Positions 1 to 64,000 of a stretch of 64,000 nucleotides of DNA are shown in pieces. Source of the stretch: Clostridia bacterium (GTDB taxonomy: Bacteria; Bacillota; Clostridia; Christensenellales; UMGS416); contig JAFGUF010000027.1 in assembly GCA_016938675.1 (NCBI GenBank), forward strand, positions 62,001 to 126,000. Direction: 5' to 3'. Within the stretch, counting starts at the first letter, position 1, and the number at the start of each line of letters is the position of its first letter. Under the pieces are notes generated by a model, which saw only the letters and a program-made list of their open reading frames with translations, did no database searches and was not told where the DNA came from. The position numbers were made by a program, and so were the translations under genes.

Positions 1-1
1 C

Positions 2-637
2 TATAGAATGTCTCTGCCTGCATTGGGAAATGAGGTTTTGTGGGGAATCGGCGTATCTGTCTATGTAGTTATCCTTAGCTGGCAGGGCACTGCCAATTTC
101 GCTGCATATACAATATTTTCAGCTTTTGACCAAATTACCTTTACCATTTTTATCGGGCTATGCTCTGCCTGCGGAGTAATTGTAGGAAAGTTAGTAGGAA
201 GAGGAGAAAAAGAAAGAGCATATAAGTTCGGCATAGATTATATTAAATATACTGTCATCTTTTCTATGCTTTTTTCTGTATTTCTATTCATATTCGCTCC
301 ATCACTTGTCAGTTTGATGAACCCGAACAATGAATATACCTTCAATATGGCAATCCGTGTAATTCGGATGTACACTATAATATTTCCGTTCTTTGTTATG
401 ACATACATTGCAATTGTCGGCGTCTTTCGCTCAGCCGGAAGCCCGAAGATCGGCATGATTCTAGATGCTTTTACTGTATGGCTGATAGGCATACCTGTGG
501 TCGCAGTTGCAGCCTTTATATTGAAGCTTCCTTTTGAATACATTTATCTTCTTACAGGTGTTGAGCAGGCAGTTAAGTTCTTTGCATGCATAATAGTATA
601 TAAAAAGAAAAACTGGCTGATCACATTAACTAACTAA
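2..637 (+). CDS. MATE family efflux transporter, C-terminal part (cut by window edge)
   Basis: The reading frame is open to the left edge (Tyr-Arg precede the first Met at base 8), so the gene starts outside the window. About 211 residues remain, with five or six hydrophobic helices and the MATE-like pattern of a GVFRSAGSPKIGM stretch near residue 140. MATE proteins export drugs or organic cations in exchange for Na+ or H+ across the cytoplasmic membrane. The remaining length fits the C-terminal half of a typical protein of about 450 residues. The next gene begins 19 bases downstream on the same strand, so they are probably cotranscribed. The family is fairly clear; the substrate is unknown. 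Confidence 0.8.
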   Translation, partial: YRMSLPALGNEVLWGIGVSVYVVILSWQGTANFAAYTIFSAFDQITFTIFIGLCSACGVIVGKLVGRGEKERAYKFGIDYIKYTVIFSMLFSVFLFIFAPSLVSLMNPNNEYTFNMAIRVIRMYTIIFPFFVMTYIAIVGVFRSAGSPKIGMILDAFTVWLIGIPVVAVAAFILKLPFEYIYLLTGVEQAVKFFACIIVYKKKNWLITLTN

Positions 638-656
638 AAACACAAAGGGGAAAAAG

Positions 657-1850
657 ATGCTTACGAGTCTAGGAATAATATTAATTTCAGGCTATATCCT
701 TGGTCTGGCCTTTGAAAAGATTAATCTGCCTTCATTGCTCGGCATGCTTATTACGGGCATTATTGTCGGCCCTTTCGCGCTAAATCTGCTGGATGAAAAT
801 ATACTCGCAATTTCGGCTGACTTAAGGAAGTTCGCACTTATTATAATCCTTCTCAGAGCAGGGCTTGCACTGGATTTGAAGGATCTACGCCAGGTAGGGC
901 GGCCTGCAGTGCTGCTTTGCTTTGTGCCTGCGGTTTTTGAAATAGCAGCAATCACATTGATTGCACCTCTGATCTTTGATATATCGTACCTAGAAGCTGG
1001 AATCTTGGGCACAGTAATCGCCGCAGTTTCCCCTGCAGTCGTAGTGCCTCGTATGCTGAAGCTTATAAAGGAAGGCTACGGAAGCGACAAAAAAATACCG
1101 CAGCTTATAATGGCAGGGGCTTCTGTTGATGATGTCTTCGTAATTATATTGTTTTTTACATTGCTCAAAATCTCAACCGGAGGTTCTGTAACAACCTTTG
1201 ACTTCTTTAAAGCTCCTTTGAGCATTATCCTCGGAGCAGCCTTCGGAGTAATAATCGGCTATTTCCTGAGCTATCTTTTCAGAAAGTTCCATATACGTGA
1301 TTCATCAAAAATTATCATTCTTTTGTCATTGTCCATATTGCTTGTGGCAATTGAGCCATTGACAGAGAGTTTTATTCCTTTCTCTGCTCTGCTAGGGGTT
1401 ATGTTCGCAGGCATGACAATACTAAAGCAGCTGCCTCAGGTTGCAGGCAGGCTATCTGCAAAGCTTTCCAAGCTGTGGATTGCAGCCGAGATTATTCTTT
1501 TTGTCTTAGTTGGCGCGGCAGTCGATCTATCGGTTCTTAAGGTTGTCTCCCTAAGCGCAGTTTTGCTGCTTGCATTGTCACTCACAGCCCGTATGCTGGG
1601 AGTATCCATAAGCGTTTCAGGCAGCCATCTAAACAGGAAAGAAAAGATATTCGCTATGGCAGCATATTCACCCAAAGCGACTGTGCAGGCTGCAATCGGA
1701 ACAATCCCCTTAGCCTATGGCCTAGCAAGCGGAAACATCATACTTTCAGTTGCTGTACTTTCCATTATAATAACTGCGCCTATTGGTGCACTACTTATAG
1801 ATAAGCTGAAAAATAATCTTGACAGGAGCACACATGATAACAATTCGTAA
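657..1850 (+). CDS. Cation/proton antiporter (CPA family)
   Basis: A 397-residue, almost wholly hydrophobic protein with about 11-12 membrane helices. It has the GxxxGPFALN segment near residue 40, a GASVDDV motif near residue 160 that carries the acidic pair expected of Na+/H+ or K+/H+ antiporters, and an SPKATVQAAIG segment near residue 340 typical of the fold. It should exchange Na+ or K+ for H+ at the cytoplasmic membrane. The start follows a GGGG-type ribosome site at about 645. It overlaps the next gene by 17 bases, which suggests translational coupling. There is no C-terminal TrkA-N or USP domain, so the protein is the transport unit alone. Ion specificity cannot be told from the sequence. 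Confidence 0.85.
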   Translation: MLTSLGIILISGYILGLAFEKINLPSLLGMLITGIIVGPFALNLLDENILAISADLRKFALIIILLRAGLALDLKDLRQVGRPAVLLCFVPAVFEIAAITLIAPLIFDISYLEAGILGTVIAAVSPAVVVPRMLKLIKEGYGSDKKIPQLIMAGASVDDVFVIILFFTLLKISTGGSVTTFDFFKAPLSIILGAAFGVIIGYFLSYLFRKFHIRDSSKIIILLSLSILLVAIEPLTESFIPFSALLGVMFAGMTILKQLPQVAGRLSAKLSKLWIAAEIILFVLVGAAVDLSVLKVVSLSAVLLLALSLTARMLGVSISVSGSHLNRKEKIFAMAAYSPKATVQAAIGTIPLAYGLASGNIILSVAVLSIIITAPIGALLIDKLKNNLDRSTHDNNS

Positions 1851-2265
1851 TGCCGAACCTGATGACGCAGCAAGCATAGCCCAACTAAATTCCAACGAAT
1901 TCGGCTATGTATACCCTGTATCAAAAACTAAATTGCAGCTTGAAAGTATCCTAAAAAAATCATCTGATAGAATTTTTGTCGTTTGCATTGATGATGAAAT
2001 AGCCGGCTATGTGCACGCCTGTGATTATGAAGGCACATATTTCGACCCTCAAAAAAACATTATGGCTATAGCTGTAGACGGCTCTCACCGCGGCATGGGC
2101 CTTGGCCGAATGCTGCTAGAGGCAGTAGAGGACTGGGCTAAGCTGGACGGCTGCTCCGGCGTGCGCTTAGTTTCCGGTATGAATAGGGAAGGTGCTCATT
2201 TATTCTATGAGCACTGCGGATATAAATTGAGGAAAATGCAGAAAAACTATATTAAACTATTTTAA
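1834..2265 (+). CDS. GNAT family N-acetyltransferase
   Basis: A 143-residue single-domain protein of the GCN5-related acetyltransferase family. The acetyl-CoA pyrophosphate loop is visible as GSHRGMGLGRMLL at about residues 89-101, followed by the beta-5/alpha-4 region with GAHLFYEHCGYK near the C-terminus. I place the start at ATG 1834, which has AGGAG five bases upstream; an in-frame TTG at 1819 lies ahead of that site. The gene overlaps the antiporter by 17 bases and precedes the chromate transporter by 33 bases, so it is part of that operon. The acceptor substrate (small molecule or protein N-terminus) is unknown. Confidence 0.85.
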   Translation: MITIRNAEPDDAASIAQLNSNEFGYVYPVSKTKLQLESILKKSSDRIFVVCIDDEIAGYVHACDYEGTYFDPQKNIMAIAVDGSHRGMGLGRMLLEAVEDWAKLDGCSGVRLVSGMNREGAHLFYEHCGYKLRKMQKNYIKLF

Positions 2266-2298
2266 CTAAAACAGCTTTCAAATGAAGAGGTATGCGAA

Positions 2299-3489
2299 GT
2301 GCCAAATAACGATTTACTAACAAAGGCAAAGTGGAGAGCTTTCTTAAAGGATGTTTTCATCTGTTCTCTAGGTGCCTATGGCGGCCCTGAAGCACACTAT
2401 GGTGTGTTTACAGATCAGCTTGTAGTTAAAAAGAAATACATCACTGAAGAGGAGTTAGTCGAGCTAATAGCTCTAACCGGCGTTTTGCCCGGTCCCAGCA
2501 GCACACAGACTATTGTTTCCATAGGGTATAAAATGGGCGGGCCTTTGCTGGCATTATTCACTATGCTTGTGTGGGCATTGCCAGTCATAATTTTAATGAC
2601 ACTTCTTTCTTTTCTAAGCCAGTTCCTTAGCAAAATTAATGTATCCCAAGACAGTCTTCGGTATATAGGGCCAATGGCAGTTGGTTTCATTATCGTGGCT
2701 GCATACAGAATAAGCAGAAAAGTAGTCAAAGATAAAATTACATTTGCGCTGCTTCTTACCGGAGCCATAATAACTTTCTTCATCAGAACGCCCTGGATAT
2801 ATCCTCTTGTTTTGATTTTTGGGGGTGCAGTGAGCGTGCTGCTGTCACGAGAAAAAGCCCTTTGGAATCACGTAAAACTAAATCCTCCGTGGCGCTATCT
2901 TATTATATTTGCAATATTCGCAATTGGCAGCTTAGTTTTATCCTTTATTTTTAGCAGCAGAATCATTCATATATTTGAAAGCTTCTATCGGTTTGGCTAT
3001 CTTGTGATCGGCGGGGGGCAGGTCGTGGTTCCGCTTATGTACAGTGAGCTGGTTCAGGTAAATCAATACATGACAAATCAGGAATTTTTGACTGGCTTCG
3101 GATTGGTTCAGGGGTTACCCGGGCCGATGTTCAGCTTCAGCGCATACGCCGGCGGGATGGCGGCAAGAGGAGGAAGCATATTAACCCAGGTATTAGGCGC
3201 CGCAGCAGGAGCGATTGCCATTTTTTTACCCGGGCTGCTTCTTATATATTTTGTATACCCAGTCTGGGAAAATTTAAAAAAGATAAAAGGAATCAAAATC
3301 TCTCTGAAAGGAATAACCGCTGTAGCTGGAGGCCTGATTTCTGTAGCAGCAATAATCCTCATGCAAAAAAGCGGCTTTTCAATAGATAATCTTGTCGTGG
3401 TGCTTATAACAGTCATTCTCCTGCTAACTAAAAAAGTCCCTGCGCCTCTCATAGTATTGGCTGCAATAGGTGCAGGTTTTATCATTTAA
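2299..3489 (+). CDS. Chromate transporter (ChrA/CHR family), two-domain form
   Basis: A 396-residue membrane protein with two homologous halves of the CHR family. The first half shows SLGAYGGPEAHYG and GVLPGPSSTQT, matching the family's FGGPxAH and LPGPxSxQ motifs. The second half repeats the theme as GGGQVVVP and LVQGLPGPMFSFSAY. The family exports chromate, or transports sulfate-like anions, through the cytoplasmic membrane. Translation starts at GTG 2299 after a GAGG site. It is the last gene of the transporter operon and is followed by a strong hairpin shared with the convergent gpmI. Chromate as the true substrate is inferred from family membership only. Confidence 0.85.
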   Translation: MPNNDLLTKAKWRAFLKDVFICSLGAYGGPEAHYGVFTDQLVVKKKYITEEELVELIALTGVLPGPSSTQTIVSIGYKMGGPLLALFTMLVWALPVIILMTLLSFLSQFLSKINVSQDSLRYIGPMAVGFIIVAAYRISRKVVKDKITFALLLTGAIITFFIRTPWIYPLVLIFGGAVSVLLSREKALWNHVKLNPPWRYLIIFAIFAIGSLVLSFIFSSRIIHIFESFYRFGYLVIGGGQVVVPLMYSELVQVNQYMTNQEFLTGFGLVQGLPGPMFSFSAYAGGMAARGGSILTQVLGAAAGAIAIFLPGLLLIYFVYPVWENLKKIKGIKISLKGITAVAGGLISVAAIILMQKSGFSIDNLVVVLITVILLLTKKVPAPLIVLAAIGAGFII

Positions 3490-3515
3490 TGGCGCAACCT
3501 ATTTATAAATAACAA

Positions 3516-3543
3516 AAGAGGCTATTTGAGCAAATAGCCTCTT
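3516..3543. terminator. Bidirectional rho-independent terminator
   Basis: A perfect 13-bp stem (3516-3528 with 3531-3543) closes on a two-base loop between the convergent chrA-like gene and gpmI. A-rich and T-rich flanks let it work in both directions. Confidence 0.9.
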
Positions 3544-3566
3544 CCTTTATAGAAATTAATATCTTT

Positions 3567-5108
3567 TTATTTTATCAGTGACTTGCCTGTCATCTCTTTT
3601 GGAATCTCTAATCCCATCATGGTAAGCAATGTCGGCGCAACATCCGCTAGCTTTCCGTCATCATAAAGCTCAATATCATCCCTGTTGTCATCTATAATAA
3701 TCAGGGGCACAGGATTGGAAACGGTGTGCGCAGTATAAGGAACATTCTTCTCATAGTCCCACATCTGCTCTGCGTTGCCGTGGTCTGCTGTTATAATGAT
3801 CTTTCCGCCCTTTGCACGAATTGCCTCCACCACTCTTCCTACGCAGGTATCAATGGTCTCCACTGCGTCAACAGCAGCCTGCAATATACCTGTATGGCCT
3901 ACCATGTCGCAGTTTGCGTAGTTCATTATTATCACATCATACTTTTCTGCTTCAATTTCTTTTAGAACCGCTTCTGTCACTTCGTAAGCGCTCATTTCCG
4001 GCTTCATGTCAAATGTTGCAATCTTAGGAGAAGGCACAAGTATTCTGTCTTCGCCTTCATTTGGTGTCTCCTCGCCGCCGTTAAAGAAATATGTCACGTG
4101 GGCGTACTTTTGGGTCTCTGCAATTCGCAGCTGCTTTTTGCCGTTCTTTGCGAGGTATTCACCCAATGTGTTTTCATAGGACTGCGGCTTAAACGCCGCC
4201 GGGATGTCAAATGTAGCATCATAAACAGTCATAGTAACAAAGCAAAGGTCAAGGCATCCCTTTTTGCGCTCAAACCCATCAAAATCCTTATTTATAAAGC
4301 TGTTTGTCAGCTGCCTTGCCCTATCCGGGCGAAAGTTGAAGAATATCACCGAATCCTTATCGTGTACTACTCCTGTGGGCTTGCCGTTTTCCAATACAAC
4401 TGTAGGCTTAACGAATTCATCATTTTCGCCCTTGTCGTAGGATTGCTGCATTGCCTCTTCAGGGCTTTGGGCGGCAACTCCTTCACCGTCTGCTATCGCT
4501 GAATATGCAAGGGATACTCTTTCCCATATATTGTCCCTGTCCATCGCATAGAAACGGCCGGCGATGGTAGCAATCTTGCCAAGGCCGATTTTATTAAGTG
4601 CTTGTTCTAGGTCTTTAATAAATCCTAGTCCCGAAGTCGGCGGCACATCGCGTCCGTCCATAAAGCAGTGTACAAAAACATCCTTGATTCCGAAACTCTT
4701 CGCCATCTCGACGCATGCCAGAAGGTGATCCTGATGAGAATGGACTCCACCGTCTGAAACCAAGCCCAGAAGATGCAGCGCCGAATTGTTCTTTACTGCG
4801 TTTTCCATCGCTGAAACTAAAGCAGGATTTTCGAAAAATTCTCCGTCCTCAATGGCTTTTGTTATCCTTGTCAATGGCTGATATATTATCCTGCCGGCGC
4901 CGAGATTAAGGTGGCCCACTTCGCTGTTTCCCATCTGCCCTTTAGGGAGTCCTACGTACGGGCCGAAGCAGTTGATTGTGGTATGCGGGTATTTATCAAA
5001 CAGTTTATCTAGATTCGGCCTTTTTGCCTTCGTTACCGCATTGAACTTATCCGGCTTTGCGCAGCCGTATCCATCCATTATTATTAATGTTGTCAAAGGT
5101 TTACTCAT
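3567..5108 (-). CDS. gpmI: 2,3-bisphosphoglycerate-independent phosphoglycerate mutase
   Basis: This enzyme interconverts 3- and 2-phosphoglycerate in glycolysis, in the cytoplasm, using two metal ions (usually Mn2+). The 513-residue length is typical of the family. Visible motifs are IIMDGYG near the N-terminus (metal Asp), GNSEVGHLNLGAGR around residue 60 with the phosphorylated Ser, NYANCDMVGHTG, and TADHGNAEQM near residue 440. I start it at ATG 5108, one base after the tpiA stop. An in-frame ATG at 5120 and a further upstream codon lie inside tpiA. Neither start has a clear ribosome site, so translational coupling to tpiA is likely. It is the last gene of pgk-tpiA-gpmI. Confidence 0.95.
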   Translation of the reverse strand: MSKPLTTLIIMDGYGCAKPDKFNAVTKAKRPNLDKLFDKYPHTTINCFGPYVGLPKGQMGNSEVGHLNLGAGRIIYQPLTRITKAIEDGEFFENPALVSAMENAVKNNSALHLLGLVSDGGVHSHQDHLLACVEMAKSFGIKDVFVHCFMDGRDVPPTSGLGFIKDLEQALNKIGLGKIATIAGRFYAMDRDNIWERVSLAYSAIADGEGVAAQSPEEAMQQSYDKGENDEFVKPTVVLENGKPTGVVHDKDSVIFFNFRPDRARQLTNSFINKDFDGFERKKGCLDLCFVTMTVYDATFDIPAAFKPQSYENTLGEYLAKNGKKQLRIAETQKYAHVTYFFNGGEETPNEGEDRILVPSPKIATFDMKPEMSAYEVTEAVLKEIEAEKYDVIIMNYANCDMVGHTGILQAAVDAVETIDTCVGRVVEAIRAKGGKIIITADHGNAEQMWDYEKNVPYTAHTVSNPVPLIIIDDNRDDIELYDDGKLADVAPTLLTMMGLEIPKEMTGKSLIK

Positions 5109-5109
5109 A

Positions 5110-5862
5110 TTACTTGTCATAGTTAACGATTGCTGCAAAATCTTCAGCGTTTAGGCTTGCTCCGCCAACTAATCCTCCGTCTATTTCGTCCTGTGCCATC
5201 AAGCCCTTTACATTGCTTGGCTTCATTGAGCCGCCGTATTGTATGCGTACCGCCTCCGCAGTTTCTTTCCCGAAGTCTGATTCTACTTGATCTCTGATAT
5301 ATCCAATGACTTCGTTTGCGTCTTCATCGGTTGCTGTCTTCCCTGTGCCTATCGCCCAGATCGGCTCGTATGCTATTACGGATTTTTCTACCTGGTCATT
5401 TGTCAGTCCCGACAGAGCTGCCTGCATCTGATACTTAACCAATGTTTTTGTTACGCCTGCTTCGCGCTGGGCTAATGTCTCGCCGCAGCAGATGATGGGC
5501 GTAAGATTATGCTGCAGTGCAAGCTTCACCTTCTCGTTTACACTTGCGTCTGTCTCATTGAAATATTCGCGCCTCTCACTGTGGCCGATTATTACGTACT
5601 CTATTCCCATTGCCTCCAGCATAGCGGGGGCTACCTCGCCAGTATAGGCTCCTGAGTCTTTTAGATAGCAGTTCTGCGCTCCTACTTTTACATTTGATCC
5701 TTTTGCTGCCTTCTGCGCTGCGTCCAGGCACACAAAGGGCGGGCAGATTACTACGTCGCAGTTTGCGCCAGCTACCAGCGGCTTCAGTTCCTCTACCAAG
5801 GCTGCCGCCTCCTGAGGAGTTTTATTCATTTTCCAGTTTCCTGCAATTATTGCTTTTCGCAT
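5110..5862 (-). CDS. tpiA: Triosephosphate isomerase
   Basis: It interconverts dihydroxyacetone phosphate and glyceraldehyde 3-phosphate. The 250-residue protein has all catalytic signatures: GNWKMN at residues 8-13 with the electrophilic Lys, IGHSERR near residue 95 with the catalytic His, [14 protein letters not shown] near residue 165 with the catalytic Glu and flexible loop 6, and YGGSMKPSN near residue 210. It lies 16 bases downstream of pgk and one base before gpmI, so the three form one operon. Confidence 0.97.
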
Positions 5863-5878
5863 TTATTTATCCTTCCAA

Positions 5879-7063
5879 CTATTTTTTGTCCTGTATTGCC
5901 GCGATTCCCGGAAGCACTATGCCTTCCATGAACTCAAGTGATGCGCCGCCGCCTGTTGATATGTGGCTCATCTTGTCGGCGAATCCTAATTTTTCTACTG
6001 CTGCAGCGGAGTCTCCGCCGCCGATTATTGTCATTCCGTCTATGTTCGCCATAGCCTGCGCTACAGCTATTGTTCCCTGTGCAAAGTTAGGGAATTCCGA
6101 TACGCCCATTGGGCCATTCCATATAACTGTTTTAGCCTTTGCTATTTCATCTGAAAATATCTTCTGCGTATCCGGGCCTATATCCATGCCTTCCCAGCCG
6201 TCCGGTATATCCCTTGAGTGGAAAGTAGCACGCATAGTATCGTTTGAAAACTCCTGCCCAGCTTCATTATCCACAGGCAACATCAGCTTTACGCCCTTTT
6301 TCTCCGCTAGTTCCATCATTTCCTTCGCGAAGTCTATTCTGTCTGAATCCAGCAGTGAGTCGCCAATTTTTCCGCCTAATGCCTTCTGGAATGTATAACT
6401 CATGCCTCCGCCAATCAGCAGAACATCAACCTTGTCCAAAAGGTTCCTTATTACGCCTAATTTATCCTTTACCTTGGCTCCGCCCAATATTGCAATAAAG
6501 GGGCGTTCCGGGTTCTCCAAAGCCTTGCCGATAAATTCGATTTCCTTCTCAAGCAAAAATCCCATTGCAGAAGGTAAAAATTCAGCTATGCCCGCTGTTG
6601 ATGAGTGCGCCCTGTGTGCAGCTCCGAAAGCGTCATTTACATATATGTCAGCCAGGGATGCAAGCTGTTTTGACAGCTCTTTGTCGTTTTCCGTTTCGCC
6701 AGGCATATACCTTACGTTCTCCAGCATTACTACTTCGCCTTCTTTTACCTGAGCCGCCAGCTCTTTTGCGCTTTCTCCTACAACGTCCTTTGCCAGCTTA
6801 ACCTCTTTGCCCAAAAGTTCGCTTAGTCTCTTTGCGCATGGTTCCAGAGAATATTCCGGCTTAAATTCGCCATCCGGGCGGCCAAGATGCGCGCACAGAA
6901 TTAGTTTTGCGCCATTTTCAAGCAGATAATTAATAGTCGGCAGGGCAGCCTGAATGCGAGTGTCATCTGTAATAACTCCGTTATCCAGCGGAACATTAAA
7001 GTCAACTCTAGCTATTACTTTTTTACCCTTAACATCAATGTCTTTTATTGTCATTTTGTTCAT
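5879..7063 (-). CDS. pgk: Phosphoglycerate kinase
   Basis: It makes ATP and 3-phosphoglycerate from 1,3-bisphosphoglycerate and ADP. The 394-residue length is standard. Visible motifs include DFNVPLDNG at about residues 20-28, HLGRPDG near residue 60, [14 protein letters not shown] near residue 195, NGPMGVSE near residue 330 and [13 protein letters not shown] near residue 365. ATG 7063 follows an AAGGAG ribosome site by 8 bases. It is first in the pgk-tpiA-gpmI operon. Glyceraldehyde-3-phosphate dehydrogenase and enolase, often its neighbours in Firmicutes, are not next to it. Confidence 0.97.
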
Positions 7064-7190
7064 GAGTCTTTCTCCTTGATAAGTTGATAAAATTTTAAAA
7101 GATTATATCAATTTGCCTAAAACAAATCTTTTACATCATTCAGCCGCTGCCCGGCAAAAAACTTCCACTTGGTATTTGCGTATCAGATTA

Positions 7191-7219
7191 ATTATAACCT
7201 AATAGGTAGCTGTGTTCAA
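7191..7219 (-). promoter_or_regulatory. Promoter for pgk-tpiA-gpmI
   Basis: On the minus strand, TTGAAC (7219-7214) and TATAAT (7196-7191) are separated by 17 bases, a near-consensus sigma-A promoter. The predicted transcript has a leader of about 120 bases before pgk. The rest of the 7064-7371 gap is AT-rich, with no further gene that I can support. Confidence 0.75.
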
Positions 7220-7225
7220 GTCACA

Positions 7226-7243
7226 TTGTTAAATTTATCACAC
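7226..7243. promoter_or_regulatory. Possible Rex operator upstream of the pgk promoter
   Basis: TTGTTA-N6-TCACAC lies 6 bp upstream of the pgk -35 box. It matches the classical Rex site TTGTGA-N6-TCACAA at 10 of 12 positions, and the clostridial form TTGTTAA-N4-TTAACAA at 11 of 14. Its position, upstream of rather than over the promoter, is less usual for a repressor site, so this is tentative. Confidence 0.4.
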
Positions 7244-7371
7244 AGTTTTTCTCTTTTTGCATATTTATTCATAAATAAAAAGCCTGTCTGGCTTACTTTC
7301 ATTCATTCTATTGCCAATACTCCCGCTCTTTGATAAAACACATTAAATAAAAAAGCAAGGATACTAATCAA

Positions 7372-7764
7372 ATGAGTAAATCTGATTTAGCCAAAGCATA
7401 TTTCGCGCGCACAAATACAAACTGTGCACAGGCAGCACTATGCGCCTTTTGCACAGAGGCCGGTCTTCCTGAGGAAACCGCTATGAAGATAGCCACCGGT
7501 TTTGGCGGAGGAGTCCGCGATAAAGAAATCTGCGGAGCTGTTTCCGGCTCAATAATGGCAATTGGCTTAATCTATGGTCAGAAAGATGAGGACGATATTG
7601 AAGCGAAGCAAAAAGCGTCTGACCTGACCATTGAATTTAACGAAAGATTCAAAAAATTGCATGGGTCAATAGTATGCCGCGACCTGAAAGACCGCGACAT
7701 ATGCTCGCAGCTCGTTGGCGACGGAGCCGCAATTGCTGAAGAATTAATTAAATCTATGGAATAA
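7372..7764 (+). CDS. C_GCAxxG_C_C family redox-type protein
   Basis: A 130-residue protein with the spaced cysteines that define the C_GCAxxG_C_C family: Cys18 and nearby cysteines in NCAQAALCAFC, then ICGAVSGSIMAIG near residue 54 (the CGAxxG core), and VCRDLKDRDIC near residue 100. The family is small, probably redox-active or metal-binding, and has no firmly established biochemical role; it is common in anaerobes. There is no signal peptide. It stands alone on the plus strand, and its end overlaps the convergent aldo/keto reductase by 11 bases. A ribosome site AAGGA lies about 9 bases before the ATG. Confidence 0.8.
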   Translation: MSKSDLAKAYFARTNTNCAQAALCAFCTEAGLPEETAMKIATGFGGGVRDKEICGAVSGSIMAIGLIYGQKDEDDIEAKQKASDLTIEFNERFKKLHGSIVCRDLKDRDICSQLVGDGAAIAEELIKSME

Positions 7765-8665
7765 AGTGCCCTGCAGCTGAATAAAGCTTATACCATTCTT
7801 TTCTTGTTAATTCAATGTTCATAGCCTGAGCGCTTTTTTTAATGCGCTCCGGGTTTGTAGTGCCTATTACCGCCTGCATATTTGCGGGGTGCCTCAGTAT
7901 CCATGCAATGCTTATTGCTATTGGGTCAGTATTGTATTTTTCCGCCAGCAAACTGATTTCTTTGTTAAGCTCTGTAAATTTATCATTGTTGAGGAATATT
8001 CCCTCGAACCAGCCGTACTGCATAGGTGACCATGCCTGAATGGTTATATCATTAATTCTTGAATATTCCAGCACGCCTCTGTCTCTGTCTATTGCACCAT
8101 CAAACACTGTATTCATACATACTCCGTTATCTATTATGGACGCATGTACCAGTGAAAACTGTATCTGATTAAATCTGATTTTCTGATTCACATATTTTTG
8201 CACATACTCAACCTGGTAAGGCGTGAAATTGCTTACCCCGAAGTTCCTTACCTTTCCTGTGCTGTGCAGCGTTTCAAACGCCTCGGCTATCTCTTCGCCC
8301 TCCATAAGCGTGTCCGGACGGTGAAGCAGAAGACTGTCAATATACTCCGTATGCAGCGCTTTTAAGCTGTCTTCTGCCTGCCTTATTATATGCTCTTTTG
8401 AGAAATCGTAGTAGTCTCCGCCTTCCCAGCTGCGTATGCCGCACTTTGTCTGAATGTATATTTCTTCTCGCAGGTCATCGCTCATTTTTATGCTTTCGCC
8501 GAATCGGCTTTCGCACACATGGTCTCCGCCATATTTATCCGCGTGGTCAAAGAAGTTGATTCCATTGTCTATTGCCGCGGAAAACATGTTTTGTATTTCT
8601 TCTTTGCTTTTGTCCTTTACTCTGAAATAGCCTGATACTACTCTTGATGGTTCTTTTTTATTCAT
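7754..8665 (-). CDS. Aldo/keto reductase (YdhF-like)
   Basis: A 303-residue NAD(P)H-dependent oxidoreductase with the aldo/keto reductase TIM-barrel fold. The catalytic tetrad is visible: Asp and Tyr in NFFDHADKYGG near residue 40, Lys in YIQTKCGI near residue 73, and His in SLLLHRPD near residue 115. GVSNFTPYQ and the C-terminal cofactor region VIGTTNPERIKKS are also typical. The pattern resembles the YdhF group, whose physiological substrates are poorly known. The start follows an AAAGGAAG site. The gene overlaps the convergent C_GCAxxG gene at its 3' end. Confidence 0.88.
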   Translation of the reverse strand: MNKKEPSRVVSGYFRVKDKSKEEIQNMFSAAIDNGINFFDHADKYGGDHVCESRFGESIKMSDDLREEIYIQTKCGIRSWEGGDYYDFSKEHIIRQAEDSLKALHTEYIDSLLLHRPDTLMEGEEIAEAFETLHSTGKVRNFGVSNFTPYQVEYVQKYVNQKIRFNQIQFSLVHASIIDNGVCMNTVFDGAIDRDRGVLEYSRINDITIQAWSPMQYGWFEGIFLNNDKFTELNKEISLLAEKYNTDPIAISIAWILRHPANMQAVIGTTNPERIKKSAQAMNIELTRKEWYKLYSAAGHFIP

Positions 8666-8773
8666 AAATGTATACTTCCTTTCATTTATAATTCTAGTCC
8701 AGCTAAGCTATAAAGTAAAGCTGCACAGTACAATAATTTAAATAAAATATTACGTTAGCTCAATACATTTTGC

Positions 8774-8802
8774 TTGAATTATTACAAATAAAAGAATATA
8801 AT
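8774..8802 (+). promoter_or_regulatory. Promoter for the corA-like gene and its leader
   Basis: TTGAAT (8774-8779) and TATAAT (8797-8802) with a 17-base spacer. The predicted transcript starts near 8809, giving a leader of about 190 bases before corA. Confidence 0.75.
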
Positions 8803-8854
8803 AGTTTACGGTAGTTAAATACCATAAATTAAACAAAAACAGGAGGTAAAAGTC

Positions 8855-8935
8855 GTGGACGCTGATCCGGGAAGTAGAACCAGAACAAAAAAATACGTCT
8901 GTATATCAGCTGCGTGCGGCTTTTGCTCATTTTAG
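8855..8935 (+). CDS. Candidate leader peptide in the corA 5' leader (26 codons)
   Basis: A GTG start at 8855 sits 8 bases after a perfect AGGAGG (8841-8846). It opens a 26-codon frame ending in TAG at 8935. The N-terminal part is polar with several Arg and Lys; the C-terminal part contains three Cys (VCISAACGFCSF). It lies wholly inside the predicted corA transcript, 64 bases before the corA start. Its ribosome site is better placed than that of corA itself, which argues that the ORF is translated. Leader peptides control some bacterial Mg2+ transporter genes (such as mgtA and corA of Salmonella), but this one shows no similarity that I recognise. It is not a known family. Confidence 0.45.
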   Translation: MDADPGSRTRTKKYVCISAACGFCSF

Positions 8936-8960
8936 TTTAAACATTTTCTAATATGGCATC

Positions 8961-8997
8961 CCTCACCTGCAGATATTTCGGGCAGAAAGGGGGGAGG
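8961..8997 (+). promoter_or_regulatory. Possible hairpin sequestering the corA ribosome binding site
   Basis: CTGC (8967-8970) can pair with GCAG (8982-8985), and CCTC (8961-8964) with GAGG (8994-8997), which is the corA Shine-Dalgarno region. The pairing is short and unproven, but it would link translation of the leader ORF to access to the corA start. Confidence 0.3.
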
Positions 8998-8999
8998 CT

Positions 9000-9941
9000 G
9001 TGGTTTCAATTTACAAACACATCAACGGTCAATTTTCCTTGCTGGATGATTTTGAGAACGGTTCATGGATTAATCTTGTGGCGCCTACAAACGAAGAATT
9101 GGATCTTGTATCGCAGAAAACAGGTGCGGACATAGATTTGCTTCGTGCAGCGCTTGATGAAGAGGAACGCTCCAGAATTGAACTGGAAGAGGAAATTAAC
9201 CAAACCATAATAGTGGTTGACATACCAAGAGTTGAAAAAGAAGGCATAGACGGCTATGTATATACTACTTTGCCATTAGGAATCATTTTTGTCGGTGATT
9301 ATATTATAACTGTATGCTTGGTAAGAAGCTCTTTGCTTGAAGACTTTATAAAGGGCAAGGTACGGAAATTTTATACATATAAAAGGACAAGATTTGTGCT
9401 TCTTTTGCTATACAGGAATTCAACGCGATTTCTACGCTATCTTCGCCTTATAGATAAGGCCAGCGTAAGGCTGAACGAGGAAATGCAGCGCAGCTACAGA
9501 AACAAAGAGCTTTTCCAAATGATGGCGCTGGAGAAATCACTGGTGTATTTCACCACATCCTTAAAGGGAAATGAAGCTGTACTAGAAAAGCTTGTAAAGG
9601 TCAATTACGTAAAAAAATATCATGATGATGAAGAACTGCTTGAAGATGTAATAGTTGAAAATAAACAGGCCATTGAAATGTGCTCGATTTATAGAGACAT
9701 TTTATCTGGAATGATGGATGCCTACGCATCAATCATCTCCAACAACTTAAGCATTGTTATGAAGTTCCTTGCAGCCGTTACCATCGTCATTTCGCTGCCC
9801 ACACTTGTAACAAGTGCCTGGGGCATGAATGTAAATCTGCCGTGGGAATACAATCCGTATGGTTTCGCGATTGTTATGTCCATTGCGCTTGCTATAACCA
9901 TATTCGCGGTAATATGGCTCTGGCGAAGAAAAATGTTTTGA
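9000..9941 (+). CDS. CorA family divalent cation transporter
   Basis: A 313-residue protein of the CorA Mg2+/Co2+/Ni2+ channel family. It has a large cytoplasmic N-terminal domain, a long helical segment at about residues 140-250, then two membrane helices at the C-terminus. The signature GMN follows the first helix (SAWGMNVNLPW near residue 275), and a basic tail RRK ends the protein. It forms pentameric channels in the family. The GTG start at 9000 matches the usual family N-terminus, though GGAGG ends only two bases before it. The gene is monocistronic, with its own promoter and terminator. Confidence 0.9.
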   Translation: MVSIYKHINGQFSLLDDFENGSWINLVAPTNEELDLVSQKTGADIDLLRAALDEEERSRIELEEEINQTIIVVDIPRVEKEGIDGYVYTTLPLGIIFVGDYIITVCLVRSSLLEDFIKGKVRKFYTYKRTRFVLLLLYRNSTRFLRYLRLIDKASVRLNEEMQRSYRNKELFQMMALEKSLVYFTTSLKGNEAVLEKLVKVNYVKKYHDDEELLEDVIVENKQAIEMCSIYRDILSGMMDAYASIISNNLSIVMKFLAAVTIVISLPTLVTSAWGMNVNLPWEYNPYGFAIVMSIALAITIFAVIWLWRRKMF

Positions 9942-10007
9942 TCTGCGCTTTTTCCGGGGAGGAATAAGCTCTGGCGATATGTGGGTGCGTATTGCCGCAG
10001 GTTAATT

Positions 10008-10050
10008 AAGGCTCTGTTGTGATAAGGGGATTGTTACAACAGAGCCTTTT
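10008..10050 (+). terminator. Terminator after the corA-like gene
   Basis: A 13-bp perfect stem (10008-10020 with 10036-10048), a 15-base loop, and a T run. Confidence 0.9.
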
Positions 10051-10078
10051 CATATACACACAGTTCATTTATGTTTTG

Positions 10079-10107
10079 TTGAGATTATTAATGATTTCGA
10101 GTATAAT
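10079..10107 (+). promoter_or_regulatory. Promoter for the lipoprotein/aminotransferase/AEC operon
   Basis: TTGAGA (10079-10084) and TATAAT (10102-10107) with a 17-base spacer, about 35 bases upstream of the lipoprotein start. Confidence 0.7.
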
Positions 10108-10146
10108 AATGTGAACAATTATTAATTTAGGAGAATAAAAGCATTA

Positions 10147-12276
10147 ATGTCTAAGTATTTGAAATTTATAATATTGATAGTTGCTTTATTAATAATATTT
10201 TCAGGCTGCTCCAACAGCTCATTTGTAAACGAAAAAATCAACATGGTGCTGGCGCAGAATAATGCCAGCGATGAAGCCGTCGAGTGGCTGATATATAATA
10301 AGGACTTGGTTGCCCCCGTTCTTGTGGACAGGCTCTCATCATCCAATAAAAATAAGGTAAGCGAAACTAAAGAGCTGCTTAGCCTGATGGGCAAGGACGG
10401 GATTACAATAGTCCTTAGTGATTACCAGTCCCTAAGCGAATCCGGAAAGGCTGCCCTTGCTGATGTACTGGCCGAGCAGATGAGCAAAGATGCCATGCTG
10501 CAGCTGCTTGCTATGAGCGCCCTAGACGGCGGATTCGATGTCAGCGTTGCAGCGCTTATAAATATGGGGGACTCTGCTGCTCAGTTTCTGGAAACTCTCC
10601 TATATCAAGAGAAATATTATTCCTGCGTAAATGCGGTAATAGCAGGCAACTCACAGCGGGTAATTGACGACATCATTCCAATGGTAAGCAACCAAAGTTC
10701 ATATATCCAAAATCGGGCAATGGAGATCATTGCTCTCTCTGATAGTTCCGTAATAAGCCCCTTCGTCCAGAATGTGCTAAACGACACTTCTCTTAGCAAT
10801 GAAAAAGCGATAAGGATATCCTCAACTGCCCTGAACAATAATAAGGATGTAGCAATAGATGAAATAATAAATATGGTCGCGCTTGGAAACACCAATCCTG
10901 TAACCTCAGCGACTATGATATATGAACTTTCAAAGGAAAGTGACCTTGGCACCATATTTGAAAAGTGCGCAAAAAGCTCGAATGCGGTAAACACAAACGA
11001 CATGCTAAAGGAGCTGGTGCGCCAGGCAGGCGTGCCCCGCATAGTGGAAACAGCAATGAACAGCAATTCAACAGAGACCATTACTTCCATATCCTTTGCT
11101 CTCGCCTCATATGATTTCTCTACGGAGGCATTTATAGAAGTTCTTAATTCACTTACTGAAAGTGATACTATAAATTCAACCATCTATACTCTTGCAAGCA
11201 AACTGATATACGACCCTGTATTTAAAGGTGTGGCGCAATCCGTGATAGCAATGGATGCAGCGGCACTAAACAATGCCTTGCAGCTGGAGGGAGCAAACCC
11301 AAAAACCATAGGGGACGCTCTTTCCCGGACGTCTGAGAATTTAACAATTTCTCAAAGAATAGATACCATGCTGAATGCAATGGACAACATCAGCGCGACA
11401 CGCACGATGATAGTCTTAGCTTATGGCGAGGATGGCGTATATCCGAAACTTGTATGGGACAGGTACGCAGGCCCAGATGCCGCTCTATCAAAAAGCGCAA
11501 TGGACGTAATACTGGAAGCAACCTCAATGGGGATAAAGTTTAAATATACTGATATGGATTTTTCGCCCTATGCAGCGAAGCTTGTGCAGGATTTAAATTC
11601 CCATAACTCCGACACAAAGAATATCGCGCTGCAGATATTAAGCAAAATACCAGAAGGTGTGGAGCACCATGAATTCTATCAGAAGGTATACGAAGGCTAC
11701 AAAGACCAGTCTGTATTCACAGTTTTATGCTGGCATTATGTGGGCGAAGGCGCAAAAAAACTGAACCTGAGCATTGCAGGAACTGACACTGTAATTGGCG
11801 AAATAGCATATGAAATGAAGAGCGTAAAGGTAACCAACGTAGACAAAAGCGACTTTTTAGATTACGAGGGGATGATTCTTCAGAGCATCAACGCTCTCGG
11901 ACTTAAGGTAACCGATACAGCAACAACAAAGCTGGTAATAACCATCAACGAAGTCCCTGTTTCAAAGCAATACAGAGGGATGATGGGCAGTAGCTATCTT
12001 GGCGCAAAGTGCACAACAACAATTGATATATACATATCTGGTGAAAAAGTGAACACCGTTTCCGGATATTATGAGATACTTCCGCCAGTGGACAACCCTG
12101 CTGGAGAAAACGTATATGAATACAAAAACAATCCCGAAGACGCCCCCATGGAGACGCCATTTATAAACAGCTACATTCAAGCGCTATACAAAGCATTCGG
12201 CGAGGATGTGCTTTATGGAACATATCAGTACGACAGGCTTGCGACGCTAGAGGTAGGATCAGAATTATGGAATTAA
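10147..12276 (+). CDS. Uncharacterised lipoprotein, predicted alpha-solenoid
   Basis: A 709-residue exported lipoprotein. The signal peptide covers about residues 1-21, with lipobox FSGC and lipidation at Cys21. Residues 30-550 are almost all short amphipathic helices in a repeating pattern such as AVEWLIYNKDLVAPVLVDRL and AALINMGDSAAQFLETLL, which resembles HEAT-type solenoids. Residues about 555-700 are beta-rich, with Thr-rich strands and few helices, and could be a separate domain. I do not recognise the family. It is anchored outside the cytoplasmic membrane. The following aminotransferase overlaps it by 10 bases, so the two are coupled. Confidence 0.7.
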   Translation: MSKYLKFIILIVALLIIFSGCSNSSFVNEKINMVLAQNNASDEAVEWLIYNKDLVAPVLVDRLSSSNKNKVSETKELLSLMGKDGITIVLSDYQSLSESGKAALADVLAEQMSKDAMLQLLAMSALDGGFDVSVAALINMGDSAAQFLETLLYQEKYYSCVNAVIAGNSQRVIDDIIPMVSNQSSYIQNRAMEIIALSDSSVISPFVQNVLNDTSLSNEKAIRISSTALNNNKDVAIDEIINMVALGNTNPVTSATMIYELSKESDLGTIFEKCAKSSNAVNTNDMLKELVRQAGVPRIVETAMNSNSTETITSISFALASYDFSTEAFIEVLNSLTESDTINSTIYTLASKLIYDPVFKGVAQSVIAMDAAALNNALQLEGANPKTIGDALSRTSENLTISQRIDTMLNAMDNISATRTMIVLAYGEDGVYPKLVWDRYAGPDAALSKSAMDVILEATSMGIKFKYTDMDFSPYAAKLVQDLNSHNSDTKNIALQILSKIPEGVEHHEFYQKVYEGYKDQSVFTVLCWHYVGEGAKKLNLSIAGTDTVIGEIAYEMKSVKVTNVDKSDFLDYEGMILQSINALGLKVTDTATTKLVITINEVPVSKQYRGMMGSSYLGAKCTTTIDIYISGEKVNTVSGYYEILPPVDNPAGENVYEYKNNPEDAPMETPFINSYIQALYKAFGEDVLYGTYQYDRLATLEVGSELWN

Positions 12277-13382
12277 GGCCCTTTGAGCTGGAAAGGTATT
12301 TCAGCCGGTATGAGTTCAGTGTATCTCACCTTCTCAGTTCATCTGATTGCGAACCTTTAAGCCTTGACGAAATTTTATCACTTGCCGACAGCAATGAAAA
12401 AAGCCTTTGGGATAATTTGAAACTTTCCTATACAGAATCCGGCGGCCATCCTCTTCTAGTTGAGGCAATCGCTAATCTCTATAGCAATTCCAATACTTCT
12501 GATATTCTTGAGATAATTCCCGAAGAGGGAATTTACATTGCAATGCGTACGCTTATAAAAAAAGGTGATCATGTGGTGGTAATGCATCCGTGCTATCAGT
12601 CGCTGGAGGAAATCGCCGTGTCCCAAGGAGCAGAAGTAAAAAGATGGCACGCATCCTATGATGATAAATGGCGCTTTGACATAGAAGACCTTAGAAACTT
12701 ATGCAATTCAAGCACGGAAATGGTTATCATAAATACACCCCATAATCCCACAGGGGCACACTTCAGCCATGCGGAGTTTATGGAGATAGTAAATATCTGC
12801 AGAGCTAACAATAGCATTTTATTCTGTGACGAGATGTATAGATTTCTTGAATATCATTCTGATGCACGCCTTCCTAGTGCTTGCGAAATTTATGAAAATT
12901 CTGTTTGTTTAGGCGGCCTTTCAAAATCCTTTGCCCTTCCGGGACTCCGCTGCGGATGGCTTATTACAAAAAATAAGGACTTTATGCAGCGCTTCAGGAC
13001 ATATAAAGACTACACTACTATATGCGCAGCCGCACCTGCTGAAATCCTCAGCATTATAGCGCTGAAAAATAGGGACAAAATAATCAATAGAAATCTCAAT
13101 ATTATTTATCATAATCTAGCACATCTTGATAATTTTGCTCGCAAATATAAATCAATCATTAACTACAGCCGCCCTGTGGCAGGGTCGATATGCATGCCTG
13201 TGCTGGATAGCTCTTTGGATTCTGCTGAACTTGCAGAAAACCTTATAGAAGAAAAAAGTTTAATGGTGCTTCCTTCAAAAGTATTCAATATAGAAATCAA
13301 TGCTTTTCGCCTGGGCTTCGGAAGAAGCGATTTTATTGATAACCTGAATATTCTTGATAAATATTTAGAAAAGCACTTATAA
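12267..13382 (+). CDS. Class I/II PLP-dependent aminotransferase
   Basis: A 371-residue fold-type I PLP enzyme. The signatures are INTPHNPTG near residue 157, FCDEMYR near residue 190 (Asp binding the pyridine nitrogen, Tyr the ring oxygen), GGLSKSFALPGLRCGW near residue 215 with the PLP-binding Lys, and FRLGFGR near residue 350 with the carboxylate-binding Arg. Sequence features resemble the group that includes capreomycidine-synthase-like and generic aspartate-family aminotransferases. The substrate cannot be assigned. It starts inside the lipoprotein gene and is 13 bases from the AEC transporter, so an amino acid might link the three; this is inference. Confidence 0.88.
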   Translation: MELRPFELERYFSRYEFSVSHLLSSSDCEPLSLDEILSLADSNEKSLWDNLKLSYTESGGHPLLVEAIANLYSNSNTSDILEIIPEEGIYIAMRTLIKKGDHVVVMHPCYQSLEEIAVSQGAEVKRWHASYDDKWRFDIEDLRNLCNSSTEMVIINTPHNPTGAHFSHAEFMEIVNICRANNSILFCDEMYRFLEYHSDARLPSACEIYENSVCLGGLSKSFALPGLRCGWLITKNKDFMQRFRTYKDYTTICAAAPAEILSIIALKNRDKIINRNLNIIYHNLAHLDNFARKYKSIINYSRPVAGSICMPVLDSSLDSAELAENLIEEKSLMVLPSKVFNIEINAFRLGFGRSDFIDNLNILDKYLEKHL

Positions 13383-13395
13383 AAATGAGGAAATA

Positions 13396-14310
13396 ATGAC
13401 AACCGTTTTAAATCAAATACTTACTCTCGGAATAATAATATTTATAGGCATAATACTCGCAAAGCTTTCAATACTTACAGGCGATACAAGAAAAAAAATG
13501 TCCTCCATGTTAATTTATGTGGTGGCTCCGCTTTATGTAATCACCTCATTTCAGATAGAATACTCTGAATATCTTCTTAAAACCATGGGCATAGTCGCAT
13601 TATTTGCCATAGCAGTCATATCATTAGGCCTAGCTATAGGCCGGCTGCTTTGGCGCAATCAACCACAGGACAAGGCACAGGTTTTAACTCACGCCAGCGG
13701 GTTTATGAACTGCGGTTTTATAGGCTATCCGCTGCTTTCTGCACTCTTCGGCGAGACGGGTGTCCTCTACGCCTCCGTTTTTGTGCTGGTTTTTCAGGTG
13801 TTTCTATGGACGCTGGGTGTGATGATATTCTCTGAAAAACCAAAAACATGGTACAAGCCTCTGCTGCAGCCGGGAATAATCGGGGTAGTAACTGGATTGA
13901 CTTTGTTCATACTTCAAATAAAGCTTCCCTCTTTTATCTATAATGCTTTCCATATGGTAGGATCCATGACTTCACCCCTTGCGATGCTTATTATCGGTGC
14001 GTTTCTTTCTGAGGTTGACATTGTTCATTCTCTAAAGGACCTGCCTACCTATATTACCGCTCTTTTCCGCTTGATTCTTGCCCCCGGCCTTGCGCTAATC
14101 GTTCTTAGGCTACTCGGTTTCAGCCCTGCCGACGGCATATTCTTCTACTGTGTCGTTATTCTTTCCGGTATGCCTTCTGCTACCAATACAGTGCTTTTTG
14201 CCACAAACTACGACGCGGATGCCAAATACTCTGCATCTGTTGTAGCAATCAGTACGATATTATCAGGTATTACAATCCCTGTATGGCTACATATTATAAG
14301 CCTGCTGTAG
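13396..14310 (+). CDS. AEC family transporter (auxin efflux carrier type)
   Basis: A 304-residue membrane protein with about ten hydrophobic helices arranged in two similar halves. It has the family pattern HASGFMNCGFIGYPLL near residue 100 and SGMPSATNTVLFA near residue 260, close to the crossing helices of the AEC/BASS fold. Bacterial AEC proteins carry malate, malonate or other organic anions and some amino acids. The ribosome site GAGGAA precedes ATG 13396. It is the third gene of its operon. A weak AAACTG/CAGTTT hairpin near 14333-14360 may end the transcript. The substrate is unknown. Confidence 0.85.
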   Translation: MTTVLNQILTLGIIIFIGIILAKLSILTGDTRKKMSSMLIYVVAPLYVITSFQIEYSEYLLKTMGIVALFAIAVISLGLAIGRLLWRNQPQDKAQVLTHASGFMNCGFIGYPLLSALFGETGVLYASVFVLVFQVFLWTLGVMIFSEKPKTWYKPLLQPGIIGVVTGLTLFILQIKLPSFIYNAFHMVGSMTSPLAMLIIGAFLSEVDIVHSLKDLPTYITALFRLILAPGLALIVLRLLGFSPADGIFFYCVVILSGMPSATNTVLFATNYDADAKYSASVVAISTILSGITIPVWLHIISLL

Positions 14311-14378
14311 CGGAAAGAGCCATTTGCGTTAAAAACTGTCCTGCATTTACATTGCAGTTTAAAAAATGAATGATTATA

Positions 14379-14407
14379 TTGACATAATCCCTGCATCAAA
14401 GTATAAT
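14379..14407 (+). promoter_or_regulatory. Promoter for rpsU
   Basis: A full-consensus pair, TTGACA (14379-14384) and TATAAT (14402-14407), with a 17-base spacer, as expected for a strongly expressed ribosomal protein gene. The roughly 60-base leader contains a small TTCCC/GGGAA hairpin just ahead of the ribosome site. Confidence 0.85.
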
Positions 14408-14474
14408 CATTATTGTGTCTGCGGGAGCATGTCCTCTCGTACACATATTCCCAATAGGGAAGGGAGGGTTGGAC

Positions 14475-14651
14475 ATGTCTGAAATCAAAGTAGGAGAGAA
14501 TGAATCTCTTGAAAGTGCACTTAAGCGTTTCAAGCGCAAGTGTGCGCGCTCCGGCGTAATGGCAGAGGTTCGCAAACGCGAGCATTACGAGAAGCCTAGC
14601 GTGCGTCGCAAAAAGAAAGCAGAAGCTGCTAGACGCAAGAACAAGCGCTAG
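14475..14651 (+). CDS. rpsU: 30S ribosomal protein S21
   Basis: A 58-residue, highly basic protein of the small ribosomal subunit, needed for efficient initiation on mRNAs in species that have it. The family motif [18 protein letters not shown] and the C-terminal Arg/Lys run [15 protein letters not shown] are clear. ATG 14475 follows AGGGAGGG by 6-7 bases; a longer upstream frame in the same phase is not needed. It stands alone between its own promoter and terminator. Confidence 0.97.
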
Positions 14652-14673
14652 TTAATATTTTTGCAGACTATTA

Positions 14674-14702
14674 AAAAAGCCTGATATATTATCAGGCTTT
14701 TT
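14674..14702. terminator. Bidirectional terminator between rpsU and the S41 peptidase
   Basis: A 12-bp perfect stem (14674-14685 with 14691-14702) and a five-base loop, with A and T runs on both sides. Confidence 0.92.
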
Positions 14703-14718
14703 TTTATTATCTATTTTT

Positions 14719-15948
14719 TTATTCCAGATCTGCTATCTGCTCACGAAGTATCTCCAAAGCTTTCTGCATCTGATTGTCAGCTTCTGTTGTAAGCAGTGAG
14801 GGGTCTTTCTGAACTTCTTCATTGAGCACAACTTCATAGTCAGGAGTGAATCCTACATCCTGCGGGCATCTTCCGCCTGCTGTCTCATAATAGCTGGACG
14901 TAATGCGCAGCACGCCGCCGTCACCTAAGAAATAGAATCCCTGAGCAACACCTTTGCCGAATGTAGTTTCGCCTACCAATACGCCGACTCCGTAGTCCTG
15001 CACGCAGCCGGATATCAGCTCGCTGGCGCTGGCTGAGGAGCCGTTGACTAGAACTACCAGAGGTTTATTCAAGTATCTTGCATCACTTCTGTCTACTGTT
15101 TCTTTTCCGTCGTTGTCAATCAACGTTATAATGTCTCCCTTAGGGAACAGCGTATCGCCGATTTCTACTGCTATGTCCTTGCTTCCGCCTGGATTATACC
15201 TTAAGTCCAGTATGTATCCTTCTGCACCGGCAGCTGCAAGCTCATCCAGAGCCTGGTGAAAAAGCTCACTGGCATTTCCGGAGAATTCCTGAATCTTTAT
15301 ATATCCTATTTTATCTTCCGCCATGAACCACTCGCATTGCTCAGCAATTATTTTTGCCCTGGTCATTGTAAGGTCGATTGCCTCGCCATCTCTTTCAAAT
15401 GTAACAACGACTTCGGTTCCTTCTTCGCCCTTTACCATGTCAACTACCTTTATGTAGTCCATGCCTACCGTGTTCAAGCCATCAACGCCGACCAATATAT
15501 CACCCGGCAGCACTCCTGCTTTCTGAGCCGGAGAGTCCTTATATACCTGAGCTACTGAAATCTTGTTGTTCTCTCCGATATTTACAAGAACTCCGATTCC
15601 TACGTATTCGCCGTTATCGGCCATTACAAACTCTTCATATTCCTGTGGAGTAAAATACGCTCCATATTTGTCTCCCGTGCCGTATACCATTCCTTTTGCC
15701 GCGTTTTCTATCAGGGTATCCCTGTCTACTTCTTCGATATAATACTCTTCATATTTATCAATTATTTCTTCAAGTAATCCATAATCTTCATAGTCTCTGC
15801 TATCGTATACTTTGGCTTCCTGAATAACAGTCTGGTTGCCAAATAACAGATATACTAGGCCGCCCGAAAGAGCAGCGCCTATGAAAAACATTAATACTAA
15901 TGTAAATATAAAACCTCTAACGCTTATTTCCATTGTCTTTTTTTCCAT
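14719..15948 (-). CDS. S41 family carboxy-terminal processing peptidase (CtpA-type)
   Basis: A 409-residue serine protease anchored by one N-terminal membrane helix (about residues 12-36), with the rest outside the cell. A PDZ domain covers about residues 105-185 (EYVGIGVLV, AGVLPGDILVGVDG). The peptidase domain shows VNGSSASASE near residue 306, holding the nucleophilic Ser, and TTFGKGVAQ near residue 329, holding the catalytic Lys; both dyad residues are present. Family members trim or degrade cell-envelope proteins. The start follows AGGAGG by five bases. It is probably transcribed alone from the 15949-16185 gap, which holds no other gene. Confidence 0.92.
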   Translation of the reverse strand: MEKKTMEISVRGFIFTLVLMFFIGAALSGGLVYLLFGNQTVIQEAKVYDSRDYEDYGLLEEIIDKYEEYYIEEVDRDTLIENAAKGMVYGTGDKYGAYFTPQEYEEFVMADNGEYVGIGVLVNIGENNKISVAQVYKDSPAQKAGVLPGDILVGVDGLNTVGMDYIKVVDMVKGEEGTEVVVTFERDGEAIDLTMTRAKIIAEQCEWFMAEDKIGYIKIQEFSGNASELFHQALDELAAAGAEGYILDLRYNPGGSKDIAVEIGDTLFPKGDIITLIDNDGKETVDRSDARYLNKPLVVLVNGSSASASELISGCVQDYGVGVLVGETTFGKGVAQGFYFLGDGGVLRITSSYYETAGGRCPQDVGFTPDYEVVLNEEVQKDPSLLTTEADNQMQKALEILREQIADLE

Positions 15949-16139
15949 TGTAACCTCCTGTGCCTTTAATTAAGACACTTGTATCATTATACAACTTTTC
16001 ATTATATTTTGAAATACTAAAATAAGATACAAATATTACTGTATCGTTACAATATTTTAAATACTATTATAATGCCATATGCATATTTAGCAAAATCCAT
16101 ATATTTTTTTTGCTTACCGTGGGATTTTTAAATAAATTA

Positions 16140-16148
16140 TGGTATAAT
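16140..16148 (+). promoter_or_regulatory. Extended -10 promoter for the orphan gene and fhs
   Basis: TGG followed by TATAAT (16143-16148) forms an extended -10 element; no good -35 box is seen at 17 bases. It lies 37 bases before the orphan ORF start. Confidence 0.6.
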
Positions 16149-16185
16149 TATTTGCTGTAGAATAATTATATAGGAGAGAATTAAA

Positions 16186-16821
16186 ATGCCAATAAAGTGC
16201 GATTACAAATCAGCAGAGAATGTTTTTTGCATATCAGCACCAAGAGGGCTTGATGTTTTGCCTGGGCGTATGTTGAGGCAGGTCATTAAGAATCTGAGCT
16301 CAAAATATGAAGTATGTGAGTTTTCGTTTGTAAAGGGCAGAAAAGCCGCAGACGAAAAAGAGGATGTGGTAACGGATGTGTATCTTGCTGCGTCACGTTC
16401 AGCTTACCTTATGGGTTCACAGCCGATTGTCGTTTTTCAAACAGTCCATCCCAGCTTACTTGACCCACAGTTTATTCAGCTGAATCCGGATGAAATCATG
16501 GAATTCAAGGGCAGGCTTACAGATATAGGCCTGGATGAAGAGTACAATACAAACGATTATTCGGTTGCAATGCCCAGTGACTATTTCTTAGTCATCACAG
16601 AAAACGTTCGGAAGCTGGCGAGGGTAATGGAACATCTAAGGCTTGAAACATTTCAGGATTTCAGAAACACACTAAGCCGCCTTGCACCGGCAACAATATC
16701 CATATATGATGAAGCAGACATGTTTGTAACCTATACGGATAAGACAATACCTGCGCTGCTGACAGAAGATATTGAAGAGTGGCTGCTGCCTCTTGAGAAA
16801 GTACCTCATTTGGATTTCTAA
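16186..16821 (+). CDS. Uncharacterised protein upstream of fhs
   Basis: A 211-residue soluble protein that I do not recognise. It has no signal peptide and no membrane helix. The N-terminal third is mixed alpha/beta ([26 protein letters not shown]), and the C-terminal half is acidic, with [16 protein letters not shown] and [10 protein letters not shown] strong AGGAGA ribosome site precedes the ATG, the length and codon use look like a real gene, and it has its own promoter. It ends 38 bases before fhs and is probably cotranscribed with it, which might hint at a role in one-carbon metabolism, though nothing in the protein itself shows that. Confidence 0.7.
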
Positions 16822-16859
16822 AAAACATATATAGCCAAACCCGGAAAGGAGATGTCGCT

Positions 16860-18530
16860 TTGAGTAAACCAGATATAGACATTGCAAGAGAAGCAAAAAA
16901 GGAAGATATCTTGGAGATCGCACTAAAGTGCGGACTAAAAAAAGACGATTACGTACCCTATGGACATTATAAAGCAAAAATATCTCTTTCGGCGGAAAGC
17001 CTAAAACGCTCTCCTTCGGGAAAGTTGGTTTTAGTAACCGCCATTAACCCGACTCCGGCAGGCGAAGGAAAGACAACCACATCTGTTGGCCTAGCTGACG
17101 GCCTTTCAAAAATCGGTGTAAATTCCTGCGTTGCTCTGCGTGAGCCGTCGTTAGGCCCTGTTTTCGGTATGAAAGGTGGAGCGGCGGGCGGCGGATACTC
17201 TCAGGTTGTGCCTATGGAGGATTTAAACCTTCATTTCACAGGTGATATGCATGCAATTACATCAGCCAACAATCTGCTTTCAGCTCTTATGGATAACCAT
17301 ATTTATCAGGGCAATAATCTGAAAATTGACACAGAAAGCATCATATGGCGCCGCTGCATGGATATGAACGACCGGCAGCTGCGGGAAATAGAATGCGGGC
17401 TTGGCAAAAGAAACGGCGTTCCCAGAAAAGACGGCTTTGATATTACAGCTGCTTCTGAGGTAATGGCTGCTTTCTGCTTGGCGTCTTCTCTTGATGACTT
17501 AAAGTCCCGCCTTGGCAATATTATAGTTGCCTATGATGTAAATAAAAATCCCGTGTATGCTCGCGACCTGAATGCACAGGGAGCCATGACAGCTCTGCTG
17601 AAAGATGCCTTCAGCCCTAATCTTGTGCAGACGATGGAGCAGACTCCTGCTTTTGTTCACGGAGGACCGTTTGCTAATATTGCTCACGGATGCAATTCCA
17701 TAATCGCAACAAAAACAGCTATGAAGCTCTTTGATGTGGTAGTAACGGAGGCTGGCTTCGGTGCTGACCTCGGCGCAGAAAAATTTATCGATATTAAATG
17801 CCGAAGCGGAAACATTTTCCCCGATGCTGTGGTTTTGGTTGCCACGGTGCGCGCGCTTAAATATCACGGCGGCGTACAAAAGGAAAACCTGTCAGAAGAA
17901 AATGCAGAAGCAGTGAAAAAGGGCCTTGCTAACCTGGAAGCTCATATTACTAACCTTAAAAGCAATTTTGGTGTTAATGTAGTTGTTGCAATCAATAAAT
18001 TCTCAGCAGACACGGATGCAGAAATGCTTCCGATATATCAGCTTTGTGAGAAAATGGACGTTGAAGTCTCCCTCTCAGAAGGGTGGGAAAAAGGCGGAGA
18101 AGGCACGAAGGACTTGGCTGAAAAAGTAATGGCGGCAATAAATAAAGCTAGTGGAAGCTCACCGAAATACCTTTATGATACTTCCCTTTCAATAAAGGAG
18201 AAAGTAGATTCCATATCCAAGTATTATGGCGCTGACGGGGCAGACTACACAGAAAGTGCTGACCAAGCTATCCAATATCTTGAGAAAATGGGTAAAGGCA
18301 ATCTCCCGATATGTATGGCAAAAACACAATATTCCCTTTCGGATGACCCCAAGCTAGTAGGCCGCCCAAAAGGATTCCGGATAACGGTTCGGGATGTTGC
18401 CATAAATAACGGTGCAGGATTTATAGTGGTTATAACCGGTAAAATTATGCGCATGCCCGGGCTGCCGAAGGAACCCAGTGCAATGAATATTGATGTAAAT
18501 GAGGACGGCGATATTCTAGGGCTTTTCTAG
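16860..18530 (+). CDS. fhs: Formate-tetrahydrofolate ligase
   Basis: It joins formate to tetrahydrofolate with ATP to make 10-formyl-THF, the entry step of the methyl branch of the Wood-Ljungdahl pathway and a source of one-carbon units. The 556-residue length is standard. The nucleotide loop [14 protein letters not shown] is at about residues 63-76, followed by [16 protein letters not shown] near residue 100 and the C-terminal [10 protein letters not shown] region. The start is TTG 16860, placed 6-8 bases after AAAGGAG. No other Wood-Ljungdahl gene is adjacent, so it may serve purine synthesis or acetogenesis. Confidence 0.97.
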
Positions 18531-18589
18531 GATTTGCTGGCAGCTTGCCTGCTAATGCAGGAATATATTTCGTAAAAGGTGTAATATAA

Positions 18590-19444
18590 ATGAATAATTT
18601 CTTAAACAGATTAATGTATGGAAAATCCAACAAACCAGACTACACTAAGGAAGACCTTCAGAGTGAAAGCAGGATAAAGCTGTTTTTTGATATTCTCTCT
18701 TCGCAGTTCGGCCAGTTTGTAAAAATCAATCTGCTGCTTTTTGTATGCATGCTTCCTTTCATTGCGTGGACCTGGATTTCCCTTTCTATTATTACAGTTG
18801 ACTCAACACTTCAGGAAAGAGCCAGCAACGCCGTTTTTTATGCTGCAGGGCTGATTCCTTGTCTTCTGATTCTAGCAGCGCCTCTCGCTGGAATAACCTA
18901 TATAGTAAAAAATTATACGCAGGATAAGCACGTATGGCTTTGGAAGGACTTTACAGCACATTCAAAATCTAATGCTAAGCAAGCGCTTTTATATATGCTT
19001 ATTTACGGAATATTTGCCCTTTTCGGACAGATTGTTTTATACGGCTACACAGTTGTTATGGAGGCTAGCAATTTCACCTCAATATTCCGGGGAATGTTTA
19101 TGGCGGTATATTTCTTCATCCTGGTATCCATTATTTATGCCTTCCCGATGATGGTAACATATGATTTAAAACTGAAGTACATCATTAAAAACTCCCTGCT
19201 GCTTACTATCGGTTCGCTAAAGAGCACTGTCCTAGCTCCGCTGCTAGCGCTGCTTCCTTTCATTCTTCTGATTTTCTTATATCAGGTGTGGCCATATGCT
19301 TTAATCGTCTTGATATTTTATTCCTTGCTTTTTGGGTTGGTATTAGGCCTTTATATAATAACCAGCTTTACAACCGTAGTATTCGAAAAGCATATGAATA
19401 AGCCTGACGAAGATGAGACTGACGAAACAGGCGAACAGGAATGA
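18590..19444 (+). CDS. YesL-like (DUF624) membrane protein
   Basis: A 284-residue protein with about five or six membrane helices and an acidic C-terminal tail (DEDETDETGEQE). The N-terminal pattern, a short soluble part then KLFFDILSSQFGQFVKINLLLFV, fits the YesL/DUF624 family of Firmicutes, often found near carbohydrate transport genes but of unknown function. No sugar genes are adjacent here. It follows fhs by 59 bases and overlaps nothing. Its TGA stop is 21 bases before the methyltransferase start proposed below, so the two are probably cotranscribed. Confidence 0.7.
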   Translation: MNNFLNRLMYGKSNKPDYTKEDLQSESRIKLFFDILSSQFGQFVKINLLLFVCMLPFIAWTWISLSIITVDSTLQERASNAVFYAAGLIPCLLILAAPLAGITYIVKNYTQDKHVWLWKDFTAHSKSNAKQALLYMLIYGIFALFGQIVLYGYTVVMEASNFTSIFRGMFMAVYFFILVSIIYAFPMMVTYDLKLKYIIKNSLLLTIGSLKSTVLAPLLALLPFILLIFLYQVWPYALIVLIFYSLLFGLVLGLYIITSFTTVVFEKHMNKPDEDETDETGEQE

Positions 19445-19465
19445 TACCTGAAGGAGGTTGGCCTT

Positions 19466-20212
19466 ATCAGTATTTATTCGACACTATCAAAGATATATGA
19501 TATCTCCAGGCAAAACGAGAATATTGATGCATGGTTTAAATTTGTTGATTACATAATTAATCAATGCTCCATTCCTCCTTCTGCAAAGGTGCTGGACTGC
19601 GGATGCGGAACAGGGGATATATCAATCCATCTATCTCAAAAAGGAATGCTGGTTGACGCAATTGATACATCGCTTGACATGCTAATGATTGCAAAGGAAA
19701 AGACGCACAACCTCGGGCTTAGCATCAACTATACCGCGCAGGATATGCGATCATTCAAATCCCACAGTAAATACTCGATTATCACCTGCATCAATGACGG
19801 CGTTAATTATCTGACAACCTTAGAGGATGTTGAGGCTTTTTTTAGTAGCTCTGCAAATCATATGGAAAAAGGTGCATTCCTGCTTTTTGATATAAGCACA
19901 AAACTAAAGCTTAAGAGCATGCATAATCAAGTCTTCGCTGAAGACGGCGATGATTTCGCCTATATTTGGTTTAATGAATTCAATGATAGAAAAAAGCTCC
20001 TTTATATGGAGCTGACCTTTTTTACCCAAACTGAAGCTGATATTTTTCGCAGGTCGTCAGAGCTGCATGTGCAGCGTGCCCATGAACCAGCGGAATTAGA
20101 ATCTCTTCTCCAAAAGTGCGGTTTTGCGCTTATTAATACATATGGGGACTTGTCCTCTGAAAAACCTGATGAAAAATCAGAAAGAATACATTTCCTCGCA
20201 CAGAAAATATAG
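19466..20212 (+). CDS. Class I SAM-dependent methyltransferase (probable AUC start)
   Basis: SAM motif I is clear as VLDCGCGTGDISIHL, followed by VDAIDTSLDML (motif II acidic residue) and SIITCINDGVNYL, the usual Rossmann methyltransferase pattern. The substrate is unknown. The frame contains no ATG, GTG or TTG before GTG 19589, which would begin the protein inside the first strand of motif I and remove the conserved N-terminal helices. Homology-like sequence (SIYSTLSKIYDISRQ) extends upstream to a perfect AAGGAGG at 19451-19457; eight bases later lies ATC 19466, my preferred start, giving 248 residues. ATT 19472 is an alternative. A sequencing error is also possible. Confidence 0.75.
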   Translation: MSIYSTLSKIYDISRQNENIDAWFKFVDYIINQCSIPPSAKVLDCGCGTGDISIHLSQKGMLVDAIDTSLDMLMIAKEKTHNLGLSINYTAQDMRSFKSHSKYSIITCINDGVNYLTTLEDVEAFFSSSANHMEKGAFLLFDISTKLKLKSMHNQVFAEDGDDFAYIWFNEFNDRKKLLYMELTFFTQTEADIFRRSSELHVQRAHEPAELESLLQKCGFALINTYGDLSSEKPDEKSERIHFLAQKI

Positions 20213-20217
20213 CCGCT

Positions 20218-21012
20218 CTAATTATCTTTGTTCCTTATTGTTATTAAATTCAATATGACTCTGTCTGCAAGCAGCGCAATGAATTCTCTGTTTGAAGGCT
20301 TATCTTTATTCCTGTCTAATGTGCTTCCGAAAAAGTCCTCCAGCACATGAACCCTGCTTCGGTCGCATGCCACTTCTATTGCATGGCGCATTGATCTTTC
20401 CACTCTGGCAATAGTGCTGTCATTCTTGTAGGCAATAGGCTTATATATGCTGTTCATCATAGTATTTACCCTGTTGAAATCCTCCGCAGCCAGTATAATT
20501 GCTTCCCTTAAATAGTGGTACCCTGAAATATGAGGAGGTATGCCCAGCCTGCGTAGCAATTTCGTTGCTTCCGAAACATAAGTATCCTTCTGTGAATTTT
20601 CCTTATACTCTAATGAGAATTTTGAATCGACATTAATATTTAGAAGCGAATTGAGCCTGCACACGAAGATATCCAAATCAAACGGCTGCACAAAATAATG
20701 CGATACTCCGCCTCTAACAATATCTTTTATAACTTCATCTTCATTTATGGAGGAATAAATTATATATATTGGTTTATAATCCGGCACATGCTCAATCATA
20801 GAGCTTATTTCCTTACCGTTGAGGTTGGGAATAAGCAGATCGGCTATTATTACCTTTGGCCTGTATTCAAACGCGGCTTTCAAAGCCGCGATTCCGTCAT
20901 CAATGATATCTATAACTTCATATATATTAGTATATTCCAGGCTTTTTTTAAGCATCCCGGCAAAAGACTTATTATCGTCAATTATTAGTACAGATATCTT
21001 ATTACTGTTCAT
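20218..21012 (-). CDS. Spo0A-like response regulator with altered receiver
   Basis: A 264-residue protein with a receiver domain (residues about 6-125) and a Spo0A-type C-terminal DNA-binding domain (about 150-260). In the receiver, the acidic pair is IIDDN and the phosphoacceptor Asp is in IIADLLIPNLNG. The switch Ser/Thr is Ser (YSSIN), but the invariant Lys before Pro-Phe-Asp is replaced by Gln (YFVQPFD). The DNA-binding domain keeps the Spo0A recognition pattern ARVERSMRHAIEVA and REFIALLADRV. Spo0A controls entry into sporulation and stationary phase by binding TGTCGAA-type boxes. Here it is the last gene of ireB-ruvX-DUF1292, not next to spoIVB, so it could be a paralogue or the main Spo0A. 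Confidence 0.88.
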   Translation of the reverse strand: MNSNKISVLIIDDNKSFAGMLKKSLEYTNIYEVIDIIDDGIAALKAAFEYRPKVIIADLLIPNLNGKEISSMIEHVPDYKPIYIIYSSINEDEVIKDIVRGGVSHYFVQPFDLDIFVCRLNSLLNINVDSKFSLEYKENSQKDTYVSEATKLLRRLGIPPHISGYHYLREAIILAAEDFNRVNTMMNSIYKPIAYKNDSTIARVERSMRHAIEVACDRSRVHVLEDFFGSTLDRNKDKPSNREFIALLADRVILNLITIRNKDN

Positions 21013-21027
21013 GGTGTTCCTTCGCGT

Positions 21028-21279
21028 TTAGTCGTCTTCTTCTTCTGTTTCCCAAAGGGATAAGAACTTTACAAACAGCTCTTGCGCCTTAAGCTCACTT
21101 TCAATGGTTTCAAATATATATTCGCCGTCTTCTTCAATCATCTTCATTATAACGATGCCCTCATCGTTTTCAATCTCTGAAAATGCGGCGTATTGAGAAT
21201 TGTTGTCATCAAACATCATTAAGAGTTCAAATGCCTTTTTTCCTCCGTCGCTTTCCAGCTGAATTATCTGTCCCTGCAT
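21028..21279 (-). CDS. DUF1292 family protein
   Basis: An 83-residue acidic protein matching DUF1292, with the pattern FELLMMFD followed by an acidic core and a C-terminal EEEDD tail. The function is unknown, but in Firmicutes it is a regular neighbour of ruvX and ireB. It overlaps ruvX by 16 bases and lies 15 bases before the Spo0A-like gene. It is likely cytoplasmic. Confidence 0.85.
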   Translation of the reverse strand: MQGQIIQLESDGGKKAFELLMMFDDNNSQYAAFSEIENDEGIVIMKMIEEDGEYIFETIESELKAQELFVKFLSLWETEEEDD

Positions 21280-21698
21280 ATTTCACCTTTCATATAATCA
21301 CTTAATATTATTGTCGCCGCCATCATATCAACGGCGTTCCTTCTGTTTTTGTGGCGCACATTGCCCTCATCCAGCACCCTGTGTGCGTGGGCCGACGTCA
21401 TTCTTTCATCGTACATTACTATGGGTACGGGCAGATGTTTCTGCAGGCTGTCGCAGTATTTTAATATATCTTCTGCCGCTATTCCTATCTCTCCGGCCAG
21501 AGTCTTGGGCAGCCCTGCTATAATCTTGCTCACATTATAGTTTCTGATTATCTCATTGTAATGATCTGCGTCCTTCTCCAGGCTCTGTCGAAGATATGTT
21601 TCATGCCCCTGCGCCGTTATGCCAAGAGGGTCGCTAAGCGCTATTCCTATTCTCTTTTTGCCGATGTCGAGCCCCATCAGACGAGTGTAGTCAGGCAT
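21264..21698 (-). CDS. ruvX: RuvX/YqgF family putative Holliday junction resolvase
   Basis: A 144-residue RNase-H-fold protein. The first catalytic Asp is in MGLDIGKKRIGIALSD at about residues 9-24, the acidic Glu follows in YDERMTSAHAHRVL near residue 100, and Asp in NAVDMMAATIILSDYM near residue 123; all expected acidic residues are present. The family acts in pre-16S rRNA 5' end processing and may resolve Holliday junctions. It lies between ireB (gap of 2 bases) and DUF1292 (overlap of 16 bases). Confidence 0.93.
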   Translation of the reverse strand: MPDYTRLMGLDIGKKRIGIALSDPLGITAQGHETYLRQSLEKDADHYNEIIRNYNVSKIIAGLPKTLAGEIGIAAEDILKYCDSLQKHLPVPIVMYDERMTSAHAHRVLDEGNVRHKNRRNAVDMMAATIILSDYMKGEICRDR

Positions 21699-21700
21699 AA

Positions 21701-21967
21701 CTATTCTTTAGTTTCCTTTTCAATTTTAGCTATATAATTTTTGACAAGCTCTTCTAGTATTTCATCTCTCTCGTATCTTCTGATTAAATACCTTGCATTG
21801 TTATAGCTGGTTATGTAGGTAGGGTCTCCTGAAATAATATAGCCTACTATCTGGTTAATAGGGTCGTATCCTTTTTCAGTAAGTGAAGAATATACCTGCT
21901 TGAGGATATCCTCAACCGAAGTTTCTTCCTTATCAATGCTGAATTTAATTGTATGGTTAGTATCCAT
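21701..21967 (-). CDS. IreB family regulatory phosphoprotein
   Basis: An 88-residue protein matching IreB (DUF965), a small cytoplasmic protein phosphorylated by the Ser/Thr kinase IreK in Enterococcus, where it affects cephalosporin resistance. The family sequence is plain: [22 protein letters not shown], then [26 protein letters not shown]. It starts after AGGAGA. It heads the order ireB-ruvX-DUF1292 known across Clostridia; alaS, its usual upstream neighbour, is absent. Confidence 0.93.
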
Positions 21968-22017
21968 TGTTTTCTCCTAATTGTATAATATTTATCCTAT
22001 ATTTTGTATGGCCTTTT

Positions 22018-23394
22018 TTATCGAATTTTGTAAATTATTGGGCTATCCTGCGGATTTGCACTGGTAAGCAGCAAACATAGATAATTTTCGCCCGTTTTTT
22101 CAAAAATCTCAAAGCTCAGATGATAATTTTCTGCTGTTCCTCCCTGCACAGGGCCGAACCCCAATTCATCATACGGCGTCAGCTCAAGTGTAGGCTTCAC
22201 TATAATATTATGCTCTAGGTCGTAGAGTGCAAAGCTGCGTATTTCAGCAGGGATAATTACGCCAGCTGATATATTAGTAAACTCCATACTGAATGTGTAC
22301 ATCAGGTTTTCCTGGTTTACCGTAGTGTGATTGTCAAAATACTGTGCACTGCTCAGCTTCACCTTCAAAGAATCATCCAAAGTGTATTCCTGCCCGATAA
22401 TAAAGGTAGGAATGCCTGATATATCCGCAGGCTCTGCTATCATGCTATCGTATGCCCCTGAATTATCGCTGAACTGCACAGGTGCGATATCGAAATCATA
22501 GCTGCTTCCTGTTCTGCTGCCCAGCCCTTCCGGCATTGCAAGAACTGCCGCTTTCGTGCCCTTATTCACCGTGAAACGAATATAATCCGCGCAGTATCCG
22601 CCTGGAAGAATATTTACCCCTGCGGCGAATATGCCGTCATTCATTGCGCTGTAATACGCATCTCCGTCGCTGTCTATCAATACAAAATCAGAAACCGATA
22701 TATATCCTGTCTCTTGGTCGCCGTAATTGACAATCTTCAACAAAACCAATATATCTGTCTGTCCGTCTTCCCGTAGGTTTTCTTCCAGCGAAAGGCATTC
22801 GATAAATATCTGCTCGTCTGCCATGTCGACTGTAGATATTGCTTCCATGTCCAGAAACGTTTCCGGCTCTGCTGTTGGCGCCGGTGTGTCCGTCACGACG
22901 GGCGTTCCTGTGGGCGGGGGAGTGGTTTTTAGTACGGCCTGCGGGGTAGGCGTGGCGTCAGCATTGATTTCGCTGTCCGGCGTAAACCCATTGATGCTGA
23001 TGCGCAGGCTTATTATGGTATTATACCGCTTTTTCTCCTGCCTGAATATTGCCTTTTTCACTTCAAGAAGGTATTTATAGTGGTTCGTCTTGCCGGATGA
23101 TATATAGCTCTGGGTTGTCAGCTTATTTGCTGTTACATCATATTTGCTGTGTTCAAACAAGGTATCATAATACCTGCTTACCTTTTCATAGTCGTCATCT
23201 GTTCCAAAAGAAATATCTATAATGCCTTCATTGAATGAATATTCATATACTTCTGCTCCGCTGTATACAGGGAACATCTCCGCCGGGTATTCCGCGCCGA
23301 CTGCCACGCTCTCTTCGCTTTTCCATTCTGAGCATCCCGAAAGAGCCAAAACTGAAAGGCAAAGAAAAACAAATATTTTCTTCGGATATGTCAT
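22018..23394 (-). CDS. Uncharacterised lipoprotein with Thr/Pro linker
   Basis: A 458-residue exported protein with a signal peptide and lipobox LSGC (Cys21). Residues about 30-145 form a small alpha/beta domain. A Thr/Pro-rich linker follows at about 150-180 (repeats such as TPPPTGTP and DTPAPTAEP). The C-terminal 270 residues are beta-rich and look like two domains related to DUF4352 (patterns VLLKIVNYGDQETGYISVSDF and FSMEFTNISAGVIIPAEIRSF). The function is unknown. The start follows AAGGAG. It lies 50 bases upstream of ireB on the same strand and could be cotranscribed. Confidence 0.7.
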   Translation of the reverse strand: MTYPKKIFVFLCLSVLALSGCSEWKSEESVAVGAEYPAEMFPVYSGAEVYEYSFNEGIIDISFGTDDDYEKVSRYYDTLFEHSKYDVTANKLTTQSYISSGKTNHYKYLLEVKKAIFRQEKKRYNTIISLRISINGFTPDSEINADATPTPQAVLKTTPPPTGTPVVTDTPAPTAEPETFLDMEAISTVDMADEQIFIECLSLEENLREDGQTDILVLLKIVNYGDQETGYISVSDFVLIDSDGDAYYSAMNDGIFAAGVNILPGGYCADYIRFTVNKGTKAAVLAMPEGLGSRTGSSYDFDIAPVQFSDNSGAYDSMIAEPADISGIPTFIIGQEYTLDDSLKVKLSSAQYFDNHTTVNQENLMYTFSMEFTNISAGVIIPAEIRSFALYDLEHNIIVKPTLELTPYDELGFGPVQGGTAENYHLSFEIFEKTGENYLCLLLTSANPQDSPIIYKIR

Positions 23395-23531
23395 TTAGTG
23401 CTCCTTGTGTTCTTCTCTTATTAGAAGTATTATACAATATTTATATAAAAACATCTAGGAAAAAAGAATATTGACTCACTATGTCAGCTTTTCTCCTTGA
23501 ACAGAATTTGGAAATGCCTTATAATCTCAAT

Positions 23532-24809
23532 ATGTCAAAAATTAAAATATATATAAAAAATATTATTCTGCTTTCCGTGCTTGCCGCATTATTGGCCGCA
23601 GCATTATTATCAGGCTGCGCGCAGCAAAATGAAATCATTATTGAAGAGACCGCCATACCCACACTCACTCCTCAGGCCACCGCAACAGTCGAACCCACTC
23701 CTGAGCCGACGGCTGTGCCCCAACCCATTGAGATAATAATCGGCGGCACCGGTGACATTATGGTGCATAAAAGGCAGCTGGAAGACGCAAAATACACTGC
23801 GAAATTTGAGGAAGGCTATGAATACTACTTCAAGCATAACTTTAAATATATTAAAGACGCCCTGCAATACCCTGACCTTATGATTGGCAATCTGGAAACG
23901 GTGTTTGCATCTCAATCAGCGGAATATTCCGGCTGGCCGGACTTCAACACGCCGGATATATTCGCCTATGAGCTGAAGGAAGCCGGCTTTGATGTGCTGA
24001 CCAACTCCAATAACCACGCGCTGGACAGGGGCAAGGACGGGCTTTTGCGCACAATATCAATACTCGATGAAAACAGCCTATACCACACCGGCACCTTTGA
24101 CAGCATCGAAAGCTACAACACCCCTATAGTAATTGATGTAAACGGTGTCAAGGTTGGCGTAATGTCCGGCGCATATGCATACCAACATATCAATTCTCTG
24201 ACACCGGAAGAACAGCAATATATGATATCCGTAAATGAAGCAGAATACCTGAAAAAAGAGGTCGCGGATCTAAAATCAGCGGGGGCTCAGATAATAGTTG
24301 CATCCATGCACTGGGGATATGAAGACACCTACGAAATATATGACGACCAGGCTGAGCTAGCGCCTTTGCTGGTTGCCGCGGGAGTCGACATAATATTCGG
24401 GCATCATCCGCATATACTGCAGCCCATAGAGTATATGGAGGTTACGCTGGATGACGGAACAGTGAACTCCGCAGTTGTTTGCTGGTCGCTTGGCAATTTC
24501 CTCGCTACCTCCTACAAGAGGCTGCAGCAGGAGGGAGCAATATGCTACGTCTATTTAAGCTTTGACCCCGTTACGGAGGAGGTTACAATAAATAAAACTC
24601 AAGTGCTGCCTACCTATGTGGACAATAATTATACATACCTTTATGATTACCATGTGTTTCCTTCCGGCACAGCTATTGAGAAAATGAATATTGATGACTT
24701 CTCCGTACCGAAAGATTTCGCGAAAACCCTCTCTCTGAAGTATGCTGACGTAATGGAATCCATAACAGGAGGCTATGTGGAATTCATCAGCGAAGTGCCG
24801 CAAAAGTAG
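23532..24809 (+). CDS. CapA family lipoprotein (poly-gamma-glutamate type)
   Basis: A membrane-anchored protein of the CapA/PgsA calcineurin-like family. The signal peptide has lipobox LLSGC. A Thr/Pro linker (TPEPTAVPQP) follows, then the phosphoesterase-like domain with GGTGDIMVHKR, IGNLETVF, TNSNNHALDRG, SMHWGYED and FGHHPHILQP, the metal-ligand pattern of the family. CapA is needed for poly-gamma-glutamate synthesis in Bacillus, but many homologues have other or unknown roles, and no capB or capC is nearby. I chose ATG 23532 (425 residues) because it gives a normal 29-residue signal peptide; ATG 23481 would add 17 residues. No clear ribosome site supports either start. Confidence 0.85.
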   Translation: MSKIKIYIKNIILLSVLAALLAAALLSGCAQQNEIIIEETAIPTLTPQATATVEPTPEPTAVPQPIEIIIGGTGDIMVHKRQLEDAKYTAKFEEGYEYYFKHNFKYIKDALQYPDLMIGNLETVFASQSAEYSGWPDFNTPDIFAYELKEAGFDVLTNSNNHALDRGKDGLLRTISILDENSLYHTGTFDSIESYNTPIVIDVNGVKVGVMSGAYAYQHINSLTPEEQQYMISVNEAEYLKKEVADLKSAGAQIIVASMHWGYEDTYEIYDDQAELAPLLVAAGVDIIFGHHPHILQPIEYMEVTLDDGTVNSAVVCWSLGNFLATSYKRLQQEGAICYVYLSFDPVTEEVTINKTQVLPTYVDNNYTYLYDYHVFPSGTAIEKMNIDDFSVPKDFAKTLSLKYADVMESITGGYVEFISEVPQK

Positions 24810-24826
24810 AATTTATAATATAATTT

Positions 24827-24855
24827 AAAAGACAGCCTTTTATAGGCTGTCTTTT
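24827..24855. terminator. Bidirectional terminator
   Basis: A 12-bp perfect stem (24827-24838 with 24844-24855) and a five-base loop between the convergent capA-like and ABC exporter genes. Confidence 0.92.
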
Positions 24856-24862
24856 TGTTTTG

Positions 24863-26632
24863 CTATTCGTTCAGTTCGTGTTGAATCAGACTGTTTTTCT
24901 CAGCATAGAACTGCGCATCATAGAGCCGCTTATATATTCCTTTTTCCACGCTATAGAGCGTGTCGTGGTTGCCCTCTTCCTCAATCCCATTTTCTGATAG
25001 CACCACTATCTTGTCTGCGTTCCTTATAGTTGAAAGTCTGTGGGCTATTACTATTGTCGTCCTTCCAACCAGCAGCTTTTCAAGGGACTTCTGAATGGCT
25101 ATCTCCGTCTCATTGTCAAGCGCTGATGTGGCCTCATCCAGTATAAGTATAGGCGGGTTTTTCAAGAACACTCTTGCTATGCTTATCCTCTGCTTCTGCC
25201 CACCGGACAATCTTATTCCCTTTTCGCCTATCCATGTGTCGTATTTGTCTGGAAGAGACATTATAAAGTCGTGGATATTGGCGTCAATTGCCGCGCGCTC
25301 TATGTCTTCCTGCGCAGCATCCACTCTGCCATAGAGTATGTTTTCCTTTATAGTCCCCGTAAAGAGGAATACGTCCTGCTGTACTACGCCAATATTTCTT
25401 CTCAGTGAATCCAATGTAAATTCATCTATGTTTACACCGTCAATTTTTATCGCGCCTTCCTGCACCTTGTAGAAGCTGGGTATCAGCCTGCAAAGAGTGG
25501 TCTTGCCGCCGCCTGAAGGGCCAACCAGCGCCGTTGTCCTTCCGGCCTCAATATTCAGCGAAAGATTGTCTATTACCACCTCGTCGCTGTTGTAGCGGAA
25601 AGTGATATTATCCATATAGATATGACCTTTTGGGTTTTTCAGCTCCTTGCTGCCGTGTCCGCCCTCAGCACCTTCCTCCATAATCTCATCAAACCTTTTA
25701 AATCCATTCATGCCGGACTCAAACTGCTGGGTGAAATTAGTCAGCCTTCTTATTGGCTGGGTCATCAGGTTAATAAACAGCAAAAAGCCTGCCAGCTCAC
25801 CTATTGTAATCATGCCCTTATATGCAAAGAACCCTCCAAAGCCAAGAACCAGAATATTAAGCAGATCTATAAAGAATCCCATCCCTGTGGCAAAAACAGC
25901 CAGTGCCTTGAGCGCGCGGTTTTTGGACGACCTGAACGCGTCATTGCCCATGGAGAACTTGTCTATTTCATATTCTTCATTTGTGTAGCTTTTCGCTTCA
26001 CGTATGCCGGATAGAGCATTTTCCACTTGGGCGTTGATATCGGCTGTTGTCTGGCGCACATCTCCGAACGATTTGCTCATTTTCGTCCTCTGCTTTATGG
26101 TGAACACAATGATAAGAGGCAGAATAATGACATACACAGGCAGTGCCAGCCGCCACTCCTGACGGAAAAGTATTATGAAGGACCCGACAAACATAATAGC
26201 CGCAATGAAAATATCCTCCGGGCCATGATGGGCCAGCTCGGATACCTCATTCAGGTCGTTTATAATTCTTGACATCAGCTTTCCGGTTCTGTGGTTATCA
26301 TAGAATGAAAAGGGTAGCTTTTGCATATGGGTGAACATATCCTTGCGCATGTCCGCCTCCATGCGTACGCCTATTATATGCCCCCAATAGTGCATGAAAT
26401 ATGCGAGCCCCGCCGCTACCAGATAGAGCCCCAGCAAAACCACTACATTGCCCAGTATTGCGTTTATCTCCAGCTGAGGAAGATATACGTCGATTATCTT
26501 TGTGGTTATCACAGGGTAGATAAGCTGAATGCCGGACATGCCTAGCGCGGCAATCAAATCGAGAACAAAAAGCAGCTTATACGGTCTGTAGTAGCTTATA
26601 AATCTTTTGATTAGTCTTTTATTGAAAGTCAT
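24863..26632 (-). CDS. ABC transporter, fused permease and ATPase (MsbA/LmrA type)
   Basis: A 589-residue half-transporter with six membrane helices in residues 1-320 and one nucleotide-binding domain in 340-575. Walker A is GPSGGGKTT, Q-loop VVQQDVFLF, signature RLSGGQKQRISIARV, Walker B ILILDEATSALD, and switch His in IAHRLST, so the ATPase should be active. Members export lipids, drugs or peptides as dimers. There is no partner half-transporter next to it, so it is probably a homodimer. The start follows AAGGAG. The substrate is unknown. Confidence 0.93.
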   Translation of the reverse strand: MTFNKRLIKRFISYYRPYKLLFVLDLIAALGMSGIQLIYPVITTKIIDVYLPQLEINAILGNVVVLLGLYLVAAGLAYFMHYWGHIIGVRMEADMRKDMFTHMQKLPFSFYDNHRTGKLMSRIINDLNEVSELAHHGPEDIFIAAIMFVGSFIILFRQEWRLALPVYVIILPLIIVFTIKQRTKMSKSFGDVRQTTADINAQVENALSGIREAKSYTNEEYEIDKFSMGNDAFRSSKNRALKALAVFATGMGFFIDLLNILVLGFGGFFAYKGMITIGELAGFLLFINLMTQPIRRLTNFTQQFESGMNGFKRFDEIMEEGAEGGHGSKELKNPKGHIYMDNITFRYNSDEVVIDNLSLNIEAGRTTALVGPSGGGKTTLCRLIPSFYKVQEGAIKIDGVNIDEFTLDSLRRNIGVVQQDVFLFTGTIKENILYGRVDAAQEDIERAAIDANIHDFIMSLPDKYDTWIGEKGIRLSGGQKQRISIARVFLKNPPILILDEATSALDNETEIAIQKSLEKLLVGRTTIVIAHRLSTIRNADKIVVLSENGIEEEGNHDTLYSVEKGIYKRLYDAQFYAEKNSLIQHELNE

Positions 26633-26652
26633 GTTTTCTCCTTAGCATATGT

Positions 26653-26681
26653 ATTTTACATCAAGGGAAATAACTTATCAA
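26653..26681 (-). promoter_or_regulatory. Promoter for the ABC exporter
   Basis: On the minus strand, TTGATA (26681-26676) and TAAAAT (26658-26653) with a 17-base spacer, about 20 bases before the start codon. Confidence 0.65.
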
Positions 26682-26719
26682 GGTTATTAAATGATGAAAT
26701 CAATTGAGAGAGCACCTTC

Positions 26720-26788
26720 TCTCTCCTATGCTAATCTAATCTCTTCTATTCTCTCCTATGCGGGCATATGCCGGTCATTTGCCGGTCA
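26720..26788. repeat. Short direct repeats upstream of the ABC exporter
   Basis: A 12-mer, TCTCTCCTATGC, occurs at 26720-26731 and again at 26750-26761, exactly 30 bp apart. GCCGGTCA follows twice (26770-26777 and 26781-26788). A GAGAG/CTCTC hairpin lies at the left end. They sit about 40-110 bp upstream of the ABC exporter promoter and could be regulator half-sites, but no known site is recognised. Confidence 0.5.
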
Positions 26789-26811
26789 CCTGCCTGACAT
26801 CATTCCAAACA

Positions 26812-26849
26812 ATAAAAAAGAGACTGGCAAAGTTAACTGCCAATCTCTT
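26812..26849 (-). terminator. Terminator for the SH3b protein gene
   Basis: AAGAGA-C-TGGCA (26818-26829) pairs with TGCCA-A-TCTCTT (26838-26849), with one mismatch. On the minus strand a T run follows. Confidence 0.8.
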
Positions 26850-26869
26850 AAAAGCTTATAATATCCGTA

Positions 26870-27730
26870 TTATGGCTGTGTAAAGGTTTGTGATGAGCAC
26901 GCATTACCTGATGCGTCGAATACGGATTGGTCTTTCAGTGTTATAACATAGTTTGAACTAGCAGTATCTATAAAAGCAGTTACTATAGCTGTTTGCGATC
27001 CCGCTACATGTGAGATGTTTGTAAGCGTTCCGTTGGTTGATATTGAAAAATCGCTTAAAGCTAAATCGCCCGACTTATCATCTTTTGAGTAAACGCCTGT
27101 TGTAAACGTTATTGTCAAAGTCAGAGTAGTTCCACTTTCATTAAACGTATGGCTCTGTACCAAATTTGTTGTAGGTGCATCAGGATCCGGATCTAGTGGT
27201 TGAAGTAAGCTTTCACTTGTTACCGTACACGCACGCCCAGAAGACAGATTTTTTAAATATATATAGCCTGATGTACCTTCATAGGATGTGTTCATCCATT
27301 TTCTGTCTGCGGAGATATCCCCTGAGACTGATATACCATATGGTATCTTGCCTACAACGTCAGAGTCAAAGCTTGCTGCTGTGTGTATCTGCAGCGCATC
27401 AACGTTAACCCATACAGTTCCGCTTGTTCCAACAGGCGGTGCTGTGATATATGGTGTCGTTGTGGCATCAACTGCCTGTGTCGGCTCTGTTGTTGGGGGA
27501 ACTGTTACAGGCTCCTCAGTAGCCGGCTCCGGCGTAACCGGTGCAACCGTAGGTATAGGTGTTGATTCAACTGTTGGTACGATTGTAGGTAGAGTGTTAT
27601 CTAATGCTTTGTCATCTGTGCCTGAGAGCTGCATATATATAAATATACCGATTACTGCTAAAATCAATACGCCCAGGACAGCAATAATAATTGGAAACCC
27701 ACTGCCTCCTCTTGACATTCCTCTGCTCAT
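26870..27730 (-). CDS. Membrane-anchored SH3b-domain protein with Thr/Pro linker
   Basis: A 286-residue protein with a Gly/Arg-rich N-terminus (MSRGMSRGGSG), one membrane helix at about residues 13-34, a long Thr/Pro/Glu linker at about 45-100 (PTVESTPIPTVAP and similar), and a bacterial SH3-type domain at about 105-170 (VWVNVDALQIHTAASFDSDV, GYIYLKNLSSG). A C-terminal beta-sandwich resembling Ig-like domains follows (about 185-286). It probably sits at the outer face of the membrane and may bind cell wall. The first or fifth codon could be the start. It has its own promoter and terminator. Confidence 0.75.
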   Translation of the reverse strand: MSRGMSRGGSGFPIIIAVLGVLILAVIGIFIYMQLSGTDDKALDNTLPTIVPTVESTPIPTVAPVTPEPATEEPVTVPPTTEPTQAVDATTTPYITAPPVGTSGTVWVNVDALQIHTAASFDSDVVGKIPYGISVSGDISADRKWMNTSYEGTSGYIYLKNLSSGRACTVTSESLLQPLDPDPDAPTTNLVQSHTFNESGTTLTLTITFTTGVYSKDDKSGDLALSDFSISTNGTLTNISHVAGSQTAIVTAFIDTASSNYVITLKDQSVFDASGNACSSQTFTQP

Positions 27731-27801
27731 TGTCTTTTTACCTTCCTTTATGTAGTAATAATACTAAATTTAATTTGATATATTCAAAATTTATAGTTAA
27801 C

Positions 27802-27829
27802 ATTATAGCATAATATCGGCACAAATCAA
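27802..27829 (-). promoter_or_regulatory. Promoter for the SH3b protein gene
   Basis: On the minus strand, TTGATT (27829-27824) and TATAAT (27807-27802) with a 16-base spacer and an extended TGC before the -10 box. The rest of the 27731-27962 gap is AT-rich, with nothing else that I can call. Confidence 0.75.
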
Positions 27830-27962
27830 TAGTGTTGTAACAATTTTGTAAAACTATGTTGGTAAAATCCCATTGATTCTTTACGAATTACAGCAAGCTG
27901 AATATCTCAAAAACTGAAATCCATCTTTTTCACATGTATCGCACTATAAATTTTGCTTTTCC

Positions 27963-28604
27963 TTATTGCTTCTCCTTGTTGCCAAGATGATAGCTGAGCG
28001 CCATCAATGAATCTGTTAAATGGATGTTTTCAACTATTACGTTGGGAGAAAATATGTCCGCGGGGGAAAAATTCCACACTGCTCCGACATTTGTTTTTTC
28101 TGCTATCTGCATCAGCTCCTTTGCCGCGTTCTGCGGAACGGAAAGAGCCATGATGTCAACATTGTTTTTTGTTATATATTCAGCCAGTGTTTTGGAATCC
28201 TGCACCTCCAGGTTTCCCACCCTTTTCCCAATCATTGACGGGCTGGAATCAAAAAGCGCCGCAATTTCAAAACCTTCCTTGCCGAATTCGCCGTAATTTG
28301 CAAGGGCCTTGCCGATATTGCCTGCTCCAACAATAACCACCCTCCATTGCTTGTCAATGTGAAGGATTTTCGCAATTCTCGTCTTGAGGTCAGATACCGG
28401 GTATCCGTAGCCCTGCTGGCCGAATCCGCCAAAGCTATTCAAATCCTGCCGAATCTGCGAGGCCTTAACCTCCAGCCTCTCCCCCAGCGACTGTGACGAG
28501 ATGTGATCCACCCCTGCAGCCTCTAGGTCGCACAGCTGTTTGTAGTATCTGGGCAGCCGTCTAATGATTGCATCTGATATTCTTTTTTGTGTTGGTTCTA
28601 TCAT
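27963..28604 (-). CDS. rex: Redox-sensing transcriptional repressor Rex
   Basis: Rex senses the NADH/NAD+ ratio and represses fermentation, hydrogen and respiration genes when NADH is low. The 213-residue protein has an N-terminal winged helix (ISSQSLGERLEVKASQIRQDL) followed by FGGFGQQGYGY. A Rossmann domain with VVIVGAGNIGKALANY near residue 85 follows, then the swapped C-terminal helix. ATG 28604 is preferred over GTG 28613, because AGAGGG lies 7-9 bases before the ATG. It is 24 bases downstream of the amino acid kinase gene on the same strand. Two candidate Rex sites occur in this window (7226 and 60976). Confidence 0.96.
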   Translation of the reverse strand: MIEPTQKRISDAIIRRLPRYYKQLCDLEAAGVDHISSQSLGERLEVKASQIRQDLNSFGGFGQQGYGYPVSDLKTRIAKILHIDKQWRVVIVGAGNIGKALANYGEFGKEGFEIAALFDSSPSMIGKRVGNLEVQDSKTLAEYITKNNVDIMALSVPQNAAKELMQIAEKTNVGAVWNFSPADIFSPNVIVENIHLTDSLMALSYHLGNKEKQ

Positions 28605-28628
28605 ATTTTTCACCCTCTGTTCAGGTAT

Positions 28629-29453
28629 TTAGATTATTTCGATTCTTGTTGAAGGTACTCTTCCCTCCAGTATATCATTTATGTTGTATTTCGCGTTGGC
28701 AATCAGCACTCTTGTTCCGTTCATGGCAGGTGGCATCACATATTGCAGCTTGGCGAATGCTCCGCCGGCACCCTTTCGGGATGCACCCACGCAGGCCTGC
28801 TGCAGCTGTTTTACCTTCTCTTCAAGGCTGTGGGCATCCTTTGCCACTATCTCCTCCACCAGGGATGACTCGTCTCCCGCCACTTTGTATATTCCGTATA
28901 CTGATGTAAGGATAAGCAGGACAGGCGCCTCAACCAGTGAGCAGATTACCGCCGCGGTTTCGTCATTGTCGACGCACTCCACTGCTGCCTTGCCACCATT
29001 TTTCAGCAGGGATATTTCCCTGCGCCTGTTTTCATCATAGCTTACTGGGTCATTGTAGTTGATTATGGGTATCGTGTTCTGCCCCGGGCACCTTTGCAGG
29101 AATTTTTTTATGTGGTCTCTTTTTTCGCTGTCGTTGAAATGAGTATGCTCAACAAGCAGCTGACGCACAGAATATTTGGGCGATATGAATTTGCGGTAGT
29201 TTTCCATCAGCACGCTCTGGCCCTGCGCCGCATAGTCGGATTTAGTCTCCTCTTCATCCCCGGTTATCTCTTTGCCATTCCTGTTTATGTAATCCAGTCT
29301 GCCGATTTCCGTCGCGCCTGAGCTTACCCATACCATGCCGGGCTTTAGTTCCCTGCCAAGCCTGCTGAATATATTGTAATCTATATCATTTTCGCCTGAT
29401 CTAATCAAGGCCATTGAGCCGATCTTTCCGACCAGATGAATCTTATTCGACAT
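28629..29453 (-). CDS. Amino acid kinase family protein (glutamate 5-kinase/UMP kinase fold)
   Basis: A 274-residue protein of the amino acid kinase fold. It has WVSSGATEIGR near residue 43, IPIINYNDPVSYDE near residue 127, and ECVDNDETAAVICSLVEAPVLLILTSVYGIY at about 158-189, matching the NDxLxA/VxxLxxLTDVxGLY region of ProB-like kinases. The canonical Lys-rich N-terminal phosphate loop is shortened (LVGKIGSMAL), and there is no PUA domain. The precise substrate is uncertain; annotators often call such clostridial proteins uridylate or glutamate 5-kinases. It precedes rex in the same transcript. Confidence 0.75.
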   Translation of the reverse strand: MSNKIHLVGKIGSMALIRSGENDIDYNIFSRLGRELKPGMVWVSSGATEIGRLDYINRNGKEITGDEEETKSDYAAQGQSVLMENYRKFISPKYSVRQLLVEHTHFNDSEKRDHIKKFLQRCPGQNTIPIINYNDPVSYDENRRREISLLKNGGKAAVECVDNDETAAVICSLVEAPVLLILTSVYGIYKVAGDESSLVEEIVAKDAHSLEEKVKQLQQACVGASRKGAGGAFAKLQYVMPPAMNGTRVLIANAKYNINDILEGRVPSTRIEII

Positions 29454-29497
29454 TAATAATATGCCTCCTGAAATATTTGTGTAAGTGAGTTAATGAA

Positions 29498-29526
29498 ATT
29501 ATAACAAAAAGATATACCTTTTTCAA
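29498..29526 (-). promoter_or_regulatory. Promoter for the kinase-rex operon
   Basis: On the minus strand, TTGAAA (29526-29521) and TATAAT (29503-29498) with a 17-base spacer, about 45 bases before the kinase start. Confidence 0.75.
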
Positions 29527-29599
29527 TAAACTTACAAAAGTTGCTCGCCTTTTGCTTTCTGCTCCATTTAGGCAGCATTTTTATAATGTTTATTAAGGC

Positions 29600-29628
29600 T
29601 AGAAAATATTATACATACATGCTATAAT
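29600..29628 (+). promoter_or_regulatory. Promoter for the SbcD-like/YhaN-like operon
   Basis: An extended -10 TGC-TATAAT (29620-29628), with a weak -35 TAGAAA (29600-29605) 17 bases upstream, divergent from the kinase-rex promoter. Confidence 0.6.
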
Positions 29629-29670
29629 TATCTATGTATATATATTAACAGGCAGCAGAGAATAGGGATA

Positions 29671-30858
29671 ATGGCGTATAAATTTGTACAAATTTCAGAT
29701 GTAGGCTTCAATCACTCTTTATCCACGGATTCGGAGATAAACAAGTATGTTGAAAATCTCCGCAGGGAAAGCTTCATTAAAGTTATTGATTTGTGCATCG
29801 AAGAGAAGGCAACAGCGCTGCTGATCCTAGGCAATCTATACGATGAGCAACATATCACCTTCGAAAATGCCAGATTGATTAAAAAGAGCTTTGCGCGGCT
29901 GAAATCCAACGACATTGCCATAGTTTATGCACACGGCAGCCTCGACAAGGGATATTTCTTAGACAGTATAGAAAACGACATAATTGAGATAAAAAACAGA
30001 TACACAAGCCAGGTGTATTCCCTGCCTTTCGGAATCGACTCTGTAAACTTTGAGGGAATAGGGTATAGCAAAAGGCTAGTTTTTCAGGATGAATACCTAG
30101 AACCTAAGGATGATGACACCCCGTCAGTAGGGCTTATGTACATAGACAGCAGCCTCTATAAGGAAGAAACACTGGAGCTCCTGCATAGAAGGCTGGAGAA
30201 AAGCACTGCGCTCTACTGGGCATTGGGCGGCAGCGACGGCGAGCGCGCATCCGTGCAGGGCACGAATTTCTACTACGCGGGGCACCTTTGCCCCAAGCAG
30301 TCAGACGGGCCAGGATGCCTGATGATAAATATTACAAACAAACTCAAGGTCAGCGTAAGCCCTGTTTCTTTATGCGATGTAGCCTTCACCACAATCAGGG
30401 TGGATGACGCCTACAAAAGCAAGGATATCTATCAGCTGATGGAAAGATGCGCGGACCTGATAATGAAAAGCAAAGTACCGGGATGCGAAATGATAGTCAA
30501 TCTTGTTCTCTCCGGGCCTTGCTCATGCTATAATCAATTGGTAACCCACCGTGAGGAGCTTCAGGGAGAAATCTCCAAAATAACCGAAACGGCGCTTAAT
30601 ATAAACATAAATAATCTCACAAAGGCAATTAAGCCTGAAGGGAGAATAGAGGAAGAGAGCCATATTACGGAGCTTTTGGATGAGTGCATCAGGCTGTATG
30701 ATGATGAAGAGCTATATAACCGCACCATAAACAGCCTAAAAGCAAAAAGGGTGTTCTACGGCAGGGAGGGCTCCACGGCGGACAAAAGAAAAATATTAGA
30801 AGGCGTTGATTCTATACTATTAGAATCTGCAATTAAGGAGGACGGCCATGATTATTAA
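29671..30858 (+). CDS. Degenerate SbcD/YhaO-like metallophosphoesterase
   Basis: A 395-residue protein with the layout of YhaO/SbcD DNA-repair phosphoesterases, but most metal ligands are replaced. The usual DxH is D10-V-G12, the usual GDLYD is GNLYD (Asp to Asn55), and GNHD is GSLD (Asn to Ser90, His to Leu91). The later His in a GLLHG-like strand is Tyr157, and the final GHxH is GGSD (Gly187, Asp189). The surrounding strands (ALLILGNLYD, ALYWALGG, YYAGHLCPKQ) still align, so the fold is probably kept and the nuclease activity probably lost. It overlaps the YhaN-like ATPase by 11 bases, so it may act as a structural partner of that ATPase. Confidence 0.8.
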   Translation: MAYKFVQISDVGFNHSLSTDSEINKYVENLRRESFIKVIDLCIEEKATALLILGNLYDEQHITFENARLIKKSFARLKSNDIAIVYAHGSLDKGYFLDSIENDIIEIKNRYTSQVYSLPFGIDSVNFEGIGYSKRLVFQDEYLEPKDDDTPSVGLMYIDSSLYKEETLELLHRRLEKSTALYWALGGSDGERASVQGTNFYYAGHLCPKQSDGPGCLMINITNKLKVSVSPVSLCDVAFTTIRVDDAYKSKDIYQLMERCADLIMKSKVPGCEMIVNLVLSGPCSCYNQLVTHREELQGEISKITETALNININNLTKAIKPEGRIEEESHITELLDECIRLYDDEELYNRTINSLKAKRVFYGREGSTADKRKILEGVDSILLESAIKEDGHDY

Positions 30859-33800
30859 AAGCATTTCTGCGGAAAATTTCGGTAAATTCGACAGGTATAC
30901 TGTGAATTTAAGCGACAACATAAATGTTTTTTATGGCGACAACGAAGCCGGCAAAACCACATTGTATGAAATCATATCAATTCTGCTCTTCGCCCCGTCT
31001 ACGGATGAAGAGATGGCCGAAAGCAACAAGCTGATAAAATCCGATGAAAAGTACGCCCGTGTGTATGCTATTATCAATCTTGAAGGCAAGGAAATATCCA
31101 TTGCCCGAGAAATATATAATAATAATACAAACCTTTCAATAGCGGATCAGGATAATGTTTCAAGCCTGGGCAATGTAAACGTTCCTTTTATCGGTGACTT
31201 AACGAAGGATATGTATGAAGCCTTCCATACAATAGATTACTATAACATGGCTACCATAACCAACAATGTATGGCAGCAAATAATAAAAGTAATAGATGAA
31301 TCCCACGGCGCTCCCAGAGTGACGCCCGATTACAGTTCCTCAGATGAAGAAAAACCGGAGAAAATAAAATCCAGCTTCGAAGATGAAATAAAGAAAAGAG
31401 AAGAAGAGAAAAAGCAGCTTGAAGACCGCCTTAGAGAGGCGCAGAAAATGCAGAAAAAGATGATATCCAATCAGGATAAGATAGATGATCTGCTGAGCGA
31501 GCTTGAAGATGTGGAAAACAACATTGAGCTGGAAAGCTCATATCTGAAAGAAGCTCATAAAATGAACCAGATACGAGAAACAATCAAAAAGACGCAGGAT
31601 CTTACTTTGGAGCTTGAAAAGTACAAGAATTTAAAGCCTTGGATGCCAAATCTCAGAGAGTATTATGAGCGGCTTGTTCTATATGCCGAAAACAAAGCGA
31701 ACGGAATAGAAAATCCGCTAGAAATGTTTGACGATTTGGAAAGAACCGCTGCCGAAGAGCTGGTCTACGGCGACGCAGAGCCCGACCTTTCTTCAGCTGA
31801 AGAAAAACCAGTGGAAGAAAAGCCTGAAATAGTAGAAGAAAAACCTGCTAAAAAGCGTGTCAATTTGTATGATAATATTAAGCTGCCTTCAGAAGATGAC
31901 TATATAATGGCGAAAAAGCGCATAGACAAGTTCATAAAGGAAAACTACATGGATAATCCGGAAAAGATGACTGAAGTCGCCGAATTAAATGACGAGCTGG
32001 AAGACGTGCTGCCTGAAGAAATCATTGAAAATACCATAGAAGAAAAACCAGAGCCGGAAATAAAGCCGCTGGAAATAAGGAAACCCAAGGATATGACAAA
32101 GAAAGCAGACGAAAGCGAAGATAAAACTGCCGTTAATAATTACGGCCAAACCAATCCATATTCTGATAATTTCTTCCCCAACATGGGAAGGGTTAATTAT
32201 TCAGGCAAAAACATGCCTGAGGCGGATGAAGACGACGACGAGGACAAATATTCACCCAGCTCTTCTAATGACTTGCCTAAACAGAGCAAGAAAGTCGACG
32301 AGAAAGATATGAACACAAAAGGCGATAAAAAGGAAGAAGATATCCTTAAAGCTGAGCAGTTCCTTAATAGTATCAACATGCAGGAGATAATTGCAGCGTC
32401 AAAGGAGACCGTCGAAGTCAGCGAAGAGGCTCAGGAAGAGATAGACAAAGCAAAATTAAGGTATAATATAATTGCCAAAAGGATATTCAGCAAGGATGTT
32501 GAAATGTCTGAGCTTTCTGATAAATTAAAAAAGCTGGATACAAATGTTATATACAAAGCAATAGTCAAATATAAAGGCCTTGCGCAGAAACAGCGTTCAG
32601 CCGAGCATATCACGGATGCGCCGACTGAAAAGAAACAGGCTGCTTCCAGCTCATCCTTTGCGCTTGGCGTTGTAGCATTCTTCAGCCTGCTTCTAGGGCT
32701 AGCTTGCTTCTTTATTGACCAAATAGTATCAATATTCTATGATATAGAAATCATAAAAACCATAGGCGAAGTGCTTAGCGACATGCCGTTAAGCGATATA
32801 ATTCCCGGTAACGTGCTTTCAGGCGGGGCCTTCTCGCTAATCGCCGTTCTTTTGATTGTGGCAATAATGCTGGGGAATGACAAAGGCGAAGTTGCAGCAG
32901 AGACCATAAACATGAGCGAAGTGGAGCTGGATGAACTCAAAAACAATATACGCCTTGCCAAAAGGGAAGTTGTAGATTCCCTTCAGGGGTTCCCGATTCC
33001 GGCACCTTACCTTGATAATCCAAACAACTCCATAATATCCATTATAAATGAGTTGCGGGAAGCCGAAGAAACATACAAGGAACTGATTATTGAAAGTACA
33101 CTGCCGAAAAACGAAAACTACAGGGCATTATGGGCATTGTCAAAGAAAGTACTTCCTGAGCAGGAGCTAAGCAGCGACTTGTTTGACAACATTGCCAAAA
33201 TCCGCCTGAAAATTAAGGATTTTAAGGACGAAAAAGCCGAACAGGATCGCAAGCTAAAAGACGCGAAAATGAGAATAGACCTAATGTCTTCTTCCCCGTC
33301 TTCAAGGAAAAGTGAATCATTGGATCCTATGGATAAATTCGAGAGCTTCAAAAGCACCACACCCGGAACATCACAATTTTCTTCCGGAAACTATTCTGGC
33401 GGGCTTGATGAAAATCAGTTCCCCGGAATGGACCCCAAGCAATCACCTGAAGCCTCTCAGCCAAGTGCATTCGGAATACCTGAGCCAAGCAATACCGGAA
33501 ATATTCCACCCCAATCTGAGCAATCTGATAACGATACTTCATCGCCGTTTAATTTCCCTGGCCAAGGCAACCTGGATTTCTCCCAGCCTGAGCGCAAGGA
33601 TTACCCCGAGAACAGCCCTGCTTTAGGTTCGGCCAATAATTTCGGTTACCCTTCAGATACAAGCGGAATTACAAAAGCAGAAAACGACACCGGTTACCCC
33701 TCTGACGGCGGCATATTCGGAACTCCGAAAAATCCCGACTTTTCAATGGATACTTCTCAGTTTGGCGCTGCAAAGGAACCCTCATATCCTTCAGAAAGCC

Positions 33801-35539
33801 CTGCACAGCCTGACTTTGGGTTCAAAAAGCCCGATATTGAAAATGAGAGTCCAACACCTAAAACGGATGACTTTGGTATTCCCGGAATAAACAGATACTC
33901 AGGCAGCACCACGCCGGAAACAGAAACCGCCTTTAAAATTCCGGAAACAGACCAAAAGCCATCTTTCATTAGCGAACCGGTAAAAGATGCATCCGAAGAG
34001 AGCAATGATTTCGGTATACCCGGAATAAGAAGGTACACAGGCAGCGACACCCAGCAGCAGCCTGAAGCTAATAAAGGATCTGATTTTGGTATTCCCGGAA
34101 TAAACAAATATAGTGAGCCTGTCTCAACACCTCCGGAAACAGAAGCTAAACCGGAAGAAGAAAATGAATTCGGAATTCCGGGCATACACCGGTATACAGG
34201 CAGCGCTCCTGCAGAGGAAAAATCTCAGCCGCAGCAGAGCTCATTTGGCAATCTTCCCGGAATCGACAAATTCTCCAATAGAAATGAGCAACCAGCAGAA
34301 AAAACCTCTGACACTCCATTTTTCGTGCCTCCTTCTGCGGTTCCAGCCGAAGCTGCAGCGGCAGCTACAGGCGCAGCTATAGCCAGCGGCCTGCCGGGTC
34401 TTGATATGTTCTCCAACAGAAATGAACAGCAGAACAAACCCGTGCCTGCAGAAGAGCAGCCCGTAGAATCAGCGCCAGTTGAGGAGACACCACCAGAAGA
34501 ATCAGAAAACGAATTCGGAATCCCAGGAATTACCAAGTACCCTGCATACAATCCTGATGAGCAGAAGATAGAAGCGGCTGTTCCTGAAATTGAAGAGGAG
34601 CATATAGCAGTGGATGAACCGGAAGAAACAGCGCCTGTTGAGGAAGCAGAGGAGCCTGTTCCCGTAGTACCTGCTGAAAAAGACCGCCGGGAAAAAGAGC
34701 TGGATAAAATGCTGGAGATACTTGGAGACGACCCCGAATCGGCAATTCGCGAAGTTGAAGACATGACCAGAGAACTCCACTACGAAATAATAAAGAGAGA
34801 CAAATCTATGGCTGAGCTTCTCAAGCTCAACGACGCCGCAGTAAGACTGTCTACATTGTCTTCAAACAAATGGCCCTATAAGCAAAAAGCAATTGATGCC
34901 AGCACGGAAAGAGTAGATGACCTAGAGGCTGATAAACTGAAGCTTAAGCGCCATATAGAAATGCTTCTGGGAAAAATGACAGATGTAGAATATGAAGATA
35001 CTCCACAGGCAATATCTGATAGACTTAAAACTATTGAAGAAGAAATAGAGCAGCTTAAGCTGGAAAACGACAAACATGCTATAGCCGAAGAAATTCTTGA
35101 AAAGAAAAAGCTGCTTGACATGTCATCAGGCCCCGACAGATCCTACATAATTGATGATACCAGCGAATATATGAAGGAGCTTACCTTAGGCAAATATGTT
35201 CAGGTTAAGATTAATGATAATTTAACAGGCCTTGCAATCTGTGATAAAGATGGACAGTGGTTCGATACTACAAAAGACAGATTGTCTCAAGCAACGAGAG
35301 AGCAGCTATATTTGGCACTAAGGGTTTCAATAGCTGATTTATTCGATGAAAAGTCGTTGATCTTCCCAATGTTCTTTGACGAAGCACTGATCACCTGGGA
35401 CAAGAGACGAATGAAAGCCGTAATGAGACTATTGAGCAAGATGTCCATGCATAGACAGGTAATAATATTCACATGCCATGACTGGCTCAGAGATATGATA
35501 GGTGATTATTTAATAGGTGCTAAAATTATTGAAATGTAG
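30848..35539 (+). CDS. YhaN-like AAA/SMC-type ATPase with membrane segments and repeat-bearing linker
   Basis: A 1563-residue protein, much longer than YhaN of Bacillus (about 960). N-terminal ATPase half: Walker A YGDNEAGKTT at residues 29-38. Coiled coil at about 175-260. A Glu/Pro/Lys-rich stretch follows at about 300-520. Two hydrophobic helices lie near 602-625 and 659-676. A long Pro/Ser/Glu/Gln-rich linker at about 840-1240 carries seven FGIPGI-type motifs. A second coiled coil lies at about 1290-1430. C-terminal ATPase half: ABC-like signature LSQATREQLYLALR (about 1479), Walker B FPMFFDEALITWD with Asp1511-Glu1512, and switch His in FTCHDW. The ends should join into an SMC/Rad50-like head, with the middle tied to the membrane. 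Partner: the overlapping SbcD-like protein. Confidence 0.85.
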   Translation: MIIKSISAENFGKFDRYTVNLSDNINVFYGDNEAGKTTLYEIISILLFAPSTDEEMAESNKLIKSDEKYARVYAIINLEGKEISIAREIYNNNTNLSIADQDNVSSLGNVNVPFIGDLTKDMYEAFHTIDYYNMATITNNVWQQIIKVIDESHGAPRVTPDYSSSDEEKPEKIKSSFEDEIKKREEEKKQLEDRLREAQKMQKKMISNQDKIDDLLSELEDVENNIELESSYLKEAHKMNQIRETIKKTQDLTLELEKYKNLKPWMPNLREYYERLVLYAENKANGIENPLEMFDDLERTAAEELVYGDAEPDLSSAEEKPVEEKPEIVEEKPAKKRVNLYDNIKLPSEDDYIMAKKRIDKFIKENYMDNPEKMTEVAELNDELEDVLPEEIIENTIEEKPEPEIKPLEIRKPKDMTKKADESEDKTAVNNYGQTNPYSDNFFPNMGRVNYSGKNMPEADEDDDEDKYSPSSSNDLPKQSKKVDEKDMNTKGDKKEEDILKAEQFLNSINMQEIIAASKETVEVSEEAQEEIDKAKLRYNIIAKRIFSKDVEMSELSDKLKKLDTNVIYKAIVKYKGLAQKQRSAEHITDAPTEKKQAASSSSFALGVVAFFSLLLGLACFFIDQIVSIFYDIEIIKTIGEVLSDMPLSDIIPGNVLSGGAFSLIAVLLIVAIMLGNDKGEVAAETINMSEVELDELKNNIRLAKREVVDSLQGFPIPAPYLDNPNNSIISIINELREAEETYKELIIESTLPKNENYRALWALSKKVLPEQELSSDLFDNIAKIRLKIKDFKDEKAEQDRKLKDAKMRIDLMSSSPSSRKSESLDPMDKFESFKSTTPGTSQFSSGNYSGGLDENQFPGMDPKQSPEASQPSAFGIPEPSNTGNIPPQSEQSDNDTSSPFNFPGQGNLDFSQPERKDYPENSPALGSANNFGYPSDTSGITKAENDTGYPSDGGIFGTPKNPDFSMDTSQFGAAKEPSYPSESPAQPDFGFKKPDIENESPTPKTDDFGIPGINRYSGSTTPETETAFKIPETDQKPSFISEPVKDASEESNDFGIPGIRRYTGSDTQQQPEANKGSDFGIPGINKYSEPVSTPPETEAKPEEENEFGIPGIHRYTGSAPAEEKSQPQQSSFGNLPGIDKFSNRNEQPAEKTSDTPFFVPPSAVPAEAAAAATGAAIASGLPGLDMFSNRNEQQNKPVPAEEQPVESAPVEETPPEESENEFGIPGITKYPAYNPDEQKIEAAVPEIEEEHIAVDEPEETAPVEEAEEPVPVVPAEKDRREKELDKMLEILGDDPESAIREVEDMTRELHYEIIKRDKSMAELLKLNDAAVRLSTLSSNKWPYKQKAIDASTERVDDLEADKLKLKRHIEMLLGKMTDVEYEDTPQAISDRLKTIEEEIEQLKLENDKHAIAEEILEKKKLLDMSSGPDRSYIIDDTSEYMKELTLGKYVQVKINDNLTGLAICDKDGQWFDTTKDRLSQATREQLYLALRVSIADLFDEKSLIFPMFFDEALITWDKRRMKAVMRLLSKMSMHRQVIIFTCHDWLRDMIGDYLIGAKIIEM
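33866..34546 (+). repeat. Seven FGIPGI-type peptide repeats within the YhaN-like gene
   Basis: Motifs of form [D/N/S][D/E]FGIPGI-x-[R/K]-Y-[S/T]-G start at Phe1009, 1055, 1080, 1108 and 1223. Two variants, FGNLPGIDKFSNRNEQ (1133) and GLPGLDMFSNRNEQ (near Leu1182), complete the set. Spacing varies from 25 to about 49 residues, and the codons differ between copies (for example TTTGGTATTCCC versus TTCGGAATTCCG). Confidence 0.9.
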
Positions 35540-35561
35540 CCCAAATAATAACTAATTTTTC

Positions 35562-35590
35562 AAAAGAACAACGAAAGTTGTTCTTTTTTT
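35562..35590 (+). terminator. Terminator after the YhaN-like gene
   Basis: An 11-bp stem (35562-35572 with 35577-35587) with a GAAA tetraloop and a T run. Confidence 0.9.
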
Positions 35591-35600
35591 ATTTAAAGAG

Positions 35601-35629
35601 TTGACATTTGAATAACATTAGTGTACTAT
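35601..35629 (+). promoter_or_regulatory. Promoter of the GntR-ABC operon
   Basis: TTGACA (35601-35606) and TACTAT (35624-35629) with a 17-base spacer. Confidence 0.8.
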
Positions 35630-35644
35630 ATATCTAGTGCACTA
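35619..35644 (+). promoter_or_regulatory. Likely GntR (YtrA-type) autoregulatory operator
   Basis: TAGTGTACTA (35619-35628) and TAGTGCACTA (35635-35644) flank a six-base centre. They form a dyad, and each arm is itself nearly palindromic. It covers the -10 box, so a bound regulator would block transcription. Confidence 0.7.
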
Positions 35645-35657
35645 AGGAGGTGGTTTA

Positions 35658-36014
35658 ATGAATGAACTTAATTCGGGCACACCTATTTACATTCAGGTCA
35701 TAGACAAGCTGAAAAAACAAATGGCTTTAAATAATCTTAAGCCGGGGGATAAGCTCCCCTCATCAAGAGAGCTTGCTCTGGAATACAATATTAACCCTAA
35801 TACGGCATCCAGAGTCTATAGAGAAATGGAACTGCTTGGCCTTTGCTTCACAAAAAGAGGCCTTGGCACATTTGTAGCGGAAGATAAAAAAACTATAAGC
35901 TCTATTAAGGAAAACATGGCGGAAGATTACACAAAGCTGTATCTGCAGTCGATGAAAAGCCTGGGCTATGACAAAAAGGAAATTGTGAACCTCATAGAAA
36001 GGGAGGAAAAATAA
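35658..36014 (+). CDS. GntR family regulator, YtrA subfamily
   Basis: A 118-residue repressor-type protein with a winged helix at residues 10-75: PIYIQVIDKLKKQMALNNLKPGD, then LPSSRELALEYNINPNTASRVYREME (the recognition region), then KRGLGTFVAED. The short C-terminal tail of about 40 residues, with no large ligand domain, marks the YtrA subfamily, which commonly controls an adjacent ABC transporter and responds to cell-wall antibiotics in some species. It is first in a three-gene operon, one base before the ATPase gene, with a palindromic operator over its own promoter. Confidence 0.92.
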   Translation: MNELNSGTPIYIQVIDKLKKQMALNNLKPGDKLPSSRELALEYNINPNTASRVYREMELLGLCFTKRGLGTFVAEDKKTISSIKENMAEDYTKLYLQSMKSLGYDKKEIVNLIEREEK

Positions 36015-36015
36015 A

Positions 36016-36708
36016 ATGGAGTTAGTGAAGACTAATGAATTATTCAAGTCTTTCGGAGCAGTAAAAGCCGTAAATGATGTGTCAATTAATATTGAAAACG
36101 GCAAAATATACGGCCTATTAGGACCCAACGGAAGCGGCAAAACAACATTGATGAGGCTGATAGCCGGCTTGTTCTATCCTTCAAAAGGAAGCATACAAGT
36201 GCTTTCGGAGAATATTTCTGTAAATTCAAAAGCGCACGTTGCCTATATGCCAACAGAAGCATTCTTCTACGATTATATGAAAATTAAGGACGCAGAAAAG
36301 TTCTTTATTGATTTCTTTGAAGATTTCGATGTTGAAAAGTTCTCCGACCTGCTTGCAAAAATGCAGCTTAACAGGAAAATGAAAATAACTTCGCTGTCTT
36401 CCGGAATGAACGCCAAGCTGAGAGTAGCCCTGACAATGGCTAGAAAAGCAGATGTATATCTTCTTGATGAGCCATTAAACGGAATCGACCTGATTGCAAG
36501 GGATGCAATAATGGCGGCAATAATTGGCGGAGCAAGTGAAGACAATGCAGTAGTCATATCCTCTCACCTAATCGACATAATGGAAAATGTACTGGATGAC
36601 GTGATATTCATAAAGGAAGGCAAAGTTGTAATCAACGAAAATGCAGAAGATGCAAGAGCAAACTACAATAAATCAATTGCTGAACTGTACAAGGAGGTGT
36701 ATGCCTGA
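36016..36708 (+). CDS. ABC transporter ATP-binding protein
   Basis: A 230-residue ATPase subunit. Walker A is LLGPNGSGKTT near residue 37, the signature is a divergent ITSLSSGMNAKLRVALTMA near residue 122, Walker B is VYLLDEPLNGID near residue 150, and the switch His is in ISSHLID. It pairs with the permease encoded immediately downstream (one-base overlap). The substrate is unknown; by analogy with YtrA-linked systems it may be an antibiotic or a cell-wall precursor. Confidence 0.92.
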   Translation: MELVKTNELFKSFGAVKAVNDVSINIENGKIYGLLGPNGSGKTTLMRLIAGLFYPSKGSIQVLSENISVNSKAHVAYMPTEAFFYDYMKIKDAEKFFIDFFEDFDVEKFSDLLAKMQLNRKMKITSLSSGMNAKLRVALTMARKADVYLLDEPLNGIDLIARDAIMAAIIGGASEDNAVVISSHLIDIMENVLDDVIFIKEGKVVINENAEDARANYNKSIAELYKEVYA

Positions 36709-37511
36709 TGTTTAAACTATTAAAACATGAATTTAAGAAAAGAAAATCGCTGCTATTAATTGCCTTGATAATTCTTTCAACTGCTGAAATATTAGCTATT
36801 TATCAGGTAACTAAGAGCAATAGCAGCCCTGTATTCGGCGCAATCATAAATATTGTAATGTTTATCGGCGTACTGCTAATTGTTTTTGTAGATGTAGTTG
36901 TGCAATATTTCAATGATTTCAAGAAATCCCAAGGGACTCTGTTGTTCCTTTCGCCTAACAGCGGATATAAAATTGTTGGCTCTAAAATGCTCTTTGGCGC
37001 AGCTGAACTCCTAGCCGGACTTTCACTTGCTCTGCTGTTTTCATGGATAACAAATTCCTTTGCTGTAGCCGAAGGATACGAAGGTATCGGCCCTCAGATT
37101 CAATTATTAAAAGAAAGCCTTAACATGAGTGTAGGTTCCGCAAACACATGGTGGGTTGTAGCAGGATTTTTATTCTTGATATTTCTTCAGTACTTTGCCA
37201 GCCAGTCCATAGCCGTTACTTCCATAACTCTTGGCAGAACAATTCTATCAAAAAACTCATACAATTGGTTCTGGGCAGTCTTGTTCTTTGTAATGGTCAG
37301 CATAGTCGTGCAAACAGTAAACGGAATGCTCGTTCTATTAATCGGTTTAGAAGACGGAATATTCAGCAATTCATTCTCTTTTGACAGCCAGACTGAAACA
37401 GCGGTTAATTTTACGAAGTACCTGATACTTGGAGGCATAGAATATCTTTTCTGGATAGCGGCTTCCTTCTTAGTTTCCGGAACACTTCTAACCAAAAAAG
37501 TGGATATATAA
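36708..37511 (+). CDS. ABC transporter permease
   Basis: A 267-residue membrane protein with six predicted helices and the ABC-2-like start MFKLLKHEFKKRKSLLLIALI. It contains FKKSQGTLLFLSPNSGYKIVGSK between helices 2 and 3, a pattern common in permeases of GntR-ABC operons. It ends the operon and is followed by a strong terminator. Confidence 0.8.
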   Translation: MFKLLKHEFKKRKSLLLIALIILSTAEILAIYQVTKSNSSPVFGAIINIVMFIGVLLIVFVDVVVQYFNDFKKSQGTLLFLSPNSGYKIVGSKMLFGAAELLAGLSLALLFSWITNSFAVAEGYEGIGPQIQLLKESLNMSVGSANTWWVVAGFLFLIFLQYFASQSIAVTSITLGRTILSKNSYNWFWAVLFFVMVSIVVQTVNGMLVLLIGLEDGIFSNSFSFDSQTETAVNFTKYLILGGIEYLFWIAASFLVSGTLLTKKVDI

Positions 37512-37531
37512 AATATTCAGCTGTAAATACA

Positions 37532-37565
37532 AAGCAGGCAGTTTATTAACAAACTGCCTGCTTTT
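37532..37565. terminator. Bidirectional terminator
   Basis: A 14-bp perfect stem (37532-37545 with 37552-37565) and a six-base loop between the convergent permease gene and lepA. Confidence 0.93.
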
Positions 37566-37569
37566 ATTT

Positions 37570-39369
37570 TTATAGTTTCAGTACCGACATAAATGCCTCT
37601 GATGGCAAAGATACACTTCCAACCTGCCTCATGCGCTTTTTGCCTTCCTTCTGCTTTTCCAGCAGCTTTTTCTTTCTGGATATATCGCCGCCGTAGCATT
37701 TTGCCAAAACGTCTTTTCTATACGCGCGCACTGTTTCACGGGCGATTATTTTTCCCCCAATTGCTGCCTGAATAGGTATTTCAAATTGCTGCCTCGGTAT
37801 AACTTCCTGTAGCTTCTGCGCCATTGCTCTGCCTCGAGCATAGGCCTTATCCTTATGCACTATGCATGATAGCGCATCGCAAAGCTCGCCGTTCAATAGT
37901 ATATCCAGCTTGACAAGCTCGCTTTGCTTATAGTTCAGTATTTCATAGTCCAATGAGGCGTATCCCTTTGTGCGGGACTTCAGCGCATCGAAGAAATCAT
38001 AGATAATCTCATTCAGCGGCAACTCATAGTTTATCTGGACACGGGTTTTATCCAGATACTGCATATCCTTGAAAATGCCTCGCTTTTCCTGGCAAAGATC
38101 CATAATGGCTCCGACATATTCTGATGGAGATATTATATGGGCATTCGTTATCGGTTCTTCCATATGCTCAATTGATGCAAGCTCCGGCAAATTTGTAGGG
38201 TTGTCTACACTTATCACCTTGCCATCTGTCTGAACAATTTTGTATATAACGCTGGGCGCTGTCGTAACAAGATCAAGGTCGAATTCCCTTTCAAGGCGTT
38301 CCGCTATTATCTCCATATGCAAAAGGCCCAAAAAGCCGCATCTGAATCCAAAACCAAGCGCGACAGATGTTTCCGGCTCAAATATCAAGGATGCGTCATT
38401 TAGCTGCAGCTTTTCAAGTGCGTCGCGAACATCAGCATAGTGAGCTCCGTCAGCTGGGTAAATTCCGCAGAAAACCATCGGTTTTACATGCTTGTATCCG
38501 GGCAGAGGCTCCTTTGCGGGGTTGTTTGCATCCGTTATGGTATCTCCAACTTTGGTTTCAGATAAATTCTTGATAGAGCCGCCTACATACCCAACTTCAC
38601 CGGCCTTGAGGCTGTCTCTTTCAACCCAATAAGGCGTAAAGATACCGGTTTCTACTATTTCGAATTTAGAACCAGTAGACATCATTTTCATTCGGCCGCC
38701 CTTTTTTATGGTGCCGTCCATAACGCGTATATAGCTCATGGCTCCGCGATAGTTATCATAAAACGAGTCAAATATCAGCGCTTTAAGCGGCGCATTTGGG
38801 TCGCCTTTTGGTGCAGGCACTTTTTCCACGATTGCCTCCAGCACATCCTGAATGTTAAGCCCGTCCTTTGCCGATACGCACGGGGCATCGCTTGCGTCCA
38901 AGCCGATGATGTCTTCTATTTCTCTTTTTGTGTTTTCTACATCTGCACTTGGCAGGTCAATTTTATTAATAACAGGAATTATTTCAAGGTCATGCTCCAG
39001 AGCCATGTATACATTAGCGAGCGTCTGGGCCTCTATTCCCTGGCTGGCGTCAACTACCAGTATGGCTCCCTCGCACGCAGCCAGCGACCTTGACACCTCA
39101 TATGTGAAGTCAACATGGCCGGGGGTGTCAATCAAGTTAAGGACATATGTAGTTCCGTCCATCGCGTTGTAGTCCATGCGCACCGCCTGAGATTTGATTG
39201 TTATGCCCCTTTCTCTCTCAAGGTCCATGGTGTCTAATACCTGATCAGACATATCTCTTTTGTTTATTGCGCCGGTAAACTCAATAAGCCTGTCAGCAAG
39301 GGTAGACTTGCCGTGGTCTATATGCGCAATTATGCAAAAGTTTCTTATTTTATCTTTGTTGTATTCCAA
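37570..39369 (-). CDS. lepA: Elongation factor 4 (LepA)
   Basis: A 599-residue translational GTPase that acts on stalled or mistranslocated ribosomes and in 30S assembly. G motifs: [13 protein letters not shown] near residue 15, [17 protein letters not shown] near residue 82, and NKIDLPSAD near residue 135. The family-specific C-terminal region, including [22 protein letters not shown], is present, and the length is normal. hemN, its frequent neighbour in Firmicutes, does not follow. Confidence 0.97.
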
Positions 39370-39448
39370 TTCACATCACCTTAATATTAATTATATATTA
39401 CTTCTATCAAATCCTGCTCCCGGAAACCATCTATCTTTTTATCGCCTA

Positions 39449-39478
39449 ATTATACAACATACTTTCATATAATGTCTA
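39449..39478 (-). promoter_or_regulatory. Promoter for lepA
   Basis: On the minus strand, TAGACA (39478-39473) and TATAAT (39454-39449) with an 18-base spacer. Confidence 0.65.
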
Positions 39479-39529
39479 CCAAAAAGAGACGCATCGAGTA
39501 CTAGGCATACATACCTTGTATTTATAATC

Positions 39530-39558
39530 TTGCAATATAGTTTTAATTACCATATAAT
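39530..39558 (+). promoter_or_regulatory. Promoter for the DUF1836 gene
   Basis: TTGCAA (39530-39535) and TATAAT (39553-39558) with a 17-base spacer. Confidence 0.7.
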
Positions 39559-39603
39559 ATTTATAAGGACTTATTAATTATAATTATTACTGAGGAAAAT
39601 AAA

Positions 39604-40221
39604 ATGAATGACCTGAAACTTGATATTAAAGACATAATAGATGATGTCTTTTCAGTAGAACTTCTTGATACATCTGAAATACCTAAAATTGACCTCTATA
39701 TGGAGCAGGTTACCAGCTTCTTTGAGGATCAGTTGGGGGATATGCGTCGCAAGGAAGATGATAAGATACTTACAAAAACCATGATTAACAATTATACAAA
39801 GTATGAAGTGCTGCCTCATCCGGAAAAAAAGAAATATTCCAGAGAGCACATGATTGCCATGACATATATAATAATACTCAAAAAAGTTCTCTCTATTCAG
39901 GATATTAAGGCTTTTTTCAATCTTACCGATAAGAAGGACGATCTTCTGCTTGAGCCCCAGTATAATGTTTTTAAGAACATAATGGAGGAGACCTACCAAT
40001 CCACAGCTGAGCTTCTCAAGCGCGAGATAGAAAACATGGATAACACTCTGCTGGAAAATGGCATTTTAGACGACAGGGCAAGGCTAATGACATTGATTAG
40101 CTGCCTTGCCTGCGAAGCCTCCGCATTCAAGCTTCTTTCAGAAAGGCTTATAGACCGGTATGAACGAAGAGAAGAAGAGGATAAAAAGCAAAAGGAAGAC
40201 AAAAAGTCAAAGTCTGAATAA
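39604..40221 (+). CDS. DUF1836 protein (MerR-like putative regulator)
   Basis: A 205-residue protein with the DUF1836 pattern: IPKIDLYMEQVTSFFE near residue 28, then ILTKTMINNYTKYEVLPHP near residue 58, KKKYSREHMIAMTYIIILKKVLSIQDIKAFF, and a charged Lys/Glu-rich tail. The LTKTMINNY segment looks like the helix-turn-helix of MerR-type regulators. The targets are unknown. It is monocistronic, with its own promoter and a converging terminator. Confidence 0.85.
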   Translation: MNDLKLDIKDIIDDVFSVELLDTSEIPKIDLYMEQVTSFFEDQLGDMRRKEDDKILTKTMINNYTKYEVLPHPEKKKYSREHMIAMTYIIILKKVLSIQDIKAFFNLTDKKDDLLLEPQYNVFKNIMEETYQSTAELLKREIENMDNTLLENGILDDRARLMTLISCLACEASAFKLLSERLIDRYERREEEDKKQKEDKKSKSE

Positions 40222-40234
40222 ATTAAAATTCTCT

Positions 40235-40267
40235 GGTGCTTTCCCGCAATCAATGCAGGAGAGCACC
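40235..40267. terminator. Terminator between the DUF1836 and zinc-ribbon genes
   Basis: GGTGCT (40235-40240) pairs with AGCACC (40262-40267), with an interrupted TCC-GCA/TGC-GGA inner stem, then TTTTATTTT. It may serve both converging genes. Confidence 0.75.
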
Positions 40268-40269
40268 TT

Positions 40270-41400
40270 TTATTTTATGCCTTGAGGTTTTTTGCCCTTA
40301 ATATATTCTATTATTGAGTATTGTATTTTGGGTTTCCTATATATGTCCTTCAAATCCAAATTAAAAAACAATTCCTTTGCCGCTTTAATTTTCTTTATTT
40401 CGTGTTCCAATCTTTCAGCGTCCAAACCAAGCAGGTCATATTTGAATCTAAAGTCTTCTATGCCAACTCTGCCTAATATAATGTTGCCTTTTTTTATATA
40501 TCGGCTTTGCTGCATTTTAATTGCCTCCTTGCGAAGTATCTCATCATATCCAGTTTTCATTATTACGGCAAGAATTATCACTATGGCATATAAAATACTT
40601 ACAATCATTGCTCCTAAATGTACAAACAACCCATAAAGCGAGAATGTTGAATACGCTCTTGCGAAGATATATATTACAGGGAAAAGTGCGGCAAAGACAA
40701 AAATCCATCTTATTGAATATGCTTTGTTCATATACTTTTCTATTTTTTCAAGTGTAAGGTTTTTATATACCACTAGCTCTCTTAGTATCTCCTGCGATTC
40801 TTCAAGGAGCTTTTTTGTTTCTCCCTCATAATCAATCAGCCTCAGTCTCGCCGGGCTGTCGGCGCCATATCGCGCAGCATAGCTGTCTCTATATGCACTA
40901 ATAATCAGTCGAGGCTCATATAGAAATGCACCTTGTTCTATTCTTTTCAAGCTCCTTGGCAGAATAACTTCCTCAAGATTGATGCAGTTTGAAAATGCAA
41001 ATCTGCCTATTTCAAGTATTCCTTCCGGCACTGCTATCTTTCTGGCCCTGCTATTATAGGAAATCAGTACATGGTTTTTTATTTCCGCTGTCCATACTTC
41101 CGACGACACAAGGTTATATAGATATTCACTGTCGGGTTTCAGCTCAAGTGCCTTAGTAAGATTACTCCTGAATTCTTCACTTCGGTTTGTGCCTTCGTTA
41201 AGAGCTTGCTCAACGTATTTGTAAAGCCGCGGGAAGCTTTCAAATCCCTCAAGCTCTACTGGAAAGTTTATACTAACCTCTTTAACGTCTCCAGAGAAAT
41301 CTATCCTGCTTCCGCAGTGGGTACAATACCCTTTTTCCATCTCGGTATCTATTTTTAGCTCTCCTCCGCAGTGAGGGCAGGTTGCCGCAACATATGGCAT
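40270..41400 (-). CDS. Zinc-ribbon / LRR_5-like membrane protein (copy A)
   Basis: A 376-residue protein. An N-terminal zinc ribbon (CPHCGG and YCTHCGS, residues 8-34) is followed by a helical region. Next come two or so BspA-type leucine-rich units at about 115-165 (ISYNSRARKIAVPEGILEIG, FAFSNCINLEEVILPRSLKRI, GAFLYE). Two membrane helices lie at about 232-285, and a charged helical tail ends the protein. The function is unknown. Its neighbour, 53 bases upstream on the same strand, has the same plan, so the pair arose by tandem duplication. Confidence 0.75.
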   Translation of the reverse strand: MPYVAATCPHCGGELKIDTEMEKGYCTHCGSRIDFSGDVKEVSINFPVELEGFESFPRLYKYVEQALNEGTNRSEEFRSNLTKALELKPDSEYLYNLVSSEVWTAEIKNHVLISYNSRARKIAVPEGILEIGRFAFSNCINLEEVILPRSLKRIEQGAFLYEPRLIISAYRDSYAARYGADSPARLRLIDYEGETKKLLEESQEILRELVVYKNLTLEKIEKYMNKAYSIRWIFVFAALFPVIYIFARAYSTFSLYGLFVHLGAMIVSILYAIVIILAVIMKTGYDEILRKEAIKMQQSRYIKKGNIILGRVGIEDFRFKYDLLGLDAERLEHEIKKIKAAKELFFNLDLKDIYRKPKIQYSIIEYIKGKKPQGIK

Positions 41401-41453
41401 ACTTTTCTCCTGATTATTTTAATCTGCTTTATGTGTATTACTATTGTTATGCT

Positions 41454-42572
41454 CTAATACTCATCCAGCCCTTTTGGCCTTTCGCCGAACATATATGCCA
41501 ATAATGACAGATGAACATATGCATTCCTTAAAAATTGTCTTTTATCGATGTTGAGTATTTGCTTCTTAATATTTTCCAGGTGTTTTGCTTCGTACTCCAA
41601 ATCCACATTGCTGACTTCCCATATATTTTTAAGATATCTGAAATCAATTATTCCAAGCGGTCCTAAAAGATCGTTGCACTTTTTATTAAATTTCATTACC
41701 TGATTTTTTACTGCTAATTTTCTGTATACTTCAATGTAGCCTTTGCTTAAGAAAGAAAATATAATAACTAAGCCCAAAAAAATCAAATAGTACACAAATC
41801 CATCAGCAGATAGAAATCTTGTCGGTACTATGATGCTAGGAAGTATTATCAGCACAAAAAAAACTATCGGAACAACAATTCTTCCTGTTATATGGCCGCT
41901 GTATCGAGCTTTTATTTCTGATACCAGCCTGTCTTTATACTCAACTATCTCCTTGAGCTCTTGCTCGATTTTCGTTATCGCTTCCTGATTGTTTTCATCA
42001 TCATCAATAATCTTTAAGAAAGCAGGACTGAAAAGCGCATACCTTGCAGCGAATGTATTCTTATAGGCAGAAATCGTCAGTTCACCTTCTTTGAAAAATG
42101 CATTTTCTTCAATATTTACAATTGTTCTGGGCAGCACTAGCTCTTTAAGCCTAGTGCATCCTTTTAGTGAAAACCTCTCTATGCTTACTACACAGTCCGG
42201 TACAACGATTCTTTTTGCATTGCTTTTGTATTCCAAAAGCCTTCCGTCCATTATTCTGGCATTCCATATCTCAGAGGACTGAAGGTCATATAAATACTGA
42301 TTATTTGGATCCAGCTCCAGCGCCCTGTTAAGCCTGTTTCTGAACTCAGGTGTTCTGTTCATGCCGAAATCAAGGTCCTTTTTTATAAGCTTAATTAGGT
42401 TATCAAGCTTTGCAAATCCAGCAATCTCAATCGGCCCGACTATTTTTACCTTCTGAACAGCATCTTTGAAATAAATAGGAGTTCCGCAGTGTGCACAATA
42501 GCCTTTTTCCATCTTTTCATCCAGCTGCAGATCTCCCGCACAATTTGGGCATCTTGCTGCTACATATCCCAT
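41454..42572 (-). CDS. Zinc-ribbon / LRR_5-like membrane protein (copy B)
   Basis: A 372-residue paralogue of the next gene with the same order: zinc ribbon (CPNCAG, YCAHCGT), MNRTPEFRNRLNRALELDPN, LRR_5-like strands (YKSNAKRIVVPDCVVSIERFS, CTRLKELVLPRTIVNIEE), two membrane helices at about 225-280, and a charged tail. The EMEKGYC/EKMEKGYCAHCG segment and the N-terminal YVAA-CP motif are shared. I start at ATG 42572, with GGAGG five bases upstream; the earlier ATG 42584 lies before that site. It is probably cotranscribed with copy A. The function is unknown. Confidence 0.75.
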   Translation of the reverse strand: MGYVAARCPNCAGDLQLDEKMEKGYCAHCGTPIYFKDAVQKVKIVGPIEIAGFAKLDNLIKLIKKDLDFGMNRTPEFRNRLNRALELDPNNQYLYDLQSSEIWNARIMDGRLLEYKSNAKRIVVPDCVVSIERFSLKGCTRLKELVLPRTIVNIEENAFFKEGELTISAYKNTFAARYALFSPAFLKIIDDDENNQEAITKIEQELKEIVEYKDRLVSEIKARYSGHITGRIVVPIVFFVLIILPSIIVPTRFLSADGFVYYLIFLGLVIIFSFLSKGYIEVYRKLAVKNQVMKFNKKCNDLLGPLGIIDFRYLKNIWEVSNVDLEYEAKHLENIKKQILNIDKRQFLRNAYVHLSLLAYMFGERPKGLDEY

Positions 42573-42779
42573 ATCTACCTCCAATTATTAAATACCAAAT
42601 ATTATACTCATTTTATCATAGCAGCTATTAAAATGCACGGTAATTAGCCATTAACATACATCTCACGGTTTTAGATGTCATAAAATTTTGCTTAATTCTT
42701 ACTTCCGGTTTTGCAGTATCAGCAGGAAAAAATTTGCTAGTAAATATTACTAAATATAATATACAACGGAATTAAAATA

Positions 42780-42788
42780 TGTTATCAT
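42780..42788 (+). promoter_or_regulatory. Extended -10 element placed for a leaderless CPBP transcript
   Basis: TGT-TATCAT ends 6 bases before ATG 42795. Usual initiation spacing would put the first base of the RNA at or next to the start codon. An alternative TTGCTA/TATAAT pair upstream (42734 and 42755) has a short 15-base spacer. Confidence 0.4.
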
Positions 42789-42794
42789 AAAAAA

Positions 42795-43772
42795 ATGGAT
42801 AATCAAAATAAAGTATTAACAACAAGCGCTGCTGCTATCAGTTTATTTGTATCTGTAATACTCTTTATTGTAGTCATTTTTGCAGCACAAATATTTTTAC
42901 CGCGTTATTTCTTTGAGACATCTGATTATTACCTGCTGGTAATCCTTATGGAAATCATTCCACTTGGCGCCGGAGTATTGATATACCTATATCTTACCAA
43001 GCAGCAGCTATCGGATATTATTCATTTCAACAAACCCCAGGCAAAAGAAAACAAGAAAAATATGCTATGGCTTGTTTTGCTTGGCGCCGGCATGGCTTTG
43101 TTTGGCCGAATGTTCCTAAGCGGGCTGCAGGTATTATGGGTTGCCTTTCTTGATGCCGTCGGTTTCAATGTGGCCGAGCCCTCTTTCCCGCCTGTTGATT
43201 CTCTCGGCGTATTCTTCTGGGCATTGGTCGGAGTTGCCGTATCACCTGCAATTTTCGAAGAACTTATTTTCAGAGGCATCCTGCAGAAAGGCTTGTTGAG
43301 AAGCTCAAAGCCAAAAACTGCAATTATTATATCCTCTGTTATTTTTATGCTTATGCATCTGAGTGTGGAATCTTTGGTTTTTACTTTCGCATGCGGCTGC
43401 CTTTTGGGGTATATGGCATACAAAAGCGGATCAATACTGCCCTCTATGGCTTTTCACTTCGTGAACAATTCAATAGCTGTTTTCGGCCTTTACGTGTTGC
43501 AATTGTTGGGTAATGATACTGTTGAGGAGGCTTCCTCCTTGGTTCAGAGCGGAGCAGAGAACATAATATTTTTGACGATTTACGGAATAATTTCATTTAT
43601 TCTTCTGGCAGTTGCCTTGTGGGGTTTCGCCAAACTGGCAAAGTCTCCGCCGGCTAATCCCTATAAAAAGCCCTTGCGTCCTGCAGCGCTGGTTTTGATT
43701 GTTTTGTCGGCATGCATACTCTTTGCGGTTCTTGCTATTACAGCAGCAGTTCAGAACATACTTCCCGTTTAA
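42795..43772 (+). CDS. CPBP family intramembrane glutamic metalloprotease
   Basis: A 325-residue protein with about eight membrane helices. The CAAX/CPBP motifs are present: motif 1 FEELIFRGILQKGL at about residue 153 (catalytic Glu pair and Arg), motif 2 FMLMHLS near residue 190 (His), and motif 3 MAFHFVNN near residue 218 (His and Asn). Bacterial members are linked to bacteriocin self-immunity or protein processing, mostly untested. No ribosome binding site is seen before ATG 42795. Confidence 0.88.
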   Translation: MDNQNKVLTTSAAAISLFVSVILFIVVIFAAQIFLPRYFFETSDYYLLVILMEIIPLGAGVLIYLYLTKQQLSDIIHFNKPQAKENKKNMLWLVLLGAGMALFGRMFLSGLQVLWVAFLDAVGFNVAEPSFPPVDSLGVFFWALVGVAVSPAIFEELIFRGILQKGLLRSSKPKTAIIISSVIFMLMHLSVESLVFTFACGCLLGYMAYKSGSILPSMAFHFVNNSIAVFGLYVLQLLGNDTVEEASSLVQSGAENIIFLTIYGIISFILLAVALWGFAKLAKSPPANPYKKPLRPAALVLIVLSACILFAVLAITAAVQNILPV

Positions 43773-43785
43773 AACATCAACTTTC

Positions 43786-43818
43786 GGCGCTTTACTTAAT
43801 TAAAAGGAAAGCGCCTTT
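43786..43818 (+). terminator. Terminator after the CPBP gene
   Basis: GGCGCTTT (43786-43793) pairs with AAAGCGCC (43808-43815), followed by a T run. Confidence 0.8.
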
Positions 43819-43852
43819 ATATTATAGTGCTCTTCTTTAGTATTTTCTTTTC

Positions 43853-43882
43853 TTGCTAAAAAGAGTAGTTTCTATGTATAAT
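43853..43882 (+). promoter_or_regulatory. Promoter for degV and the following gene
   Basis: TTGCTA (43853-43858) and TATAAT (43877-43882) with an 18-base spacer. Confidence 0.6.
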
Positions 43883-43926
43883 AGGTTAAGGACTTATTAA
43901 TATTTTATCAAAGTGAGGATATACAA

Positions 43927-44796
43927 ATGAAAAAGGAATATGTAATTGTTACGGACAGTAACAGTGAGCTGCCACTGCAGTTTGCTAAAGAACATAATGT
44001 TGACTACGTACCAATGCCCTATGTGCTTGATGAAAATGAAGTTAATTACCATCTTGGTGAATTTACTGATTTTAAGGCTTTCTATGACAAAGTAAGGGAA
44101 GGAAAGCTGCCGCAGACATCCACCTATCCGCCCGAATATTATGTAGAAAAATTATCTCCCTATCTTGAAAGCGGCCAGGACATTCTCTTTATCAGCTTCT
44201 CATCCCAGCTTTCCTCTGCCTTCAGCTATCTTTCACTTGCATGTGAGCAGCTTCGAAGCAGCTTTCCCAAGAGAAAAATTATAACAATTGATACTCTCCG
44301 CATTTCCGCCCCAATGGCGCTGTTAGTGATGGATGCGATTAAAGAATATGAAAACGGAATGCCAATGGAAGAGCTAGCAAAATGGATCGATGATAACAAA
44401 TTAAAATATAGAGTTTTCTTCATGGTTGATGATATTAACCACCTAAAAAGAGGAGGGCGCATTTCGCCAGCAGTTGCCGCGATAGGCACAATGCTCAGCA
44501 TTAAGCCTATTCTTATAATAAACGACGAAGGCCAGATAGTAAAATTCGGCAGTGAAAAGGGTCGAAAAAAGGCTATATCTAAAATTGCCGAGCTCGTAAA
44601 CGAAAACATCGTTGACGATAAGAATGCCACAGTGCTTATTGTTCACGCTGACAGCATTCAGGACGCTGACTTGCTTAAGAACGCAGCATGCGAAAAAATA
44701 CACTGTGAGAATATCATGATGCAAAATATCGGCCCTGTAATCGGCACGCATTGCGGACCAGGCACGCTGGCTCTGGCTTACAAAGCAAAAAATTAA
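43927..44796 (+). CDS. DegV family fatty-acid-binding protein
   Basis: A 289-residue cytoplasmic protein. DegV/FakB proteins bind a fatty acid and present it to the kinase FakA for phosphorylation and incorporation into phospholipid. The first loop is VTDSNSELP at residues 8-16, followed by TSTYPPEYY near residue 62, ISFSSQLSSAFSYL near residue 90 and KRGGRISPAVAAIGTMLSIKPIL near residue 175; all match the family. The fatty acid specificity is unknown. FakA is not nearby. It is 22 bases upstream of the GNAT-like gene. Confidence 0.92.
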   Translation: MKKEYVIVTDSNSELPLQFAKEHNVDYVPMPYVLDENEVNYHLGEFTDFKAFYDKVREGKLPQTSTYPPEYYVEKLSPYLESGQDILFISFSSQLSSAFSYLSLACEQLRSSFPKRKIITIDTLRISAPMALLVMDAIKEYENGMPMEELAKWIDDNKLKYRVFFMVDDINHLKRGGRISPAVAAIGTMLSIKPILIINDEGQIVKFGSEKGRKKAISKIAELVNENIVDDKNATVLIVHADSIQDADLLKNAACEKIHCENIMMQNIGPVIGTHCGPGTLALAYKAKN

Positions 44797-44818
44797 TTGA
44801 AGATTGCAGGATAATATA

Positions 44819-45937
44819 ATGGTTGAAATAAAGGTAGTAGAAACAAAAAAGCAGAGAAAAGAGTTTGTAAACTTTCTTTTTAAACTCTATAAAGGAAATA
44901 AATACTGGGCTCCGCCTTTTAAGGCAAGCGAAATGGACATACTAATCCCGGGAAAGGTTGCTGCACATAAATTCTGCAAAAGCAAGTTTTTCCTTGCATA
45001 TAAGGACGGCAAACTAGTGGGCAGAGTAGGCGGAATAATAAACTCACGAACAAACGCCCAATGGAACGAAAACAGCGTGCGCTTTACAAGATTTGATTTT
45101 ATTGATGACTATGAAGTGTCCGGTGCTCTTTTGAAGGCTGTAGAGGAATGGGGCGCAAGCGAAGGTGCAGATAAATGCCACGGGCCTTTAGGATACTCAG
45201 ACCTTGATCAGGAAGGTATGCTGATAGAGGGCTTTGATGAGATGGGAACTTTTGTAACGCTCTACAATTATGAGTATTACGTGGATCACATGAAGCACCA
45301 CGGCTATGGAAAAGACATAGACTGGGTTGAATACAGATTCGAAATTCCAGAAAAAGTAGACAAAAAAATACATACAATATCTCAAATGCTTCAGAAAAAA
45401 GCAGGGTATAAGCTGCTAGAATTCACAAAAACAAAAGACCTGCTTAAGTACGCAAAGGATTTATTTAGTATATGGAACAAGGCATATATTGTTCTCTTTG
45501 GCGCAGCTTTGCTGGATGAAAACCAGGTAGATGAAATCGTAAAGGAGTTTTTAGGGATTGTTAACCCGGAGTTCATTAAACTAGTTGCTGATAAAAATGA
45601 TAACATTGTCGCTTTTGGAATATGTTTTCCCTCGCTTACAAAAGCCGCTCAAAAAGCAAAGGGGAATATTCTTCCGTTTGGACTGCTGCATTTTCTTCAC
45701 GCATTGAAGAAAAATGACACCATGGATATGTATCTGGTAGGGGTGCTTCCGGAACTTCAGGGCCAGGGGATAAACGCAATATTGATTGATTCACTAATGT
45801 CTACAGCTATTAAGTACAATCTTAAATACGCAGAAAGCAATCCTGAGCTTGAAAACAATGAGAAGGTACAGTCTCAATGGAAAGACTTTGAAAAAAGACA
45901 GCATCGCCGTAGAAGATGCTGGATAAAAGAAATATAG
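44819..45937 (+). CDS. Large GNAT-like protein of unknown function
   Basis: A 372-residue soluble protein. The C-terminal part has an acetyltransferase-like segment, MYLVGVLPELQGQGINAILIDSL near residue 307, with the QGQGxN acetyl-CoA loop, and an earlier domain, KFFLAYKDGKLVGRVGGIIN near residue 55, also looks GNAT-like. It is therefore probably a two-domain GNAT protein of the kind common, and usually labelled hypothetical, in bacteria. I start at ATG 44819, with AGGA about seven bases before; an in-frame TTG at 44804 precedes that site. It is likely cotranscribed with degV. The substrate is unknown. Confidence 0.75.
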   Translation: MVEIKVVETKKQRKEFVNFLFKLYKGNKYWAPPFKASEMDILIPGKVAAHKFCKSKFFLAYKDGKLVGRVGGIINSRTNAQWNENSVRFTRFDFIDDYEVSGALLKAVEEWGASEGADKCHGPLGYSDLDQEGMLIEGFDEMGTFVTLYNYEYYVDHMKHHGYGKDIDWVEYRFEIPEKVDKKIHTISQMLQKKAGYKLLEFTKTKDLLKYAKDLFSIWNKAYIVLFGAALLDENQVDEIVKEFLGIVNPEFIKLVADKNDNIVAFGICFPSLTKAAQKAKGNILPFGLLHFLHALKKNDTMDMYLVGVLPELQGQGINAILIDSLMSTAIKYNLKYAESNPELENNEKVQSQWKDFEKRQHRRRRCWIKEI

Positions 45938-45945
45938 AGCTTTTT

Positions 45946-45970
45946 ACCCTCATTATATTATGAGGGTTTT
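45946..45970 (+). terminator. Terminator after the GNAT-like gene
   Basis: ACCCTCAT (45946-45953) pairs with ATGAGGGT (45960-45967), followed by T bases. Confidence 0.8.
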
Positions 45971-46049
45971 ACTTAATTTAGGCAAAAGTCAACAAATATA
46001 ATTTTCAGCCATTGGTTATACCATTTTTCTCCAAAATCAAAAATTTACC

Positions 46050-46078
46050 TTGACATTCTGTGTCTGCGTCTTTATAAT
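46050..46078 (+). promoter_or_regulatory. Consensus promoter for greA-lysS
   Basis: TTGACA (46050-46055) and TATAAT (46073-46078) with a 17-base spacer, an exact sigma-A consensus. Confidence 0.88.
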
Positions 46079-46083
46079 TTGAT

Positions 46084-46127
46084 AATTACTGGGAGTCTGT
46101 GATTATCGCGGCTCCCTTAAGGTAATT
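46084..46127 (+). promoter_or_regulatory. Hairpin at the start of the greA leader
   Basis: AATTAC (46084-46089) pairs with GTAATT (46122-46127), and GGGAG (46091-46095) with CTCCC (46113-46117). The stem sits at the very 5' end of the predicted transcript, about 60 bases before greA, and has no T run, so it is not a plain terminator. It may stabilise the RNA or bind a factor. Confidence 0.4.
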
Positions 46128-46187
46128 TTATGGCCCATAGAGTAGTTTACCTAAAACTCTTAGTCAATTAACAAGGGGGAACATCCT

Positions 46188-46664
46188 ATGTCAACCAAAC
46201 CTGTATACCTTACTAAAGAAGGTTTAAAAAAGCTGGAGGATCGTCTTGAATACCTGACCTCTACCAGACGCAGTGAAGTAGCCGAAAGAATTAAGGCTGC
46301 TATAGCTCTTGGCGATCTTTCTGAAAACTCAGAATATATTGAGGCAAAAAACGACCAAGCCTTTCTTGAGGGCGAGATCGTTCAGATAGAAACAACTTTG
46401 CGCCACGCACAGCTTATTAACTCTGCCGATATAGACGGCAATCATGTTATAGTAGGCGCAGTAGTCGAACTTAAAGATTTGGACAGCAAAAAGAAAATAA
46501 CCTATACTATAGTCAGCCCTAACGAGGCCGACCCATTTACCGGAAAAGTATCTAATGAGTCTCCTATAGGTATAGCGCTGATGGAAAAGGCAGTCGGCGA
46601 TACAGTGACTATTTCTACTCCTAAGGGAGAGAAGCACCTTAAGATTCTTGAGGTTCACAGCTAA
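46188..46664 (+). CDS. greA: Transcription elongation factor GreA
   Basis: GreA enters the RNA polymerase secondary channel and stimulates cleavage of backtracked RNA. The 158-residue protein has the N-terminal coiled coil with the basic and acidic tip (KKLEDRLEYLTSTRRSEVAERIKAA, DLSENSEY near residue 44, holding the catalytic acidic pair) and the C-terminal FKBP-like domain (VSNESPIGIALMEKAVGDTV). It is 35 bases upstream of lysS, a common clostridial pair. Confidence 0.96.
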   Translation: MSTKPVYLTKEGLKKLEDRLEYLTSTRRSEVAERIKAAIALGDLSENSEYIEAKNDQAFLEGEIVQIETTLRHAQLINSADIDGNHVIVGAVVELKDLDSKKKITYTIVSPNEADPFTGKVSNESPIGIALMEKAVGDTVTISTPKGEKHLKILEVHS

Positions 46665-46699
46665 ATAAACAAAAACGACTAAAATAAGCGAGGTAAAAA

Positions 46700-48190
46700 A
46701 TGTCTGACAATCACAATCATATTGAACCACAGATAAATGAAAGTGAAATAATCAAGGTTCGCCATGAAAAACTTGATAACTTAATAAATGAGGGTATGAA
46801 CCCTTTTTTACAGACTAAATATAAAATTACTGCTTATTCAAATGAAATAACTGATAAGTTTGAATCACTAGAAGGACAGGAAGTGAGCATAGCGGGCAGG
46901 CTGATGAGCAAACGTGTAATGGGCAAGGCCAGCTTCGGCCATATTCAGGACACTAAAGGCCAGATTCAGATATATGTAAAGCGTGATTTGCTGGGAGAGG
47001 ATGAATACAGGCACTTTAAAAAGATGGATATCGGCGATATCGCAGGCGTAAAAGGCATTGTATTCAGAACTCAAAAAGGCGAAATATCCGTTGAGGCCAC
47101 TGAGGTCATTCTTCTTTCCAAGTCTCTTCTGCCTCTTCCCGAAAAATACCACGGGCTTAAAGACCAGGATTTAAGATACCGGCAGAGATATCTAGACCTT
47201 ATTGTAAACCCTGAAGTAAAGGACGTATTTGTTCTACGCTCAAGGATTATTAAGGAAATCCGCAATTTCATGGATGAGAAAGGCTTTCTGGAGGTTGAAA
47301 CACCTGTTTTAAGCAATCACTCTACCAATGCTGCTGCAAGGCCTTTCAGGACACATCATAATACTTTAGATCTTGATATGTTCCTCAGAGTTGAGCTGGA
47401 ATTGATGCTAAAGCGGCTAATTATCGGCGGATTCGACAGAGTATATGAAATAGGTCGTATTTTCAGAAACGAAGGCATGAGCACACGGCATAATCCGGAA
47501 TTTACAATGATTGAAATGTATCAAGCCTATACTGACCTTGAAGGCATGATGAACCTAGCTGAGGATATGATAGTTCATATAGCCGACAAAGTAATTGGAA
47601 AAAGGGAAATTACTTATCAAGATGAAACAATAAATTTAAACAGCCCATTTGCAAGGCTTAGCATGATAGACGCAGTGAAGCAGTATACCGGAGTGGACTT
47701 CGAAAGCTTTGAGCAGGATGATGAAAAAGCAAGAGCTGCGGCCAAGGAACTGGGAGTACATGTGGAAAATAACGCCGTATGGGGCAATGTATTAAATGAA
47801 GTTTTTGAAGAAAAGGTAGAAGAAAACCTTCTGCAGCCAACCTTCATCTATAATTACCCGATTGAGGTCTCTCCGCTTGCTAAGCGCATACAGGGCAGAG
47901 AGCACCTAACTGAAAGGTTTGAAATATTTGTTACAAGGCGTGAGCTGGGCAATGCGTTTACAGAGCTGAATGACCCGATTGACCAGCGCCAAAGATTCGA
48001 AAAGCAGGCGATTGCTAAGCATGGAGATGAAGATTACACAATAGATGAAGACTTCGTTACTGCAATGGAATACGGAATGCCTCCAACTGGCGGAATGGGA
48101 ATTGGCTTGGACAGGCTGATAATGCTCTTTACAGATGCACCGTCTATCCGAGATGTGCTGCTTTTCCCGACAATGAAGCCAAAAGAATAG
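46700..48190 (+). CDS. lysS: Lysine-tRNA ligase (class II)
   Basis: It charges tRNA-Lys in the cytoplasm. The 496-residue protein has an N-terminal OB-fold anticodon domain (EVSIAGRLMSKRVMGKASFGHIQD) and the class II catalytic motifs: motif 1 FLEVETPVLS near residue 196, motif 2 YEIGRIFRNEGMSTRHNPEFTMIE near residue 250, and motif 3 GMGIGLDRLIMLFT near residue 470. It follows greA, and a terminator follows lysS. Confidence 0.97.
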   Translation: MSDNHNHIEPQINESEIIKVRHEKLDNLINEGMNPFLQTKYKITAYSNEITDKFESLEGQEVSIAGRLMSKRVMGKASFGHIQDTKGQIQIYVKRDLLGEDEYRHFKKMDIGDIAGVKGIVFRTQKGEISVEATEVILLSKSLLPLPEKYHGLKDQDLRYRQRYLDLIVNPEVKDVFVLRSRIIKEIRNFMDEKGFLEVETPVLSNHSTNAAARPFRTHHNTLDLDMFLRVELELMLKRLIIGGFDRVYEIGRIFRNEGMSTRHNPEFTMIEMYQAYTDLEGMMNLAEDMIVHIADKVIGKREITYQDETINLNSPFARLSMIDAVKQYTGVDFESFEQDDEKARAAAKELGVHVENNAVWGNVLNEVFEEKVEENLLQPTFIYNYPIEVSPLAKRIQGREHLTERFEIFVTRRELGNAFTELNDPIDQRQRFEKQAIAKHGDEDYTIDEDFVTAMEYGMPPTGGMGIGLDRLIMLFTDAPSIRDVLLFPTMKPKE

Positions 48191-48196
48191 CAAAGC

Positions 48197-48223
48197 AAAA
48201 CCCGATTTTATAAATCGGGTTTT
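48197..48223. terminator. Bidirectional terminator after lysS
   Basis: A 12-bp perfect stem (48197-48208 with 48212-48223) and a three-base loop, between lysS and the convergent glycosylase gene. Confidence 0.93.
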
Positions 48224-48226
48224 TTA

Positions 48227-49015
48227 TTATTCATATACTTCCTGCTGCCTAGTGTAATATGTTTTTTTAGACGCTATTTGCTCCACTATTATCATCTCGC
48301 CTTTTTTTGTTTTCCTCAGCCTTTTGTTGTGAACATTGAAGAAATCTCGTATCTCTCCGGATATTATGTTGGGTGAGATATACTTTATATTCTCTATTCC
48401 CCAAAGAAGAGTTTCTTTTATATGTTCGTAAAGTTCTTCTATTTTCTCCTCCGGTATTTTCCCGGTTATGGATTTGGGCGAAACGCCTGCATTGTATAGT
48501 ATTTCGTCACAGTAAGCATTTCCAATTCCTCTTATGCATTTCTGATCAAGTAGAAGCGCCTTAATATTTCTTCGTGATGACCCAAGCACAAGAGATAGAA
48601 AATATGGATACGTGAAACCTTCCGATAATGCGTCGGGTACCTGTCGTACCTTCGGATTGAATTCAATTTTTGCCATCATCTGTCTGTCACTTATTGATAG
48701 TATTGTTTCATCTTCAAAAAACAATGCGGTTATTTTGTTAAAAAGATTCGGGTCAATATATTTGCTGCTAACGGTAAAAATTCCTGAAAGCATCAAATGG
48801 ACATAAAAGCTATTCCCGTTGCTTAATGAAAATTTTATTTCCTTTCCATCCTGTGTAATATCTGCAAAGTAATCTCCGGTAATTCCATCCACAAAAGCCT
48901 GCGGAGATACATTTATCTTCTTTGCAGCAAAGGTTTTTACTTCGATGATTTTTTTATTGAGAAGCTGTTTTCTCAAGTTTTCTGCGTATACATATAAATC
49001 GGGTAATTCTGGCAT
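48227..49015 (-). CDS. Fpg/Nei family DNA glycosylase-like protein without a zinc finger
   Basis: A 262-residue member of the formamidopyrimidine-DNA glycosylase family. The catalytic N-terminal Pro2 and Glu3 are present (MPELPDL), though the usual Glu6 is Asp. The central lysine region and helix-two-turn-helix pattern RNIKALLLDQKCIRGIGNAYCDEILYNAGVSP near residue 150 are well kept. The C-terminal zinc finger (normally CxxC...CxxC) has no cysteine: FFNVHNKRLRKTKKGE then KKTYYTRQQ takes its place, as in zincless Nei-like enzymes such as NEIL1. It probably still removes oxidised bases, but substrate range is uncertain. Confidence 0.88.
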   Translation of the reverse strand: MPELPDLYVYAENLRKQLLNKKIIEVKTFAAKKINVSPQAFVDGITGDYFADITQDGKEIKFSLSNGNSFYVHLMLSGIFTVSSKYIDPNLFNKITALFFEDETILSISDRQMMAKIEFNPKVRQVPDALSEGFTYPYFLSLVLGSSRRNIKALLLDQKCIRGIGNAYCDEILYNAGVSPKSITGKIPEEKIEELYEHIKETLLWGIENIKYISPNIISGEIRDFFNVHNKRLRKTKKGEMIIVEQIASKKTYYTRQQEVYE

Positions 49016-49111
49016 AATTTCTCTCCTTGCATTAAAATAATAATATCGTATTTTGTAAAATAAGTAAATCGCTTATTAAAATAAGTGAAAAAAAGTTATT
49101 CTCCAATTAAG

Positions 49112-49140
49112 TTGAAATTATTGCCTATTCGTGATATATT
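49112..49140 (+). promoter_or_regulatory. Promoter for the small membrane protein
   Basis: TTGAAA (49112-49117) and TATATT (49135-49140) with a 17-base spacer. Confidence 0.7.
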
Positions 49141-49192
49141 CTACTAGTATTATATGCATAGATACAGAATACGCAAAATAGGAGGTATCATT

Positions 49193-49381
49193 ATGAAATT
49201 ATCCGCACCAAAAAAGGGCATTTATATTATTGCTTTAATACTTGCAATAGTAGTGCTGGTTGCAAAACTGGTTCCAGCACTTAGCAGCCTAATTCCGCCA
49301 ATTATCATGAACAACCTGTTCTGGGGAATGACAGCAGCATATGTTCTTCTGTTCTTAGGAACAACATTTAAAGGCCTTTAA
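49193..49381 (+). CDS. Small two-helix membrane protein
   Basis: A 62-residue protein with two hydrophobic helices (about residues 10-30 and 38-57) and a basic N-terminus, so an inside-facing start is likely. The family is unknown. ATG 49193 lies 7 bases after a perfect AGGAGG; a longer frame from 49154 has no such site. It has its own promoter and terminator, which suggests that it is a real, independently expressed gene. Confidence 0.75.
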   Translation: MKLSAPKKGIYIIALILAIVVLVAKLVPALSSLIPPIIMNNLFWGMTAAYVLLFLGTTFKGL

Positions 49382-49401
49382 AAATAATTAAGAACAATCT
49401 A

Positions 49402-49433
49402 AAAGGACTTGCCATATAGCAGGTCCTTTTTTT
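49402..49433. terminator. Terminator between the small membrane protein and DUF4097 genes
   Basis: AAGGACTTGC-type stem 49402-49412 pairs with 49419-49429 (one G-T pair), followed by a T run on the plus strand. It could also serve the convergent minus-strand operon. Confidence 0.85.
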
Positions 49434-49459
49434 GTGTGATAAAGCATATTTCTATTAGT

Positions 49460-50356
49460 TTAGTTCATATTTAAGTCTCCGCTCACAGTATCAATATTCA
49501 CATATGTACCAGCTGAGTTTGTGCTGTACTCGCCGTTAATGTCTCCGCTTACACTGTCAAAGTCCAGCTTCATTACGCTGTCTTCAGGCATAGTCAGTGA
49601 TATATCTCCGCTTGTTGTGTTTATATGTGTTTCGCATAAAACATCATAGTGGAGGTTAACGCTACCGGATACTGTATTTACATTAACATAGTTATCTTCC
49701 GAATCAATATTACTCAATTCTACATCTCCGCTTGTTGTATTTACAAGAACTTTGCCTAATACTGTCTCCTGCGATGTTATATTTCCTGATGTAGTTGTAA
49801 TATCCAGTGTGTCCACCTGAGTGCAGTATATATTTATATCCCCTGATACTGTTCCCACTTCCAGCTCAGCAAAGCTATTTTTCAAAAAGCTTTCCATACT
49901 TACATCGCTTGATACTCCGGATATTTTTATGTCCTGTGCGTAATCAGCGGGTATGCCCACTCTAAGCTGACTGTCTGTGATATTCAGGTTGCCAAAAACC
50001 ATTTGCGGATACTTTACCTTCGCATTTATTACACTGCCGATTTTTTCAGTTTCCAATGTAACTGTTTCTGTGCTTGTGTAGCCGTAGCAGTCCAAAGTAA
50101 TCTCCAGCTGCTCTTCTGACTCATAAAATGTCACGTCTGATGATACAGTTATGATATTCACTTTTGTTATGCCGTCCAAATCAAATACATCATTTTTGTG
50201 GTATTCAAATGGCTCTCTGCTGCTTATTAAGAATTCCCCGTCTCCATCGAGTCCGTCCTTTATAGACTGCGCTATAAATATTGACGCTATAATGCCAAAG
50301 ACAACAAAAACCGCTAAGCAAATAACAACAATTTTTAAAACAACTTTATTATTCAT
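49460..50356 (-). CDS. DUF4097 family beta-helix-like protein
   Basis: A 298-residue protein with one N-terminal membrane helix (about residues 7-29) and an outer domain made of many short repeats of the form TVSGDINIY, TTSGNITSQ, TTSGDVELS, TVSGSVNLH and TTSGDISLT, spaced about 20 residues apart. This is the DUF4097 adhesin-like beta-helix pattern. The function is unknown, but the gene is a regular partner of PadR and DUF1700 genes and may sense or act on the cell envelope. It is last in the padR operon. Confidence 0.88.
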   Translation of the reverse strand: MNNKVVLKIVVICLAVFVVFGIIASIFIAQSIKDGLDGDGEFLISSREPFEYHKNDVFDLDGITKVNIITVSSDVTFYESEEQLEITLDCYGYTSTETVTLETEKIGSVINAKVKYPQMVFGNLNITDSQLRVGIPADYAQDIKISGVSSDVSMESFLKNSFAELEVGTVSGDINIYCTQVDTLDITTTSGNITSQETVLGKVLVNTTSGDVELSNIDSEDNYVNVNTVSGSVNLHYDVLCETHINTTSGDISLTMPEDSVMKLDFDSVSGDINGEYSTNSAGTYVNIDTVSGDLNMN

Positions 50357-50365
50357 TTCTTTCTC

Positions 50366-50884
50366 CTATTCTCCCGTTACCATTTTTATATGAAGATTCG
50401 CAAACCATACAAGCCCCTTGAACGAATATATAGTCAGATATATCATGCCTATTCCCATCAATACCGCAAGCGCCAGAACCGAGATTCCGCCAAATAGCAG
50501 AATGTACCAGGGCAGGGCAATGAAAAACATTCCCAGAATTGCTGCAATTCCTGATACTACAAGCCCGAGAACTACAGTCCACAGAGCGAGCCATATTGAG
50601 AAAAGTGTTAATATTATAGATACTCCTATAAGTATATCGAAGAATAATAGTCCTATTAGTCCGACTATTCTGCTTCCAACAGACATTTTGCCGTCTTTGC
50701 TCTCATCATATCCATACTCTTTGGCTATGTCCACAGGGTCACCCAATGATTCAATTATTTCCTGTTCCGTCTTTCCCTCTGCCATTCCAGTAGCGAAGTG
50801 TTCCTCGAAATCATTAATGATTTCGTTTGATTCATCAGTCGGCAGCATTTTTTTCAATTTTGATAAATATTGTTCCTTATTCAT
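50366..50884 (-). CDS. DUF1700 / HAAS domain membrane protein
   Basis: A 172-residue protein with a short N-terminal helical HAAS domain (EQYLSKLKKMLPTDESNEIINDFEEHF, then EIIESLGDPVDIAKEYGY) and four membrane helices. HAAS domains mark proteins cotranscribed with PadR regulators and DUF4097 partners. It starts inside the padR gene (8-base overlap) and is 9 bases from the DUF4097 gene. The biochemical role is not known. Confidence 0.88.
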   Translation of the reverse strand: MNKEQYLSKLKKMLPTDESNEIINDFEEHFATGMAEGKTEQEIIESLGDPVDIAKEYGYDESKDGKMSVGSRIVGLIGLLFFDILIGVSIILTLFSIWLALWTVVLGLVVSGIAAILGMFFIALPWYILLFGGISVLALAVLMGIGMIYLTIYSFKGLVWFANLHIKMVTGE

Positions 50885-51200
50885 AGGACTCGCCTCCCTC
50901 TACAATACTGTCTACTCCATTTCGCAGCAGCACCCAGTCGCCCTCTAGGCTTTGCCTCTGCTCGTCTCCTCTTTTTGTTAGTCTGTAATATTTTCTTGGC
51001 GGGCCTTCACTGGACTCACTCAGATATGTTTCAACGCTGTTTTCGTCTTTTAATCTTCTTAGAACGGGATATATACCCCCATCGGAAATATTTATCTTTT
51101 TGCTAAGTACGCTTGCTAATTCATATCCATACCTGTCTTCTTCCAGAAGCATAGACAGTACGCACAATTCTATTACACCCTTTTTAAATTGAATATCCAT
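50877..51200 (-). CDS. PadR family transcriptional regulator
   Basis: A 107-residue winged-helix repressor: QFKKGVIELCVLSMLLEEDRYGYELASVLSKK, then DGGIYPVLRRLKDENSVETY and GPPRKYYRLTKRG, the whole PadR domain, with a short C-terminal helix. It starts after AAGGAG. It is first in padR-DUF1700-DUF4097 and probably controls its own operon through the dyad around the promoter. Its promoter and first 16 codons are duplicated upstream (see the 35-residue ORF). Confidence 0.92.
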   Translation of the reverse strand: MDIQFKKGVIELCVLSMLLEEDRYGYELASVLSKKINISDGGIYPVLRRLKDENSVETYLSESSEGPPRKYYRLTKRGDEQRQSLEGDWVLLRNGVDSIVEGGESYE

Positions 51201-51237
51201 ATGTTCTCCTTTCTCTACTGTTTCTTGAATAATAGTA

Positions 51238-51266
51238 ATTATATATTATTACTGTTCTTGTGTCAA
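51238..51266 (-). promoter_or_regulatory. Promoter and likely operator of the padR operon
   Basis: On the minus strand, TTGACA (51266-51261) and TATAAT (51243-51238) with a 17-base spacer, an exact consensus. The AGTAAT...ATTACT dyad around the -10 box is a candidate PadR operator. Confidence 0.8.
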
Positions 51267-51323
51267 TAGTTTTTTAAAATTAATAGAGTGAGTTCTACGT
51301 CAGCCTTTTAATATAGACCTTTG

Positions 51324-51431
51324 CTATTGCATAGCTAAAAACAACACTGCATAAATTGAAGCAAATAGAACAAATTGAACTGCAGCAAGCAAGCAAAGCT
51401 CTAATACGCTATTTTTAAATTGACTATTCAT
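51324..51431 (-). CDS. 35-residue hydrophobic ORF born of a padR 5' duplication
   Basis: A short frame starting at ATG 51431 behind a GAGGGGGG ribosome site. The first 16 residues (MNSQFKNSVLELCLLA) clearly match the PadR start (MDIQFKKGVIELCVLS). After that the sequences part, and residues 14-34 form one hydrophobic helix (VQFVLFASIYAVLFLAM). The matching DNA runs from the -35 box through about codon 16. It may be a decayed padR copy or a new small membrane protein. Confidence 0.5.
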   Translation of the reverse strand: MNSQFKNSVLELCLLAAVQFVLFASIYAVLFLAMQ

Positions 51432-51467
51432 ACGTTTCCCCCCTCTATTGTTTTTATAATAATAGTG

Positions 51468-51496
51468 ATTTTACATTACTACTGTTTGTATGTCAA
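51468..51496 (-). promoter_or_regulatory. Duplicated padR-type promoter
   Basis: On the minus strand, TTGACA (51496-51491) and TAAAAT (51473-51468) with a 17-base spacer, with the same surrounding sequence as the padR promoter 230 bp away. Confidence 0.75.
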
Positions 51497-51542
51497 TAGT
51501 TTTTTTATAACAATAGTATTTTTATATAGTTAATTCACTTGT

Positions 51543-51582
51543 AAATAAAAAGGATACCTTTCTTTTTGTGAAAAGTATCCTT
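51543..51582 (-). terminator. Terminator for the DUF3267 gene
   Basis: AAGGATAC (51550-51557) pairs with GTATCCTT (51575-51582). A T run follows on the minus strand. Confidence 0.8.
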
Positions 51583-51602
51583 GTGAAATATCAATATATA
51601 GA

Positions 51603-52244
51603 TTAATTTATTTTTTCAAGCAGCAGGTATCCCAATTCATATTCCCCATTTTTAGGCATGTTCTCTATCACGTATTTATCCCTGCCATCCTTTCTCATTG
51701 TCCACATATACCATAGGTCGCCTGCACTGCCGCTAAAAAACATTGCGCTTAAAAAAACTAAAAATCCATTCTGCAGGGCAAACGCAAGAGCCATAACAGG
51801 CAATACCAGCACATAAATAGGCATCATTAAGGATGTTCTGGATTCCTTTACGGTAGTTGGCTCCAACGAAATACAATACGCCATGCCGGATTTCACTACT
51901 AATCCGAACTTCAGCTTTTCCTTGGGTACTTTTCCCCATATTCTATATGAGAGATAGTGTACATATTCATGTGCTACTACAAATACAATAAAGGAGGCAA
52001 AAAAAGCTGCTAAGTATATTAAAAAGTCTTTCGCACCAAATGAAAACTCTTCTGCAGGTGTCCCCATCATTACCCTGAAGGGAATATATAGCGCATATAC
52101 CAGAATTATTAGCAAAATAGCAACCGCATTTATCAAAATTATCTTATTTGCCTTTTCCTTCCCTGCAGCTATTCTATTTTCCAATACAGTAAATCGATTT
52201 TGGCCATATTCTATAATATCACCTTGCTTATATATATTTGACAT
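51603..52244 (-). CDS. DUF3267 zinc-metalloprotease-like membrane protein
   Basis: A 213-residue protein with about four membrane helices. The HExxH motif is in VVAHEYVHYLSY near residue 91, as in the DUF3267 family of putative membrane zinc peptidases; the proteolytic role is not proven. I start at ATG 52244, six bases after AGGAGG (52256-52251); ATG 52247 is a close alternative, and a longer frame from 52286 runs through the rny terminator. It is probably monocistronic. Confidence 0.82.
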   Translation of the reverse strand: MSNIYKQGDIIEYGQNRFTVLENRIAAGKEKANKIILINAVAILLIILVYALYIPFRVMMGTPAEEFSFGAKDFLIYLAAFFASFIVFVVAHEYVHYLSYRIWGKVPKEKLKFGLVVKSGMAYCISLEPTTVKESRTSLMMPIYVLVLPVMALAFALQNGFLVFLSAMFFSGSAGDLWYMWTMRKDGRDKYVIENMPKNGEYELGYLLLEKIN

Positions 52245-52263
52245 CATATCCCTCCTATTAATT

Positions 52264-52299
52264 AATAAAAAAGGAGCATGCTGCAAAGAGCTGCTCCTT
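52264..52299 (-). terminator. Terminator of rny
   Basis: AAGGAGCA (52271-52278) pairs with TGCTCCTT (52292-52299). On the minus strand a TTTTTTATT tail follows. Confidence 0.85.
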
Positions 52300-52318
52300 A
52301 AAATGTTTTTAGTCTATT

Positions 52319-53869
52319 TTATTTTGCCAGCTCAGTAGCGCGAGTTTCCCTTATTACGTTTACCTTAATCTGTCCCGGATAATCAAGCTCTGTTTCTATC
52401 TTCTTCGCGATATCTTTCGCAAGTATTACTGAAGCTTTATCATCAATTTCTTCGGGTTTAACAATTATGCGAACTTCTCTGCCTGCCTGAATAGCAAATG
52501 ATTTATCAACTCCTGGGAAAGAGTTCGATATATTTTCAAGGTCTTCAAGCCTTTTAATGTAATTCTCCAATGTTTCGCGTCTAGCTCCCGGCCTTGCAGC
52601 CGATATTGCGTCTGCCGCCTGCACCAGAATAGCCTCGATGCTTTCTGCCTCTACGTCGCCATGGTGTGCCATAATAGCGTGAATTACCTTCGGGCTCTCG
52701 TTGTATTTTTTAGCCAGATCTGCGCCTATCTGTACGTGCGGGCCCTCAACCTCGTGGTCAACGGCTTTTCCTATGTCATGCAGCAGCCCGGCTCTTTTTG
52801 CTATTTTAATATTTGCGCCAATTTCAGCTGCCATCAACCCTGCTAGGTAGGCTACCTCAATTGAGTGCTTCAATACATTCTGTCCGTAGCTTGTACGGTA
52901 TCTCAGCCTTCCTATTGTCCTGACTAAGTCGTGATGTATTCCGTGAACGCCCACATCAAACACCGCAGCTTCTCCTGCTTCACGGATTAATCCTTCTACT
53001 TCCTTTTTCGCTTTTCCCACCATTTCTTCTATTCTGGCAGGATGAATGCGTCCGTCAAGTATCAGCTTTTCCAGTGCTCTCCTGGCTACTTCCCTGCGTA
53101 TAGGGTCAAATCCTGAAAGGATTACTGCCTCCGGAGTATCATCAATTATAAAGTCAATCCCCGTTGCAGTCTCAAGAGACCTGATGTTTCTTCCTTCACG
53201 GCCGATTATTCTTCCCTTCATATCATCATTGGGAAGGTTAACTACTGATACAGTAGTTTCAGCTACATGGTCTGCTGCACATTTCTGAATAGCGAGGCCA
53301 ACTATGTTCCTGGATCGCTTCTCGGCCTCCTGTTTTGCTTCGCTTTCGATTTCACGAATCATCACTGCAGCTTCATATCTGGTTTCTCTTTCCACCTTCT
53401 CCATGAGAATTGTGTGAGCTTCCTCCTTGGTATGCCCGGATATTCTCTCCAATTCCTGTAGCTGCTCATTATACAGCGCCATTGCCTTTTCCTGGGTTCT
53501 CTCAGCCTCTGCCTGTATCTGTTGCGTCTTTTCTTCGCGCTGCTCAATCTGCTCTATCTTTTTCTCCAGCGCGTCTTCCTTCTGTTGTTGGCGCCTCTCG
53601 GCCTTTTGGACCTCCAGACGTCTCTCCTTTACTTCTTTTTCTACATCATTTCTTAACCTGTGGACTTCTTCTCTTGCTTCAATAATGGTAACCTTTTTGT
53701 TAGCCTCGGCTTTTTGCATGGCTTCTTCAAGCAGCTTATTTGCTACGTCTTCAGCACGGCCAAGCTTTTTCTCAGCCATGGCTTTACGCATACCGTATCC
53801 TACGGCTATGCCGATTGCAAGCGAAACGATAACAAATACAACACTTAAAATAATTTGCTGCACGCCCAA
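52319..53869 (-). CDS. rny: Ribonuclease Y
   Basis: The membrane-tethered endoribonuclease that begins mRNA decay in many Gram-positive bacteria. An N-terminal membrane helix (about residues 5-25) is followed by a long coiled coil at about 30-200, a KH domain ([25 protein letters not shown] near residue 215), and an HD domain with [12 protein letters not shown] near residue 360 and the C-terminal family tail. AGGAGG lies eight bases before TTG 53869, which I take as the start (516 residues). GTG 53878 overlaps that site, and GTG 53863 is another option. Confidence 0.96.
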
Positions 53870-54081
53870 AAGATGCACCTCCTTTTATTATTAACGGACG
53901 CCCATCTGCAATACTATTTTTTACTAGTTTAGAGTTTACGTGTTTGTGCTATTAAACTGACTTTTGAGTACGTTAAAAGAATTAAAAAATCTATAATAAT
54001 CATTACGCGATGCTGCTTTACACACACATACCCACCACTATATAATATACTAGATGAGTCCTTCTACTATCAACTATTATC

Positions 54082-54110
54082 ATTTTATAGTTTTTTTATT
54101 GTACTGTCAA
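54082..54110 (-). promoter_or_regulatory. Promoter for rny
   Basis: On the minus strand, TTGACA (54110-54105) and TAAAAT (54087-54082) with a 17-base spacer, giving a leader of about 205 bases. The rest of the 53870-54256 gap is AT-rich; no gene is supported there apart from this promoter and the next terminator. Confidence 0.75.
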
Positions 54111-54197
54111 GATTATGCTTATAAATATGCATGTTTTGTTAAAATTATTATATATTTTACATATTTTATTAAAATCCTATTTATGAAGCTTCTAACA

Positions 54198-54244
54198 GAA
54201 AAGCACCTCAAAAAAACGCTTTTCGAGGTGCTTTAAAATTTACT
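54198..54244 (-). terminator. Terminator of the DUF4153 gene
   Basis: AAAGCACCTC (54200-54209) pairs with GAGGTGCTTT (54235-54244). Confidence 0.82.
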
Positions 54245-54256
54245 TTTTAAAATGAC

Positions 54257-56011
54257 CTACTTTATAAACAGTTCCGCATTGAAATAAGTAATTGCTATCT
54301 CTTCCCCAAACCTGTAATCAACGTTGCTGATTACAATTTTAACCGCTTCATCTTCCGTTACATATACAAAGTCTGAGACGCTGCTTCCAAATGAGGTTCC
54401 TTTAGACTGAATCCTGTCTCCGAAGCATTCCAGCATTGATAATTTATAAACTAATGCTTTGTCTTTATATATGTATATAATATTGTCCTGATTTTCTCCT
54501 CCGCTTCCGATAACATCTTCTATTTTGATCTCGTAATTATCAAATGAGTAGATATCTCCATTGTTAAAGTCATAGGAATAGATATCAATAAAGTATTTAT
54601 ACCCATCTATATCAATCGGGGAAGCTACTGAGCCTCTCTCTCCTCTTACTGCATAACCATAGTTCGTTTCTTCATACGATATTTCATATTTAACCTGCTG
54701 CGAAAGTATATCCTTTATTTGTTCTTCAGTCAAAAAGTCCAAATTCTCGTATGTATCTATGTCCTCATCCTGATTGAATCTGTAGCCATGATTCCACTGA
54801 AGATAATTAAGAATATCCTGCGTTTGCCTAATATCTTCATCCGTCATGTTTGCAGCCTCCAGTTCTCCACCGCTTTCTTTATATTGTTCCACTGTTTCTT
54901 TTAAACGATTTATCTGCGCATTCTCCGAAACCGAATAAGCAGAGACAGGCTCAAGAATACTAATAAGCGCAAATAAAGCAATAGAAAGAGTAATAACAAT
55001 ATTTCTTCTCTTTTTATGGGCAAACCGGATAAAAATAAGGTATCCGAACATAGCTGCTAACCAAATGCCTCCTAAAAGCAGGTAATACCTGTTTATTGTT
55101 AATGAATACTGCTTCATTCTCATGAATATCGCGATGAACATAATAATAATTGGCAGTACCGAAATTAACGGATACCATTTATAAAAGAATTTTGTCAGTG
55201 AGTTTTCTTCATATGGCCGAGCAAGATATGTAACTATGATGCTCACAAAGCTATACCAAAGAACAAGATTTCCTATAATTGAGCTTGGCATCACAAACCC
55301 ATCTATTACTATCTTCGCTATGAATCCATATACAACTGCGGAGTAAACAAAAAGCAGTGGTATGCATACATAGCACAGCAAAACTTTATATAGTCTTGAT
55401 GTAAAAGGTTCGGTTTTGAAGTTAAGACCGAAAAGCCATAGCATTGGCAGGAAAGTAGTTGACAATATTATAGCCGCATCCTGATAAATTTTTTCTGAAA
55501 TATCCAGTCCGAAAAGTTCCTCCAGTGCAAACAATATTCCTGCTACCCCTCCGTAAGCTATGCCAAAAAGCACCCCTGATATAACAAGCCTTCCTGCGGC
55601 TGTATTAACAAAGTGCTCTGCTTTTTCATCATCCTTAATAAATGGCAGAGAAATAAACAGAAGCCCTTGTATAAAAAGTATTATAAAGGTTCTTTCAATA
55701 GTCCAGTCTTTCTGCATGTCAATAGTGAAATAGTACCCAGCGGAAAGCAAAAGACAGATTATCAATATTATTGAGTACTTTTTATTGTCAAAATTATCAT
55801 AGCTCAGCTTTAATGCTCTTAATATCAAAGAAAATCCCGCAAATACTGCTATAGAAAGGTTTATCTTCGCGATTATATCCTCGTCAATTTCACTGTGAAT
55901 TGAGATTATTCCTAAAATACCTATTAGAATAATACTGCAAAGCACAACAGGATATGTTTTTATCACTTTAATTATGTTGTCTTTTATTTTCCAGTTTTTC
56001 AGCATCTTCAT
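54257..56011 (-). CDS. DUF4153-type polytopic membrane protein
   Basis: A 584-residue protein with about ten to twelve membrane helices in residues 15-370 and a C-terminal domain of about 210 residues outside or inside the membrane. The helix pattern, with LFALEELFGLDIS and MLWLFGLNF segments, fits DUF4153, whose function is not established. The C-terminal domain is acidic and Tyr/Asp-rich (YGYAVRGERG, YKYFIDIYSYDFNN). The start follows AAGGAGG. It is monocistronic. Confidence 0.75.
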   Translation of the reverse strand: MKMLKNWKIKDNIIKVIKTYPVVLCSIILIGILGIISIHSEIDEDIIAKINLSIAVFAGFSLILRALKLSYDNFDNKKYSIILIICLLLSAGYYFTIDMQKDWTIERTFIILFIQGLLFISLPFIKDDEKAEHFVNTAAGRLVISGVLFGIAYGGVAGILFALEELFGLDISEKIYQDAAIILSTTFLPMLWLFGLNFKTEPFTSRLYKVLLCYVCIPLLFVYSAVVYGFIAKIVIDGFVMPSSIIGNLVLWYSFVSIIVTYLARPYEENSLTKFFYKWYPLISVLPIIIMFIAIFMRMKQYSLTINRYYLLLGGIWLAAMFGYLIFIRFAHKKRRNIVITLSIALFALISILEPVSAYSVSENAQINRLKETVEQYKESGGELEAANMTDEDIRQTQDILNYLQWNHGYRFNQDEDIDTYENLDFLTEEQIKDILSQQVKYEISYEETNYGYAVRGERGSVASPIDIDGYKYFIDIYSYDFNNGDIYSFDNYEIKIEDVIGSGGENQDNIIYIYKDKALVYKLSMLECFGDRIQSKGTSFGSSVSDFVYVTEDEAVKIVISNVDYRFGEEIAITYFNAELFIK

Positions 56012-56040
56012 CTTTTTTTCCTCCTTTGTTCCTTTATATT

Positions 56041-56049
56041 ATTATACCA
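56041..56049 (-). promoter_or_regulatory. Extended -10 promoter for the DUF4153 gene
   Basis: On the minus strand, TGG-TATAAT (56049-56041), about 30 bases before the start codon; no good -35 box. Confidence 0.5.
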
Positions 56050-56118
56050 CTTTTTTTAGATTTTAAGCTAATAGCTGTTTTTGCATCATTATTATATATA
56101 ACATATGTCTATTTCGTG

Positions 56119-56147
56119 TTGTTATTGAAGATTCTTTATGTTATAAT
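56119..56147 (+). promoter_or_regulatory. Promoter for the two phosphatase genes
   Basis: TTGTTA (56119-56124) and TATAAT (56142-56147) with a 17-base spacer and an extended TGT. Confidence 0.7.
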
Positions 56148-56171
56148 TTTTGATAACTTATGAGGTAAAAT

Positions 56172-57689
56172 ATGAAAAATAAAATAATGCTTATTGTATT
56201 CTGTACGCTGCTTGTTTTTTCGTCATGCAGCCAGCCGGATACAGCAACAGATATAAATGCACAGCAAACCCCCGAAATAGCTACAACTGAAATTATAACC
56301 GTTGCGCCAACAGATACTCCTGTTCCAACACCCAGCCCTACAGCTGTGCCTACCAAGCCGAAATATATTTTTATTATAATAGGTGATGGCTTTGGCAGAG
56401 GCGCAATGACATTGGGCGAAATATACGCGCGCCTCGAAAGCGAAGATATGAGCAAAGGCGCAGCATGGGAAGACTTTACTGTCCAGAATTATGTAACAGC
56501 AATGGGCGAATCCGCATCCGGCGGCACAGCCATATCATGCGGTGTGGAAACAGACCCATGGTACATCGGAAAGAACATAGACGGGCAGGAAATGTACACA
56601 ATTATGGACAGGGCAAAAGATGCTGGCTATGCGACAGGTGTAATTACTAATTCCAGCATAACAGATGCGACCCCTGCTACTTTCATGAGCCATATTACTA
56701 ATAGATACGGATTTACTAGGATAGCCGACTGCTTCCCTGAAAGCAATGTTGACTTTATTGCAGGCGGAGGATTGATAAGCGTTCTCCCTGAAAAGCCCGG
56801 AGATGTGTTCGATGGTGTAGATGCAATGCACTATGCTCCGGAATTAGTAGGCTCAGAATGGCTGCTTCCCGAATTAATGAATATGGGCTATGAAACATAT
56901 TTTGGGCTCGCCGGCTCCATTGCACTGAGAAGCGAAATGGCAAACGGAACATACAATCCTGAAAAATCTCTGAATCTGTTTACAGGCGGAATTATGCCCT
57001 ATGAGTTTTATAGGTATTCATCAAAAGCGGGCACAAAATATGATGATGTTCCTTCATTAACTGAAATGACACAAGCAGGAATACAATCTCTCAGCCAAAA
57101 CGAAAACGGATTCGTAATGATGATTGAATCCGGCTTAATAGATAAATGCGCACATAAATCAAATGAAGAGATGGAAATCTATGAAGTCAAAGAATTAAAT
57201 AATCTATTGCTGGAACTAATGGACTTCTACAATGAGCATCCATATGAAACCATGATAATACTGACTGCTGACCACGAAACAGGCAACTACACCCATGATG
57301 ATGAGCTGCTTAACCAGTGGAAAGCGAAATCTCCCTTCCTGTGGGCAGATGACGCAAGTGAAATGGCAGCCTTCTTAACCCAAGAGTGGGGCGTAACCAC
57401 ATACTCTAAAAATCTGGAAACACAGATAAACAAGTCAAATGCAGCTGAGATTGGCACCGTCAGTGACAACCGCGCGTATCTATATGCTGAGGTAACTATG
57501 TATACCGCCGGGAAATACGGAACAAAAATAAGGTCTTCTGAACATTCCGGACAATTAGTGCCGCTATTTGTAATTGGTACAGGAAGCGAAATATTTAAAG
57601 ACAGCACCCATATAAAGGAGATACCAGCGAATATCTGCAACATTATGGGATGGACACCTCTACCGGAAGTGAAGCTTCCGCAGGAATAA
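56172..57689 (+). CDS. Alkaline phosphatase family lipoprotein (copy 1)
   Basis: A 505-residue exported phosphomonoesterase-like lipoprotein: signal peptide with lipobox FSSC (Cys19), Thr/Pro linker at about 40-62, then an alkaline phosphatase fold. IIIGDGFGRG near residue 73 supplies a metal Asp. GESASGGTAISCG near residue 116 places the nucleophilic Ser after Glu, where PhoA has Asp. ESGLIDKCAHKSN near residue 318 and TADHETG near residue 364 give further metal ligands, and EHSGQLVPLF gives the last His. It probably releases phosphate outside the cell. The next gene, 16 bases downstream, is a paralogue. Confidence 0.88.
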   Translation: MKNKIMLIVFCTLLVFSSCSQPDTATDINAQQTPEIATTEIITVAPTDTPVPTPSPTAVPTKPKYIFIIIGDGFGRGAMTLGEIYARLESEDMSKGAAWEDFTVQNYVTAMGESASGGTAISCGVETDPWYIGKNIDGQEMYTIMDRAKDAGYATGVITNSSITDATPATFMSHITNRYGFTRIADCFPESNVDFIAGGGLISVLPEKPGDVFDGVDAMHYAPELVGSEWLLPELMNMGYETYFGLAGSIALRSEMANGTYNPEKSLNLFTGGIMPYEFYRYSSKAGTKYDDVPSLTEMTQAGIQSLSQNENGFVMMIESGLIDKCAHKSNEEMEIYEVKELNNLLLELMDFYNEHPYETMIILTADHETGNYTHDDELLNQWKAKSPFLWADDASEMAAFLTQEWGVTTYSKNLETQINKSNAAEIGTVSDNRAYLYAEVTMYTAGKYGTKIRSSEHSGQLVPLFVIGTGSEIFKDSTHIKEIPANICNIMGWTPLPEVKLPQE

Positions 57690-57705
57690 ATAAGGGATAA
57701 AATTA

Positions 57706-59226
57706 ATGAGAAAAATATTTTTAATTTTTATAATCATTGTATTGCTATTTAGCTCATGCACAAACAGCAATACAAAATTAGACAACGCTGCAACAGAGCA
57801 AATAACAGCTGAACCAACACCGGTGGCTACGCCTGTACCGACGGATACACCGGAGCCTACTCCCAGCCCTACTGCTGTGCCAACTGTGCCAAAATACATA
57901 TTCATAGTTATAGGTGACGGATTCGGAAGAGGCGCGATGATGATGGGAGAAATATATGCCCGCCTTAAAAGCGAAGATATGCAAGTAGGCGCAGAATGGG
58001 AAAACTTTGCTCAGCAAAGCTGGGTAGACGGCAGAGGCGAGTCTGCCTCCGGCGGAACAGCAATTGCTACAGGGTATGTTTCTCCAGCGAGTTTTATATC
58101 GCAGACTACTGAGTACCAAGACCTATATACAATAATGGATAGGGCTAAAGAGGCAGGCATGTCAACAGGAGTTGTATCCAACGCTTTCCTTCTCGATGCT
58201 ACACCCGCAACCTTCCTAACTCATGATGACTGGAGGCTAAACTTTGATGATCTGGCAGAAAGGATGTATACCTGCAATGTAGACTACATAGCAGGCGGCG
58301 GACTGATGCGCCTTGTACCTAAATCATACTATTCCTCTTTTAATAGTACTGACTGCAGAAAAAGACTGGTGCGTGATACGGCAAGCGTCAGCAACGATTC
58401 ATCTTTCCCGATAATGGTAGAAGAATTAGGGTATGTGCCATACCTTGGGCTGGCCGGAGCACAAAGCTTCCTGGAGCAGATAGACGCAGGTACATTCAGC
58501 GAAGAGAAAGCGATCTGCGTGTTTTCCGAGAGTACAATGGCATACGAAACACATAAAATGGATCCTAAAAACATTGAAGAGTGTGAGTTTGTGCCTTCCC
58601 TGTCAGAAATGACAGAAGGCGGAATACAAATGCTCAGTCAAAATGAAAACGGATTTATTATGATGATAGAAGAGGCCAGTATTGATAAAAGAAGCCACAA
58701 TGGGTCTCAATCCGGAAACATAGCACAAATACGGAACCTGAATGATACTCTTAAAACTATAATGGAATTCTATAATGAGCATCCATATGAAACTCTTGTA
58801 ATTCTAACAGCAGACCACGAAACAGGCGAGTATAGATATGACGAAGAAAAATTTGCTGAATTTAAAACATGGGCTCCCTTTACATGGACTGATAATGCTG
58901 ATGAAATGATAGCATTCTTAGATAGTGTATGGGGTGTTGAAGTGTATGGATCAAAAATAACAAACTATGTTAATTATGCAGTAGACTCTCTTTGGGGTAC
59001 GGTAGAGGAGGACAGGGCAAATCTATACAATTATATTACTCTTCAGGCCAGTCTTGAACTGGGTATTAAGCCAACTACCGAATATCATTCATGGCAGCTT
59101 GTACCCTGCTACACAACTGGAGTATCTAGCGGAGAATTCGCAAAAACGACCGGAATACAGGATATACCCATAATCATATGCGAAATATTAGGATGGGAAG
59201 CCCTTCCCGAAGTAATTGAAAACTAA
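57706..59226 (+). CDS. Alkaline phosphatase family lipoprotein (copy 2)
   Basis: A 506-residue paralogue of the preceding gene with the same layout: lipobox FSSC, Thr/Pro linker (PTDTPEPTPSPTAVPT), VIGDGFGRG, GESASGGTAIATG, EEASIDKRSHNG, TADHETGEY and YHSWQLVPCY. All metal-ligand positions and the Ser nucleophile are present, again with Glu before Ser. The late SG-to-W change around the final His suggests a different pocket. The two copies are cotranscribed and probably differ in substrate. Confidence 0.88.
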   Translation: MRKIFLIFIIIVLLFSSCTNSNTKLDNAATEQITAEPTPVATPVPTDTPEPTPSPTAVPTVPKYIFIVIGDGFGRGAMMMGEIYARLKSEDMQVGAEWENFAQQSWVDGRGESASGGTAIATGYVSPASFISQTTEYQDLYTIMDRAKEAGMSTGVVSNAFLLDATPATFLTHDDWRLNFDDLAERMYTCNVDYIAGGGLMRLVPKSYYSSFNSTDCRKRLVRDTASVSNDSSFPIMVEELGYVPYLGLAGAQSFLEQIDAGTFSEEKAICVFSESTMAYETHKMDPKNIEECEFVPSLSEMTEGGIQMLSQNENGFIMMIEEASIDKRSHNGSQSGNIAQIRNLNDTLKTIMEFYNEHPYETLVILTADHETGEYRYDEEKFAEFKTWAPFTWTDNADEMIAFLDSVWGVEVYGSKITNYVNYAVDSLWGTVEEDRANLYNYITLQASLELGIKPTTEYHSWQLVPCYTTGVSSGEFAKTTGIQDIPIIICEILGWEALPEVIEN

Positions 59227-59247
59227 AAAGGCTATTATTATCATCAT

Positions 59248-59279
59248 AAGCAGCTATATTGGATTATAGCTGCTTTTTT
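59248..59279 (+). terminator. Terminator after the phosphatase pair
   Basis: An 11-bp perfect stem (59248-59258 with 59265-59275) and a T run. Confidence 0.9.
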
Positions 59280-59329
59280 ATTTTCTTAGCATACGTCAGA
59301 AAACATTTACTTCTAAAACCAATTATAAG

Positions 59330-59357
59330 TTGACTAAAAACGATATATCGGTATAAT
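59330..59357 (+). promoter_or_regulatory. Promoter for aspS
   Basis: TTGACT (59330-59335) and TATAAT (59352-59357) with a 16-base spacer; transcription should begin near 59364. Confidence 0.7.
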
Positions 59358-59389
59358 ATAATGTAATATTAATAATTATACTATTATTG

Positions 59390-59415
59390 ATGTGATGCTT
59401 TTTTAAGCATCACAT
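59390..59415 (+). promoter_or_regulatory. Stable hairpin in the aspS leader (possible attenuator)
   Basis: An 11-bp perfect stem (59390-59400 with 59405-59415) and a TTTT loop, about 25 bases after the predicted start and 23 before aspS. Only a short, broken T run follows (TTATT), so it may terminate weakly or regulate translation. Confidence 0.5.
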
Positions 59416-59438
59416 TTATTAAATCGGGTGGTAGTAAC

Positions 59439-60752
59439 ATGATAAAAATTAACGGAGATATCAAAAAAGCTGTTTCTGTTGAAGAAGTAAAGAATTCAAA
59501 AGGAACAGTAGAAATTGAAGGAACAGTTCACAGGCTAAGAGATATGGGCAGTTTCTGCTTTATATTGCTCAGAACTTTGAATCAGGTGATACAGGTTGTT
59601 TGGGATAATGAAGCTAATGGTACGCCTAGCTGCGCCGAAGGTGACAGTATAAAAATCGAGGGCAAGGTCGTTGAAGATCTGCGCTCCAAGCTGGGATTTG
59701 AAATACACGGCAGCAAAATCACCATTGTTTCTGCTGTTGAGAATATTTCACCTGTTCCCATAAATAAGGGGAAAGTAAACCTCCATATGGATAACCACCT
59801 TAAGTATAGGCCTCTGGTTCTTAGAAATCCTAAAATACGAGCGATTTTTAAAATTCAGGAGGGCCTTTGCAGGGGATTCCGCGAATTTTTGGTGTCCCAG
59901 CAGTTTACAGAGTTCCGCTCGCCTAAAATTGTGGCACAGGGAGCAGAAGGCGGCGCCAATATATTCAAGCTGGAATATTTTGAAAAAATGGCGTTCCTTG
60001 CGCAGAGCCCTCAGTTCTATAAGCAGGCTATGGTTCCTGTTTTTGGACGCGTTTTCGAAGTTGGCCCGGTATTCAGAGCAGAAAAACATGATACATCACG
60101 CCATCTTAATGAATATACCTCTCTTGACTTTGAGATGGGCTTTATTGACACTTTCTATGACATTATGAATATGGAAACAGCCATGCTTAAGTATACTTTC
60201 TCTCTGCTAGAAAAGGAATATAAAAGCGAACTTGAGCTGCTAAATGTTCAGCTTCCCTCTGCAGATAACATCCCGGCAATAAAATTCTATGAAGCTAAGG
60301 ACTTGATTGCAGAAAAATATAACCGTCCCGTAAGAACATACACTGACTTAGAGCCTGATGAAGAGCGCCTTCTCGGCAAATGGGCCAAAGAAGAGCACGG
60401 AACGCCATTTGTGTTTGTCACTCACTATCCTTCCTCAGCGCGCCCATTTTACACTATGGACGACCCGGAAAACCCGGACGTTACATTAAGCTTTGACTTG
60501 CTTCTAAACGGAATGGAGATAACAACAGGCGGGCAGAGAATAAACAACTATACTATGCAGATAGAAAAGATGACAAAGCTTGGAATGGACATTGCAGACT
60601 TCAAAAGCTATCTAATGACACACAAATACGGCACTCCTCCGCACGGAGGTCTTGGAATAGGGCTAGAAAGGCTGACAATGCAGCTTTTAGGCCTTGATAA
60701 TATACGGTATACTACTTTGTTCCCCAGGGATATTAATCATCTAATTCCATAG
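59439..60752 (+). CDS. aspS: Aspartate-tRNA ligase, archaeal type (probably non-discriminating)
   Basis: A 437-residue class II synthetase, shorter than the bacterial AspRS (about 590), because it lacks the GAD insertion. It therefore belongs to the archaeal-type AspRS2 group, which often charges both tRNA-Asp and tRNA-Asn. An N-terminal OB fold is followed by FREFLVSQQFTEFRSPKIV (motif 1), FEVGPVFRAEKHDTSRHLNEYTSLDFEM near residue 210 (motif 2), and GGLGIGLERLTMQLLGL near residue 405 (motif 3). Charging of tRNA-Asn would need GatCAB, which is not in the window. A ribosome-site-like GGGTGG precedes ATG 59439. Confidence 0.92.
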   Translation: MIKINGDIKKAVSVEEVKNSKGTVEIEGTVHRLRDMGSFCFILLRTLNQVIQVVWDNEANGTPSCAEGDSIKIEGKVVEDLRSKLGFEIHGSKITIVSAVENISPVPINKGKVNLHMDNHLKYRPLVLRNPKIRAIFKIQEGLCRGFREFLVSQQFTEFRSPKIVAQGAEGGANIFKLEYFEKMAFLAQSPQFYKQAMVPVFGRVFEVGPVFRAEKHDTSRHLNEYTSLDFEMGFIDTFYDIMNMETAMLKYTFSLLEKEYKSELELLNVQLPSADNIPAIKFYEAKDLIAEKYNRPVRTYTDLEPDEERLLGKWAKEEHGTPFVFVTHYPSSARPFYTMDDPENPDVTLSFDLLLNGMEITTGGQRINNYTMQIEKMTKLGMDIADFKSYLMTHKYGTPPHGGLGIGLERLTMQLLGLDNIRYTTLFPRDINHLIP

Positions 60753-60788
60753 CCGTTTTAAGCTTTTTTATTCAAATTTTGATTACAT

Positions 60789-60829
60789 GCCCGCTAATAG
60801 ATATATATTTATCTTTTGCGGGCTTTTTT
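60789..60829 (+). terminator. Terminator after aspS
   Basis: GCCCGC (60789-60794) pairs with GCGGGC (60818-60823), with an inner AGATA/TATCT stem, then a run of six T. Confidence 0.85.
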
Positions 60830-60955
60830 ATGTTGTTTTTTCTTGTTCCTGTCGAGGTTTTTCCGAAGATTAATACTTAAAAATAGTAATTTCATATTTT
60901 TAAGAGAAAAAAACATCTATTGAAGAATTTTTTAATTTAAAGTTTGACAGCAATG

Positions 60956-60964
60956 TGATATAAT
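60956..60964 (+). promoter_or_regulatory. Extended -10 promoter of the NuoE/NuoF/hydrogenase-like operon
   Basis: TGA-TATAAT (60956-60964); the -35 region is poor. The nearby TTGACA at 60944 is too close to serve this -10 box. The predicted start lies near 60971, leaving a leader of about 120 bases. Confidence 0.6.
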
Positions 60965-60975
60965 TACCATAGAGA

Positions 60976-60993
60976 TTGTTAATATTTTATCAA
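60976..60993. promoter_or_regulatory. Candidate Rex operator over the operon's transcription start
   Basis: TTGTTAA-TATT-TTATCAA matches the clostridial Rex consensus TTGTTAA-N4-TTAACAA at 13 of 14 positions. It covers about +5 to +22 of the predicted transcript, a classical repressor position, ahead of genes that consume or make NADH. The rex gene is in the same window. Confidence 0.7.
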
Positions 60994-61089
60994 TCTCTTT
61001 TGACGACCTGATATTTATATAAATATTGTGTCACTTGTTTTGATAATAAATATTTTATATTTAATTTTAAATTTAAGGGAGGGTTTTCA

Positions 61090-61551
61090 ATGTCAGATAA
61101 AGCTAAATATGATGAACTTCAAAGCTTCATTGACGAAATGAAAAATGAAAAGGGCCCGTTGATGCCCGTAATGCAGAAAGCACAAGACATTTTCGGATAT
61201 CTGCCTTTTGATGTGCAGAAATTCATAGCTCTTGGCCTGGATGTACCGCTTACGGAAGTCTACGGAGTTGCAACTTTCTATTCTCAGTTCAATCTTGAAA
61301 AGCAGGGCGAGCACAGCCTTAGCCTGTGCCTTGGTACTGCCTGCTATGTCAAAGGTGCTCAAACGCTGTTGGACAGACTGGAGCAAGAACTGAAAGTAAA
61401 GACAGGCGACACAACAAAAGACGGAAAATTCACACTCATCGGCACTCGCTGCCTGGGATGCTGCGGATTGGCTCCTGTGATGATGATCGACGACGATGTT
61501 TACGGCCAGGTAAAAGCGGATGAAATTCCGGAAATCCTGAAAAAGTACTAA
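61090..61551 (+). CDS. NuoE-like [2Fe-2S] subunit (24 kDa type) of an NADH-linked complex
   Basis: A 153-residue thioredoxin-fold subunit. An N-terminal helical region is followed by VYGVATFYSQF and the four cluster cysteines in CLGTACYVKGA (near residue 83) and GTRCLGCCGLAP (near residue 118), a C-x4-C...C-x3-C pattern. In hydrogenase (HydC), formate dehydrogenase and complex I (NuoE) systems this unit passes electrons from the flavin. GGGAGGG precedes the ATG. It is first of at least three genes and controlled by the candidate Rex site. Confidence 0.93.
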   Translation: MSDKAKYDELQSFIDEMKNEKGPLMPVMQKAQDIFGYLPFDVQKFIALGLDVPLTEVYGVATFYSQFNLEKQGEHSLSLCLGTACYVKGAQTLLDRLEQELKVKTGDTTKDGKFTLIGTRCLGCCGLAPVMMIDDDVYGQVKADEIPEILKKY

Positions 61552-61566
61552 AGGTAGGTGTTTAAA

Positions 61567-63414
61567 ATGATTACAAAAAAAGATTTAGACAAAATTAAAG
61601 CAGCTACCCTTACAGAAAACTATCTGGATGATTCTCGCGAAGGCATCAGAGTGACTGTAGGTATGGCAACCTGTGGAATAGCAGCAGGCGCAAAGCCACT
61701 TTTCCGTTTGCTCAAAGAGGGCACTGCTGACCTCGAAAAGGTAGAAGTTAAAATGGTTGGCTGCATTGGTTCATGCAGACTGGAACCAATGATTGAAGTA
61801 TATGAGGGAAGCAAGCGCACAACATATGTATTTATGACTCCTGAAAAGTGCCAGAAAGTTTTGGATGAGCATATTAAAGGCGGAAAAGTAGTAACTGAGT
61901 ATACTATAGGAGCAGCGGACAAGGAAAACGCTTCTTCCATTACGGAAATGAGCTACTTCAAATCGCAGAAAAGAATAGTGCTTAGAAACTGCGGAACAAT
62001 TGACCCCGAAAATATTGATGAATACATCGCAAGAGGCGGATATGAGGCTCTGGATAAAGTGCTCACATCAATGTCTAAAGAAGATGTAGTGAACACTCTT
62101 CTTTCATCAGGATTAAGAGGCCGCGGCGGAGCAGGGTTTCCTACAGGCCTGAAGTGGAAATTCACCATGGCAGAGGCAGACCAGAAATACGTTGTATGCA
62201 ATGCCGACGAAGGCGACCCCGGCGCGTTCATGAACCGCTCAGTTCTGGAAGGCGACCCACATGCACTTCTAGAAGCAATGGCAATTGCAGGGTATACAAT
62301 AGGCGCAACTATTGGATACATTTATATAAGGGCTGAATACCCCTTGGCTGTGGAAAGGCTGAAAATAGCTATCAAGCAGGCAGAGGATAAGGGCCTTCTG
62401 GGTAAAAATATCATGGGCTCTGGCGTTGACTTCACTATAGAGCTTCGTCTCGGCGCAGGCGCGTTTGTATGTGGAGAGGAAACAGCACTTATAGCCTCCA
62501 TAGAAGGCGAAAGAGGAGAGCCAAGGCCAAAACCGCCATTCCCATCGCAAAGCGGCGTGTTCGGAAAGCCTACCGTAATAAATAATGTTGGTACCTTCGC
62601 GAATATCCCGCAGATTATTGTTAAGGGCGTTGATTGGTTCAAATCCACCGGTACTGAAAAATCTTCAGGTACCAAGGTTTTCGCGCTCGGCGGAAAAATA
62701 AGCAACCCCGGCCTTGTCGAAGTTCCAATGGGAACAACATTAAGAGACATCATATACAACATGGGCGGCGGAATACCAAACGGAAAGAAATTCAAGGCAG
62801 CACAGACCGGCGGCCCCTCAGGCGGATGTATCCCTGTTGATCACATAGACACGCCAATAGATTATGACTCCCTTGCAGAGATAGGAACCATGATGGGTTC
62901 AGGCGGACTTATCATAATGGACGAAGATAACTGCATGGTGGACATAGCAAGGTACTTTTTGGACTTTACTGTTGATGAAAGCTGCGGAAAATGTGTTCCA
63001 TGCCGCATAGGAACAAAGCGCATGCTCGAAATACTTGAAAGAATAACCACAAGTAAAGGAAAAGCTGACGATATATCAAAGCTCAAAGAACTTGGCAAAA
63101 ACATAAAGCTGACTGCACTCTGCGGATTGGGGCAGACAGCTCCTAATCCTGTGCTTTCAACTATACGGTACTTTGAACAGGAATATGAAACACACATAAA
63201 AGAGCATAAATGCCCGGCAGGCAGCTGCCAGGCTATGATTGCCTACTTCATTGAAGCTGAAAAATGTATCGGCTGTGGACTATGCGCAAGAAAATGCCCG
63301 GTTGACGCAATCAGCGGAGAGAAAAAGCAGCCTCACAAAATCGACAGATCGAAATGTATCAAATGTGGTGCATGTATGGAAGCCTGCCCCGTAGATGCGA
63401 TTTATAAAAGATAG
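61567..63414 (+). CDS. NuoF/HydB-like NADH-binding flavin and iron-sulfur subunit
   Basis: A 615-residue subunit. Residues 1-115 form a thioredoxin-like [2Fe-2S] domain (GMATCGIAAG, MVGCIGSCRLEP). Next comes the NADH/FMN domain with RGRGGAGFPTGLKW near residue 180, CNADEGDPGAF and GAGAYVCGEE-like GAGAFVCGEETAL. An SLBB part follows, then the [4Fe-4S] site ESCGKCVPCRIGTKRM with later ALCGLG, and two C-terminal [4Fe-4S] ferredoxin units (CIGCGLCARKCP, CIKCGACMEACP). The N- and C-terminal additions are typical of HydB of bifurcating hydrogenases rather than complex I NuoF. I start at ATG 61567 after AGGTAGG; GTG 61558 is less likely. Confidence 0.92.
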   Translation: MITKKDLDKIKAATLTENYLDDSREGIRVTVGMATCGIAAGAKPLFRLLKEGTADLEKVEVKMVGCIGSCRLEPMIEVYEGSKRTTYVFMTPEKCQKVLDEHIKGGKVVTEYTIGAADKENASSITEMSYFKSQKRIVLRNCGTIDPENIDEYIARGGYEALDKVLTSMSKEDVVNTLLSSGLRGRGGAGFPTGLKWKFTMAEADQKYVVCNADEGDPGAFMNRSVLEGDPHALLEAMAIAGYTIGATIGYIYIRAEYPLAVERLKIAIKQAEDKGLLGKNIMGSGVDFTIELRLGAGAFVCGEETALIASIEGERGEPRPKPPFPSQSGVFGKPTVINNVGTFANIPQIIVKGVDWFKSTGTEKSSGTKVFALGGKISNPGLVEVPMGTTLRDIIYNMGGGIPNGKKFKAAQTGGPSGGCIPVDHIDTPIDYDSLAEIGTMMGSGGLIIMDEDNCMVDIARYFLDFTVDESCGKCVPCRIGTKRMLEILERITTSKGKADDISKLKELGKNIKLTALCGLGQTAPNPVLSTIRYFEQEYETHIKEHKCPAGSCQAMIAYFIEAEKCIGCGLCARKCPVDAISGEKKQPHKIDRSKCIKCGACMEACPVDAIYKR

Positions 63415-63431
63415 AAAGGATATGAATTGAA

Positions 63432-64000
63432 ATGGCAAAAATGGTATCTTTAACTATAGACGGCATCAATGTGGAAGTAGAAGAGGGAACTTCCGTATTA
63501 AAAGCTGCAAAAGATATAGGAATTATGATTCCTACCCTTTGTTACCTAAATGGTGTTAATTCATTCGGCGGCTGCCGCATATGCGTAGTTGACGCGGGAG
63601 CAAAAAGCCTGCTCGCATCCTGCACACTGCCGGCTGCAGAGGGAATGGTAATAAAGACCAATACAAAAGAAGTTCAGGAAGCCAGAAGGATGAACATGGA
63701 GTTGATTTTATCAAACCATGACAGAAGCTGCCTGACATGTGACAGAAACGGTAAATGCGAGCTGCAGGATACCGCTTTCCAGATGAATGTTGACGAAATA
63801 AGATTTGACGGCAAAGACACCAAGCATAAGCTGGACTTGTCTTCTCCTGCAATGGTCCGCGACCCCAACAAGTGCATACTATGCAGAAGGTGCGTTGCTG
63901 CCTGCGGAAGAGTGCAGGATATCGGCGTAATCGGGCCTACTGAAAGAGGATTCCGCACGATAGTTGAGCCTGCATTCAAGATGAGCCTTGGCGATGTAGC
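63432..64000 (+). CDS. Iron-sulfur catalytic subunit, hydrogenase HydA/HndD-like or NuoG/FdhA-like (cut by window edge)
   Basis: The first 189 residues are visible and the frame is open to the right edge. The order is an N-terminal [2Fe-2S] domain (SVLKAAKDIGIMIPTLCY, FGGCRICVV), then the His-Cys3 [4Fe-4S] region (NHDRSCLTCDRNGKCELQD near residue 96), then the start of a two-cluster ferredoxin domain (CILCRRCVAACGRVQD near residue 145). [FeFe] hydrogenase HydA, NuoG and formate dehydrogenase alpha all begin this way. The gene order after NuoE- and NuoF-like subunits favours a trimeric electron-bifurcating hydrogenase. The H-cluster cysteines that would decide lie outside the window. Confidence 0.85.
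   Translation, partial: MAKMVSLTIDGINVEVEEGTSVLKAAKDIGIMIPTLCYLNGVNSFGGCRICVVDAGAKSLLASCTLPAAEGMVIKTNTKEVQEARRMNMELILSNHDRSCLTCDRNGKCELQDTAFQMNVDEIRFDGKDTKHKLDLSSPAMVRDPNKCILCRRCVAACGRVQDIGVIGPTERGFRTIVEPAFKMSLGDV

Follow-up and report, generated by a model that had tools for sequence, protein, structure and literature searches.

INTRODUCTION

The SbcCD and Mre11-Rad50 complexes associate a split ABC-type ATPase carried on coiled coils with a partner of the Mre11 fold. In the YhaN (SbcE)/YhaO (SbcF) systems of Firmicutes (Pfam AAA_27) the phosphoesterase gene comes first and overlaps the ATPase gene; YhaN is also made of N- and C-terminal ATPase halves, and it carries a membrane hairpin about halfway along its chain. 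We found no open-access paper on this hairpin. According to a 2019 survey, how SbcEF contributes to break repair is poorly characterised (PMC6452273).

Here we describe a YhaO-YhaN-like pair located in a 64,000-nt stretch of DNA (hereafter, the window) from the draft genome of a clostridial lineage (2.62 Mb in 45 contigs). It shares the gene order, the overlap, the split ATPase and the membrane hairpin of the YhaN systems. Unlike its family relatives, the ATPase is at least 600 residues longer and has two disordered tethers, one with an array of short peptide motifs, and its partner is a dead phosphoesterase. Compared with SbcCD and Mre11-Rad50, the differences are a membrane hairpin in mid-chain, at the position of the coiled-coil apex of Rad50, and a partner devoid of nuclease residues. 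The array resembles eukaryotic docking arrays and the bacterial FtsZ C-terminal peptide in that a short conserved peptide is set in a variable disordered chain; it departs from other arrays of short linear motifs in that it sits within an SMC-like ATPase and that its peptide matches no known motif among those tested here.

RESULTS

A giant YhaN-type ATPase interrupted by two tethers

The ATPase is encoded by a 1563-codon open frame at 30848..35539 (+ strand, as for all features below unless stated). Pfam models AAA_15, AAA_27 and AAA_23 match its N-terminus above cut-off, AAA_27 with 42.2 bits (cut-off 22) for the N-terminal half, which has Walker A; SbcC_Walker_B at the C-terminus scores 20.9 bits, below its cut-off of 27. 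The motifs that define a YhaN-type ATPase all fall in invariant columns of the family alignment: Walker A (GDNEAGKTT, residues 30-38; 30935..30961) and, in the C-terminal half, the signature LSQATREQ (residue 1478) and Walker B PMFFDE (residues 1507-1512), which together span 35279..35383. The C-terminal lobe is modelled by AlphaFold2 with a pLDDT mostly above 85. The LSQGT to LSQAT change in the signature first seemed odd; LSQAT turned out to be frequent in Bacillus YhaN relatives. As in nearly all of the 80 loci of YhaN relatives, where an SbcD-like ORF is found, mostly directly upstream, the ATPase gene is preceded by an SbcD-like gene which overlaps it. On a tree (a quick one, with long branches) the protein is sister to that of the nearest relative of the source genome, the MAG 'Clostridiales bacterium RS_7_3' (G002/L094; SH-aLRT 96), inside the clade of its own family (99). 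The YhaN-like identity put forward in the original prediction is thus borne out by Pfam, the family alignment and the tree.

The chain runs in the order N-terminal lobe, coil, first tether, coil, membrane hairpin, coil, second tether with the array, coil and C-terminal lobe, so that both coiled-coil arms are broken by a disordered tether, one on each side of the hairpin. The latter is predicted from two hydrophobic segments, at residues 605-623 (32660..32716; hydropathy of 2.6 across 19 residues) and 656-674 (32813..32869; 2.58 across 19 residues), and most Firmicute YhaN relatives have one at the matching place. No CxxC, and thus no zinc hook of the Rad50/SbcC type, is present in the ATPase translation, where residues 605-674 form the predicted hairpin instead.

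The composition profile reveals two low-order regions, at about residues 285-495 and 820-1285; tethers are mostly missing from the aligned relatives, whose length is of ~510-1230 residues. The first tether, in the N-terminal arm (about residues 285-495; 31700..32332), is acidic, rich in Pro, Glu and Lys, and appears in the family alignment as an insertion that most relatives do not have. The second, in the C-terminal arm (residues 836-1272, i.e. 437 residues; 33353..34663), contains 14% P, 12% E and 10.5% S and is absent from all relatives (family alignment; 80 YhaN relatives). It was modelled by AlphaFold2 without secondary structure and with a pLDDT below 50 nearly throughout. The model was made from a single protein with no homologues across the linker, in which case a low pLDDT says less about disorder than it normally does: it supports disorder and does not prove it. 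Composition and model nevertheless agree with the disordered linker that had been proposed.

Elsewhere in the window, two neighbouring paralogues on the - strand (40270-41400 and 41454-42584) each have a Cys-rich N-terminus resembling a zinc ribbon, a BspA-type LRR segment and a pair of hydrophobic helices, and a gene at 10147-12276 (+) encodes a lipoprotein-like protein of 709 residues which has no Pfam match and whose first half is apparently made of helical repeats.

A Mre11-fold partner with a degenerate active site

The gene found upstream (29671..30858), which overlaps that of the ATPase by 11 nt, encodes a protein of 395 residues. Its AlphaFold model (pLDDT 79) resembles Mre11 and SbcD, and its best Foldseek match in the PDB is the Mre11 of P. 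furiosus (E 8.8e-12, probability 1.00). The phosphoesterase-like neighbour mentioned in the original prediction is therefore confirmed, by motif alignment as well as by structural match, as a protein of the Mre11 fold. Its active site is another matter: across phosphoesterase motifs I-V, whose alignment is approximate when they have diverged, DGNSLDYGD replaces DHDNHDHHH, i.e. two of the nine residues are kept and seven are lost. The metal ligands and catalytic residues of an active SbcD, Mre11 or YhaO nuclease are thus not there.

Such a loss is not the general case, since 71 of 84 aligned partners keep all nine residues. Four are lost in the G002 orthologue (L094:918-2111), three to six in six Pirellulaceae and four in one Lysinibacillus; degenerate partners lie upstream of YhaN in L095, L098, L100, L101, L113, L119 and L168. 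Mapped on the quick, long-branched ATPase tree, these losses take four changes or more; degeneration of the phosphoesterase, as read from the aligned motifs, has therefore recurred (this lineage, Pirellulaceae and one Lysinibacillus). A link between a dead phosphoesterase and a disordered linker was looked for in Pirellulaceae and rejected: in these proteins the Pro-rich sequence forms C-terminal tails instead of linkers in the arms, and is without such a motif. In four of them (L095, L100, L101 and L113) the tails, at about residues 1020-1150 of the ORFs, share an acidic D-x-[T/D/E]-[E/D]-F-D-[A/P/S]-E-L-x-[F/Y]-E element, which may be a separate short motif.

The source genome carries a second YhaO-YhaN pair (contig 37, L029:3987-7933), in which the phosphoesterase site is intact and the ATPase, of 900 residues, has no inserts. 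Because this separate intact pair is kept, the copy in the window may have been free to take on a new role. The original prediction mentioned neither the catalytic decay of the partner, nor the membrane hairpin, nor the disordered tether in the other arm; of what is added here to the observation of the motifs, the degenerate phosphoesterase tells us most.

A repeated peptide in the second tether

The hexapeptide FGIPGI occurs exactly five times in the ATPase, at residues 1009, 1055, 1080, 1108 and 1223 (first nucleotides 33872, 34010, 34085, 34169 and 34514), with start-to-start spacings of 46, 25, 28 and 115 residues. All five cores have D or E just before them and x-[R/K]-Y just after: DFGIPGINRY (33869..33898), DFGIPGIRRY (34007..34036), DFGIPGINKY (34082..34111), EFGIPGIHRY (34166..34195) and EFGIPGITKY (34511..34540). 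The repeats noticed originally are thereby confirmed; the seven copies then counted are these five plus two diverged ones, of the form PG[I/L]D[K/M]FSNRNEQ, which share the FSNRNEQ tail and sit between exact copies 4 and 5: FGNLPGIDKFSNRNEQ (residue 1133; 34244..34291) and GLPGLDMFSNRNEQ / LPGLDMFSNRNEQ (residue 1182; 34391..34429). On its upstream side the array fades into half-motifs FG[I/Y/T]P, which the original prediction had overlooked, namely FGIPE (residue 875; 33470..33484) and the weaker FGYP (residue 932; 33641) and FGTP (residue 957; 33716).

The array is not due to chance. A 6-mer present five times in the linker compares with at most two occurrences in 2,000 shuffles, and FGxP is found 8 times for 0.28 expected from composition-preserving shuffles. 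FG dipeptides, which are spread along the entire linker and also lie outside the exact motif, number 11 where composition predicts 2.0, a 5.4-fold excess reached in none of 20,000 shuffles.

Pairwise comparison of the five FGIPGI cores gave a pS of 0.73 (34 synonymous differences for 46.7 sites) and a pN of 0.00 (zero differences for 133 nonsynonymous sites). Codon identity between copies was 0.43, close to the 0.37 obtained when codons are drawn independently according to local usage. Tandem Repeats Finder reported no tandem array across the motifs, and in codon usage and GC3 the linker resembles the rest of the gene. Recent tandem duplication of the motifs is ruled out by the codon evidence. 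Since synonymous sites are saturated and nonsynonymous change is zero, the copies, as DNA, are old, and what keeps the peptide is purifying selection and not slippage, in line with the original prediction that codons differ where residues are kept. This constraint is deduced solely from copies within one protein, because the motif is in no other species examined; gene conversion homogenising the copies would also mimic it, which is unlikely given the saturated synonymous sites. The linker's only recent-looking slippage is an alanine-rich stretch, AAAAATGAAIASG, at 34344-34384 (3.4 copies of a 12-nt repeat).

Distribution of the array

The genome collection contained seven members of the family, none of the same genus. 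Neither the family genomes nor about 790 genomes sampled across the order and phylum contain the array. The strict pattern was found in 0 of 397 other genomes across the phylum; the relaxed one gave single matches in 6 of 395 other genomes of the order, against two matches there for the background control (the pattern read backwards). None of 80 YhaN relatives from GTDB genomes contains FGxPG. In the family genomes, FGIPG[I/L] occurs once or twice per genome, mostly in short chance frames, and the two genuine proteins that have it (a permease and an NfeD-like membrane protein) are globular. A search of the source genome itself with the linker and a degenerate pattern brought up no second protein with the motif in a disordered context: the pattern matches fell mostly in short chance frames, and the rest in ordinary proteins, an ABC-type permease among them. 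No PDB sequence, plasmid or phage matches the linker, and a contig search with the ATPase of the window alone as query returned no relatives.

As far as can be seen from these sequences, the array is limited to this species or genus. Absence of the repeats from close homologues together with neutral divergence had been named as what would count against a selected peptide: the repeats are indeed absent from every homologue examined, but the divergence between copies is far from neutral.

DISCUSSION

The ATPase retains Walker A, signature and Walker B motifs which look intact and are conserved, and its partner has kept its reading frame and the Mre11 fold in spite of the loss of seven of its nine active-site residues. 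If these conserved ATPase motifs, the lost nuclease site, the membrane anchor and the selected repeated peptide are considered together, the most economical reading would be an ATP-driven scaffold: a membrane-anchored, Mre11-Rad50-like YhaO-YhaN pair equipped with a multivalent docking array, a proposal to which we give about an even chance. The array is plausibly a binding array, and repeated binding of a partner by the motif copies is the natural inference. FGIPGI-x-[R/K]-Y would be the docking peptide, left accessible by a linker that the model shows as disordered. With five to seven copies, the flexible tether could recruit several molecules of a single folded partner or, alternatively, hold one oligomer with high avidity; this partner would most likely act in trans. 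The bound cargo would be kept near the membrane and the ATPase head, whose ATP-driven opening and closing might position or release the cargo (or DNA) instead of cutting, with the dead phosphoesterase serving as a structural subunit.

The main rival is binding in cis, where each FGIPGI peptide would dock on the ATPase head or the degenerate phosphoesterase, and the array would act as a clasp, folding the tether back and adjusting its length. Short disordered motifs do regulate the eukaryotic MRN complex (Nbs1 and Rif2 motifs). Array, dead phosphoesterase and broken coiled coil are brought together in one operon, and no other protein of the genome has the motif in a disordered context, all of which would suit a clasp; the G002 orthologue pair, however, has a partly degenerate phosphoesterase and no array, and no motif is ordered in the AlphaFold model, which covers the linker and the C-terminal lobe. 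On balance we regard docking in cis as possible, though improbable. Less likely still is that the array consists of cohesive stickers (FG, aromatics, polar spacer) by which linkers cluster or condense at the membrane with no specific folded partner. The linker-wide excess of FG beyond the exact motif and spacers rich in P, E, S, G, N and Q are what such stickers would look like, but aromatics alone would then suffice, and yet the whole FGIPGI-x-[R/K]-Y is kept, with a core pN of zero.

The original prediction had also noted a loose likeness to the FtsZ tail and, from it, a speculative link to division or membrane proteins. In such a reading the motif would mimic the C-terminal peptide, recruit binders of the FtsZ tail such as FtsA or SepF and tie the complex to division. 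The regular expression [D/E][L/F]x[I/V]Px[F/I]x[R/K], devised post hoc, fits both and among window proteins is matched by the five copies only. Set against the end of the organism's own FtsZ (DDDDLDVPPFLRRKR), the I/V-P and R/K positions are kept and the FLR core is not: in terms of the Acidic-L-D-[I/V]-P-x-F-L-[R/K] consensus, the Asp before I/V-P is changed to G and the FL pair after it to I and a polar residue. Scoring the window proteins (about 18,700 positions) for similarity to the FtsZ tails of the family placed the five copies only at ranks 8 to 128. The link is not supported, and we consider mimicry very improbable. Equally improbable is a mere low-complexity spacer grown by duplication, with motif copies as functionless leftovers: it would fit an array seen in one species among those examined and the recent-looking 12-nt poly-alanine repeat, but it is already refuted by zero nonsynonymous against saturated synonymous differences in the cores, unless gene conversion or codon-level effects explain this pattern.

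Little is known of what membrane-anchored YhaN proteins do in the cell. A dead nuclease partner combined with a conserved, bait-like array offers a direct way in, as the peptide could be used to fish out its partner. More tentatively than for the scaffold itself, we suggest an ATP-gated, nuclease-dead scaffold whose array serves a specific partner and, given the repeated active-site loss, that YhaO-YhaN complexes acting as scaffolds alone may represent a functional class that recurs. If distant bacteria have lost the phosphoesterase site again and again, these complexes would be able to do part of their work without nuclease activity.
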